The position numbers and the translations under genes are program-made. This document shows, in pieces, positions 1 to 64,000 of a stretch of DNA of 64,000 nt (position 1 is the first letter of the stretch; the number at the start of each line of letters is the position of its first letter). The notes beneath the pieces are model-generated. The model saw only the letters and a program-made list of their open reading frames with translations. It made no database searches and had not been told where the DNA came from. The DNA is taken from contig CM049322.1 in assembly GCA_026874595.1 (NCBI GenBank), positions 40,294,840-40,358,839 on the forward strand, written 5' to 3'. The stretch comes from Sipunculus nudus. Its lineage: Eukaryota > Annelida > Sipuncula > Golfingiida > Sipunculidae.

Positions 1-2104
1 TGTCAAGTTCATGTGATAGCCAGCATGTAATTACTAAATTGTAGAGTCTGAACAATATCTCGCATAAGCTTTTCCTTTATGATCTGATAGGATTTGTATC
101 GCTGTCCTTTAGTTGTGAACACAAAATCTTAACATCTACAATAAAATTCTACCTGTACTAGATGTAGCAGTCGGAGCCTATAAACGACCGCCAAAATCTT
201 CAAATCAGACTTTCCAATAATATCTGCCTTTCAGTAAAAAGGCTGAACAAACGCTGCCCTCTTGCCTAGTAATGGGCGAACTTATCCTTGGACAAAGGGG
301 TTGCCCGAGGTCATTATGATATATAATTCATGAAGTATAAATTGATGGTCCATGTGGATCATGATCATTTTACGAAGAATCTCAGTAGCAGTTTAAATTG
401 ATTACAATAACAATGCGAATGTTTATTACATAACGTCCTGTTTAAAATAACCGTCTGAGGGGATAGCAATAAATGTAATTCTAGTCTCTGGACCAAATTG
501 TACTCACACATTAATTAGGTGAACAGAGACCTCTTTATATAATTACCGTCCAGCAGATGTTAATAAAAAGACCACTGCAGTATTTACATGAAGCCGAGTA
601 CGGTGGTTCGCATAACGTATCCACTTAAAGGAACATAATCAGAAGCAATATTATACTTATTCTTACACTATCAGATAAAGTTTGCGTTATAAAAGAAATT
701 CCAGGCAAAACTATCCAAGCACACGGTCTCAGTACCTTCCTTAGAGCGGTTGAACACCTTGTTGTCATTTTGCGTGTCTGTAAACACAGTCCCCGAATGT
801 CTGTTAACAATAACAAGGCCTCGTGGCCGGATGTTCGATTTTGTGCATGCGCGACAGATAACATGCGACGTTTTCCCAGCGGAAACACGTATTACATTTT
901 TTGGGCAAAGTTAGTCAGGGCATCTTCTTAATGACATATATTTTGGCCAAGGCGGTGCACGTAGTATAATGCCTTTTGTTTATGTTGACACCTGTGATCG
1001 CGCCCGGTAAATGTTTTTAACAATTGTGTACAAGAGTAAGCCAACGGTTTCAGGTACCAATTCAGGTACTTATATAAAAGAGAAGAAGCTATTTTTCGTG
1101 TGTATGCAACATGCTTTAGAGTTAATTGGACCCCTTTAATACCGAAGGATACAGGGCTCCTATGAAGTGTAGATTTGTTGCGAAAGAAAGCGGACATCCT
1201 GATGCAATGTGTGCAGGTCTGGGCATTTTCGTGCCAGTTGCAATCTTCCTTGTTTGAGCGTTGATTCTCAAGCCATACAGTCTCCGACCTACGTATCTAT
1301 AAGGAGTGCCATGGGATCGACATAAGAATGGATGCACTACATAACGATACGAATATATTTCCTTTTAGAGGTACTATTTGAGATTGGTAAAGTGGATATG
1401 TATGCAAGTTTGGAAAACGATGTTTCAAACTGTGGCATATTTTTTTAAATTACGTTTATTAATTAAATAAAAAAAAACTGACACGACTACCAAAACCAAT
1501 ATAATAACCGAGTTTTATTGTTTATTATCAAACACAATCGATAAAGATAGTGACAGCCAAAAAACTAATTTTGTATGATAGTTCAATTTTTAATAATAAT
1601 AACTATTTTAGTAACTAAATTTCTTGATTCAGGACATGAATGGGATAGCAAATCCTTGTGGTATTGAACAGAGTAACAAAATCAGCCTTCCGCAAGAGGT
1701 CATTTCTACTTCAAAAAGGACCTATTCCAGTTTGGAATTGGGGTGATAGGCCTAGACTACTTGTGTCCATTGTCAAACTTCATAATCAAACATTTGCTAC
1801 ATTTCAAGGAACCCCTTCTACTTATATTCTCATGTAGGTGCTGACAAAATATTACTTATACCGTGACGTTCGTACCAGAAAAACACGGATGTTTATACAA
1901 TTTGCCTAACCACAATTCTGTTCCAAACATACTTTACCGGACTATATTACCCTCTTCACTACATTTACACGTCTATTTGGAAGCCCCGGTGCATTGTAGG
2001 GCTTAGATTTCATTGCCAACGACTCCAAAAAGCAGAGTCGTACTCTTGAAACTAAATTTGATCAATTAAGCATAATTGTACACGTTTTTTATATCAATTA
2101 AGCA
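1..2104. other. no gene seen; AT-rich with old repeat traces
   Basis: 770-1010 shows short similarities to 8860-9080 ('ataacaag', 'gcgcgaca'-type words). The segment around 1860-2030 weakly resembles 61570-61720 ('gtgcattgt', 'tctgttccaa'). Nothing else is supportable. Confidence 0.4.
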
Positions 2105-2300
2105 CTCTCAGTGGCTCAGATTGTGGCGTACGGTAGTGTCTACAGGTGGAGGGAAGCGGAAAATCCGGAGAAAACCACCGTCCCTGGACGGTCAACTGTA
2201 AACCACTCGCATGGCCACGACGGGGATCGAACCCGGGTCACAAGAGGAGGGAGCCGAGTGTTTAACCCCTCGACTACCAAGGTTCTTTACGATGCGACTA
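2105..2300 (-). mobile_element. tRNA-derived SINE, family 1
   Basis: On the minus strand a tRNA-like head carries an A-box (TAGTCGAGGGG) and a B-box (GGTTCGATCCC). A body with GGTGGTTTTCTCCGG and TTCCCTCCACC follows, a motif often seen in invertebrate tRNA-SINEs. It is homologous to 6800-7020 (same strand) and to 9790-9990 (opposite strand, part of the palindrome). The shared region extends on to about 2640, so the SINE sits inside a larger duplicated segment. Confidence 0.65.
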
Positions 2301-2829
2301 CCAAATATACTATTCATTATTATCATGATTAAAATCCAGTATGACAAGTCTACGTTAGTAAGCGTTCAATAAGAGTTCTGACGGGGAAATTAAGTTAACG
2401 GCAAGTGCTATCCCAAGGGACAAGAACGGCCCACTCAGGAAAGTCAATATGTCTCGGCTATTTGCTTTATATTGACCGTAATCGTTAACGTGAGAGACTC
2501 TCTAATATTATTATTTTCACATTGATTCAGACATGTAGAGCACTGACAGAAATCCCTTTCTGGAACAGTTGTTAACGAGACATTGATGAAAACCTCATGC
2601 TTAATTTCTGAGAATTTTAAGGTTCGCTATTTAAGACTGGAATGATGAATATTTGAAAGCACTGGTGAAGATGATTTTTTTTTATTGTTATCACAATTCA
2701 GGGTGTGACTATAGCTTTTCACACAGGTGATTCTAAAGCAATGAAAAGTACAAAGTCAGCTCCTGGGTCATATGACTTCTGGTCTATACCTGTTTAAATA
2801 CGAAAATGGCATCGTCAATCACATTCCAC

Positions 2830-2831
<2 letters not shown>

Positions 2832-2877
<46 letters not shown>
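2832..2877 (+). repeat. (AT)n microsatellite
   Basis: An uninterrupted AT run of about 46 bp. Confidence 0.95.
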
Positions 2878-2880
<3 letters not shown>

Positions 2881-3379
2881 TGAAACCTCGTTGTGTCGAA
2901 GTCGAAGGGACCAAGTTGTCAAGTTTGAATTTTTTTTTATTTAAGTAACGCGGCGTACAACATCCAGTCTTTAGGTCGGATGTTTCATTCCTTGGAATGT
3001 TTCTGGAAAGAATATTATCTTTTCAGTGTATGTTTTCGATGCACAGGATAACTGAAAACAACATATTTTGCTATAATTAATCCCTTTTGTTTCTTACTTT
3101 AACAATAATATTTCAGTTCAACATAAACGTGTAAGATTAACCCAAACACGCTGCTGGTGAAAACATAAATCGTTCCCAGCTGTAACAGCGTCATTATATC
3201 TGTATACGACACAACCGTAAGAGTAAAAAGGATCTATGCATAACAAACGTATGTTTAATATAAACGAAATATAGTGTTTCTCCTTTAAAAAATGATGGTA
3301 TCAGCCAATATTGCGTTCTGAAAACGTTTAAAAACAGGATAAAATACGAGAGGAAGCGTGTGATACTGCCCTGTAACGT

Positions 3380-3460
3380 AGTCCGAAACCGGAATGGAAT
3401 TCTGCAGATGCACATATATGTAGTTAAGTTAGCATTAAAATAAAAGGAGGCGGTAATCTC
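3380..3460 (+). mobile_element. SINE family 2 tail fragment
   Basis: About 80 bp matching only the 3' tail: 'ggaatggaattctgcagatg' then 'gttaagttagcat' and 'ggaggcggtaatc'. Confidence 0.45.
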
Positions 3461-3479
3461 CACAAAAATAATGAAAAAA

Positions 3480-4080
3480 TAAGTGAGAAAATTTTATTGC
3501 AAATACTTAATGTAACTTTTAATAAGAAAATTCACTTATTTTCAAGCAACATACTAAGAATGTTGATCCTTAACTCGCGAGTTAACTGAGAATAACAGCA
3601 TGACAGTCGACGGTTAATGTCTTTCAAATGAGGTCTGTTGCAAACGTGAAGCTCGGAAAAACACATTTGAACAGGATACTCTGTTTTAAAGTAAAGTATT
3701 AAACGGTAACATAATCTGTCACGTCTGTGTGGTACCTGACTGAACGACAAAACATTTATAATGTTCAGTCAGTGAAACCAGATGTGTGGATGATTAGATA
3801 AAGAAGCCCCTGTTCACAATGTACTTTGTCAATAAAATGCTGGCCCAAGGACGGGCAATATTAAATGCCATTTACTGCACCTCCAAGGGTAAATGGTCCG
3901 TCAAATAAGAACAAAATGTAATAAACATTAGGAATCTGGTCGGAATAAGGAAAAGGTTATTGTAACCTAGCAAAGACCGAGAGACCCATGGCGACGCAGT
4001 AGGATCTGTTGATATTGGAAGAAAGAGCGAACCCATATACTATATTATTTTTGTCCTCAGTTAAAGATCCAAATTTTTAA
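3480..4080 (+). repeat. divergent inverted copy of the 7.68-8.13 kb segment
   Basis: It shares 'gatgattagataaagaagcc', 'tgctggcccaaggacggg' and 'gtcaaataagaacaaaatgt' with the reverse complement of 7680-8130. The reading frame seen there is broken by a small indel here. Confidence 0.65.
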
Positions 4081-4794
4081 GCTTCCCCATAAGATTAACC
4101 AAAATAAAGTAAATAAAAGGCCATTCCGAGGAATCCCTATTTCTGCTCCCTTTCTAAGAGAGAGAGAGAAAGAGAGAGAGAGGGGGAGGGGGTCTTCCCA
4201 TGCGATAAAATAGAGAAGATCAAATACCTTTTTAAAAATTGCAACCTAGCGATATTAATAGGTCGGCTACGGACAGGGTGAGAATAAGGTCAGGGTCAAA
4301 AGGTGCTATCTGGTATAAATTTATCACTAAAATTAATATTGTGTCCAAAGGTCGGATTTGAAAATCAGTCAGATCTATCGGATATGATTTGTTTAGTTAT
4401 CGATATTGACCGCAATTGTATGTGTTTGTGTCTCCTAAAGACTGGCTTGCCATTTTGATATGTCAATGAAAGGATCAAAATGCCCTAGTTCAAACCAAGC
4501 TGGTTATAAATAAAGACTCAAAGATAAAGTATGTTTGTTAATGGTTACAAGTCTATGTGTATCTTTGTTATTATTTGAACCTCATGTACTATATATCCAT
4601 CATATTTAATTCTGTTACAAGCAAAGTATATATGTATAAATCAGAGGTCAATGTATTTACGTGTAATCAAGCTTCAAGCAAATAATCTAAATCAAGTTTT
4701 CTCAGCGAATAATACGTTTTTCACACATCGAGAAAGATATTAGATCACCCCTTTTTAACCGAATTATTCATGATCAAACCTCTAGAGGATATGC

Positions 4795-5244
4795 AGACAG
4801 AGTAAGCTTGGAAGAACATTGATCCAACTGAGCTAACATCCTGAGTTCAGATAATCTTCTTTACCTCGTTCTCTCAGTATTGACAGCTGTAGACAGGCCA
4901 GGCTGGCATATGATCCGAATAGCCGACAGCAAAAGAGGTTAATGTTATATTTTTCTGCACATCTTCTTCCATTCGGCGACACATATTGAGACAAGATGAC
5001 AGTTACTTGTTGATCGGCATGAAATAGGGAGAGAGTGGGGACGGGTAGTAGCAGGGAGAAATAGAGACAGATATGAGAAAGAGAGAAATAGAGGCCTCAT
5101 TAAACAGAAAGACAGAGGGGATGGGGGTGGCACCAGGTAGAAATAGAGACAATTATATGAGAGAGAAGCAGGTAGAAATAGAGGCCTAATTAAACAGAGA
5201 GAAAGGGGGGACGGGTGGCAGCAGGTCGAAATAGAGCCAGACAT

Positions 5245-5304
<60 letters not shown>

Positions 5305-6119
5305 TCAAAGAGAGTGAGAGAGGGAGGGAGAGAGAGGGCACATAAAAATAGAGAGATATACATAACTGAAACAGAGAGAGGAAGAGACGGAAAAATAGAG
5401 ACAGACATATATAAATAGAGAGAGAGAAACAGAAGCATATACAAAGAGAGAGAGAGAGAGAGAGACGGAGACAGACGCAGACGGAGAGAGGGACACGGCG
5501 AAATAGAGAGAGACCGTGAGAGTAATCGAGTGATATCTGGGAATAAGCGTGAAGAATAACAGCTAAATAGCAAGAAATGTTTTAATCAATGAAATTACCT
5601 TGGTAACAGTAAATCTAGATCCTTCAGGGAGAATTCGGTAAATACACTTCACGGACTTTCAGATGAGAAAAGCCGAAGTTTTCATCAAAACTTTGTTTAC
5701 ATTATCGAACCCATCCCTTCATGAGATTGGCCCACCTGCATTAATATGATTTAGTTTACCCTAATTCCCACGAAGAACTTCTAGACAAAACATTAATCAA
5801 TCCTTCCCTGAAATACTTAATGTATCTGTCTACAGTTTGTGTTTGCAGTTGTCCTACGATGTATGAGTTTTAAAACATACTTATCAAACTAAAAATTTTA
5901 AAAGTTTAAATAATAAAACAGTATTATATTGCTCCCAGATTTATTTATTTCTTCCGGCAACATTATGCAATTTATGTCTGGTGTTATAATAATTCCAATG
6001 ACAACCAGTAAAAAATCCGACTATTTGAATATTCGGGGGGGGGGGAGGGGGGCTGCACTAAATGCTCAAATAAATTAAAAGAAATCCTATATTTATCTTA
6101 ATGTTTTGTTTTTATTAAG
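4795..6119. repeat. duplicated unit U1 with purine-rich core
   Basis: The head (4795-5010) and tail (5560-6119) match the head (13545-13720) and tail (15295-15805) of a second unit. The head also matches 6120-6304, so a second copy starts directly behind U1. The core (5025-5520) is GA-rich and varies between copies. No coding function is visible; the apparent reading frames in the core are simple Leu/Ser repeats. Confidence 0.7.
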
Positions 6120-6304
6120 GTTGGAAGAAAACTAGTCCAACAGGTCCAACATCCTGAGATAAGGTATTCCTTTTTATCCTCGTTCTCCTTGTAGTGACAG
6201 CTGTAACCAGGTCAGGCTGGCAAATGATCCGAATGGCCGACAGCAAAGGAGCTTAATGCTATATTTTTCTGCACATCTTCGTCAATTCGGCGACAAATAT
6301 TGGG

Positions 6305-7595
6305 ACAAGATGACAGTTATTTGTTTATTGCCACACACTTCCGGTCCCCGCCGTCTATATGTGTTTCCAAATTGGGTGTCGGGCGGTTGTTTGGAATAAT
6401 GACGAAGTTACCTTCCGTAACCCGATGCCTTTATATTCAATATATATTTAGACATGGGCTCTCAATGCCAAAGTCTCTGTACTTTGCTTTCTTTGATGCA
6501 TTAGCCAGTATTGCGAAAAAACATAAATACTGAAAGAGAGAGAGAGGGGTTAATTTATTTATTGATGCATTGGTAGAGAAGTAAAGATGAGAGAGAGAGG
6601 CAGAGAGAAATAGACAGAAATAAACAGAGACAGAAAGAGAGAAAGAGAGAGAGAGGGAGGGAGAAATACATAGAGATAAACAGAGAAAGTGAGAAACAGA
6701 CAGGCATAAACACAGAGAGAGAGAGAGAGAGGGGGGGGGGGGGATATATACAGAGTGAAGTTAGCATTGAAGATTGTACAAGTAAGTGATATAATAAGAC
6801 ATTCTCAGCGACTCGGGTTGAGGGGTCCGGTAATGTCCAGATGTAAAGGAAATCACTGGCCCTTGATGGGTCATTGCAGCCTACTCTCTTAGCCACACCG
6901 GGGATCGAATTCGGGTCACCAGAGGAAAGAGCCGAGCGTTTTACCCCTCGACTGCCGTGACCATTGCGAGTCCGATTCTTTGCAGTGTGAGTACGAAATA
7001 TCCTATCACTGATGTTAATCAAATGCGACAAGGTTACGTTTGAAAGTATTTACCGAGGATCCAGAGGGGTAAATTAAGTTGACTTTCATTTGCTATCTTC
7101 AGGGACAAGAGCGTCCCTCAGGGAAGTCAATATGTCTTGGCTATTTGCTTTATATTGACCGTGAAGATCCCCGCGAGAGCCTTTCTAATTTCATTTTCTT
7201 CACATTTGGTCAGACCTGTAGGGAACTGACAGAAATCCCATTCTTGGAATTTGTAACAAGACAGCCGGATTGATGAAAACCTCATGTCTACTGACTTAGC
7301 GACATATTCATCGAGCCGACTCTTGATACTTCTTTCCAGGCACCATATTCACCTGATAACCTTGATATAGAGTGTGTTCTTATAATGACCCATAGATGGC
7401 GCTATAATGCAGCTAAGGTATATATAATTTTATATTTATGTATACATAAGTTATATATATTATTTACATGTGTGTAAATATATATATATATATATTTATA
7501 TATATATTGTTGCAGGTAAAAGTATACGATTAACCCCAACACGTTGCTTGCGATAAAAATATATCGCTCATGCAAGCCGAACATATATGTATAGG
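6305..7595 (+). repeat. palindrome 1, left arm (1.29 kb)
   Basis: The reverse complement of this arm is found at 9181-10466, nearly identical, with differences mainly in G/C-run length and a few bases near 7250. It includes the U2 continuation, a GA tract, a SINE copy and an AT tract. Confidence 0.9.
6795..7025 (-). mobile_element. tRNA-derived SINE, family 1 (copy in left palindrome arm)
   Basis: Same family as 2105-2300, with the B-box as AATTCGATCCC and the A-box GCAGTCGAGGGG. The downstream 7025-7290 segment matches 2340-2640, including a shared run about the motif 'ggctatttgctttatattga'. Confidence 0.6.
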
Positions 7596-9180
7596 GGGGG
7601 AATAGTAGTAGGAATAGTTTGGATAGACTTTGTTGCTTCAAATCAGGATCCAAAATAATTATTAGGTGCAAATCTATTACAATATAGTGAAATTAACTCT
7701 GGAAAATAATCTTTTTGAAAAATCTCCGATTGGAGGTTTAAAATATTCGATATTTAACTAAACACTAAAATTATATAGAAAATGGGTTGCCTGTTCCATC
7801 CAAAAACAGATCCTGTTGCCTGGCAAATGGGTCTCCCTGGTTTGTATGCATAGATTCAATAACCTCCGGGGGCAACCTGACCTTACTCCGACCAGATTCC
7901 CAATGTTTATTACATTTTGTTCTTATTTGACGGAACAATTGCTCTTGGGGTGCAGTAAGTGGTAGTTTGAAAAAGCCCCGTCCTTGGGCCAGCGTTCTAT
8001 TGACAAAGTACATAGTGAACAGAGGCTTCTTTATCTAATCATCAACACATCTGGTTTCACTGATTAGGCTTTATAACTGTGTTGTCATTCAGTCAGGTAC
8101 TGCACAGACGTGACGGAATTTGTTACCGCTTATTAACTTTCATTAATACAGTGTGTTCTTGGAAAATGTGTCTACTGTGCATCACACATTTGGGATATAC
8201 GTCATTTGAAAGAAATTTACCATGAACTTTTTGAATCTGGTATTTTCTGATATATACGTGTTGTGACAGAGGTCACCTGGTGAGGTATAGAAATGCTGTT
8301 CTCTTCTTGTTCACTCACGACTGTAGTAGCGACCATCTTGTGTTTCAAGGCACATCGTTCCTCACCCCTCACCTTAAAATAATTACGGCGGAATGCAATA
8401 ATTACATGGTAAAGCCGTTCCGGTACACATGCTTAGTCACTTCAATTCACCTGTTTTAGACATTCTTTGATACTGATTGATTTATTTATTGTCTTCATAA
8501 AATTTCCATTACAGATCAATCCCACTGATATGGAAACATACAGATACATGTCTAACAAGATAAAAAATGATGCAAGTGTTAGAAGTCATGGAATCTTAGC
8601 AATTAAAAATAGCCTTTCGTTTTGTGAGGTATACTTCCTAGAGGACCTTTAAAGCAGTTTAACAAGATGGCAGACCATGCAAACAGTTTAGAAAATTTTA
8701 TACGTTTAATGACTAATGTTAATTTCACAGCGCTGACTAAGAGTATCAAACAAAGAAATACATATAAATGTACACTGACGACAAGTTACATATATTAAAA
8801 ATGAATGACTAAGAATTATATAAAAAGAGTTAGAGTGATTTTAAATGTGGCTGAGTAAACACAGCACATGTGCGTCTGTTGACCATAACAAGACTGCATG
8901 AAAAGGGGGTCCTGATATGCACGTGCGCGACAACTCCCGAACAAGGAGATAAAAAAACAAGAAATAGATATACAGATGAACACCGGTTGGAGGCATGAAA
9001 CCTGATTTGTGAAGTCGCGCGGTACGGCTATCATGTGTCATAGACACTATGTTTATATTGTGCACAACTGATCGCGTATGATGTAAGCTCTCTTCCAGTT
9101 TAAGAACGAAATATTGGCTGAAACAATCATATATCGAGGGGTTACACTGTATTTCGTGTAATGCAAATAGGTCCCTTTAA
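7596..9180. other. palindrome 1 spacer (1.58 kb)
   Basis: Unique within the palindrome. Its 7680-8130 part matches 3480-4080 in the opposite orientation. Around 8850-9080 there is weak similarity to 770-1010. The spacer contains a minus-strand open frame at 7771-8013. Confidence 0.7.
7771..8013 (-). CDS. hypothetical 80-aa open frame, repeated in broken form at 3.8 kb
   Basis: I do not recognise a family. The peptide begins MYFVNRTLAQGRG and is hydrophilic, with KVRLPPEVIESM in the middle. A homologous plus-strand segment at 3821-4060 starts MYFVNKMLAQGR but is frameshifted. The retained frame in one copy hints at former coding sequence, perhaps from a mobile element; it may also be chance. 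Confidence 0.25.
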   Translation of the reverse strand: MYFVNRTLAQGRGFFKLPLTAPQEQLFRQIRTKCNKHWESGRSKVRLPPEVIESMHTNQGDPFARQQDLFLDGTGNPFSI

Positions 9181-10466
9181 CCTATACATATATGTTCGGC
9201 TTGCATGAGCGATATATTTTTATCGCAAGCAACGTGTTGGGGTTAATCGTATACTTTTACCTGCAACAATATATATATAAATATATATATATATATATTT
9301 ACACACATGTAAATAATATATATAACTTATGTATACATAAATATAAAATTATATATACCTTAGCTGCATTATAGCGCCATCTATGGGTCATTATAAGAAC
9401 ACACTCTATATCAAGGTTATCAGGTGAATATGGTGCCTGGAAAGAAGTATCAAGAGTCGGCTCGATGAATATGTCGCTAAGTCAGTAGACATGAGGTTTT
9501 CATCAATCCGGCTGTCTTGTTACAAATGTCCAAGAATGGGATTTCTGTCAGTTCCCTACAGGTCTGACCAAATGTGAAGAAAATGAAATTAGAAAGGCTC
9601 TCGCGGGAATCTTCACGGTCAATATAAAGCAAATAGCCAAAACATATTGACTTCCCTGAGGGACGCTCTTGTCCCTGAAGATAGCAAATGAAAGTCAACT
9701 TAATTTACCCCTCTGGATCCTCGGTAAATACTTTCAAACGTAACCTTGTCGCATTTGATTAACATCAGTGATAGGATATTTCGTACTCACACTGCAAAGA
9801 ATCGGACTCGCAATGGTCACGGCAGTCGAGGGGTAAAACGCTCGGCTCTTTCCTCTGGTGACCCGAATTCGATCCCCGGTGTGGCTAAGAGAGTAGGCTG
9901 CAATGACCCATCAAGGGCCAGTGATTTCCTTTACATCTGGACATTACCGGACCCCTCAACCCGAGTCGCTGAGAATGTCTTATTATATCACTTACTTGTA
10001 CAATCTTCAATGCTAACTTCACTCTGTATATATCCCCCCCCCTCTCTCTCTCTCTCTCTGTTTATGTCTGTCTGTTTCTCACTTTCTCTGTTTATCTCTA
10101 TGTATTTCTCCCTCCCTCTCTCTCTCTTTCTCTCTTTCTGTCTCTGTTTATTTCTGTCTATTTCTCTCTGCCTCTCTCTCTCATCTTTACTTCTCTACCA
10201 ATGCATCAATAAATAAATTAACCCCTCTCTCTCTCTTTCAGTATTTATGTTTTTTCGCAATACTGGCTAATGCATCAAAGAAAGCAAAGTACAGAGACTT
10301 TGGCATTGAGAGCCCATGTCTAAATATATATTGAATATAAAGGCATCGGGTTACGGAAGGTAACTTCGTCATTATTCCAAACAACCGCCCGACACCCAAT
10401 TTGGAAACACATATAGACGGCGGGGACCGGAAGTGTGTGGCAATAAACAAATAACTGTCATCTTGT
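9181..10466 (-). repeat. palindrome 1, right arm
   Basis: Mirror of 6305-7595. Its outer end stops at 10466, one base before the left arm of palindrome 2. Confidence 0.9.
9745..9990 (+). mobile_element. tRNA-derived SINE, family 1 (copy in right palindrome arm)
   Basis: Mirror copy of the 6795-7025 SINE, nearly identical because it lies in the second arm of the 6.3-10.5 kb palindrome. Confidence 0.6.
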
Positions 10467-10467
10467 T

Positions 10468-11327
10468 ATTACGGGGATTCACTTTTTCGTTTTTTTTTTT
10501 TTTTTTTGGCGTTGTGAAAAAAAAGTATTCTTGTCTAAGAAAATTTGATTTTGAAACCCAGACGAAATTAGTGGCTTAAAGTTAGTTTACACAAAAATGC
10601 AGTTACCTTTGATCTATATATATTGTTACAGAAGTCTGTTTTATTCTACGCTGTTGACATCCTCTTTTATTGTGCGCTGTTGAAATTCAGATTCGTGTTG
10701 GGCTCAAGCCCTGGGCGTTGCAATGCTACAGCGCTCGGTTTAATCCTTACTGGTTGAATTCTCGCTGTCGTGCTAGTCTAGAATGTTCAAGTGCATGTGT
10801 ATTGTTCTTGAGATTGTTCGGGTAATGGAAATTTCTCGACTTGAGGTGAATAAATAAGGGGCGGTGTTTAGAGCCGGAAGAGAGAGGAGAGAAATATTCA
10901 AGCGGACACAGAAGAGTGTGTGTCAGTTTGGGACCGTTTCTGATAATTGCGGCAGTTATAGAAATTCTTCGAAATTTGTGACGGATTTTATATGGTCTTC
11001 AGTTTGCCTTTGGGATCACTATCAAAACTTCACTTTTGGATTACAACAAATTGATTTTGTGATTAAACTGGACTGTTATTCTCTGAGAAGATTTATGTGA
11101 ACTGTTCATCTGGATGATACGTTTTAAAGGAATTGTTGTCGCTGTGACAGTGGTGGTATGTAGGTACTGTACACTTTTTTTATTATACTATGTAATAGTA
11201 TTTATTTGCTGTTGTACTGTTGTTATACTGTAAAATTGTATTGATTTAGTGTATTGTAATATTAGGGTTGTTTTAGGAATATATAATAATTATTTGTTAA
11301 CAAAAAAAACACTGACTACTTTATTCA
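10468..11327 (+). repeat. palindrome 2, left arm (0.86 kb)
   Basis: The reverse complement lies at 12622-13482, about 99% identical, with single-base changes near 10575, 10639 and 10748 and a poly-T length change. The arm contains most of an LTR plus 156 bp of its left flank. Confidence 0.9.
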
Positions 11328-11440
11328 TTCCCCTAGACATTTCACGCTGCCTTGTGTTACAGAAATGATATTTTTTATCTCTATTAAAAAATTTATGTTC
11401 GTCACGACTACGTGATCTCTTGATATTAGGTTCCGTAACA
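10624..11440 (+). mobile_element. solo LTR, Ty3/gypsy-like (817 bp)
   Basis: It starts TGTTACAG and ends CCGTAACA, the inverted LTR termini usual in Ty3/gypsy elements. It is flanked by 'atat' on both sides (10620-10623 and 11441-11444), a possible 4-bp target duplication, weak because it is AT-only. A second, diverged copy is at 43052-43825. No gag or pol sequence is next to it. Confidence 0.65.
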
Positions 11441-12621
11441 ATATGTACATTGCTTGTGACAAAATAAAAAATGATGGATGAACAGTGCATGCAGTTCAAA
11501 TCATAAAAAAGCACACATAGACTTGAAACCACAGGCAATCATAAATTTGTCCTGAATTTATTATCTTTAACCAGTTTGGTTTGCCCTAGCGGCACTTTTG
11601 TCCTGTCATGGACGAATCTATTGGCAATCCATTGAGTGGCAGGGAAAGCCACATTAAGAACCGCAATCACTGTGTCGATATTTTTTTTAAAGATTTTTTT
11701 GGTGGAGGTAACCGCCTCCATATTTTAATGCTCACTTATCTTATTCTTAAACTAAGTATGTACATCTGCAGAGTTTCCATTTCGGTTTGGGACTACTTGA
11801 CAGGGCGGTAGCACTCGCTTCCTATCATTTTTATTTTGTATCCCGGTGTCTACCGCACCTGCGGGTCCCGGGTGTGCAATTATCCCCATTGCTGGGTCAT
11901 AACACCGAGGAACCCCCCAAAGACGCACTCGTATGTGTGTGATACACGGCTGTGGGGCACAGCCTTCCCATTAAGCCTGCAGAGCGCTTACCCTTGGTTG
12001 GGGCCGACCGTGAAAAACCTCACCTCCTCGGCTGAGATTCGAACCAACGATCTCCCGGCTTTGAGTCCTGCGCTCTACCCCTGAGCCACAGAAGTCGGTT
12101 CCACTGTATCGATAATTGAACAAATTGTATCCATAATCAAGGGCAGCAGCTCATTATTTTCGTATATAAATAAAAAGAAATTCGCTAATATATTCTGGTA
12201 TATTTGTTAAATCTGGGTGATTTTCAAAATATTTGCAAAATAAAATTCATAGGTCAAAAATTTGCACCAGTTATTTATTTTTTTACCAGGACATTTTTTT
12301 GTAACCCTCTCCGGAGCTGAATATCACTCGGGTTTCTCAATGTTTGTCCTCCATGTTTTTTCCGTACTGCTTGTTTTAGGCCTATATTGGACTTTAACCT
12401 AATATTGAAGCTAGACAGAGCATTCCGACTTTCCGTATTACTGCTGCTATAACTGTCCCGGGTAACTGGGAAAGGATTTTAAGACGGGGCGCGGTAAGGT
12501 CTGATCGCCTCGGCGCTTTCAAACATCTAGTTTTTAGGAGTATTTAATCAGGGCTCATGTACTGTAATTATGACTTGATCTTTGGCTTGAAACCTCCCCA
12601 TTCCCCTCAAATATACCCCCC
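11328..12621. other. palindrome 2 spacer
   Basis: It holds the end of the LTR (to 11440), AT-rich sequence, the SINE family 2 copy (11700-12108) and about 500 bp of sequence in which I see nothing. Confidence 0.6.
11700..12108 (-). mobile_element. tRNA-derived SINE, family 2, near full length
   Basis: The minus-strand head has A-box TGGCTCAGGGGTAGAGC and B-box GGTTCGAATCTC. The body holds 'gcgctctgcaggctta' and 'tgacccagcaatgggg', and the tail ends in 'ggaggcggttacct'. Other copies lie at 25005, 30800, 38410, 42420 and 52100. This copy sits in the spacer of the second palindrome. Confidence 0.75.
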
Positions 12622-13326
12622 TGAATAAAGTAGTCAGTGTTTTTTTTGTTAACAAATAATTATTATATATTCCTAAAACAACCCTAATATTACAATACAC
12701 TAAATCAATACAATTTTACAGTATAACAACAGTACAACAGCAAATAAATACTATTACATAGTATAATAAAAAAAGTGTACAGTACCTACATACCACCACT
12801 GTCACAGCGACAACAATTCCTTTAAAACGTATCATCCAGATGAACAGTTCACATAAATCTTCTCAGAGAATAACAGTCCAGTTTAATCACAAAATCAATT
12901 TGTTGTAATCCAAAAGTGAAGTTTTGATAGTGATCCCAAAGGCAAACTGAAGACCATATAAAATCCGTCACAAATTTCGAAGAATTTCTATAACTGCCGC
13001 AATTATCAGAAACGGTCCCAAACTGACACACACTCTTCTGTGTCCGCTTGAATATTTCTCTCCTCTCTCTTCCGGCTCTAAACACCGCCCCTTATTTATT
13101 CACCTCAAGTCGAGAAATTTCCATTACCCGAACAATCTCAAGAACAATACACATGCACTTGAACATTCTAGACTAGCACGACAGCGAGAGTTCAACCAGT
13201 AAGGATTAAACCGAGCGCTGTAGCATTGCAACGCCCAGGGCTTGAGCCCAACACGAATCTGAATTTCAACAGCGCACAATAAAAGAGGATGTCGACAGCG
13301 TAGAATAAAACAGACTTCTGTAACAA
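12622..13326 (-). mobile_element. truncated second copy of the same LTR in inverted orientation
   Basis: It runs in reverse from about 13326 (TGTTACAG) to 12622, where it ends inside the LTR. It is part of the palindrome arm rather than an independent insertion. Confidence 0.65.
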
Positions 13327-13482
13327 TATATATAGATCAAAGGTAACTGCATTTTTGTGTAAACTAACTTTAAGCAACTAATTTCGTCTGGGTTTCAAAA
13401 TCAAATTTTCTTAGACAAGAATACTTTTTTTTCACAACGCCAAAAAAAAAAAAAAAAAAAAGAAAAAGTGAATCCCCGTAAT
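12622..13482 (-). repeat. palindrome 2, right arm
   Basis: Mirror of 10468-11327. It is cut within the LTR at its inner edge (12622), so it lacks the last ~113 bp of the LTR. Confidence 0.9.
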
Positions 13483-13544
13483 TTAATCAATTTGTATATC
13501 ATCAAATTGTACCTCTAGAAGTTTGCTCGAAAAAAAAAGATGCA

Positions 13545-13924
13545 ACTAAGCCAACACCCTGAGTTAAGATAATCGTCTTTACCCTCGTTCTCCAAGTGAT
13601 GACAGTTGCTACCAGGTCAGGCTGGCAAATGATCCGAATAGCCGACAGCAAAGGAGGTTAATGCAATATTTTTCTGCACATCTTCATCAATTCGGCGACA
13701 AATTTTGGGACAAGATGACAGTTATTTGTTGATTGCCACATACCTCCTGTCCCCGCCGTCTATATGTGTCTCCATTTTGGGTGTCGGGCGGTTGTTTGGA
13801 TTAATGACGGAGTTTTCTGCCGTAACCCGATGCCTCTGTACTTTGTTCTCATTGTTGCCAGTCTTGCGGAGGAAGAAACAAAAAAATACAGAGAGACGGA
13901 GAGAGAGAGAGAGGCAGGAAGTAG

Positions 13925-13993
<69 letters not shown>

Positions 13994-14233
13994 TAGAAAG
14001 AAAGAGGGGGGGGGGGGCAGATGTGTTGAAGCAGGTAGAAATAAAGACAAACATGAGAGAGAGGGAAGATAAACAGACAGAGAGTGATAAACAGAGAGAG
14101 AGGGATAGATAGAAAGAAAAAGAGGCAGACATGAACAGACAAAGAGAGACAGAGACAGAGACAGAGAGGAGCAGGTAGAAATAGAGGCCGACATAAACTG
14201 AAAAGGGGAGGGGGGCAGAGAGAAATTGAGACA

Positions 14234-14325
<92 letters not shown>

Positions 14326-14527
14326 AGAAGAGAGAAAGAGATAGAAATAGATAGAGAGAGACAGACAGACAGACAGAGAGACAGAGATAGAGACATCAGA
14401 GAGAGCGAAAGAGAGAGAGAAAGAAAGAGGGAGAGAAAAACAGAGGAAGAAAGGGGGCAGTTCCAAAGAGGTCTAATTAAACATGAGAACTAGGGACGGG
14501 TCGGAGCAAGTAGAAATAAAGACAGGC

Positions 14528-14576
<49 letters not shown>

Positions 14577-14623
14577 AAAACAGACAAACAGAGACATAGG
14601 GGGCAGGTAGAAATAGGGGCGGA

Positions 14624-14704
<81 letters not shown>

Positions 14705-15041
14705 GGAGAGAGAGAGAGAGAGACAGACAGAAAGAGGAAGAGAGAGAGAGCCTTCAGTGAGGGCCATCAGAGAGAGCAAGAGAGAGAGAGAGACAGAGAG
14801 AAATAAAAATAGAGAGAAAGACAGAAGAAGTAAGGGGGCAGTTCGAAATAAAAGTCAAATATACAAGAGAAGTATGGACGCTTGGAGAAATTAGAAATAA
14901 TTACAGACATGATAAAGAAAGAAAGAAAGAAATAAAGAAAGAAATAGAGAGCGATAGAGAGGGAGGGGTAGAAATTTAGATAGACATAAACTGATAGCAA
15001 GAGAGAGAGGGTGAGAGAAAAAGAAAAATAGAGACATACAT

Positions 15042-15116
<75 letters not shown>

Positions 15117-15196
15117 GAGGCAAATACAAAGAGAGAGACAGAGACAGACACAGGCGGAGAGAGGGACACACAGAGACAGAGATAGAGACAGAGAGA

Positions 15197-15258
<62 letters not shown>

Positions 15259-15805
15259 GAGAGCGATCGAGAGAGATTCGGGAATATAAGCTTGAAGAAC
15301 AACAGTTAAATAGCAAGAAATTTTTAATCAATGAAATTACCATGGTTACCGTAACTCTAGATCCTTGAATGGAAATTCGGGTAAAAGCACTTCCCGGTTT
15401 TTAGGATGAGAAAAGTTGAAGTTTTCATCAATACTTTGTTTATATTATCGAACCCATCCCATCATAAGATAAGCCCACCTGCATTATATGATTTAGTTTA
15501 AGCCTTAATCCCCTCAACACCTCGACAACACATGAATCAATCCTTCCTTGAGATACTTCAAGTATCTGTCTACAGTTTGTGTTTTGAAATGGACTTACGA
15601 TATGTGAGTTGTAAACTAGACTTATACTTTGAAATACTAAAACAGTATTATATTGCTTCAAGATTTACTCATTTCTTCGGCTACCGTAATGCAATCAATT
15701 ACAACGACAAAAAAAAAATGTTCAACTATCTGACTAATCGGGGGCTGCTAAACTAAATGCTCAGATTATTGAATAATTCCTGTATTTAATTTATGTTTTG
15801 TTTAA
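13545..15805. repeat. duplicated unit U3 with 1.4 kb purine-rich core
   Basis: It has the same head and tail as U1, but the core (13895-15275) is expanded. It holds long (GA)n runs at about 13928-13987, 14285-14318, 14530-14575, 14629-14694, 15046-15112 and 15190-15270, and an (AT)n run at 14236-14284. The plus strand is almost all purine over long stretches. Confidence 0.7.
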
Positions 15806-16284
15806 CCGAGAACATCTTGACACAAACGAATGGCAGAAGATTTCAATTCATTTATATAGTCTAAAACGTCAGCTTTGTTAAAGTACACTACCGTTCTAAG
15901 GGTTTCATCACAGTTGTTATTCATCCCACCTATAACTATACAAACAATAATTAAAATTTCCCGGATCGAAAGCTCTAAAAAATAAAGTTTGGAATATGAA
16001 AATCCTAGAATTTCAATTTCCTATGTAACTCAACATTTATGTGTGGTCAATTTTTTAAATGGTCATTGTCTCAATTCTTGCCATAGACTCATTGCTACTG
16101 ATGTATTTATGATTATACAAGTCTTATATAGATATGGCTTAATCAAATTAGATGGTGATTTTATGGTATCTATGTCCAGGGTTAAATCCCGTGAGTTTTG
16201 CTTTGTGTTATTTATATCAATAGCACATTCGGTGGTGATTCGAATTTATCTTACGCAGTTTGGAAAAACGTTTGGAGAATCCAT
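15806..16284. other. no feature seen
   Basis: AT-rich sequence. A plus-strand frame runs through 15989-16429 but has no recognisable protein character and continues into the dispersed repeat. Confidence 0.4.
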
Positions 16285-16550
16285 TAAATTATTACCTCCG
16301 CCAGAAGGGTATGCGTCCATCCCTGTTCGTGTGTGTGATTGTGTGTTTGTTTGCGATTTTTATTCAAAACATAACTCATGGAATCATGAACGGAATCTCA
16401 TTAAAGTTCACGAACATTCACAAATATAAAGTCACTTATACACGAGATTAACATGACAAAATGGGCCTAGTAAGTGAATGCAAACTCAGCTTTTGGGACA
16501 TTCAAAATTAGGACCCCCAGCGGAGGCTTGCACTCCTTTGAAAGCAGATT
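16285..16550 (+). repeat. dispersed repeat with CCTCCGCC / GGCGGAGG-type ends
   Basis: It begins 'ttacctccgccagaagg' and ends near 'agcggaggcttgcactcctt'. A diverged relative lies at 34690-34975 ('cctccatcaggagagtatgc' to 'ggcggaggcctgcattc'). The matching ends suggest an old non-autonomous DNA element. Confidence 0.45.
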
Positions 16551-17518
16551 TCTAGTTTTATATACAATTACATCTCATCACACATCAGTGTCACTAGGAA
16601 TATGGCCACGTTCAGATCCCACTTGAGTGCACATTTTAAATGACTACAAAGTGCTCATTTATTCGGGATAACTTTACCCGACAAACTCGAAAAAAGAACA
16701 CTTTAAATTATATATCCTTTTATGTCCAATTCTATTGAGAAAGTGGTTATCAGAATGTAATTATACATTCCAACCTCGTCGTTGGTCTTTACCTAGATTT
16801 GTCTGTGCAAGCTTCCTCCTTCTCGTTTTATCCTCTATTGATCTGTTAGACTCTTATATCTCATTGGGCTAACAGAACGCTGCGTGGATAAAATTATTAT
16901 TTGCCCAGCATTTTCTGCTATTTCATTGCCAGTATTTCAAGCCGGAAAGCAATGAAGCCTCGGCTGACCGCGTTTAGGATTCTTATACCTGTTCGTCTTT
17001 GTCACTTGTAAAGGAAAATGTTAACCGTAAGTTTGAGATAATGTTACAGCAGTCAGTGGAGCTTAAATGGTATTTTGCTTTAATGTAATTGAATTTTCCA
17101 GTGCCTTTTATATGCATCTTTCTTATTGCCACGTAGACGTTCTGTGACATTAATTCATGTCTATTTTATATGAAATGGTGCAGGTTTTAGGTAAAGAAAT
17201 GCTGTTTAATGGAACTTGGAAAAGGCAAACTGGGACACAAAATTAACCATTAAAACATGGAGAAAAAGTAAATTCTCTAAAAATTAATAAAAAAAAATCA
17301 ATTAATTTTTTTCGGGGGGACCGGTCATATATGGCCTTAGGATCTCATTTTGTTATTTTTTGTACAAATTAAGGATATTTACGTGAAGGCCATATTATTA
17401 TTAATCCAAATAACAAAACAGTTTGCAGTGTGAGATATGTAAAAATAGTCAGATACGTCACTTTTTACTTTTGTTTTTACAGCGAAACCTGTGTAACAAG
17501 GGTACCGCAAAGCAAAGC

Positions 17519-18104
17519 ATCCCCTCGCAGTGTGAAAATGAGGAGGACAGCTCACTGGCCATGACCTTTGCTCTTGTGATCTTAAATTAAATAGGGTGAG
17601 CCATATGAGCAAGATGACTCTGACAGGTGTTGGTCAAACGGGTTCTTCATATATTGGTGGGTGAGCCATTTGTGCAAGATGAAAGGTTTGGGTCAAAGGG
17701 TTTTGCTTTAAATAGGTCCGCAAGCTGTTTCAAGAAGTTAGCCCTGAGGCCGTGACCTTTGACCCGTGTCCTCAAAGTCGATAGGGATCTTCATCCAGGA
17801 ATGGGTGAGCAATATGTGCAAGATGAAAGGTTTGGGTCAAACGGTTAAGCTTTAAATGGGTCAACAAGCTTTTTCAAGAAGTGGGCCCTGTGGCCGTGAC
17901 CTTTGACTCCGTGACCTCAAAATCGATATGGGTCTTCATCCATGGATGGGCTGGTCATATGTGCAAGATGAAATGTTTTGGTTAAACGGTTTGGCTTGAA
18001 ATAAATCCACAAGCCAATTCCAGACGGACAGATGGACAGACGGACAGGAGCACTAACGGAGGCGTTACTATATCCCTACGCAACTTCGTTGCGAGAGGAT
18101 TATA
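17519..18104 (+). mobile_element. pearl/helentron-like non-autonomous element with ~142-bp repeats
   Basis: The 5' end 'atcccctcgcagtg' is nearly the inverse of the 3' end 'cgttgcgagaggat'. The 3' end also forms a hairpin (ctacGCAActtcgTTGCgag). Between them are about three diverged units of roughly 142 bp carrying 'gtgcaagatgaaaggtttgg', 'gtcaaacgg' and 'ggccgtgacctttga'. A 'ggacagacggacag' run precedes the 3' end. This plan fits pearl/HINE elements of bivalves. Confidence 0.55.
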
Positions 18105-19829
18105 AAACCGCTCATGGGACTTACCGAAAGTAGTCTTACACAGGTCAGTTATAACTAATGTGAATGTTCACTCAAGGCTTGTCTTAAAAGACAGGTGGTC
18201 TCTTTAGACAAGTAGTCTTACAGACAGGTTCCACTTTAAATGACTTAAGAAATCATTCATAAGTAATTTTAACATCCTCGTTGTGGCAGTAAATAATTCG
18301 GAACAAAACATCCGTTGATGCTTCATAGAATCCTGTATGACTGTAGGGTTACTAATAAAACATTTATACCAGATTTATTGTTTAACAATATATTATTAAT
18401 AAAAAATCCATTGAGTCTACATATAAGCAAAATTACTGTAAATTGTGAACGTGCTTTGTAACACCGATCAGTTGCAGAGTTTGAGCTAGAATGGCATTCA
18501 TTAATCATTTAAGATAAATATTATGCAATATTTGTATTTTCTTGTATAATATAAAAAAATATATAAATCAAGTGCATAAATGCCTAGGCTGTTTCTATGT
18601 CAAGTGGTGAGTTGAGCATTAGAGCTGTCAGGTTTATTTCGAATCTAAGGATCACGCTATCAAGAAAATAGACTTAGGAATAATCGGGAAGATATAAGAG
18701 AGCTACGATTCCAGATATTGGCCAGGCCGCAGTCTTTCAGGCCACAGTGATGATGTTACTCAAAAGTATGAGGAGGAAAATGGTTGTCATTGGTAAGGTT
18801 CATATATCCTGTACGAACTAGTTGCTTTTCTTTATTTTGAAAACAGTTTCTGACATATTCCAGCGATAGGAGTTTGAGACCCCAACATGACACTCCAAAC
18901 CTAAGACAAACGTCTAGGTAAAAAGTAACATTTAAGTATTGAAGTTAAAACAAAATAAGAAAAAACCAACAAGAGGATATATTATTTTATTGATCCATAG
19001 ATGTTGAAAATAACAACTTAATCTGTTATGGGAAACGAACTTTTTAACAAAGAGCACCTGTATTAATCTCATAGACATTAAAACGACTGCTACTTTTGAA
19101 CTAGGCATGAATATGCATTTTAATACAAGAATATAAATTACTGGGAACAGTTTAATCGGGATATCATGAGATATATAGTAACTTTTTTTCCTAAAACAGA
19201 TCTATAAAAGAAAAAAGTTCTGAACATTGATTATCACATTCAGTGTTTTTGAATGGGTGTTATTTCCAACAGTTCACTTTATTGCATAAATTAATTTCCA
19301 TATGGAAATTAAGTAGAAAAAAATGACGAAATACCAGGACTACTCCTTAACCACTGTATTTCACCGGGTGAAAAGTTAAAATCAGATACTACTATATAAA
19401 GATGTAATTGGTTATCACAAAGCCATCTTAATCCCCGTCAAGAAAAAAATACGACGTTTTAAATTTTAATCAATCATCAAACTTTATCCGTCCCGACTTT
19501 TGAGTTTTCGAGAACTACTCAGCCCCGGGCATTTATGTGATTTGTTTCCTCACATGACCGAGGTGACCTCAGACATTCTGAACAATGAAAAATAGTACAA
19601 GCATGATGCATGTTGAAATTATGTTGAAATTACGGAAATAAATAAAAGTGACAAAAGAGTGGTGGTAAAGACGGAACATACGTAATTTAAAATGTTCTAA
19701 TTTAATTCTTATACTTGTAAAATATCTTCGATAAATTCACCCTAAAGTTACAAGCACACGGTGGTCATTATTAATATTATACCTTAGGGAATATTTTCTT
19801 CCACGCCGTATTAATTCAAAGTGCTGATT
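18105..19829. other. intergenic, 3' of the receptor gene
   Basis: AT-rich sequence with short direct duplications near 18125-18230 ('gtagtctta', 'gtcttacaga'). No coding or RNA gene is visible. Confidence 0.4.
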
Positions 19830-19879
19830 TTTATTTATGTTCACGCTTGATAATACTATACCTACGTTCTTATTTTATT
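19830..19879 (-). promoter_or_regulatory. candidate polyadenylation signals of the nAChR-like gene
   Basis: On the minus strand AATAAA occurs at 19879-19874, only about 12 nt after the stop codon, and again at 19835-19830. Either could direct 3' end formation; the region is AT-rich, so chance matches are likely. Confidence 0.3.
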
Positions 19880-19890
19880 ATTTTTAGTAT

Positions 19891-20480
19891 TTAAGAGCTT
19901 GCAGGAAATAAACTCGATGTTGTTAACGGGTGAAACAACAGTAAGGTGGTGATAAGTATTGCAATTAAACAAATCCAAAAGAACAAACGATCAAACACCT
20001 CAGCGACACGCTTCCAATCTTTTGCATAATCAGGCTTCTTTCCAGAACGAGGCGCAGAATCATGTCCCGATGCACTGTGGGAAGGCGTGCCGGTGAGGGA
20101 ACAATTCGCAGAAGAGCTTCCACCACCGGATATGTTGCGTTTTCGCGTGAAGTCTGGTGATTGGCTCTCTACTGAGAGTATTTCCACCATATCTTCTTGG
20201 TCGCTTTCCACGCGGCCTGGGACCGGGGTGTATTTTATGCGGAATCGCACTTTATCTTTGTGGAGGTGGTTATGGTTCATATGGGGATCGGTCCGTGTGT
20301 TGGTTTCGGTCTTTGGTGTTACACAGTCGCACACACACATAACACGAGACAGGTATACGATGAACAGTTTTCTCGCCCACGGCGGGACTGGTCGGTCGCA
20401 GTTCTGATACAAGTTCAACACAAATACCGTGGCCACCATTGCCAGCGTGGTGATGGCCATGGTTGAAGTCAAATAAACAC
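19891..20480 (-). CDS. nAChR-like gene, coding exon 6 (M3, cytoplasmic loop, M4, stop)
   Basis: 590 nt, phase 1 in, ending TAA at 19893-19891. It encodes M3 (VYLTSTMAITTLAMVATVFV), a cytoplasmic loop of about 140 residues rich in His, Ser and Gly, the conserved pre-M4 amphipathic helix (DWKRVAEVFDRLFFWI) and M4 (CLIAILITTLLLF). The acceptor ctgttgcag|GTGTTT is strong. The loop carries a basic-Ser stretch TRKRNISGGG that could be a regulatory phosphosite; that is inference. Confidence 0.9.
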
Positions 20481-23400
20481 CTGCAACAGATAAATATAAT
20501 GTAATGACTGCTTGTATGGTACAATATGTCGATTTTCCTAATGATTCTCGTAACTCTCCGGTTAAATTGCCAGTTTCATATCGATAAATTCGTGGGCAAT
20601 GCTTTTTTTTTTATTTAAGACATCCTCTCCTGTTTACGCGAAGAGTGAAAATGAACATTCCTGTTGTGAAACCCCGAAATTCAATGAAAATTAATATTCT
20701 ACAAATATATTCGAATTTCAATTTTTAGAAAACAATTTTCTAAGCATTATAATTTAATAATTTACAACTGGCATATTGCCTACCAATTAAACCAGTCGAC
20801 TCAAAATACAAAAAAGGTCCTTATTGTGGAAATAATTCAAGCGGGGGGGGGGGGGGGGGGGCTGTGTTTAGCAGAATATCCCAGTAAAGGACGAAATCTT
20901 GGGTTGGGGTTTGTCAACTTTTAACAAGCTTGTATTATTGCGTTTACTTAATTCTTATTTGACATGCAAGGGAAAACCTCAAAGCGCCCGAAATAGACAG
21001 TTGTTCGTTAAAAAGAATTGCCGAAAAACACAGAAGTTTTCCAATTATTATCTTCAAATAAAGGAAGAAAAAAACTGTATTCTGCGTGGGAATTAGAATA
21101 CGACTATGGTCTGTTTGTAAGGCTCCCTAAATATCAATTAATATGCCTGCATGTAATTATTATATTTATGTCTTTGAATGCTATGATGCATTATTCTAAA
21201 AGGATGTTTGCTCTATAATTAGCATCGATCTTATCCATATAGATGAATAATCGTTATACTTACCAAGTAAAGGCACGTGATCAGATGTACGCGGAATGTT
21301 ATCCGCTACATTGAGCAGGAACAGGCGGAAAGATAAGAGAGCAGCCACGCCTATGTGCACTTTCTGTCCAGGCGTGCAGAAAAAAATTGAAAGTAGTACG
21401 GCTGAAGTCAGAATACCGGGAAGTATAACATTTAAAATATAGAATGTATGCTTCCGCTGTAGGTGGATTTTGAATTCTACGTTGGAAAATCGTTGATCTG
21501 GGCAACATAAGAAGGAGAATTCCCTCCGGATGACGTCGGTGTCGACGACGTGCCATTCCCCGTTCAGCTCAAACTTGACCATTGATATTTCCGTGCTTTC
21601 TGTGGTGATGTTCATCTTGCGGGTATAGTAGCTCCAGGCGCCAAATGTTAAGTCACACTTCTGTTCGTCAAATGGGTAGAACGTTATGTCAATGGGGCAC
21701 ATGGTCTTGAATACGCCTCCAGGCTCCCAGCGGAGAGAGCCATTTGGGTACAGCATGGCCTGGAACTGGCTGTAATCTCCCATGATGCCTTCGGCCCTGG
21801 CAATTGAATTACCCAGATTATCGGCCATGCAATTATCTAAATTATCGCCCACACTTGTTAAAGGCACTACTCATTTCTCCTATTTGATTCGTTAATAAAC
21901 TTACTATATGCAGAACCGGTTGTCTTGATACATGACATTTTATATTTTAACTTTTTTTAAGGTTTTATAATATTTTTATAAATTTCAATTGTCAATCATA
22001 TATACATATGTTATAAAGACTCAGACGTGACTTTCAAAGAAATTCCGTTATTTAAAAGCTTTCCCTTTTCAATGTATCAAATGGTCAATTTATTCAGCAA
22101 AACTATTACTTAAGCCCGGTGAGTTATTTATACTAGACAAATCGAATTAATTGTTATTTAAACATCAATGGAATATTTATTAAATAACTAGATAAATAGT
22201 TTGAGAATGATATATATAATCAACAAATTGTTTGTGTCTGTATGTGTGTGTATTGTTAATATTATTCAAGTGTACCCATTAATCACAGCGAATTCTGGTT
22301 TCCAAATGTGTCGCCCGTCCACCACAATCTCATGGAGTTTGAATATTTCCGTATCCCATGTCAGCCTCTCATCCTGCCATTCCTATAAGAAAAAAAATCT
22401 CAACAATAACATAGTAATTTCCCACAAAAAGCTTCCACTTGGGGTATTAAAGTATTAGCTGGAAAGATTCACCATAAAATACAGTATCGTGTACTACAGT
22501 GAACAATATAGCTAATGGGGCAATGGGACTTTCTAGTCAAGGGCAAACTTAACGTAATAGAAAATACAATGACGAATGCAATTCAGTTTTACATGTACTT
22601 CAAATTATAAAATTAATACTGGGCAATGGGGCCCCTCTAGTCCAGTAAAAATATGACGTAATAAAAACTATAAATAATTTAGTATTTAAAAGAAATATTG
22701 TCGAATAGTACGTCTTTACGAGGTTACTTGGTAACCTATACAATCCCAGTCTAGACTCCAGAGATCATAAATTACTCTATTTCATATAAGGAGAGGCATA
22801 TCTCTTCGACGCCATTCCTTGGGATGTATTTGATTCCACCCATGCCGTCTCTTTTAAGGTCAGGCTATACCATTATACAAGCAACCATGCTTGACGCAAC
22901 CAATTAACCTAAGAGGGAGTGCATGATGACTGGTTGGCGACAGTCCACATCATCGCGTAATTAAGACCACCTGGGTCACGTGATGTTGTCAACACCCAGC
23001 TTGCTATTTCCTCCTTTTAATGACTGCATGGGTGTTCCGTAAGGTAGCTCCTTTCTCTTGGGCCAAAACTAACTTATCATTAGCGCCTCGGTTTATGAAG
23101 TCAGCAAAGCAAAATTAATTTTCTATCACATATTTAAGAAAAATCTTATAGCTAGATCATTTTCTAGGGATTGGGCAGGAAATATACTTTTGTTATGATA
23201 GAGAAAAAAATTTCTTATGATAAGAATGTATGAAAAGGCAATTATTCCTAATGAAAAGATAATATATCTTGTCTAAATAAATCTCGATATATTTTCTTAA
23301 TCAAACGCATGCTGCCTATAAACGAAGAAAAATATTTTGTCAACAGACAATTTCTTCGGACAAGAATTATTTTCTTATAAAGTATATTAATTTTAGCTGT

Positions 23401-24929
23401 GACGGAGTAGGAAGACGAAAAGAGGGGGCCTATCCCCCCCCCCCCCCCCGTTATGAACACATTAAATCTTCTTCACATATTGTTAACTTACAAAACGGCT
23501 CACCCTGCGCCCTTTCATTTTTAGGTAACATGAAGAAAGTATAACCATTTCTTATATCCTAGTTAGTTGCTTATTCAATTATTCACAAACTGGTGCTTAT
23601 GCCTGTCTCTGGAAATATACGAGTACGGAATTTCATGAATATCGGCAGGCTTCAAATGAAGACCACTGCAAGACGAAACACGGACACAGGTAGATCATGC
23701 TGATAATTCCCGTGTAAGGTGAATAATTACCAGGGAGTAATTAATTATTAAATGAAACAGTCTGGTCTGCTCGTTTCCTGAATACGGAAAAAAAAACCCT
23801 TTCTTTGCTTATACTTAGCTGGCCTCTCTGAAACAATCTATACTAAATACTACCCTCCACAACTTATTTTGCAAAGGAGAGCGACTCGCATAAAAGAAAT
23901 AAGATGGAAAGCCTACTTTCCTTTGCAAATGACCCTTAGTCAATAAAAATAGTTATCTTTTTTTCTGTGGAAATAAAAACCACTGAATGGTTTCTGGAAA
24001 CTCTCTCTGCTTATCGTACATTTATCTCACCTCAAAAACAGAAACAGTTATTGGAAAATAAATGTAAACGTTAAACTATACTTACCAAAATAAGCATTCC
24101 TGTTGTCGTCAATACTTGATTTCTAACATTCTGAAAATGTCAATTAAAAATCAATATCATATTATATACAATAATGCGTAAACTGAGATACTTTATAGGC
24201 AGCTCCAATTTTTAGTGGGAAAACACGAGTGTTTTGTGCATTTTTGTATGTATACTGTATTCAGAATAATTTCTTGGTTCTGGACGTATCGGAACATGGG
24301 GTTCTGAATAGTGTATCAACATTTAACCTATACAACTTAAAGATATTATCAGCGGAGAACAATATAGAAGCATGTCCTGAAAATAACATTATTCTGTTGT
24401 TGTGAATAAGTAAAACGTAATTAAATATATGATATGTCATAATTATAGCATATTGTAACTATCTAGCACACTGATAGGACAAGATACAACGACGGCGTAA
24501 AGTACATACCAAGTCCTGAATTTGTAGCAGAGAGAAGCTGAGTTTGACGTTAACAGTCTCTGACGAGTGTATGACCGGCCGGGCTGACGGGTGGTAGTTC
24601 TTAAACAAATGGTCCAACAGTCTCTCCTCCTCTGACTTGGGGGTATTTCCCGCTCCACCTGAAATATGATACACTAGAACTGTAGTCTGAGCCTACAAAG
24701 ATACCTCCGCCAGTATTAACGGTTCCACCTGAAATATAATATACGAGAACTGTAGTCTTAGCCTACATCGATACCTCCGCCAGTATTTCCTGCCCCATCT
24801 GAAATATAATACACTAGAATTGAAGTCTGAGCCTACATCGGTACGTCCGCCAGTATTTCCTGCTCCACGTGAAATACATTACTCTAGAAATGTAGTCTGA
24901 GCCTACATCAATACCTCCATCAGGATCCT

Positions 24930-24994
<65 letters not shown>

Positions 24995-27900
24995 TATATT
25001 AAATTGTTGGTCAGGTAACCGCTTCCATTTTAATGCTCTCATAACTAATTATTAATCTAAGTATGCACATTTGCAGTTCCATTTCGGTTTGGGACTACGT
25101 GACAGGGCGGTAGCACTCACTTCCTACCGTATTATATTTTATATCTCGGTGTCACCGAAGTCCGGTGTCTACCGCACCTGCGGGTCCTGGGTGTGTAATC
25201 ATCCCCATTGCTGGGTCATAACACAGATGAACCCTCAAAAGACGCAATCGTTTGTGGGTGATACAATGCTGTGGCGCACAGTCTTCCCATTAAGCCTGCA
25301 GAGCGCTCACCCTTGATGGGAGATGTCCGTGAAAATCTCACCGCCTCGGATGAGATTTGAACTCACGACCTCCCAGCTTTTGGTCCTGTGCTCTACCCCA
25401 GAGCCACAGAAGCTGGTCATCCAAATAAAATCTTCCCGTGTTCTACACAGTATTACGATTCACCATCACGGATCACAGTTGAGCACTAAAGCAAAAACGG
25501 CTAAAACAAAGAAATTGCCAATTATCACAATGCAATAGAATCAATCGGATTATACATATATTGTTGTTCCAAAATTGGTTCAATTGCCAAGTAATCAGCC
25601 AATGGAAACATGTGCCAGAGGAGATATAATTAGAAAGAGTCTTAAAACGCAACTGGTATTGTGATACATGGCTGCCCTGGTACTAAGACTGCCTTAACAC
25701 TTAGAATAATGCTATATATATCGACTTTCTGTCTCAGAATTCAGCCATATGCTGATTGCGTCGTTATTTCCTATTAATTTTCTGTTCGTATGACTAAGTT
25801 GCATATATAATTATATGAATACATTCTTTCCATCCGGTATACAAGCAGCAAACAAAGCTACCAAACGAACAACAGAAGGCCATGAGTCCAACATTTTTTT
25901 CACTTCTAAGAATTCACACAAAGGGAAAATCTTTTGAATCAGTTCCTTAGATAGCTGGTGGACAAACCAACCAAAATGAAAGCGATGCCAAATCGAGTGA
26001 AAACACCACCGTTGCTCCCTTTGCTCAAGGTGAATACCTTGAACTATGGCATTGATTGGAACCTCTGACATTGAGTAAGTTCAAGTAAGTGCAAAGTATG
26101 CTTATCTTTAGTTTCGTATAAACAAAACTAACGTCACAATTCATCCTATTTTCAAACAAATGCGTTTACTTTTCAAATGTTCACATTCACCATAACCATA
26201 GAAAACCACTACATTTATAAACATCCATATGAAACAAAAATATCATTTCATTGCTGCACTATATGTAAAGACGGAAGTGACGATTTACGTTACATGTCGT
26301 AAATCAGGCAGTCATAAATGATAATATGTTTGACTTAATTAAAATACATTCGCCTGAATAAAACTAATTTTCGCGAGGTGATTGGATTGTTGTGAACAGG
26401 AGCTGATTTGGTTACAAACAAAATGGCGTTTCCGTTTTGGCGAAATCCATGTCAACATTTTAGTGATTGTTAGATATACGGGTACAGGGCTTTCAGGAAC
26501 GCGGGGGTAAGCGCCCCTGATGCTCGAAATGTCTTACGAACGCTCGGTTCTGATGGCCCAAGCGTCTGATTGGACGCACGAAATTCTGGCTTTAAGACCT
26601 TGTAACAGACAGTGACCATTACCGGCTGTCTCAAATGAACCTGTCGTGGTGTAAACACTGAGCTAATAACTGAGGCTTTCATTTCGCTGTAAGCTTATAT
26701 TCATATAAGAACATAAATACATACATTACGAAAAAGGTTTAATTTTTATATACCTTTCAAAAATGGACACATATCTCCCCCCCCCCCTTTGAAGCTCTTT
26801 ACTCAGATTGAACTCCTCATAATTTTGGCCTGAGTGTACCGGACTGTTCAAATTTTTTTCCTATTGAAAGCCACGTGCGTCTATTTCAGGATGAAAAAAA
26901 TTAAAATATTTTAAGACCTTCAAAACAGACTGTTGATCTGGATTTCCTTGTTAAGCTTGTTTTGGTTTTGTGTTATTAAGGCAGATTATTCCTGAAAGGA
27001 CTCTTTTTTCTATCCGTTTGCATTCACTGACTTATTATACTTTTGCCTTATTCAGGGCCAGATACACAGATGTATGTCGCAGGAACATGGATTTTCAGTG
27101 AGGGCCGAATATAACATCTCGTCCCTGAGCAGAACCAATAACCGTTCTCGGTTTAACCTGCTCTGAACTGGTTCAACAAATCAATTGAACAGGTACGCAA
27201 AAATGCCTTTGGTCATAACCAAACTTACAACCAAACTTTGGTCAGAACGCAAAACACGCCCATATTCAAAGTCAAGATGTTTGCTTTATTTATTGACTGA
27301 CCAAATTAAGTATTTCAGGGAGAATTCACGGAGCTGGTGTGCGAATCACAAAACTCGCCTGAAAGCATTATAATAATAATTCTTATTCCATTTTCATTTT
27401 CTTTTATTTTATCCTTAACCTGTTAATAGCTAAATGCCATCAATAATCTTATCAGTCGGTTAATGGAATTTAACACCTATTATTCTACATCTGAAGCCTC
27501 CGAGACACCTCCGGGTAGTTCGGGAAATGGTGCTTTTGCAGCAAAAAAAATGGCCATATGAGTAAACGGGAAATACGGGTGTGACGGAATTTTATAGCCT
27601 AAATCCAGATATAATATATTGAGAATACGTTAGAATTTCAAATATATGGATCTAAGCAATTTTATATACTCTAACGGTTCCTTAAATGATACGTAAAAAG
27701 GGCACATTAATCCTATAATATAAGGGATGGGTAAATGATTTATTAAGAGGGTAAAATAAATTATATATTTTACGGGAAGAGTAAATGATACATAATAAGG
27801 GTACGGTAAAAATGTATGATAATAGTACAGTAAATGATACATTACAAGGGTACGGTTAAAGATAAAATTTTAGAATGCAGTAAATAAAAAAACAGGCGAC

Positions 27901-30900
27901 AAGAGGTTAATACCACTGTCGTCCGCATGGCTAATTCCTCACGCATTTCTTCCAATGCATGATAAACCAATAAGGTTTAAATCATGATTAAATATATGAA
28001 CTGAACCATTCATGATTTAAATTTCTAAACGAAAAGTATAAAAGATAAATGTGGAGGCAGTCAGTTAATAAGTGGTTGGAGAGCATTGTTTAATACCTGG
28101 TATATATCATAATAAATGTATCCTATTTATGGAGCACACTTTGCGTGGTGCATGCATATTATTAATTGCCAACCTAAACGCACAATTTCGACCAAAATAA
28201 CGAGAAAGGTAATAAATAAAACATGTGAAACTTGTTGAAAAAAAAGACCATTTTTGCCAAACAGCTGCCGATATGTCTTTTGCCACCGGAAAGGCTAATC
28301 TCCTGAAGAGCAAAAATGTCCCAAATATAACTAACAAAAGCCAAGCTGAACATTCTAAACGTCAGAAACGTAACGAACTGTAAAGAGACCCTGTAATAAC
28401 ATCGGCGCCCCGAACCGCTCAGAGACGAACTCCAATTATACAAGCCTTCAGCGGGGTGCCGCTTTAGATAGTTTACGGCGCGAGGTTACACCTCCTATCT
28501 GCTGTGGTTATCATGTATTCGTAATGGAAATCTGTCTTCTCCGGAGATGCAGAAATTACATGCGTCCCCGTGTTGAATGTATACTGTTAGGCTTTGGATG
28601 ATTGATAGCACCTCCGTGGAATAAATTGGTTGAAGTTTCCAATTCTTTTAAGCTTGGGTTTGAAATACAGATTACTCAATTTATCCGTTAAAAATTTCCT
28701 CCAAGGCCATTCCTCGAACTCGCATGTCTTCCCTGTGATATGTTTTTTTCTGGGTTTTTTTATTTTTGATGTTTTTTTATTTTTGTTTGAACTTCTTTGA
28801 AGTTATCAACATATTTTGATGAAATTTTAATGATAGCTCGCCAATGATGCAAGGAAAAGTAGATTTTATTTTGGATTAATTTTAAAAAAATTTAAATCCG
28901 AACCAGGGTTTTTATTTAAGAAAAAAATGCTACATTTTTGACAATGCCGTATGGGGTAATGAGCTACCTCGCCGGAGGTCTGCGCTCTCTGAGTGCATTT
29001 CTATTTTTTTGTGTTGTTTTTTTTTTCTTTTTTTTTATTAGGGGGAGGGGGTTGTGAGGGGGTTGCCAAGATCGTTTCTATATATAAAGGCTCGGGTAAG
29101 AAGAGTGACCCAAAGAATTATTGACCAATATCTATCATTGGTCATATACCTAAGATATTGGAATCATTCGTCAAGCATAACTTAATTTCCTTTTTCTGTA
29201 AAAACAAAGTATTCTCGGATAAACAATTTGCTTATCTCTCAAATAGATCTGCGCCTCTCGCATGCACACAGTAATAGATGAATGTTTAACTAACATGAAC
29301 AATAATAAAATTACTGCAGCTTGCTTCATGGACATAAGAAAAGGATTTGACAGCCTAAATCATTCAATTTTATAAAGCTAACTAAATCAATATGGCGTCA
29401 TCGATACTGAACTTATTTGGTTTAAAAATTTTTTTGTCTAACAGAAGACAATTAGTATGTGTGAATGGAGAACTCTCTAAAGAGTGCGTTTTGAATAACG
29501 GGACCCCTCAAGGCACAATTCTAGGTCCGGTTTTATCCTTGTGTATAGTAATGACTTGCCTAAATATTTAAAAGAGAAATGCATGATAAATGCGGATGAC
29601 ATCTCAATATATACTTCCTCAGATTCACCCACTGAGGCGACTACTTGCCTTCAGAAACTTATTGACATCGCTCTTGAGTGGTTACATAATCACCGACTTT
29701 GTATAAACCCTGTAAAATCCACGGTGATTTTATTCGGCCAAAATCAGAAAAAAAACGATCTCCCGATTTAGAGATCATTATAAATGATATCACATTACAT
29801 CCTATCCAGAGTACGAAATTATTAGGTATAATCATTGACACTAATCTGACTTGGAGAGAGCATATTCAGCTTCTATGCGAAAATTAAAATCTAAATTAGG
29901 AATACTCTTTCGCCTCGGTAAGATACTGTCGACTACCAGCCTGAATTAAGTATATTTTGTCCTTTTTCAAAGTCACATAAATTACTGCATATCTGTTTGG
30001 GGCAATTGTTTTAAATCTTATTTAAATAGAGACCAAAAGCTTCAGAACAAAGCCGCACGCGTCGTTACAAAAATTTTTTTTACAATAACACTTCGTCTGC
30101 GTCATTAATTAAACAACTAGGTTGGATGACTGTGGAAGAAAGGTATCGGTATTTTTTGTGATCAATTGTATATAAATGTTTGTCTGAGGACGTACCTGAA
30201 TATTTTAAAACTGTTCTTAGGTTACAACGGATGCCATATGAAACACGGTCTTCTGACAGCCATAATTTGATTTTACCCAGGCCCAGGCGTGAACGTTTTA
30301 AATCTAGTTTTAGCTAAGCAGGTCCATATCTATGGAATCAGCTGCCTTTATCCTAAAAGTATGCCCCAGATCACGTTTTTTTTTAAGCGTTTATATAGAT
30401 GTTTGATGCGACGATAGCACAATTTTATATTATTCTAACTTGTATATTACCATAAATCTACCTTTCATCAATTTCATGAGATTGATATGTATTTCATTTT
30501 ATTTTGTTTTCAATATTTTCTATGTAACGACTTTGTTCCTTTACTGCATAACATCTTTTAATCGTTCGCGCTATATATTGAACTATGTTTTTAATATATA
30601 TAGCACTATGTCATGATAAATCTGTATCTGTATAATGTATATTTTATTCATTTTATATGTTCTAACTTTATCTAGGACCCTGTTGAAAACCAGCAAATGA
30701 GCTGAATATAGGCTATCCTGGTAAAAGATGTTTGAAATAAAACCATCTCAATTTTTAAATGCTATCTTAGAACATATTTGAATGGTATCCTTTCTAATCT
30801 AAGCTAAGCAAAATTCCATTTCGGTTCAGGACTGTGTGACAAGGCTGGCACACTCGCTTCCTCTCCTTATATATCTTTATATTTTATATCCGAAAAAAAC

Positions 30901-33900
30901 TGCCAAAAGATGTATTTGTCAGTGAGCGTGACATTGCAGTGGAGCACAAACATTCTCACTAAGCATGTAGAGCGCTCACGACGCGGTGCTGAGATTTGAT
31001 CTCCCGTCTTTGAGCACTGTGCTCTATCCTGATACCAAGAAGGCCTGCCCCAGTCTTTGACAGTTCTCTGATTTTGCGTCGTTCCTTTTGGCCCTATGAC
31101 AGGACTCAACATGGTATATGTTGTTTGCGATTTATCCTTAATTGACATCAGCTTAGCACCGGAGCTTTACTGCTTTTTTTTCAAGAATCATTTTTTAACA
31201 TCATTAAGACAGGATCGAAAATATCTAATTTATACACGTCATGAAAATGTCTATTTTGTGTGGGAGGGGACGAGAGGCATTGTATCGGGATAACATCGGG
31301 TTATATCTGGATATATTAGTATACAAGTAAGGTAATACTTAACATCGGACAGTAGTACACCGGGTTAGGACGATGTTATCCCGATGTTTACCTGGCCCTT
31401 CCATGACACTTGACCTTTGAAAAGGGGAGGATTCAACACTTTGACACAGGTATACAAGGGTGTGATTAGATTTTATACATATCCCTCGGATGCAAAAGTA
31501 AAAGGGGGAAAAAACGGCAGAAGATGCGACTTTCGGTGCTGCTTATCGATATTAAGCGTATATTTTATTATATCTCAGAGTTTATGGTCCGAAAAGAGCC
31601 CCCCCCCCCCCCCCCGCGGCTTTCTAATTCTGTCGCTCGATAATTTCAACATTATCTCGTGTTGCATTATCCCGATGATGCAGAGCTCAGGTATTGGCCA
31701 TTTTATGTAAATTAGGTAGCGTTGGATGAGTCATCGGAAGAAGTCGGAATATCACATGGAGACACATACAACTAGTATGTTAAACTAAGCTCCATTCATG
31801 GGTATTAGGGCCAGAGTCAATTTCTCAAAGCAACTGACCACGTGGTCCGTAACATTATACAAGATTCAACTCGGGGGAAATTTGATAAGGGGTTTTCCCG
31901 AAGGTTTTATTAGGTTGTCGAAGGACACATACATCGAATTCTTATGTAATTTATATTTTTAAATTTATAAGTTTCATATATTTTTAGATATTTTCTTTTA
32001 ATATTCTTTAAAAGAACCGAATATGTGGCCTTGCCGCAGTTAGTCCCGCTGTACGAAGTGATCTTGTAGTTATCCATGTATTAAAAAATTCAATTTTACG
32101 CACTTTACCCCTGACATATATCCATCGGTCCGGTGTTGTGGAGCGGCTTTAGGTAATCCCATCGTCTGGGCCATTACGCAGGTATGTATGACTCCCAATG
32201 GGCTAATGATGATGCACATCGCCAAGCGGAATAAAACATTATAAAACATGGCTTTGTGTAGATAGAACCGCTCCGCTGGAGTCGACCTTATTATCTTTGG
32301 CCTTAAAGTTAATGGGAGGCTCGGTCTCAAAACACGCGCTGGTCCACGGTATGTTTACTGAACTAACTCTATTCATCATTTTGATGGGACGTGAACCCTG
32401 ATTTTTGTTTTGACTGCTAAAATGATGATAGTTTTTTGGATTAGCTGGGTGCTGTTTTGTTTGGGACCACCGCTAGCCGTTAGTATTTGCTTTAGAGAGC
32501 AGTGACGTCATCGTATGCAATAACAGGTTCAAGGACAACCATTCAACTAAAGAAATTTCAGCCTTTGTTTGGTGGTGCGGGGGGGGGGGGTCGATAGTTA
32601 CTTAGTTTTCTATGATATTTTAATGTTATCTTTCATGACAATATTTCGTCAAAATATGAAACATTAGCATGGGCCCATAAGTATAAATGTATAAATAATC
32701 CGAAAGATATAAACACGCAGCTAATAGTGTGTAAGTTATGTTCATGGTATAACAACGAGTAGCTGCTTGACAACGAAAGCTCAAAACGTATACATGGTTA
32801 AACCTTACTGATCACCCTATATATGACGTCATATCGACTGGTTGTTGCTAAATGTTACTAAACGGGTGACTGTTTATCAAACGAGAATATACACACTAGA
32901 GCCCGGCGCGGGTCAGATTTTTCAGCCCGCATCCGCCCCGCATAAAAAAAACCCTCAAGCCGCAACCGCCCCGCCCCGCAGGTGTGAAGATCCGCCCCGC
33001 CCCGCAACTAAAGTAGAAATCTTGGCCCGCACCCGCCCCGCACATCCTGCATTCAACCCGCATCTGCCCCGCCCCGCCCCGCAGTTGTATCTTACAGTTC
33101 AGCCCATATTCAGCCCACAGCCTGCATTTAGCCCGCACTCACTTGTAAATAAAGATGCAAATGAATCTTTAAAATATTTTTTTTATGTCATAACACAGTG
33201 TTGATAATGAATAATTGTAAAAAGCTGAATGAATACTGTATCATAGCAACTGTGAACAGAATTACTATATTGTACTGGTGGAATATAAATTTTCTGAATT
33301 TTGAGACACATTTAAAAAAATGCAGGGACCATGCACCAGTCAGAATATTGTACAAATGTACCTGTACTTGGCAATAGTGTTGTATATTTAGACTGTTCAG
33401 CACTGTATCCCTATACTTGTAACCAGTCTGATATATTACATAACATGGCTGAATGTAGAGTACCAGGATTATATCTGTGATCTTATATTAGTTATTGCAT
33501 GGGTTGCATCTGGTACTGTCACCATCTGGATAAAGCTTTACATAACTCACAAACAATGAGGTGTGTTATCACCATGGATGAGCCAAAGAGCACTTGTTAG
33601 AGGACTGCTTTGGCATAGCAGAATGAGATAAAGAGCATGGCACCCTTGATATATATTCTTGTGTACACAACCATGACATAGTGCTCACTCCCTCTGCAGT
33701 TCAATAGCTTTCCCCCCTTTAGCTAATTAGCTGATCATCACTGAACAGGATTAACCTCTTTGAAAAATAAAAGGTGCGAACTGTGGTGAGCAAGTGCATG
33801 TACTTTCCTCTAGCTCTGTGAAGTGTTAAGGAATGTGAACTCTCTCTTTCTATCTCACTCATTTATATAGTTTATTGCATCAACATTTTTATCTCTCTCT

Positions 33901-35530
33901 TTCTCATATATATATATATATAGTTCATTAATTGCATCAACATTTTTAGTATATCTCTCTCTCACATATATATATACCATATTATATACACACGGTCTAT
34001 TTACAGATGGAACACTTGAAGAAATACATTGCAAATAACAACTTTTTGGTCCGCAAGAACCCGCAAAATTAGTTATGCAACCAACCCCGCCCCGCACTTC
34101 TCAATCTCTAATCCGCACCCGCCCCCCCCCCCCCCAGCAGTAAAACAATTTGGGAACGCCCCGCCCCGCCCCGCCCCACCCCTGAAAATCGCGGGTTTGG
34201 GCCCACGCAGGTCTCTTATACACACATGCTAAATTGGGTGTTTTAAAGTCTTCCTATAATTTTTGGATTGCAGAGCCTCTATATAACGCTCTTTCGGTTA
34301 TTAGCTCTGTAGGACTCTGAAACAGTCATATTTCGTCTTTTGCCGAACGCCTTAGTATTGGAACACTTTTACGGCAGCCGTTTATCCTAAATAGAAATCT
34401 CAGAGGATAGGGGGCAGCACTAACAATATTTCTTAGTCAAAGGCAACTCATTCATTGATTATAAACTGCTAATTTAATAACGGAACAATAAATCCTCATA
34501 AATAAAGTGAAAATAACGCTGCCTTGAGTGACCGTTCGTTTTATCAATTATGATATGACTGTAAAAAGGAATCATCTTTATGACAGGTTTTCCTATTACA
34601 GTCCTTTTTATATCTCTAATCATTTATAGGGAAAAAATCGAAAATTAAAAATACCTTACATTTATGAAGACAACGATGCCCTTATGATACACAGAATCAT
34701 CTCCTGCCTCCATCAGGAGAGTATGCATTAATTCCTGTCCATGTGTTTGTGTGCGTGTTTATGTGATCTCATGAAATATTCAGGGCATTTTGTGAATGGG
34801 CAATTGAACAAGTGATACGAATTTAGTGTGGTTCCTTCACGTGAACCGGATCCGAGAAGTCATCAAGGTATATTCTCAAATGTATAGTCACTTATGCACG
34901 AGTAACTCTTGAAGTTTGGACTGAATAAGTGAATGGCGGAGGCCTGCATTCATTAGAATGCATATTTCTGGTCTTAACTGTCGTTTGTCCGAACAAATAA
35001 CCTTGTCATCGAGAAATGTGGATAACTGGACCTCATCTCCACTAAATTTTATGTTAGCTAAGGTCATACCAGCCGTCCCACTACCTTGCTGAGTGACGAT
35101 AAAACATACAATGTGATTATTGTTCAATTATTACCTCATGAGACCTGCAGAAAAGTGGATCCATTATCATGTTTTGTTTATCTTCATCCCACATACGGCG
35201 TCCCTTAAATGCCAAGATCCTAACAGGATATAACAGAAAATGTCGTGGCCTGTCATTTGACAAGCTTTGAACTCTTCTTCGATACTGATTGATATTTTAA
35301 CCTGGTTTGACGTATTAATTGACGAGCTCTTGACATTTTGCGACTCATCTTTTTCCATCACAGGCGACGTTCTTTGAAAATAAGAGGGGCGTGTCGCTTA
35401 TCTTTATAAAACCATACAAGAAAACATTAGCACTTTGGACTAAATTATTGCTCTGTACCCCGGGGGATAGAAGAAGTTCTACGATATTATGTCATTGCCT
35501 ATAATAAAACCAATCACCATATTATTTTGA

Positions 35531-35573
<43 letters not shown>

Positions 35574-38500
35574 TATGTTTCTAATAAGACACGAATTTGA
35601 CGATAGTGAATAACTGAATAAGTTATTCTTTTGTTGCAAGAGCTATTTGATGTAAGAACACCATATGAGCAGAATGTCTATATGTCTTATTTTGCATTTG
35701 TATGTCGAATATTTTCAACATTTACATTATCAATTTTCTAGGTTTAACCTTAAATCAGCTGGCACTGACGACATCCGGGTGTGGATGTGGTTCACCCAAA
35801 GTGATTACAACATGTAGGACTGGCTGAATTTTTTAAAAATCATTTAGATATCACTCCCTAGTGAGACTGATTTGTGTAATTTGGGCTTTTTATTAACGAA
35901 GGTTGTGTTTTCTCATCATTTTTCCGTTCGCAAATCGCACGCATTCCATTCCCTCCCGAACTAAAACCAAACCTCAGTTTATTTTGTCAGAAAAGTCTAC
36001 AAATTTCACACGGAGGGTAACTAATATCAGACAACAATATCTTTTGAGGTACAGCATGTTAATCAAGTTGTAATGTTGTTCTAATATTTTTTTTGTGTGT
36101 ATCATTGTATTATTAATTAATTAAAGTAAGATAGACAGACGTCGACTCGAAGTTTATTTTGCCAAAGGCTCTCCATTTCCATATGAAATTTCACCGATTC
36201 TGTGTGTTCAGGAGTTAATCAATTTTACAACTGACTGATTACTTTAATTTCGACGTGAACGGAGGTCTTAATAAAAATCGATTTTTATCTTGGCTTCATA
36301 TCATGGTATGCTTTATCCATCACTGTGGTAAAAGTACTTGAACTACTTCCGGACATATATTTTATACACACAGATAACCAGTAAAATCAAGCCTTTACAA
36401 CCTGCCATTGAGACATTTGGGAAAATCTTTGAAGACATATTATTATAGATTTAAATCAATATGCAGCTTTTGTAAGATATTATATAGAAGTAACCCAACT
36501 AACTATTCAACTGATTTAAAAAAAAAACAGATTGTGTGTGTGGACGTAACCGCCTCATATTTCTTAACATAACTAGTCTTTTAATCTACGTATACTATTT
36601 GCGACGTCCCGGGCATGCTATTATGGCGTATCCTGTCAGGTTTGCAGATGATAACTGTCCGAGAAGTTAGCCTACAGTGGTACACCACTGGTTCTACAAT
36701 GACCAAGACAGATCGTTCAAATTACAAAGCCTGTCTTTCCTCTAGCGACTTTACCATCATAAATGGGGATTGGCACAGATTGGCACAAAAATGCTTAACG
36801 TCCCAGATTTATTTATAGACTCCGAGCTGAGTCCGATATATGACCAAAACTTGTCCGACCTGCGCAAACTCGGGGTCACGAGAGGACGAATCTGCTCTTA
36901 AGGGATTGTTGGAGCCAAAATCTGATCTCCCACAATGCACCGGGGATTCTGAATACACCAGCGGGGTTAGAATAAATGTAGTGAAGAGGACAATGTGGTC
37001 CGTTCAAATGTGCTTGATAATAATTTTTTTCAAGGCATATAAAATAACCATGATGTTTTGTGGTCAGGACTTAACAGAATGTTATATTTTGTAAGAATAA
37101 GCTTGTGAAATGTCGACAGAAGGCGTGTCCTTGAATTGTAACAATTTTGTGATTTTCAAGTTTGACAGTTGAGACTAGTTGTCCCGGCCGTCCCATAGTG
37201 ACCAATCAGAAGACAATTGTTTCGAGTAGAGACGACCTCTGGCGGAAGGGTGTGTCAGATTCTTATACACATCATCCGGTCTACCCGGTCTTGTTCCTAT
37301 CAGGCCAACCACGATCACACCGACTGCTGGCCTTGTTGTTTGCAATTTCATGTTTATAAAATTAAAAAATATACCAGCCAGACAAACAGAAAATAATACA
37401 GCATTTACTGCATTATTTATCCAGACACTGAAACATTATAATTTAATTGAGACATAGCTTATAATACAGTTGAAAGAAATATTTTGATCATATCACTGAA
37501 CTGTTCTGCTTTATATTACTGCATTCGATAAAACGAAAATTCCATCAGCATTGGATTGCTAAATGTAGCTTTAGACCTCTATTTCTTCCAATATAATGCA
37601 TTGAAATCTACACTCCATGTGACTAATGGTGGCCTGGTTTCAGGGCATGAAAGAATGTCTGGTATGCAATGGGATTTCAGGTTACACGGAAAGCATGTCG
37701 TAAAAAGCCCATATAGCCGGCGTGTTCTCCGGGGTATCCAGGCGTGTTATTACATTTCGATCTTTCTCATATATCTTGTTTTATCTCTGCTAGGTAAAGC
37801 GCAGTTTCACTGAGAACCTCGACCAAGACTACAATTTAGCAAATTGGAAAGTAAGGGGAAACAACAGAATTTCGATGTACTTACGAAATCAATGTTCAGG
37901 TCCTTATTTTGGATAAAAGGATTGTATTTGTTATAACTCTGATGATTCTTAGACCCTAACACTGATACCGTATCTTTACTGGTAAGGTCATCCACAAATT
38001 ATTAATTTTCTTTTAGAGTTCTATAATCGAGTGACGAATCGTTTATTCACCTTGATAACTTGACTTCCTGTAATCTTCCATTTGGAGATCTCAGCATATA
38101 CTCCTATGGTCTTGCAAACATTTGAATATTCCAAAAAAAGTATTTTCTCCCAATGTGTTGATCGGTTCTTATAATTCCTCTGACTGCTAGTATTTAACTG
38201 ACACATTTATTTTTTTTTGGTAAAACTCGGCCTGATGTATTGAGTTTCTTATATATCGGAAAAAAACTAATTGCATGAAATGAGTGTCACGGAATTTTGA
38301 ATTACGGAAAAGCCTTTTTATCTCCATTGCTATCTTTAAATTAATATTATACATATGTCAACGGCTGACCATTCATACATACATCGTGTATTTTGCGTGT
38401 TCTTGGCATAGGACTTAAAGCCGGGAGAATGGCCGAGGCAGTGAAATTTTCACTCACCCACTTTAATCTCTTTATGGGAAAGCCATGCCCAACGGCCGTG

Positions 38501-41500
38501 TTTCACTCACATATGGATGCACCTTTCGGGTGTTCCTAGGTGGTATGACCCAGCAATGAGGACGATTACACAAACTCGAGAAACAGCTTGTGCTACTGCA
38601 GTGTCAAGTAGGTCGAAACCGAAATTGAATTCTGCAGTTATATACATGCAAAAGCTAGCATTGATATCGGAGGCGGTTAACTGTAACAAGAAATATCTAA
38701 AAATAATCGAACTCTATATTCCTTGAGATTTGTACCTTTATATGGTGCAGTAATATACTTGTATATGACATTTCATTGTTGTGTCATCATAGAACCGTTT
38801 TTTATCATATAGTCCATGTATATCCATGAGTATTATATGTTGTTTAAATAAAACAAGAATATAACCAAATAAGATAAACAGAAAATAGATAAATAGTATC
38901 TTATGATACTTGTTTCTCTTAATGTTTTTCGTATATGAAACCTTTTCTTTTCTTATCTTCACTTTTATTAAACTACAGAGAAAGACCGAAACTTCGTCAC
39001 CAGTCGAACCTTTATTTGGAGAGAGATATATTAGCGTGGTATTCTTGGTAAAAAGATACTATTCCAAATCAACTTTTTTACACCAATTCCATAGTGAAAA
39101 TTACAGGGAGTACGTAATAGAGAGTTATTTTTAAGAAGATGTGTCCCTGCAAATCAACTTACAATACATTTAATTACGGTTTAGTTACCCTTTTTATGGT
39201 ATACGCACGTCCGAAGTGCTGGAAGTTCGGGTCCGGTCAGACATATATTTCGGAGAATGGACCCATTTTGCTCTCCCCACGGGACATAAAGAACCATAAA
39301 TGGAACTTAAGCTCCCATGTCTATACATAACAAAGTGATCTAGTAAGAATGGGTAATTTTCACGGAGGGGGCCCTTTCAGTGAGGATAACAGCATGTAGT
39401 CTATGGCGCTGGGATTCTAATTGCCACTTTATGGGCCCTTGAGACTTACATGAAGAAAGCGTTTTAGCTGAGCTCTTTGATCATTTGTTCCCTGTTTCAC
39501 CATCTGTAAAGGACTGTCTCTTTTGCTTTTTTCATTGTCTTTTGATTAAACACGAACGTGCTCACCAAACGCATTCCCTCTCCAACGCCTGGCGTCATAT
39601 AGCCGGTCCTGTCTCCCTTTGTGCTATATTATTTTAGTCCCAAAATTCCTCTACTAGGAGAAGACCTATATGTAGAAGCAGACACAATGGCTCTTGTACA
39701 TTTTGATATGCAAAAAAATTCTCTTTAAATATTATCACGGAAATCTTTTGATACTTTATATGAAAAACTGTACTCGCTCAGCAAACAACATGATAAACGG
39801 GATATTAAAAATAAATCCTCTTAGTTCATATTATCATCTGAACAACAACGGTTGTTGGGCCATGTGACTATACTTCAGTGAATAAGTTGGGATTAATTAT
39901 CACACACAAAAGAAGAATAAATTATGCGGTTTTATTTAGAGTGAAGTACTAAAATTCTTTAAAAGTTATGGATTTCTTAAGTCTCAGAATGCAGGTCGGA
40001 TTTCTTTGTTTGGTTTTCTTAAGTCAATCATAGGGCTCGTATCTACATTGTTTTCCGCGATAAATGTTTTATGAAAATATATGACAAATTAACTTCTTGT
40101 CTTAAGTAGGTATAGTATTATTATATGAGGTAAAATGTATTTATTCTTTACTCTTAGTTTATGGTTATAGACCGTGGATGACGACATTCAGAGTTCCATG
40201 AAAATGTTTGTAAGACAATAGTAACAACATAAAGACAACGTCACAAGACATCACGTCACCAAGGAGGGCCGCGCATGACTTGGCAGTGACTACCGTCATC
40301 GTCTCAGATGGCAAGAGTAATTCTCTGTTCTCTGATGAAGAACACATAGCAATCATTGTGATCTGTCATATTCTCTACTGTTTGTCTAATGCATATTCAG
40401 TGCAACGTAAGACATTGTATTTCCCTCAAGCAATATACTAAATGTGTCCTGCGACCATTGGACTAAAATTATTTGTTCTATCAAAATAATCCCGGAAAAA
40501 AAAACACGAGAGCACGAGTACTAGTACGGACTTCAAGATATGTTTTAATATGGCCAATAAGAGACGGACGGACAAACTAGCAAACCGTTCTTTTATTCGC
40601 ATTTTGATTTAAAATGACTTTTTGTCAGGGTTCCCAAGTACCAGGACCAGAACATTTGAATGAAATCTAGAAGAAAGGTAAACAGTTGGTTATACAAAGC
40701 GAAGAGTACATAGACATAATTAAAAAAAAATCTACATCAGTCAAACTGCTTCAGCTGATGGAACAAAGGTTGATTTAAGCAGAGGAGTAAGGTTTATAGA
40801 GAAACGGAAACCGAGAGAGACACCAGAAAGTCCAAAATCTGATCACAATAGCAAAGAACGATACACACTCCTGTCCAGGGACTAGTTTGAAATGTCGATG
40901 GAATTTCTTTATTGTCATGTCAAAAGTGTAACCGAGCCTGTCATTGTATTAATTGAAACTGTACCATCATCTGATCAGGTTTATAGTATGCTAGATATGA
41001 ATGTTATATGAATGGCTTCGCTTAAATTTCTGTTTCTAAAGGCAGTTTAGTAACATGACCAATGGTATGCGATAATGATTGACCTTTTTTTCAATTAAAG
41101 CACTGTACGGACTGATAAGGAGAATAATGGTAATTATTCTCTATTGCTCTGTTTCCATGTATAATAGGAAGATAGCGTAATTTTTTATTTTGTCCATTAT
41201 TGTGTATAATTGCTGTTATAATTATACATTTTGTACCGTGTTCTAGAGATAGGTTATATGTATTATCTCTGGATAAATGTTCTGAATAAAGAACATCTTA
41301 TTTTTAGGGTCTCTGATTTTGCTGTGTAGAGCAAACATTAAAAAACCACTAGATATATGAGTTAACCGCTTGTAGTCGCTCATTTATCATAGAAGGGAAA
41401 ATCATCTTTCATATGGAGATTATTTGAACTACAGAGATACAAAATGCATCTGTTATTGGATCACTGGGTATTTTTCTTAAACAATATTTTCTTTTTTTTT

Positions 41501-44500
41501 AAATAAATATTATAAAGTTTTTTTTTTAAATAAAGGAGCACAAACGAAGTAGTAATAACCCAATGAAACTGACAATGAATTGTTCCTATGTAGGATCCAT
41601 AGATGTTTCACTATTTTACCTTCTGCTGTGAAGTGCAACGCCTCAACCATTCGGCAGTTTCCAAACTCTTTTCTGTATGCACATTTACCTACTCAAATAC
41701 GTATTGCACTTTACCAAATTCCGGCATTATCTTTGATTAAGCTTTCAGCAATATGTTTGCATATCGTTCAGGAATTTCTTATATTTTTTGTTTCCTTTTA
41801 TTAATCTTTGAATGACTGAAACACGTCGATACAGCGGTAAAAAGCCATGTAATGACTTGTCACATAGAAAAAGATAAAGTATATGTCATTGGTCCTTTTA
41901 AATTTAGGCTGAAGGTAACCATACGAAAAGGATGCCTTGTTTTCACTAAATCGTTTAGTATTTTTTTATGCACTGGCTGTGAATAGGTAGTATAAGGTCA
42001 TGTAATTAGAGTGATTCTATCTGATTCTATATAAGAAATGGCTGGTATTGAAGCAAAACCTTATGCCCGGAGGTTCGTAATCATTAGGCTATATCTAAAA
42101 TGTTGTACTGCAGAAAGCTACCAATAAATAACGGTCTCTCGATAAAATTATATAAGCTTTTAATTTAAACTTGTCCAATATTATTAAAATATGAACAAAG
42201 TTACAAAAAAGATAACCGGTCCGGTTCGCAAGGAGTTTCTTATATATTAAAAAATGACGTGTCGCAAAAGGAACTATTTACATTTTTATTCTCTTCTAAA
42301 CAATCACCTTGCTCCGTTTCTCATCAGCACTAATTTACATATAGACACACTGAGGGCGAAAGTGTCTGTTTTTTTTGTTGAAGAAAGCCGTCTCTTTTGT
42401 TAACTGTCGGCAAAACTAAGTAATTTATACATCTACAGAGTTCAATTTCGGTCTCGGACTACCTGACATGGCGGTAGCAATTGATTGTCCCGCAACTCTG
42501 GGTCCTGGGTGTACAATCTCAGCGATTGCTGGTTTAAAACACCAAGGAACCTCCGAAGGCGCAGTCGTTTGGGATTGGAAAACCACCGTCGGGCAATGCT
42601 TCCATTGAGCAGAGCGCTTAAGCTAGGTCGTCCCGGCCGTTAAAACTCGACAAGGAGCCATGTGCTCTATCCCTGGTTAACGGAAGCATCAATGATCTTT
42701 GGTAACTCAAAAACTCTGTACCAGTTTATTCAGAAGCCCTCATACCTTCTTTTGGAATAGTCAAAGACGTGGCGGGACGTGTCTAAGGTCTATACAGTGT
42801 AAAATATACTAGAATGTGTCCAATGGCAATTTCAACATATAATACACTAGCTGATAAACCCGGTATACCGGGCCTTTTACAAGGATTTTGGAGATATATT
42901 TACTGAGATGTTGAATGTTGGCTCATTTTTATATTATAAAGTTAAAAGAAAATATAGATTTTTAGTGGGGTCCTCTCTGAATACGATATGTACAAATATT
43001 TTTAACTGTTATTTTGTGGCGCTGTGGTCATGGCAAATATCATATAGGTTGTGTTACAGGTGCTCTTTTTATTATGTGACACGGGCGTAGCTCCTGTTGT
43101 GGCACTCGTGTCTGGCCGCGTATTACATTTTCTGTTTAATCCGTACTGCTTGAACTCTCGTTGTCATGTAAGCCTTGGGTTTTCACGCCCGGTCGTGGGT
43201 CACGTGATGACTCTGGTGTGTGGGGATACACACGGCTATGTTCTTCTCGATTATTCCTGAAATGCGTGTTTACTAAAATTCTTGGCTATAGGTGTGAAGG
43301 TATATAAAGGGGCTGTGTTTTAGAAAGAGATAGCAGCAGAGCAGATTCCAGCGGACGCAAAAGCGCGTGTCAGTTTCTAGGACCTTATCCGACGAATGCG
43401 GCAATTATAGATTTTCTAAAAAGTTTCTCCTGGATTTTATGCATTTGGACTTTAGTTTACTTTCTGGGTCGTTGCAAGAACTTTACACTTGACTGTCATT
43501 CTCAGAGAGTTTACATTTAAAGAACTTATCGTGGTGACGGTGTTGGTATCCAGGTACTGTGCGCATTATTTTCTGTGTGATTATTTTGACTTGTTGCTAT
43601 ACCGCCGTTTTACTGTATAGTTGTATTGATTTAGTGTATTGTATTGTTAGGGTTGTTTTAAGAATAAATTATAGTTATTTGTTAACAAAAAAAACACTGA
43701 CTTCTTTATTCATTCCCCTAGACATTTCAGGTTGCCTAGTGTTACAGAATCTGATTTTTCTATCTCCATTACAAAATTTGTGTTCATCATGCATACGTGA
43801 TCTGTTTATATTAGGTTCCGTAACAGCTGTTTACCTTGAAGACCTGATCAGTGATGGTTTACATTGCGAACCGGAATAAGACGCGGAGGCATTCAGTGTT
43901 TCGTTTATATTTGACTGGTTTCTATCGTTGGACGTATAAAGAATAGGTTGATGTGAGGAACACGCTCTCTTTGGTTTAATCCACAAAGCCTAGCCTTGTG
44001 GCAGCCCCGGTTGAGAAACCCTGAAAAATGTGCCATACAGGGCAGCGGTTAAAGCGACGGAGAGCTGGGACGACTGGAGCATAAGTGGTGTTTTGTCAGA
44101 CTGGCAGTTAAAAAGTTCTTCGGATCACCATTACTGTCTATCACTGGCGGACACGGTCATGTTTTATAATCAGTGGTTGAAGCCACAGATCGTACATCAT
44201 TATGTTTTATGTGTGACAGAATTGTAGTCTTGGAACATTCACTAAACAAATGGTAAAATAAAATAGAACTGAAACCTGCAGCGTGGGAGATGTGCAGAAC
44301 GGCTCAACAAAAAGGGAATGGGTGACGGAAAGTGTTACCAAGAGCTAACAATACCCGCATATAACCATTAATAAAACCGTAACAAAGTTTTCTTTTTAAA
44401 TGTCAAGGGAATGTCCTGACCAAATCTTGTCTTATTTAAGTTCTGTCATCACAAAAATGACATTTTAGACACCAGAGAAGTATAAATGTTATATTCAGTT

Positions 44501-47500
44501 TCGTTGACATTGTTTCATGTTGTTTTTAAATTCTTCTGTCATATTATCAGTTTAAACATTAAAAATTTTATTCTCTTTTTTAGAGGACAGCTTGCTAATG
44601 ACAAATGTTTCTGATTTATGGCGCTCTTATATATGAAAGACTTGCATATTATTGGTAACATTTCATGAGACTTGTGCTGTTCGATGACATGAGAGCATGA
44701 AAAAGCATAAGCATTCATGGTGTTATCAGTATTAATGTCTAACATTAGAAGAATATCCTTTTAAAAGAAGATTCTCAAGTTAATGGATTAATGTTATACA
44801 TTTTCTAGGCTTTATTTATTATTGATACTGTGAATTATACTGTGATTGTACTTAGAAGGTAATGATCCTTCACCTCTTCTAGGGACAGTTTGACAAAAGA
44901 TTAATGATGCAAACACCTATAATAGTTGTAGACTGCATGCTTATAAAACTATTTCACTAAGCTAGCAACGTTATACTTATTGCGCTCAGATACATGCTGG
45001 ATAAACGCGAGAAGACAGAGATAACTTATATAACGTGAACTGCCGTCATATAAATGGATTATATAGCCACTTGGGATTATTACGCCCCGCTAGGCACAGG
45101 AAGAACGGAAGAGCAACTGCTCTTGTTGTCAGCGGTAAGATATAGCATTTCAAACATGAACTTGACCACGTCCAAGAAATGGTTCAACCAGATCTCTGCT
45201 CCTTCTGTTTCGCCTATCATTTATGGTGGATTAGCAAAATGCTGCAAAAAGGGACTCTTCCATTTATCCTTTCAAACAATTCGACGGTGACAATTTCGAG
45301 ATGTACAGCTATACACTAAAACAAATAAGCCATAATATTGATGATAAGCTTTTTTTATGTCTAAGGCGTCATTTGTCTGAAAATAAGCATCCTAAAATTT
45401 CTTTTTTTTTTAATTATTGGATATATGGACAAAAGGAGCTATGTGTCTACAAAACAACAAATTAAAAATAACACTAGAATGAGGTAACTTTTGCATGTAT
45501 ATGTCTTCCCTCCCTAAATTTAAGGAAAATTACAGAATACTTAAAAAGTCAGAGCACTCACCTTTTATTTCGATTTCTTCTAATTTGACCTTGAAGGTCA
45601 AGGTCACAGGTTTTCAAACTCGTTCAGAATATTGATTTAATATTCAAATTTGTTGAAAATATGTTGAGTAGTTCAAACGTTATAACGTTCACAATAAATG
45701 ACACAGACGACGCCGACGACGACAACAGACCGAACGCTATATGTCTCCACCCATGGAAAGGGAGATATACTAACATCGCGGGCTTCAAGCTATCCAAATC
45801 ACATAATCACGTTTGACTTTTCGTATCGGTTTAGCGCTCACCTGCTTGAACATACAAATGTCACAACACAACCTCCGCAATGAAGAACAATATATAATGG
45901 ATTCCTATTGTTGGAAATCAGTGCGTCACATCGACCGACACGACAAAACAATTCGAGAACCGTATCAAAGAAACGTATGGATTAAGTCCTTGTACTATAA
46001 GTTTGTTATCGTATTTTCTAGTATTACACCATTGGACATTCTGATTGCAATACTAATTGATGATTACGTGTTGATATACTATGATATATGCACAGACAAA
46101 GTTAACAAGAAACATTTCCTCGGCTAAATATCTCAGCATCACAGAAATCGAAGATAGCCTAGCAAATGGAAAGGAAGAAAACATTTGGAAAATGCCAAGG
46201 GTGCAGCTATCATCAGGAGAGTCGTATAACATTTATTCAAGTAGTGTCCCGCGCGGGGCTGTCTGGGGGTTTATCTAGATAACAGAGGGCATGGAACTAG
46301 ATTAATCGGTCATTCGTCTTGGTGCGACAGCTTATTGCGGTCGTGAAAATGTCAGACAGAATGCTGAAAACTGGGGAATTTAAGATTATGTCTGTCTGCT
46401 AATATTAACCCTTTGCAACCGCCCTTATTTTCGTGTTCTGCTAGAATGCAATAACCCAGCACTTCGAAACCTTTAATTATCTACCCGCTGGGTTTGTTGT
46501 TTATTATTTCTCATCTAAAAATAAAAGAAGCAGACATTATTAAGAGTGTTCTTTATATCCAGAAATCTTAGGTTAGTCGGGCAAGCTTTCTAAAATTACA
46601 TTCCATTTAACATGATAATAAACAAAGTAACATTTGAAAAAAATGTTATAACCTCATACAAACAATGTGATTGCAAAATATATACTGTGTGATTCATATT
46701 AATACAAAATAATCGAGTCACGAAATTCCTAATATTTTACAATTTTGCCGGTAGATCTTATATCAAACTTATGAATCCTAAAGAATAATAGGGAATGTCA
46801 AGTTAACATCAATTCTTATGAATCGTGGTTACATTTTCGATAGCATATAATTTACAAAACACTACTAGCCACTACTAGCCCAACAGTCTGGCTTTCTGTC
46901 GGTTCAACGTTTCGTGACTGATAGACGTGATACCAATGTATGGGTCCCCGGAAACACCAAAACATCGGCTTTTGGTCACCTGATTCATATATGATCATCT
47001 GCTGAATATATAAATGGTGTATTTTGTTAAACCGCTAAAAAATAAAATAAACTAGAATGAATGTTGAACCACCAGAGGGCAGTGTCATAGCCACCATAAA
47101 TGGCTGCCGTGTTTGCCGGTGAACTGACTGCAACAAGAAACATTCTTGTTTAAATCTAATTAATAGTATTTTTAGACATTTTTATATAGATATATCCAGC
47201 ACACGATTGTCCATCAAGTTGTGTTACTCTTTTGTTAAAAATTTGAAGTGACGCAAGTGTTTCATCAGAACTATAAAAAACAACAGTGTTTTGGGTAATA
47301 CATTTTATCTCATTTTAAAGCCAAATCGGTCATGATAAAATGGAAAATGTTTTGTCTACAGTCGCGTATTACTAACTATCCCAAACCCATAAAAAAATAC
47401 ACTTCCTGTACTATTTCCTCATTGGTATGAACATGACAGCAGCCGGATCATCATATAATATCTAAGCGAAATCGCTACATATTGACCTAGAAGATAGAAC

Positions 47501-48485
47501 ATTAGATGTACAATATTAGGTGTAGTTTTTCCATTTGTGAGATTGAACTCAAGAAAATATGGATACACTTACTAAAAAATCCGAATGTATACTGTCGTGA
47601 AACGGCTTGAGACAAAGTAATCTTCACTTGAAATTATCCCGGATGGAAAAAAAAACAATTGAGCCTCGGCGGCTTGTAAATAATACCAACTTACAGGAAT
47701 TACTTCCGGTAATCGCCGACATTTCATCTTGCCCAAGGGACTGAAATATTGTAGCATGTAACACGCTGAGGTGACAGTTTCCCCATTACACCGGGAAAAA
47801 CAGCTATTCAAAGTCGATGACTATTAAAAGTTTTTGTGTGATTTTTTTGACGATCTGTTTCTGATATATATACTCGACATGATTAGAAGTTAATATCTTT
47901 CAACCCGTTATATGAATTTTTTTTTCATAATATCTGTGTTGATATATACATGAACGGACATGAAGCTGATTATTTTCCATGGATCACATTTTGACAATCT
48001 CCGCTTTTCATTTAAGCTTCATGGAAAAAAGAAAAGGATTTTTTATAATAGTATACCGCATGCATTATGTTATTCTATAGCTTTTTCCTATTGGTTCGTT
48101 ATTTTAACTCAGTTTCTTTACATCATTTCCAAATGATCGCAATTTGTTATAACTAAAAGAAAATGAGAGGTTTATTGCTTATCTAGATCTAGTGGGCTTT
48201 TTGACAACAACTCATCTGGCAAAATTGAAGTTCAATTATTTGATTTATATAAAAGTTTGCTATAATATCAGATAAAAAAAAAGAGAGTGACGAAGCTTTG
48301 GTCAATCAATCATAAACTGTGCTAATATTTGTTCTGCTAATGAAAGTAGCTCCTTTCGGCTTCATTTAATATGGGCCAAAATTATGATCATCTCACATAA
48401 TCATCTGTACAAAACTATTTTTTTTTTCATTTTGCAAGGGACAGTATGGCGACATAGCAGTTGTGAAACACGTGTTTTCAAGAAG

Positions 48486-48547
<62 letters not shown>

Positions 48548-50875
48548 TAATTTTCCAGTTGCTTGCTTAAAAGAAGAGAGAAATCAACGCCAACATTTCA
48601 ATCAATCATTTTATTTAGATCACATATACAGATTGCTGCTAAATTTTTAGAGCTCTGACGAAGGCTACAGGGGTAGCTGAAATTTAGTACCAATCTGTAT
48701 ATATGAGATAAATAATATGATTGATTGAAATGATGGCGTTGATGTCTCTCTTCTTTTTATTTTCATTGAATATATATGTATATATATCGCGCATTTGCCA
48801 GGTAAATTTTAGGGCTTTAGAAATAAGAATATGATACCTTCTGCATTCGGAAATAGTTCCAAAGACTTGTGAATGTCATGGATAATGATTGAAATTCAGC
48901 GTCTCCTGTGACTTGGAGCAGGTAATTATCAAAGTCATTTTGTCTATCTAGACAGATAACAAAGGAACAAATATCAACCATAGACAATTGAGTTGAGAGG
49001 TTTTACCTCTGGTATTCATGAATTTTTTTAATTTGCTTGTCGTCTTCTTTTTATTCATTATTTTGCCTTGCTGTTTTTTTGCTTATTTAATCCCTGTTTC
49101 GATTTTGTCTTCGTTTCTGTTTAAAAAAATGAATATGGCACGATTATGTCAGTCTCTTAAACTGTCCCAAGTGAAACTCAACTTTTACCTGCCTTTCACC
49201 TTAAGGTATGTAAAAATACAAACTAAAAGCAAAGTTTGCCCAGGTTAAGATAGATCAGGCTTTGTGTCTTAAATTTTTTGTTTGTTTATAAAATACATTA
49301 TGAATTAGGATAATTTTCATGCATTTGAAAATTATTGAATCAAGAAAAAATTAGTACCGAAATTATGAAAAACATGAATCCAAGAGACACACAGACATAC
49401 CGTAAGACTCGGACGTTTCAGAATCTGTAAACTCATCCCAGCCCTCGTTTTGGCCACGTCTGGACGTAAAGATAAACTATCGCGGCGCCTTCAGTTGTCT
49501 CAAACCTTCCAGCCAGACACATTTTAGTCTAATAATAATTTGATAAAAGTGTCCTTGTTTTTAGAAACATACAAACCATTCCGTGCAATTCTCAATAAAA
49601 AAAGAATGAAAATGAGTATTTGCGATTGCAGATTACAGGAGTGATAGGATGATCTTTATAATAATATTCATGAGTGAAGTTAATTTGTTTAGCCTATACT
49701 ATGATTTGAATGTTCGCAAATTTATTTACTGACGTGAAAATAATACATTTGATAACACTGAAATTATTGTTGGTTCTTACCAGAAAAGAATGATTTTGTT
49801 TGATCAAGTTGATCATGACTAGTGCGGATATTTGTGGTAAGAACTTCGGGATGGGGTGCCAGCTCGCCCCAAAGTACCGCGAACCCGCAACGGTGTTAAA
49901 ATGGTACGAACGCATCGTCCTAACTATTACACTACCATGCTCCATGTTAACAGACCACTTGTCCATATATTTAAATGAATTGCCCTTCGGCCTTTTTACA
50001 GATCGCCCAGTCTGAAAGAAATTCCCGTCCACGCCACCCCGAGATACACAGATGTTTCGTAGGGGCTTAGCTTTTCGGAATCTGTAAACCCATCCCGCTG
50101 CTCATTTGGCCTCGTCTGGACGGCCAGATGAACATGGATTACCAAAAACCCCATCTCGACGCTTTCGTCTGTCTCGAAACATCAGGTAATGACGTATAAA
50201 TTGGAAATTTCCGCTTGGTGGATTGTAATGTTCAAGTGAAAGGATGGCGGTTTTCTCTCAAACCGAAAGAGGCAATAATCTGGTCTGGTGGATTTGTCGG
50301 TGGGAATGAAACCTTCCGATTACTGCCCCGTGCTGGCTGAATTGCCCACTTCCTCCCTGAATACTTATAGTTTACCACAGTCGAGCTCCCATAGACGTTC
50401 TTTTTATCTTTCCCTTGAGCTGCTATTTGCCAAACACAGGAAAACCATTTACAGCCGTTGAACCCCATTAACATACTTTACGTTTAAAAACTTGCAACTA
50501 CTTGCGACACGCCAGCACCAGAACAATCTTCGTCGGCAGTTGAGCAAACTTATAAAAACGTTAAAGGGGCGACATTTTTTTCTGGTGAACCTTTTAATTG
50601 TTGGAAAAACAAAGGATTTTTTTTTTATCATAAACCAAGAACGGTTGCAGACATCTTTTGAAAGAGTTAAGTCAAACTTATATATATAGCGGCAGTGGCA
50701 AAATGGCTATATTACTTCAATAACCTTGAGACATTCTTAGTTAAACAAGTTTAGAGCTGAAAAAAATGAACTTCTTAAGAAGTAAAATAAATCATTAACT
50801 ATTGATGTGAAAGTTTTACTCACCAGTGGGAATAAAGATAAACAAAATGGGCACCAGCAACAGGAAAAGGTCCAT
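19891..50875 (-). CDS. nAChR-like Cys-loop ligand-gated ion channel subunit (six coding exons, whole gene span)
   Basis: Predicted pentameric neurotransmitter-gated channel subunit of the plasma membrane. I join six coding exons: 50875-50824, 24658-24510, 24130-24086, 22382-22276, 21796-21264 and 20480-19891. All junctions are GT-AG and all phases match, giving 1,476 nt and 491 aa. Order of parts: signal peptide (1-17), extracellular domain with the 13-residue Cys-loop (C151-C165), vicinal cysteines C215-C216, M1 (~236-258), M2 (~262-283), M3 (~300-320), a long cytoplasmic loop, the amphipathic DWKRVAEVFDRLFFWI segment and M4 (~462-479). N-glycosylation sequons lie at N136 and N180. Length and order are normal for nAChR subunits. 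Odd points: the loop A Tyr, loop D Trp and loop C Tyr positions are replaced, M2 has R at 12' and Q at -1', and intron 1 is 26 kb. The CC pair resembles alpha subunits, but an acetylcholine ligand is not assured. Confidence 0.9.
21264..21796 (-). CDS. nAChR-like gene, coding exon 5 (Cys-loop, loops B and C, M1, M2)
   Basis: 533 nt. It holds the Cys-loop CPIDITFYPFDEQKC (C151-C165), loop B FGAWSYY (W172), loop C FSFLCCPDQRF (C215-C216), M1 from about 236 and M2 starting GQKVHIGVAALLSF. The donor CTTG|gtaagt is strong. I place the acceptor at gccag|GGCCG because it restores phase 2 and gives the join FAVING-AEGIMGDYSQ. The pyrimidine tract there is weak, so this edge is the least certain in the gene. 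An open frame continues past it to about 21870 and then meets a TGA. Confidence 0.88.
22276..22382 (-). CDS. nAChR-like gene, coding exon 4 (loop A region)
   Basis: 107 nt, phase 0 in and phase 2 out (the vertebrate counterpart is about 110 nt). It encodes EWQDERLTWDTEIFKLHEIV and then VDGRHIWKPEFAVING, matching the family pattern WxDxxLxW...IWxPDxxLYN. A strong pyrimidine tract and ttatag precede GAATGG; the donor is AATGG|gtacac. The loop A tyrosine position (residue 116) is Ile. Confidence 0.88.
22383..24085 (-). other. intron 3 of the nAChR-like gene
   Basis: 1.7 kb of AT-rich sequence. It contains a partial tandem duplication of about 110 bp (around 22510-22670, both copies with 'gggcaatgggg' and 'acgtaata') and a C-run at 23436. 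I see nothing coding. Confidence 0.6.
24086..24130 (-). CDS. nAChR-like gene, coding exon 3 (45 nt, loop D)
   Basis: Exactly 45 nt, phase 0 on both sides, encoding NVRNQVLTTTGMLIL. This is the conserved 45-nt exon of nAChR genes; the family form is roughly DxxNQVLTTNxWLxx. Acceptor ttttcag|AATG, donor TTTTG|gtaagt. The loop D tryptophan expected at residue 79 is methionine here. Confidence 0.88.
24510..24658 (-). CDS. nAChR-like gene, coding exon 2 (N-terminal helix and first strands)
   Basis: 149 nt, phase 1 in and phase 0 out. It encodes the N-terminal helix and beta strands, with SEEERLLDHLFKNYHPSARP followed by VNVKLSFSLLQIQDL, a close match to the start of mature nAChR subunits (xxERLLxxLFxxYxxxxRPV, then VxxxLxLxQIxDL). 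The acceptor is atttcag|GTGG and the donor is GACTTG|gtatgt. The size is close to exon 2 of vertebrate nAChR genes. The acceptor and the first exon bases belong to a 70-bp tandem repeat that continues upstream to about 24930. Confidence 0.9.
24651..24930 (-). repeat. 70-bp tandem repeat copying the exon 2 splice acceptor (about four units)
   Basis: The motif 'ccacctgaaat' and variants recur at 24655, 24725, 24795 and 24865, a constant 70-bp step. Read on the minus strand, each unit carries a 3' splice site, the first bases of exon 2 and then GGCGGAGgtat, a possible donor. Units 24705-24728 and 24775-24798 are complete 24-nt microexon-like pieces in the right phase without stops. The unit ending at 24868 has lost its AG. 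Confidence 0.8.
24933..24999 (+). repeat. (AT)n microsatellite between the 70-bp repeat and a SINE
   Basis: About 65 bp of AT with one C interruption, in intron 1 just upstream of the exon 2 repeat. Confidence 0.95.
25005..25416 (-). mobile_element. tRNA-derived SINE, family 2, near full length
   Basis: Head with A-box TGGCTCTGGGGTAGAGC and B-box GAGTTCAAATCTC on the minus strand, body and tail as in 11700-12108. It lies in intron 1 just upstream of exon 2 and follows an (AT)n run. Confidence 0.75.
25420..29059. other. intron 1, no clear feature
   Basis: AT-rich. There is a C-run near 26776 and a stretch around 27660-27870 with repeated 'ggtaaatgat/ acataataaggg' words of about 30 bp. A minus-strand frame at 25811-26071 has no recognised homology. 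Confidence 0.4.
29060..30765 (+). pseudogene. degenerate non-LTR retrotransposon (LINE, jockey-like) 3' part
   Basis: A broken reverse transcriptase can be read across frames: PISIIGHIPKILESF, FMDIRKGFDSLNHSIL (motif A with the Asp), GTPQGTILGPVLS (motif B), then INADDISIYTSSDS (motif C, with the usual YADD Tyr as Asn). C-terminal thumb-like sequence (LGIIIDTNLTWREHI) follows. Many stops and frameshifts are present, so it is dead. The 3' end lies near 'aataaaaccatctcaat' at about 30750. Confidence 0.8.
30800..31055 (-). mobile_element. tRNA-derived SINE, family 2, degraded
   Basis: The tail 'ccatttcggttcaggac', body 'agcatgtagagcgctcac' and a decayed head around 31000-31045 match family 2. 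It lies directly after the LINE relic. Confidence 0.6.
31284..31385. repeat. 15-bp perfect inverted repeat with 72-bp spacer
   Basis: 'atcgggataacatcg' (31284-31298) is mirrored by 'cgatgttatcccgat' (31371-31385). It could be a small MITE core or a hairpin. Confidence 0.6.
31386..32888. other. intron 1, no clear feature
   Basis: A C-run at about 31600 and a G-run at 32580 are the only notable marks. Confidence 0.4.
32897..34217. mobile_element. non-autonomous hAT-like DNA transposon
   Basis: The flanks carry an exact 8-bp (or 9-bp) direct repeat: atacacac at 32889-32896 and 34218-34225. Ends are imperfect inverted repeats (TAGAGCCCGGCGCGGG left; right end reversed AAGAGACCTGCGTGGG). C-rich subterminal repeats of the CCGCCCCGC kind occur at 32927-33140 and 34083-34190. 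The 8-bp duplication and subterminal arrays fit the hAT superfamily. No transposase is visible; the middle holds AT-rich DNA and a short tandem duplication around 33870-33975. Confidence 0.7.
34690..34975 (+). repeat. second copy of the CCTCCGCC-type dispersed repeat
   Basis: It shares 'tagtcacttatgcacgag', 'aataagtgaatg' and the end motif 'ggcggagg' with 16285-16550. Confidence 0.45.
35532..35570 (+). repeat. (AT)n microsatellite
   Basis: About 39 bp of pure AT. Confidence 0.95.
36540..36615 (-). mobile_element. possible SINE family 2 tail fragment
   Basis: 'gacgtaaccgcctcatattt' with 'atctacgtata' resembles the inverted family 2 tail, but too little is left to be sure. Confidence 0.3.
38410..38680 (+). 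mobile_element. tRNA-derived SINE, family 2, 5'-truncated, plus strand
   Basis: It contains 'aaagccgggag', 'gtatgacccagcaatgagg', 'gaattctgcag' and ends 'ggaggcggttaact', all in family 2 order on the plus strand. Confidence 0.6.
38681..42419. other. intron 1, no clear feature
   Basis: I see no coding region, SINE head or terminal repeats here. Confidence 0.4.
42420..42690 (-). mobile_element. tRNA-derived SINE, family 2, degraded
   Basis: The tail-side 'acatctacagagttcaattt', body 'cagagcgctta' and head remnant 'gtgctctatccctggtta' match family 2 in minus orientation. The B-box is eroded. Confidence 0.55.
43052..43825 (+). mobile_element. solo LTR, diverged copy of the 10.6 kb LTR
   Basis: It begins TGTTACAGG and ends CCGTAACA. 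It shares long matches with 10624-11440, including 'gttaacaaaaaaaacactga' and 'attcattcccctagacattt'. It has a TATATAAAG box about 43303. No internal retroelement genes flank it, and I see no clear target duplication. Confidence 0.65.
43826..48489. other. intron 1, mostly featureless outside the 45.4 kb element
   Basis: AT-rich DNA flanking the pearl-like element at 45420-45775. The open frames here do not resemble proteins. Confidence 0.4.
45420..45775 (+). mobile_element. pearl/helentron-like non-autonomous element with (CGACGA)n
   Basis: It begins near 'ggatatatggacaaaaggag', contains 'gaaggtcaaggtcacagg', a short gacgac/gccgac tract at about 45703-45722 and a 3' hairpin-like end 'tatgtctcc...gggagatata'. 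This arrangement recurs in mollusc interspersed repeats; family naming is by resemblance only. Confidence 0.4.
48490..48545 (+). repeat. (AT)n microsatellite beside the hammerhead-like hairpin
   Basis: About 55 bp of AT. Confidence 0.95.
48571..48755 (+). mobile_element. inverted-repeat hairpin element with hammerhead-like core
   Basis: Two ~65-bp arms (48571-48635 and 48691-48755) are inverted copies, starting 'aagaagagagaaatcaacgc' and ending in its mirror 'gcgttgatgtctctcttctt'. The loop contains the hammerhead-like core. (AT)n runs flank both sides. Confidence 0.7.
48636..48690 (+). ncRNA. hammerhead ribozyme-like motif
   Basis: Core order as in hammerhead ribozymes: CTGACGA (48655-48661), a stem ggctac/gtagct with loop aggg (48663-48678), then GAAA (48679-48682). 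The outer strands gctaaattt and aaatttagt pair as a third helix. One extra A lies between CTGACGA and the stem, and the remaining stem is very short. Activity and exact type are therefore uncertain. Confidence 0.45.
49380..50200. repeat. pair of diverged direct repeats ~650 bp apart
   Basis: 49380-49530 and 50035-50190 share 'tcagaatctgtaaac/tcggaatctgtaaac', 'cgtctggacg' and 'gtctcaaac/gtctcgaaac' in the same order. They lie at the 3' side of exon 1. Confidence 0.5.
50824..50875 (-). CDS. nAChR-like gene, coding exon 1 (signal peptide)
   Basis: The exon encodes MDLFLLLVPILFIFIPT plus the first base of a Gly codon. This is a typical short hydrophobic secretion signal. The ATG at 50875-50873 is chosen because it is the first in frame after TAA and TGA stops in the upstream exon sequence. 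The exon ends ACTG|gtgagt, a strong donor in phase 1, which matches the phase-1 acceptor of exon 2 some 26 kb away. The link rests on phase, signal-peptide character and strand; an extra small exon inside the 26 kb intron cannot be excluded. Confidence 0.75.
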
Positions 50876-50962
50876 TCTGAGTGGGAAACGGCAGACTCCT
50901 GCCGCTGACGTCGTGTGTCCTCACGTTACTGTAGCCGCTGTTTAGTCACCCGAAAAGGAGAC
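50876..50962 (-). other. 5' untranslated part of exon 1 with an upstream splice acceptor
   Basis: Read on the minus strand, an AT/T-rich stretch ending in ttcag lies directly before 50962 and looks like a 3' splice site. The 87 nt between it and the ATG contain in-frame TAA and TGA stops, so they are untranslated. A further non-coding first exon and the promoter would therefore lie at higher coordinates (beyond 50.97 kb). I could not place them. Confidence 0.5.
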
Positions 50963-51049
50963 CTGAAATTATAATAAACTAATTATAAAATAATGAATCA
51001 CATATCTTTGACAACGAATAGACACACATATTTAGTATACGTATGAGAA

Positions 51050-51245
51050 AAATCTCATGCGCACAAGAAAAAATCCTCTCCACATGCACAAAAGAAAAAA
51101 ATCCTGTCAGCACACGCACAAGAATAATCCTATTCTCAAGAGTAAAAATGCCGCTTGCGTACGAAAAATAAAATCCTTTCCGCATGCACTAAGAAAAAAT
51201 TCTATCCTCATGTGTACGAGAAAACTAAATCCTATCCCCATACAA
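51050..51245 (+). repeat. degenerate ~33-bp minisatellite upstream of exon 1
   Basis: About six loose units of the form 'catgcacaagaaaaaatcct' and variants. Each ends in 'atccta/tatcc' and restarts with a gcatgc/cacgc-like motif. Confidence 0.6.
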
Positions 51246-52094
51246 GGAAATTTTTGTATCATTAAGTGTCATAATTTGCAAATTTTCGCCCTTATATCCT
51301 TCAAATCCAGCCGCATATTTTCCAGGAAATAATATTTGAACACGACAACAAGAGCTCTCACCATCAAAGAAAGAACTCACGAAATATCATTTCAAAATAA
51401 AGCCCAGAACGGCAATGGGACAATGCTTTATATATGGACGACGGTGGACTGTTTTAACAATTGAGACTCCTCAGGGTACAGAATTTAATTAGAGACGATT
51501 ACCATTCATTCTATTTACCTGTGGTATGTCTGGCTCAAAACTATGCATGTACTCGATTAATGTTATAAGAACATGTAACTACTCACGGGGATTAAACTTG
51601 ATTACATAGACACAGGAGACGAAGCAATTGGATTGGAAATGCAAATTCAAGTGGCCTTTCTAGTGTGTCCTTGACGTGCCCTTAGAGGACGCGAAGGAGC
51701 TGTCCAACAAAAGTTTCAGCAATCGGTAGTTGTTCCCATATGATGATATAAAAGTTGTCAATTGTCCGAAGGGGGGAGGGGGGCATGAAAAGAAAATCCT
51801 AAGTTATTTTTTTGTTGTTTTGGAAGGAAAGGAAGAATGGTCATATCTTGAATACGACAGAATATATCGGATATTAAACAGAAATATGACCGCGTGAATA
51901 TTTGACTATATTGGTGATATCATCACAGAGATGTTGGCGATAAAGTTTACTACCTCATCGAAACAGAATAGGAAATTGAAATATAAACTTTCACATACGG
52001 CTATATATGTTTTTTTATTATTATATCTTAATAGATCAAAATAAATAAAGCAATTTAAAGTAAGTAAATCTCAGCCGAGGGGGGGGGGGTATTT

Positions 52095-52330
52095 ATAACG
52101 GTCGGCCCGCGCCCAGGATGAGCGCTCTGCAGGCTTAACGGGGAGTCTGTGCCCAACAGTCATGTTTCACGCACAAGCGAGTGGGCCTTTCGGGAGTTTC
52201 TCGGTATTATGACCCAGCAATGGGGATGACACACGCCCAGGACCCGTGGTACACCGAGCCTGTTTGACACCAGGGTTATTGCATGTAAGCCCCTGTCACG
52301 TAGTACGAAATCGGAATGGAACTCTGCAGA

Positions 52331-52375
<45 letters not shown>

Positions 52376-52400
52376 TTAGTTAAGCAAAACATTAATAAAT
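52095..52400 (+). mobile_element. tRNA-derived SINE, family 2, head-truncated, with (AT)n tail
   Basis: It starts at 'ggtcggcccgcgcccagg', contains 'gagcgctctgcaggcttaac' and 'gacccagcaatggggatg', and ends after 'actctgcagatgtacatata' with an (AT)n run at 52335-52374. The tRNA head is missing; a G-run precedes it. Confidence 0.6.
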
Positions 52401-54045
52401 ACAGACGTTTACCTCAACAGACAAAAAATACTTATTTTTATTTTCCTCATCTTCATTTGAGGTACAGGGCAATCAATCAGCAGATGTAACGCAGAATGGT
52501 TCGTATTCAGAGAAAGGAAGTCCATTAGACTTTTACATGATGACACAGAATTGTGATAGAAACAATGCATTATTTTATTAGGTTCAAGTATTGAACAAAG
52601 ATTCAAACGAGTACGGGATATCTACGCTACTACGAAGAATAGTGTATCCAAGCATTTGCGTTGAAAGCATGGAGTAAAATAGCACTTAAATAGGGCCGTT
52701 ATAGAATTAAGCTGGACTATTTTTCTATTGTATATCCTTTCCCTTCACTTCTAGTATGAAAATCACACAGCTAGTATGAGTTAACTATAGTCAGTGTTGG
52801 TCCTTATAGCCATATGCTATCAAAAAGTTATTTTGTGAGATAAAGGGGTGTTGACATTTAGAGATAACGGATGATGACATTAAGAGATAAGGATGCCTAG
52901 ACATAAGACATGGAGGCATTTAAAGACACATAATTCTGTCATGTATAGAACATTTCGCTTCATTATACAAAGGTGAATATGTGTGAAACGTCATATTATT
53001 CAATGTCACCACAACCGTCGAGGATATTGCAATAACATAAAAAGATGTTCCTGCAGTCATCTGCCTATTGATCAACCATCGGTTATAATACTGAAGGTTA
53101 TTCTAGGGGAAAACTAAGCCGTTTGTAAGATTACGTCAAACAAATCACATCAGAAAAAAATCTCTATTCATGTGACATTAAGATGGCAGCATAGCACAGG
53201 AGCATTCAATAACTGATTCAAAAGCAAACAACAAAGAAGCAATTTGGTCAACAAAGAACGTTTTTGAGTAAAAATTCACTGTATGTCAATAGTTCGTCGA
53301 TCATCCGTCCAAAAATGGCGACCTTTATTGACCCCACAGAAGACAGGCATCCTGGCATGGCGTTTGATCACGTGACAACAGAGACAAAGTCAAGTCTTGG
53401 AAAAAAAAACTTTTCACATCTTCTTAGGAATCTAAATTGGTCTGAATCATGTGTTCGATATGAGGTTTAATGAAGAAACCGACCCGGAAATATGCTAAGC
53501 TGCCCAGATCTTTAAGAAGAAAGCATCTACACGTTTCGGATCACTAATTATAAGTTTAAAGTGAATTTCCTGCTCGAATCTGAATTTTTCCAAAATTAAT
53601 TAATTTTCAAAGGCCTTGGAAGCCAGGAAACGAATTAATCTTAAAGGCGACTTTTTATTATAACTATAAATAAGTCTTTCACTATTAGATTATCATTTTC
53701 TTAACACATTACCTAATTTTATACATTATTCGGCAATGAGAAGACGTGCAAACCACAAGCTCAATGTCAGTTGGGTTGGATAAAACATGAAATAATGGCT
53801 GTATATTGTAATCAATAATTTACATCACACACCATTTTTAAGATTGGTATGTTTTAATATACGTGAGGTATTCAATAATGGTTCAGAGGACACTGATCTC
53901 GCAAGCCAGATGTTAGCATCCTACACACAATGCAAACTATGACCGATATTAACAAGGATGGTTCATGGACATAACTGTACAAGTATTATATGCAAAACGT
54001 GTAACGAAGTGAACTGAATTGTTTCTAATCAGCTTATCGATGTAC

Positions 54046-54048
<3 letters not shown>

Positions 54049-54097
<49 letters not shown>

Positions 54098-54121
54098 GAG
54101 AGAGACAGACAGAGAGAGAGA
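54049..54121 (+). repeat. (GA)n microsatellite
   Basis: About 73 bp of GA with a few 'cagaca' interruptions. Confidence 0.95.
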
Positions 54122-57100
54122 GTATCCTTCTTGCAGCATCTATATTATTTTTAGAGCTGTCTGTTTGCCCAAACCAGCTAAACCGAACCATATTCTATGC
54201 TCGAAAGTCCATGGGTTTTATAATAACACCGCGGTACTTATTTTCGGACAAAACGATGTACACATTCCCAAAATCATTATCTGGATCGGGAGAGATACAA
54301 TACTTATACTGAACTCTTCCATACTTCTCCGAAATTTCATTTAAAATTAAACGTGGCTTTATGTTAAATCCATTATATAAAGAACTATAATCAGGCTTAC
54401 AAATTCAAACATAGACTGACAGATTATGTAGCGCACTAACTTCCAAATAACCTTCCTCATATAGACATTAATTCTGTTAGATTAAATCAGCTCATCATAA
54501 AGTTTATTTCTTTATAGTTTCTTTCATATGGCCACCTTTGATATGTGTGAATAATTGAGTAAACAACAGACAACCTCACCGTTGGCGCACTTGCGTCATA
54601 TTAACTTGCCAAGTCACGTAGTCACATCTGAATTATTCTTCCTCAAATCAGAACCGCTCTGGCTCAACTCGACAGCGTCGACAAGTTTACATTAAGTCTG
54701 CTAGTTTATGACTGTTTTGGAGCCGGATCGTAATCCCAAAGGTATTCATGATCTCCCTGGATTGAAAAGTATCAAAACGAGGCCAGGTTGTGTGCGGAAC
54801 AAGTAAGGTGTAGCTATTTAAAATTAGCCCCGTTCCAGATTATACCCCCGGTAATCTGATAGATCGTTTTAGATTCCCCCCCCCCTCCGGAAAAGCCTGA
54901 TCCTAATTTTAGATTTCCCCTCCCTATCAGATTAATCCCTACTAATTAACATAAAACTTATTTCTTTTTGGTTTTAACGTATGATATTGTAACCGAATAA
55001 ACCAAGAGGAAAATAAAAGATTCAAAGCTAAAAGCAATATCTTAATTAAAGAAAAAGTCCCTTAATATTAAATTATTTTTAATTACATCAATATTGACTG
55101 ATACAATTAACCTTACGCATTATCTTTAAACCAACTAATTTAAATGTTCAACCTAATTTGAGAAACGCTGAAGAGAAAAATCAAAAGTTATACTGCAAAT
55201 AACGAACGAACAAAAAAGGTTGTCAGGGCTCAAGCCGACTACATAATACATAAATAACATACTGAATAGATAATCTGTTACCATTGGAGGTCAAATGAAT
55301 TCGACTTCATTCTTCCAACATCGGTTTTTTCAATAGATATAAAGCTATCGGGGGTTATCTGTAGAGGGGGAGATCTAAAACCGCTGCACGGGGACAAGCT
55401 CGGAAAGACACCCAAGTTACGTTAACTTTATGACAATACCACCTCAGGACGGCATATGGATTACCACACACCAATGGTTTCCGAGGTGCCCCAGTGATAA
55501 CCCGCATCATCTTTCAATCATATTTAACATCAGCTTAAACATTAGCGAAGAAATTTAACACAGAAAACCGGATTTTGTTCAACAAAAAAAAAATAAACCG
55601 TAACAAATTTTACTCCGCAGATGATTATATGCTGAATTGCAATGGTAAAATTTTCGTTTCCTGTTTTGAACGTTCCATAAAAGAACATGACTTTCCTGCT
55701 TTAATCGCATCATCCCCGTGTCCTTTACAACACTTTTTCCTACTGCAAAACCGCCTTTTCGCAAGTCCGGTTTATCATGCGACCAGAATTGTCTGTCGAA
55801 GCGGCGGTTTTTTGTTTTTCATCTTCAGAAGCATCATTCATTATATATTTGAAAATGTGTTATTTTTTCGGCAGGTTTTGAAAACAGGTTTTTGCCTGAC
55901 ATTCTAATCCCAGAAGAAAAATACTTAATATGCCTGGCATTCTTGAATATGCTTGTATTTCTTGGTTTCCTTGAAAACCTCCCTTGTTGCTTGAAAACCT
56001 CCAATTTTGCATGCCATGATTATCAATCTAAAATAATGAATCTATATTTAGAGAAATACATTATTAGAGATACGTCGTGGGATATACGAAAACGTCATAA
56101 ATGGAGAGAAATAAAAAGCAGTGGAGACATACGTTAAACGAATTATGCTTTCGGAGAATCAGCAGTCTGTACAGTGCTTATAACAAAAAACACATGCCCT
56201 TTTCTCGAGATTGGAAAGTAACTTCATAAGTTTTATTACAGTTACAGTTTCTTTCTTTTCTTTACCAATAAAATATATCACTGAATCTGTTCAGAGACGG
56301 CGGGGAAAGATATAAAAACCGATTAAGCACACAAGCATTGAACCGATTGTGAGATGACTTATTTCTTATATCTGATGAGAGGGATATATGGATTAAGATA
56401 CTATTTTAGGTTAAAAGTGTGCTCGTTTATATTTAAGATTTAAATAAATATTCAACTTAATTAAAATAATAAGTAACCTATTATTTAAAAAATAAAAACA
56501 TGGATAGAGTCAGACCCGGAGAAAGAAATAACAAAAATCCATGAAATATCGCCATTGAAATTATCAGCATATACCTTAATTACCGGTAAATATTAAAAGA
56601 TGAGGGCTGTGTTAATGTTTTTCATGATATACGGTTGCAAACTTCCGTGACATAAGGATTAAGATGGCAGCTTACCGGGGTGAAACAGAAGGCAGCTATT
56701 TCATCATCAGGACCCCTCAGAGGACTGCATGAGACAATATAACCGATGCAGTTCTGAGTCCGCAGACAACGTAGCCAGAGGCACTAGTGACAAAGGGCGC
56801 ATCCGTCTGGCGAGCCTGACATAAAGAATTATTTTCATAAACCCAAGAGAATGGAACGGTCTACTGGTATTAATGCGAACCGGCATGTGTCCGACTCCCG
56901 ACCCACACCACATGGCCCCTGTGTCAAGAAAGCGCCCCCTGGGGGACTCCAGCTGCGACACTTTAGCTACAAAGCGCCTAATCACGTGACACCACGTGAC
57001 TATGGATCCCATGACAGACATGATAAAGAGTGACTAGTTGGATCTTCTTTTCCAATGATGTCCGGGATTTTAGGACATTTTAGGTTCATTTTTATTCCGT

Positions 57101-58299
57101 AATGCTCTGAGTGGCACTCCAGTGTTAAGGATACCTATAATATTACATGATATTCCATTCAATTACATTTGTTCAAATTACATTAAATTTAGAACAGTGT
57201 TTTCATAAATTCACAGCAATACATCTTATTTAAATAGAAAAAATGATAATATTTATTTATTCATTTATAATGTAAAAACGATGAGAAATATTCAAGAATT
57301 CTTTCAGAGTAGAAATGATCAACATACCCAATATATATATATATATATACACACACATACACAAATATATATATATATTTCTATGATTTTTGCGTTTGCA
57401 TTTCTCAGTATGTATACAAAAAACAACAAAACTAAATATTGTTCGTATACAGTTTAGAATATCAATATTTTCTAGCTCAATGTGCTCCATATATAAATCG
57501 AATTCACTGCACATATAGCATAATGAGACAAGACTGTATTCGGGTATCCATGTAGAACGTTGAGCAGACAGGAGAAATGGTTTTTACGTCCCGTGGGAGA
57601 TTTGGTCGCCATACCATCTCTACCCCTTTATGAATATTTAACGACCTCACGGCGCGGAATTTGGTTTCTATGCTCATTTTGTAGCACTAAACCAAAGTCT
57701 GTTCTATTTTTGTCTCCTTGAATAATTTCGTCAGGGAACAAATAATCTTGCCTTTCGTGGAAAGAACCGTACTGTGGGAAGCTTAGTTGGATAATCGCTC
57801 GCTTTGTTGCTTTTTTATATGTAAGCATCTTTAAGGTGTTAGGGCAACATCCGATGAACAGAAGTTGTAGTCAATCTGGATGCTATTTTTTTTAGTTTAT
57901 CCCGGTGGAGGGCCTGAACCATTCACTGATATTCCTGACCGCCATTGTTCTAGCGTGCACAGCTTATGTGTGATCCAACCATGGAATACATGAATCATGA
58001 TCAGGATCATGTACGAGTTTTAAATTTAGCCCAAAATTTTTAAGGATTTTCCCGAAGGACAATAAAAATTGGGAGGGTTTGTTTGACATGTCAATAAATT
58101 TTAAATCCTGGTCCAAATCAGATAAAAGCCGCCGTTAATTTTATCACAGCACTCAACAAAAACGCACGTACAATACGAATACACGTTAATTTAAACTGAA
58201 TAAACCCTTTGGCATGGAGGAGACAGGGTTATGTAAATAAACAACATAGATCCTTTCTTAAATGAAGGCTTAAGCTAGTATGGCACCCACGTGAGGCAC

Positions 58300-58395
58300 A
58301 TGATATAAATATCTCGTGCTCACGCTTTATCATCTCATGAGCACAACCCGTATCTCATGCGAACTCAAAAGTATCTCTTGCGTTTGCGATTGAAA
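58300..58395 (+). repeat. short degenerate minisatellite, 'tatctcatgcg' type
   Basis: Repeated 'atctcgtgctcacg', 'atctcatgagcaca', 'atctcatgcgaact', 'atctcttgcgtttg' in steps of about 25-30 bp. It resembles the 51.05 kb minisatellite in composition. Confidence 0.45.
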
Positions 58396-59583
58396 ATATT
58401 TTGATATCTCCTTTACCAGTCACTTTATAAAGGAGAACAGATATATGAATCATCACTCACATGTAATTAACTGAATATATGTACTAAATGGAGTACGGGG
58501 TATTGAGGTTACAACGTTCATAGGAAACAGATCGAATAGAAAGTAAACGAAAGTACGGAAAGGTTTAAAACGTGGTAAGCGGAACGAAAAAGGCCGTGTC
58601 GTCATGAAAGGTCATAAACACAGGTCTTTCCCTTATAAAAAGTCCCAACTGCAATCTAATAAGGCCCGTCTGCACTGAAATCTAAAGGCATCGCTCGCGA
58701 AAGGTGACGTTTTCGGTGCGTTTGTTGTGCAAAATTACAGATGGAAATGGTTCAGGACCTTCCACTGGCGTGAGTCACATTTTACGTTTTATTTATTGTT
58801 ATTACAGACCGGCTTCCTCCTTGGGTGGTCTCTGTGGGAAGTACAAATAGACCCGATCCTTTGTCCACTCAGCATAAAACACGGCCCGTGGGTCGTTTGC
58901 CACGCATAGACCGCGGGACCATACAACCGTAAAGTTCCCAGGGTTTTAATGTAGACTGCAGGACAAACATACCAACTTTATGCCTACTTCCTTGGGTTCC
59001 ACTGCCATGAAAGAAACAGCCTTAACCAATCTAATAGTACCTTATGACCCGCGTGATAAGCTGCCCGCCCGGGGTCTCACGGCGACACAGGTGGATGTAC
59101 GCAACCTTCAAAGCCAAGCTGTATGTGCCAAGGCAAGGATGTAATCGCTGTATCTATTTTTATGTCATTATAAATGTCATCACCGTGACCCAATTCACCG
59201 GAGTCTATTCAATATTCTTTATGGCACGCTTGCCGTTGAAACCGAAGCTGTGTGCTAGCGGCACGAGGTCAATCGATTAATCAGTCTTCATCTCGCAGAG
59301 AACACACGAAAGAAATAAAATATCCCTATGAATAAATGTTTCTAAAACAGCTTAGATTTTCACTTTCTGGCGTCAACCCTGGCAATCCCTTTGGACCACG
59401 GGATTTGGAATCATGCCATATGCGGTTTTGTCTCTACTGAGAACGTTTATTATTCCCAATAATTTTCATTTATAACTGAAAGAATCTAATTACTGATTGG
59501 TTTCATTTCTTAGAAAATTAGTTTCTCGCGTGAAATGAGTGTTGATAATTTATAAAATACATAAATTTTTGTTATAGGTTTAT

Positions 59584-59584
<1 letters not shown>

Positions 59585-59638
<54 letters not shown>
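59585..59638 (+). repeat. (AT)n microsatellite
   Basis: About 54 bp of AT, 140 bp before the pearl-like element. Confidence 0.95.
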
Positions 59639-59640
<2 letters not shown>

Positions 59641-59875
59641 ATTCGGTGTATGACTATCATAAGCTTGTTCTTGTTTTCCAAGTGGTGATCTTGAAAATCT
59701 TTTGGGTGATTTCATCCCTAGAAAGAGCAGAGAACAAAAGGTAGATTGAACTAGAATACGGGTAGTCGACAAGCGACTACGTGTATCCGCCAAAATCAGA
59801 GAAGGACGGGTGAAGTGAGGCATGGATTGAGTGGCAAGGGGATATAGAGTTACATATGTAAAATATTAGTATTGG

Positions 59876-61005
59876 ATCTCTGCCACATAAACATGATTGT
59901 AGGTGGCACCACCTGTTATTTGAACTTGAAACTATCCAAGATATATACACATGCAAAATTTCAAGTGGAAAAGTCAAACCACTGCAGAGATATGAGTGAT
60001 TTTATCCCACAGCAGACAAACAGATGGACGCTGTGCAAACATGGTTGCAGGTGGCGCCACCTTTTGTTGTGTATGTTATAAAGCTATCCCAGGGCTACAT
60101 TTGTGTAAAATTTTTTTCCGGATCGGTCAAACGGTTCCCGAGATATGAGCTTGGATGTCTGCAGCGTTAACATGAATGTAGGTGGCGCCACCTGTCATAA
60201 AATCAAGGAAGCTATCTAGGATGTATACGCATGCCGAATTTTAGGTGAATTAGTCAAACCATTGCAGAGATATGAGTGATTTTAACCCCAGGCAGATGAA
60301 CAAATGGACACTGTGCAAACATGGTTGCAGGTGGCGCCATCTTTTGTTGTGTATGTTATAAAGCTATCCCAGGGCTACATTTGTGTAAAATTTTTTTCCG
60401 GATCGGTCAAACGGTTCCCGAGATATATGGGTTTATGTGTGGAGCGTCAACGTGAATGTAGGTGGCGCCACCTGTCATAAAATCAAGAAAGCTATCTAGG
60501 ATGTATATGTATGCCGATTTTTAGGTGAATTAGTCAAACCACTGCAGAGATATGAGTGATTTTAACCCCAGGCAGATGAACAAATGGACACCGTGCAAAC
60601 ATGGTTGCAGGTGGCGCCACCTTTTGTTGTGTATGTTATAAAGCTATCCCAGGGCTACATTTGTGTAAAAATTTTTTCCGGATCGGTCAAACGGTTCCCG
60701 AGATATATGGGTTTATGTGTGGAGCGTTAACGTGAATGTAGGTGGCGCCACCTGTCATAAAATTGAGAAAGCTATCTAGGATGTATATGCATGCCAAATT
60801 TTAGGTGAATTAGTCAAACCACTGCAGAGATATGAGTGATTTTAACCCCAGGCAGATGAACAGATGGACACTGTGCAAACATGGTTGCAGGTGGCGCCAC
60901 CTTTTGTTGTGTATGTTATAAAGCTATCCCAGGGCTACATTTGTGTAAAAAAATTTTCCGGATCGGTCAAACGGTTCCCGAGATATATGGGTTTATGTGT
61001 GTAAA
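59876..61005 (+). repeat. composite 280-bp tandem array with the palindrome AGGTGGCGCCACCT
   Basis: Two half-units alternate, each centred on an AGGTGGCGCCACCT-type palindrome at about 60049, 60180, 60329, 60459, 60609, 60739 and 60889. Steps are about 131, 149, 130, 150, 130 and 150 bp. The later units are most alike, and the first is the most diverged. Confidence 0.85.
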
Positions 61006-61152
61006 CAGACGCACAAACGGACGCTGGGCAGAGACGAAAGGTCAGAGGTCAAGGTCACTTGGTTAGGCACCAGTTCACATGTGACCCGATAATTTGTGTA
61101 AGTTTCGGAAAAATCTGTCCAGTAGTCTCAGAGGAGTTCTCCGGAAACGAAC

Positions 61153-61153
<1 letters not shown>

Positions 61154-61201
<48 letters not shown>
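61154..61201 (+). repeat. (CGG)16 trinucleotide repeat
   Basis: 48 uninterrupted bases of CGG in otherwise AT-rich DNA, near the 3' end of the pearl-like element. Confidence 0.95.
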
Positions 61202-61248
61202 AACCCGGTCAAAAACATAGTATCCGCAAAACTTCGTTTTGGCGGATA

Positions 61249-62507
61249 CAATTAATCGGCATCAACGTGTGACCATTCCTCTTCAATCGTCCGGATGCAC
61301 AACAGATGGACGGCTATAAAAGAACATTTACTGTTTGCGCGCGCAGCACAATTTGCATCTCCTGTTGCAACTCCTGCCGAAGATCTTTTCTATTCAATTT
61401 AAACCCTTTTCAGTTTGAGATTGTGGGGTCTTGTTAAGCTAAACTTTGAAATATCAAAACGTAAACGCCACAATCCAACAAAAAGCCCTTTGCTAACATT
61501 AGTAATACGCAAACCCCCCAAAAAGTTACTTATTTCCTTGAGTTCGTAGCGCAAAAACAATAATGTGCATATAATTCGCCATACAATTCTATTCCAAGAT
61601 ATTTTAATGGCCTACATCTACTCTCTTCCCTACATTGATACCGAAGCCATTGGTGATTTTTATTAGCCCTAGTGCATTGTGGGTATATCATTTTTTACAG
61701 GGTATCTTACTCTTGTGAGTACGATCCGGTGTAGACTGCACAAGTTGTAAGTACTGAATATCTTGCAGATTTGCTTTGTCTTCGATCAGGATCCTGACGT
61801 CACTTCAACTCTCACTGTTTGATATTAAAGGTACCTATTAACCTACTTCTTGAAAAAGAATTTATGTTATTTCTGGCTTCCTCTCTGTGTATATATTTAT
61901 GATCTAAAGGTTTTTCTGCTTATGAAAAGTTCTTATAACACCTCCGTAGAGGATGTATCAACAAGATTATACACAACGTGTTTGTATACACAGCTTTGTT
62001 GGCGAACGGGAAAAAAATTAACCTCGTGTCTTTGCATATATGTAGAGGCAGAAAAGTCACTTGTTGCAAAACGCCATTTAAAAAGCTCTTGCTTCTCTGA
62101 CTTACCACCAGATGCACTTGTTGAATTTGTTTTGATTATTTTGGAGGGCTTCCACATATTATAAATAAGTCAATTGATATCATCAAAACAAACAGCCTGT
62201 GGGCGGTGGTATCAACGTTCTTCGGCCCATTTTTAGGGATTGTCTTTAATTTATAAAGGTCAGATAGGTGATTGGGCCCCTTTAACTAATAAAAACAAAA
62301 CATGAAGGTGCTGCTGTTCATGTTGTGTATAAGTCAACTTTCAGTGCCCATGGTAGACCTACTGCACGCTTGAATAGAGCGGGGTACCAGTCTAATATCA
62401 CCTCCGATTTAAAAACAAAAAGGCTCTGTGATATGCAGTAGGGCATTTGCTGTAAATATAAACTTTTGGCTGTATCATGTCCTGCCATGCTCACTTAGAA
62501 GGCTAAA
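61249..62507. other. no gene seen
   Basis: AT-rich; frames at 61850-62164 (both strands) are short and unrecognised. Confidence 0.4.
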
Positions 62508-63335
62508 AAATAATTGAGACGGTTGTGAAATATGTGGTTCAGGTTCCGTCACATTATAGAATACAACAGGTTACGACTACATACGACTTGCAATCGTGGG
62601 GGGGGGGGGGTCACGGAATGTCGTGAGACGGTCGTACAGCACTACAACAGGTCACTAATGATCGCTGGGGGAAATTCTTTGATCATGCACGAAAAAATCC
62701 TCAAACCTTCATTACAACCGGAAAATGGGCTGCCCGATTGCGTCCAAATCTTGTGCATGCTGAATCTTACGTGCCACGCACGTCCTTTTTGCGTAATTTC
62801 GAGGTCGCAGACAGCCCGAAAGCCCGTACGGAGGCTGGGCTTGATCTCTACCTTTACAACCTCCATGGCCTCCATTCCATCCAAAATTTGCAGGGGACGT
62901 AAGTTCCCCAAAATTCGTGCTTCCAGTTGGGACCAAGGCTTACGACTGGCCTGGTCGAGAGTATTTGTAGATGGTCGCAAGTTGTGTTTAACCAGTGGCA
63001 GACTGTCCTGGGGTCGTCTTACGATGGTCTTTTCCAGTCGCCACCAATAACATGACTCTACGACCAAACGTAAACGTGTGCGAAGGTGGTGTCACAACAG
63101 ACATAATAATATTGCACGATAACATAAGACAAGTCGCAACATTGTCATGGACGATTTTACGCTGATCGTACGGCCAGTCGTAAAAGGCCGCACGACATGT
63201 TGCAGGTCGTCACTGCATGGTGGTCGTGAGATAGTTTTATCATACTGTGCCGACACTATTATTATGCTAAGAAGTCGCAGTCAATCGTCATCGTTTTTGC
63301 GACTGGTCGCGGTCGCAGGGTGGCCGTAGCTCGGT
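62508..63335. repeat. CGAC/GTCG-rich segment, probable unrecognised repeat
   Basis: The 0.8 kb is unusually dense in cgac/gtcg words, mostly near its two edges ('ggtcgtacagcac', 'gactggtcgcggtcgcag'). Overlapping open frames of up to 172 aa exist on both strands (62532-63050 plus, 62642-63067 minus), but I recognise neither. A palindrome-rich mobile element is likely; its ends are not clear. Confidence 0.35.
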
Positions 63336-64000
63336 TATGAGATGGCCCTTTTTAGGGCCACAGTGATGACGTTACCCTCTAAATATTGAGAAAAATAGCA
63401 TTAAAACATTTATCTGCTTATCTCACTTTACTCGGAGTAACTTATATTCCTTTTACGAGTTCATATAATATTTGTTATGTTGAGGATAACCACTGATCGG
63501 AACGGAACCTCGCTATAAAGTTTCGTCCGACTACAACAATAAAGCAGACATTAAAAAAACGGAGTCAAATCAGGAAATTCGCTTTGTATAAATACGTCTG
63601 CGACGGGTAAGTCAAGTGTTAACTTAATTCAGTGACGTCACACGTTTGAACTAGCGTAGTCGATTGGGTATTCAATACCAAAATTAACTTATCATGTTGG
63701 GAATTTCAGAAATACATGGGGGACTGGCCCGTGTGTATCTAACGGCCCGTGCCAAAGTGATTTCCATGCCGGCGACGTAATTAGTTGAGTCGGTATACGC
63801 CAGGGAATAGCAAGTATCCAATTCTCTTATAGAGGCTCTGCACTCCGATTCGTAATATGATTGGTTGGCACTCAACGCTAAAGCGATACTATATCAGGGT
63901 TATATTTGCAGTGCTGCATTGAATATGCAAAATAAATATCCACTAATTTAGGACCTATAGTTAGTGAGCTCTTATTGAGTAACATTATTTAATGATGTAT
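63336..64000. other. no gene seen at the window end
   Basis: A minus-strand frame of 63 aa at 63684-63875 has no recognised features. Confidence 0.4.

Follow-up and report, generated by a model that had tools for sequence, protein, structure and literature searches.

A nicotinic-receptor-like gene on the minus strand of the Sipunculus nudus genome carries, at the junction of its intron 1 with exon 2, a 70-bp tandem repeat in which the splice acceptor has been copied together with the start of the exon. The question raised by this locus is whether such copying supplies the receptor with optional exons or merely litters the intron with spare splice sites. The original prediction favoured a minisatellite generating in-phase N-terminal linker exons, or decoy splice sites, in an ion channel. 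Here, I show of what parts the array is composed, in what order they stand and how far they have diverged, within a 64,000-nt stretch of DNA (the window, to which positions refer unless a genomic scaffold is named).

The gene belongs to the nicotinic acetylcholine (Cys-loop) receptors, given that the ligand-binding domain PF02931 falls on exons 2-3 and on exon 5 and the transmembrane domain PF02932 on exon 6, all above the Pfam cut-off; for exons 2-3, alpha-7 subunits are among the best PDB matches, the alignment starting at query residue 11. Exon 2 (24510-24658), identified by its Pfam and PDB matches, encodes the start of the ligand-binding domain and is followed on the minus strand by exon 3 (24086-24130, 45 nt), exon 4 (22276-22382), exon 5 (21264-21796, with an uncertain acceptor, 21853 likewise giving an open frame) and the last exon, exon 6 (19894-20537, the coding part without the stop codon, its acceptor also uncertain). 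A stop lies upstream in the frame of exon 2. Exon 1 is a candidate at 50824-50875 (minus strand), encoding the signal peptide MDLFLLLVPILFIFIPT plus a final G and ending at a GTGAGT donor in phase 1; if true, intron 1 measures 26,165 nt, and all five introns of the model are at least 379 nt long. The joined exons give an open reading of more than 500 codons, with the qualification that junctions were picked for openness and that exon 1 is a candidate. It comes from a hand-made scan, which returned two candidates over the 39 kb that precede it on the gene strand; other strands, about 200 kb in total, gave none at thresholds of 2.0 for hydrophobicity and 4 for the donor. Against the candidate, the scan also picks transmembrane exons, and on six paralogue loci it found no exon 1.

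The receptor family is large in this genome: a piece of exon 5 has 125 exon-level matches, which are not gene counts (150 scored of 156 candidates). One of the matched loci, L029, has an internal stop (a single TAA), as do some others, and many matches are closely clustered (C1:98.75-98.97 Mb), as expected for an expanded family with some pseudogenes. Across 19 exon-2 loci (18 besides the present one), the acceptor with the highest score puts exon 2 in phase 1 in 18 cases and in phase 2 in the remaining case; all are predicted sites, two of them with scores below zero, so that single assignments may be wrong. Taken as a set, the other predicted loci lend independent support to phase 1 for exon 2. 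From the predicted acceptor to the start of similarity the same 19 loci span anything from none to 38 codons, a range wide enough to suggest that extra residues there are probably tolerated. A further AG lies 15 nt upstream of exon 2, in the TAG at 24673 (minus strand; ttctag, the element's end, see below); used as an acceptor, it would lengthen exon 2 in frame and stop-free by VYHIS, at a low score of -2.88.

The array itself was recovered by TRF at 24643-24918 (period 70 bp, 3.9 copies, 83% matches), and the 70-nt register agrees with it: as first described, four units, free of insertions and deletions, run across the junction of intron 1 with exon 2 on the gene strand. Unit 1 (24635-24704) takes in the final 46 nt of intron 1 and the beginning of the real exon 2, its homology to the others stopping after 16 exon nucleotides. 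Unit 2 (24705-24774) has the acceptor TTTCAG, a 24-nt candidate exon at 24728-24705 and the donor GAG/GTATCT; unit 3 (24775-24844) has TTTCAG, a 24-nt candidate at 24798-24775 and GAG/GTATCG. Both candidates are exactly 24 nt, lie between TTTCAG and GTAT, are in phase 1 on either side and contain no stop, all as predicted, and the residues foreseen, GGTVNTGG and DGAGNTGG respectively, are right provided that the preceding exon contributes one G in phase 1. Unit 4 (24845-24914) has indeed lost its AG, reading TTTCAC.

Other parts of that description need trimming. It gave every unit an acceptor and a gtat donor, which is true of units 2 and 3; unit 1 lacks an internal gtat, since there the real exon 2 continues, and unit 4, besides its lost acceptor, has the weak donor GAC/GTACCG. 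The copied exon start is present in the units, yet it accounts for just 16 nt of each 24-mer, the last 8 nt being the tail of a mobile element. Likewise, the signal peptide after which the residues would be inserted lies in an exon 1 that is a candidate, 26 kb upstream.

The mobile-element tail was recognised by searching the whole genome with a 436-bp region, which hit itself and 23 other places; a second copy of the whole array was not found by this search in the 1.43-Gb genome. In all 23 places the similarity is to the stretch around TGGAGGTATnnATGTAGGCTCAGACTACA; it extends no further than 7 nt into the copied exon start and in no case touches exon 2 proper. Of these, 19 were fetched, and most have a common upstream body, ending near TTTCTAGTT. 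With nhmmer, a draft consensus matches every one of the 19, and 16 of them from before position 60, a circular result in that these copies went into the draft. A SINE is expected to be dispersed over unrelated places in copies with a common 3' end, and the old element is so called here for its size, dispersion and common 3' end; its head being undefined, it could be another kind of short dispersed repeat.

In the window, the draft consensus matches the minus strand of the locus in two pieces, a 5' part at 25515-25419 (consensus 29-128) and a 3' tail at 24932-24884 (consensus 121-169, 91.8% identity), which are parted by a younger SINE and flank it with consensus positions 121-128 occurring twice. 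The tail holds the donor-like site GGAGGTAT and a branch-point-like CTCAG. The consensus also matches 44-bp stretches in the units, about 32 bp of each being intronic; in other words, the old element's 3' tail makes up about 32 of a unit's 46 intronic bases. GAGGT stands at the donor position in 14 of the 19 fetched copies (counted by eye, with a query that contained it), and judging from these copies the donor-like GGAG/GTAT is a property of the old element. The element was not found within 1.5 kb on each side of the 18 other exon-2 loci (blastn, E<=0.05), nor did a literature search with its tail as a text string return any paper. Elsewhere in the window, 57905-58031 (plus strand) is another weak match to it (nhmmer E 7.9e-6).

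The younger insertion (24933-25418, minus strand) is a tRNA-derived SINE with a (TA)n stretch, lying inside the old element and distinguished by a tRNA-like head, many copies and a probable target duplication of 8 bp, ATTTGGAT and ATTAGGAT, alike at 7 of 8 positions. The head scores 32.7 bits against the Rfam tRNA model (cut-off 29), whereas an ARAGORN tRNA scan found nothing. A genome search, in which 40 of 6,366 first-look candidates were scored, gave 41 matches including the window itself; 22 of the 40 non-self matches start at query position 84, which is window position 25417, and the other 18 between query positions 68 and 90, so that the edge of the younger SINE agrees with the split of the old element. 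A sister copy, 82% identical, lies at 11696-12094 (minus strand). The window also contains, at 29386-29768 (plus strand), the open stretches NGTPQGTILGPVLS and INADDISIYTSS, which by eye look like fragments of a LINE-type reverse transcriptase.

How long ago the block was copied, and whether its splice sites have been kept on purpose, may be judged from the divergence of the units. Pairwise, they differ at 9-13 of 62 sites, about 17%, in a star-like pattern with 18 of 20 variable sites confined to a single unit, which points to one old burst followed by independent change. Units 2-4 depart from the unit consensus at 5-7 of 70 sites; in the tail, unit 4 is nearest the element consensus (2 differences in 35), the other units having 3 to 5. 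Intronic and exonic parts have diverged alike, identity in units 2, 3 and 4 being 40, 37 and 38 of 46 for the former and 18, 19 and 21 of 24 for the latter. One of 12 AG/GT positions has changed, against 1.09 expected, and in the 24-mers of units 2 and 3 three changed codons alter the amino acid relative to the consensus while one does not. In neutral simulations (20,000 runs for each rate), AG, GT and openness survive in at least two of the three upstream units in 84, 67 and 46% of runs at 6, 10 and 15% change per unit. Arbitrary breakpoints are also lenient: 275 of 825 pairs give a multiple of three, and 216 of these are open as well. The acceptor, for its part, is copied of necessity, because the duplicated block spans the intron-exon boundary. 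Thus the 24-mers show no sign of selection, over a number of sites small enough for a weak signal to be missed; the kept AG/GT, frame and openness fit neutrality.

Could the copied sites work? Scored with generic matrices, which like the branch motif are unfitted to this genome, the acceptor of unit 2 reaches 5.27, that of the real exon 2 4.13 and that of unit 3 3.28. The donors score 0.85 in unit 2, 0.29 in unit 3, 1.46 in exon 2 and 4.26 in exon 3; among 3,526 GTs on the strand, 5.9% equal or exceed the unit 2 donor and 7.5% the unit 3 donor. Exon-2 donors at 11 of the 18 other loci score 2.53 to 6.73, seven loci being left out of this comparison because no GT that could be taken as donor terminated their similarity match. 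By these models the spare acceptors look credible and the 24-nt donors weak, the gene's own exon-2 donor not being strong either. The best branch-like motif, CTCAG or CTAAG, lies in the element tail; its A is base 17 of the 46-nt stretch, which leaves 29 nt to the end. A unit 2 microexon, or unit 3 joined to unit 2, needs introns of 46 nt, where the donor would be about 17 nt from the predicted branch point; unit 3 joined to exon 2 has a 116-nt intron and about 87 nt. In human constructs, 46-50 nt from donor to branch point are needed, distances below 47 nt cut splicing by about 90% or more and those above 60 nt carry low risk (PMC11291888); some human introns of 37-65 nt do get spliced (PMC4463651). 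Under these limits, which may not be this animal's, the sole sterically plausible microexon route would be from unit 3 to exon 2. When exon 2 is extended to the acceptor of unit 2 or 3 with the 24-nt donor left unused, the reading ends in a stop.

Along these lines, the array is probably explained by the tail of an old mobile element caught in a tandem duplication across the exon boundary, with the copied acceptors left over as decoys that mostly go unused. The old SINE-like element would have landed about 15 nt upstream of exon 2, its tail thereby coming to sit at the expected branch point of intron 1, a role that it may have taken over; the younger SINE would have split it upstream of the tail. 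After the old insertion, a tandem duplication, probably a single burst, would have copied to four units a 70-bp block in which the element tail is followed by the acceptor of exon 2 and its first 16 nt. The extent of the block follows from its ends: unit 4 is continuous with the old element upstream and unit 1 with exon 2, hence the block starts inside the tail and ends at exon nucleotide 16. The donor-like GGAG/GTAT would be in the block as part of the tail, and the acceptor through the boundary spanned. The body of exon 2 is purine-rich (GAGGAGGAGAGA), presumably an enhancer-like sequence, and the 24-mers have none such; the real exon 2 would accordingly be defined mainly from its own acceptor, the one nearest to this body and to the exon-2 donor. 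Acceptors of units 2 and 3 would at most serve as low-level decoys, whose use leads to frameshifted transcripts, and would drift neutrally; the acceptor of unit 4 has already been lost. The decoy sites named in the original prediction are thus kept as a plausible reading.

Some observations stand against this explanation. The unit 2 acceptor outscores the real one and that of unit 3 comes near it, the sequence forbidding the use of neither; the lack of any indel in the whole array makes it look slightly better preserved than might be expected; and published duplications of acceptors do alter the RNA (potato RdRp, PMC4974935; BRCA1, PMC11839443). In the BRCA1 case, the duplication leads to an mRNA with duplicated sequence and a premature stop (PMC11839443), and the upstream acceptor is presumably the one used there.

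A rival reading is that unit 3 is a genuine optional microexon, its 24 nt joined to exon 2 over the 116-nt intron with unit 2 skipped, which would put DGAGNTGG between the signal peptide and the first receptor helix. This is unlikely, even though the unit is open and phase 1 on either side at 24 nt, its donor-to-branch distance of about 87 nt exceeds the 60-nt low-risk limit (PMC11291888), the N-terminal stretch varies so widely over the 19 loci with predicted acceptors, and a like geometry gave a new intron in potato RdRp (PMC4974935). Its donor, at 0.29, is below the range of the 11 other loci (although the gene's own exon-2 donor reaches just 1.46), the 24-mer bears no signal of selection, and the stronger acceptor of unit 2 would have to be skipped. 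It is a shade more doubtful that 24798-24775 acts as an optional, phase-symmetric linker microexon, with a donor from a mobile-element tail, included by neurons or other cells at the receptor N terminus.

Comparably doubtful is the proposal that units 2 and 3 are active decoys, lengthening exon 2 by 70 or 140 nt and breaking its frame, so that transcripts decay and receptor output is lowered, be it as poison-type control or as mild genetic load. Unit 2 is the top-scoring acceptor of the array and has the best branch-like motif, CTAAG (judged by a generic consensus), and the extended readings run into stops; however, an open reading of more than 500 codons means that decoy use is not dominant if the receptor is needed.

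Far less credible is a dual-specific or recursive site, in which the AG/GT at the start of units 1 and 2 would serve as acceptor and donor in one. Read as donors, CAG/GTGGAG and CAG/GTGGAA score 2.21 and 1.18, above the 24-nt donors, and dual-specific AGGT sites are enriched in human tandem-repeat genes (PMC10809524); yet unit 3 starts with AT, the AG of unit 4 is gone, the intron from unit 2 to unit 1 would be 70 nt, and at the end of an intron a ratchet step saves nothing. Recursive splicing is rejected on these grounds, namely the broken AGGT of units 3 and 4, the 70-nt intron and the intron-end position. An active minisatellite making new in-phase exons, polymorphic in unit number, is just as hard to credit and is rejected too: a tandem 70-bp array does adjoin the exon, but its units, each an element tail plus acceptor, are far from homogenised (about 17% apart, variable sites nearly all private, without signs of recent turnover), its unit length of 70 nt is not divisible by three and two of the three microexon routes need 46-nt introns, so that this part of the original prediction falls. 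A more uniform repeat, of four tandem units of about 280 bp with 92% match, occupies 59890-61001 of the window and, by its sequence, is a more likely site of unit-number variation than the 70-bp array.

Among published systems, the closest cases for duplicated acceptors and for repeats are the reports on potato RdRp and on UBC. As in potato RdRp (PMC4974935), the duplication took in a block straddling the boundary of intron 1 with exon 2, and acceptor, branch site and tract are inherited with a donor-like site just downstream of the copied exon piece. There, however, a single duplication made use of a GTAAG donor of the host exon, both copies are used and the new intron has 106 RNA-seq reads, whereas here four units carry an element-tail donor without G at +5, and the 24-nt candidate is known from sequence alone. 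The contribution of a splice-site-like motif to an intron by a mobile element recalls the exonization of transposed elements such as Alu; unlike in those cases, the element would give only 8 of the 24 nt of a putative exon whose acceptor is the host's own. The array also resembles the dual-specific AGGT sites of UBC (PMC10809524), where a tandem repeat multiplies an AGGT-bearing boundary, but it is intronic, has a unit that is not a multiple of three and keeps AGGT in two of its four units. Finally, a large receptor family in one genome is a feature shared with the nicotinic receptor expansion of molluscs (PMC6896357); the present gene is intron-rich, and an array of splice sites is not among the features described in the accessible part of that report.

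To sum up, the array appears as a clear frozen intermediate of a proposed route to new introns and exons, namely a boundary-spanning duplication with a donor from a mobile element. If even one of its spare sites is used, it would offer a natural test of the choice among three nearly equal acceptors 70 nt apart, and of how short an intron this lineage can splice; should all of them stay unused, it would illustrate the ease with which seemingly in-phase microexons arise by copying and chance.
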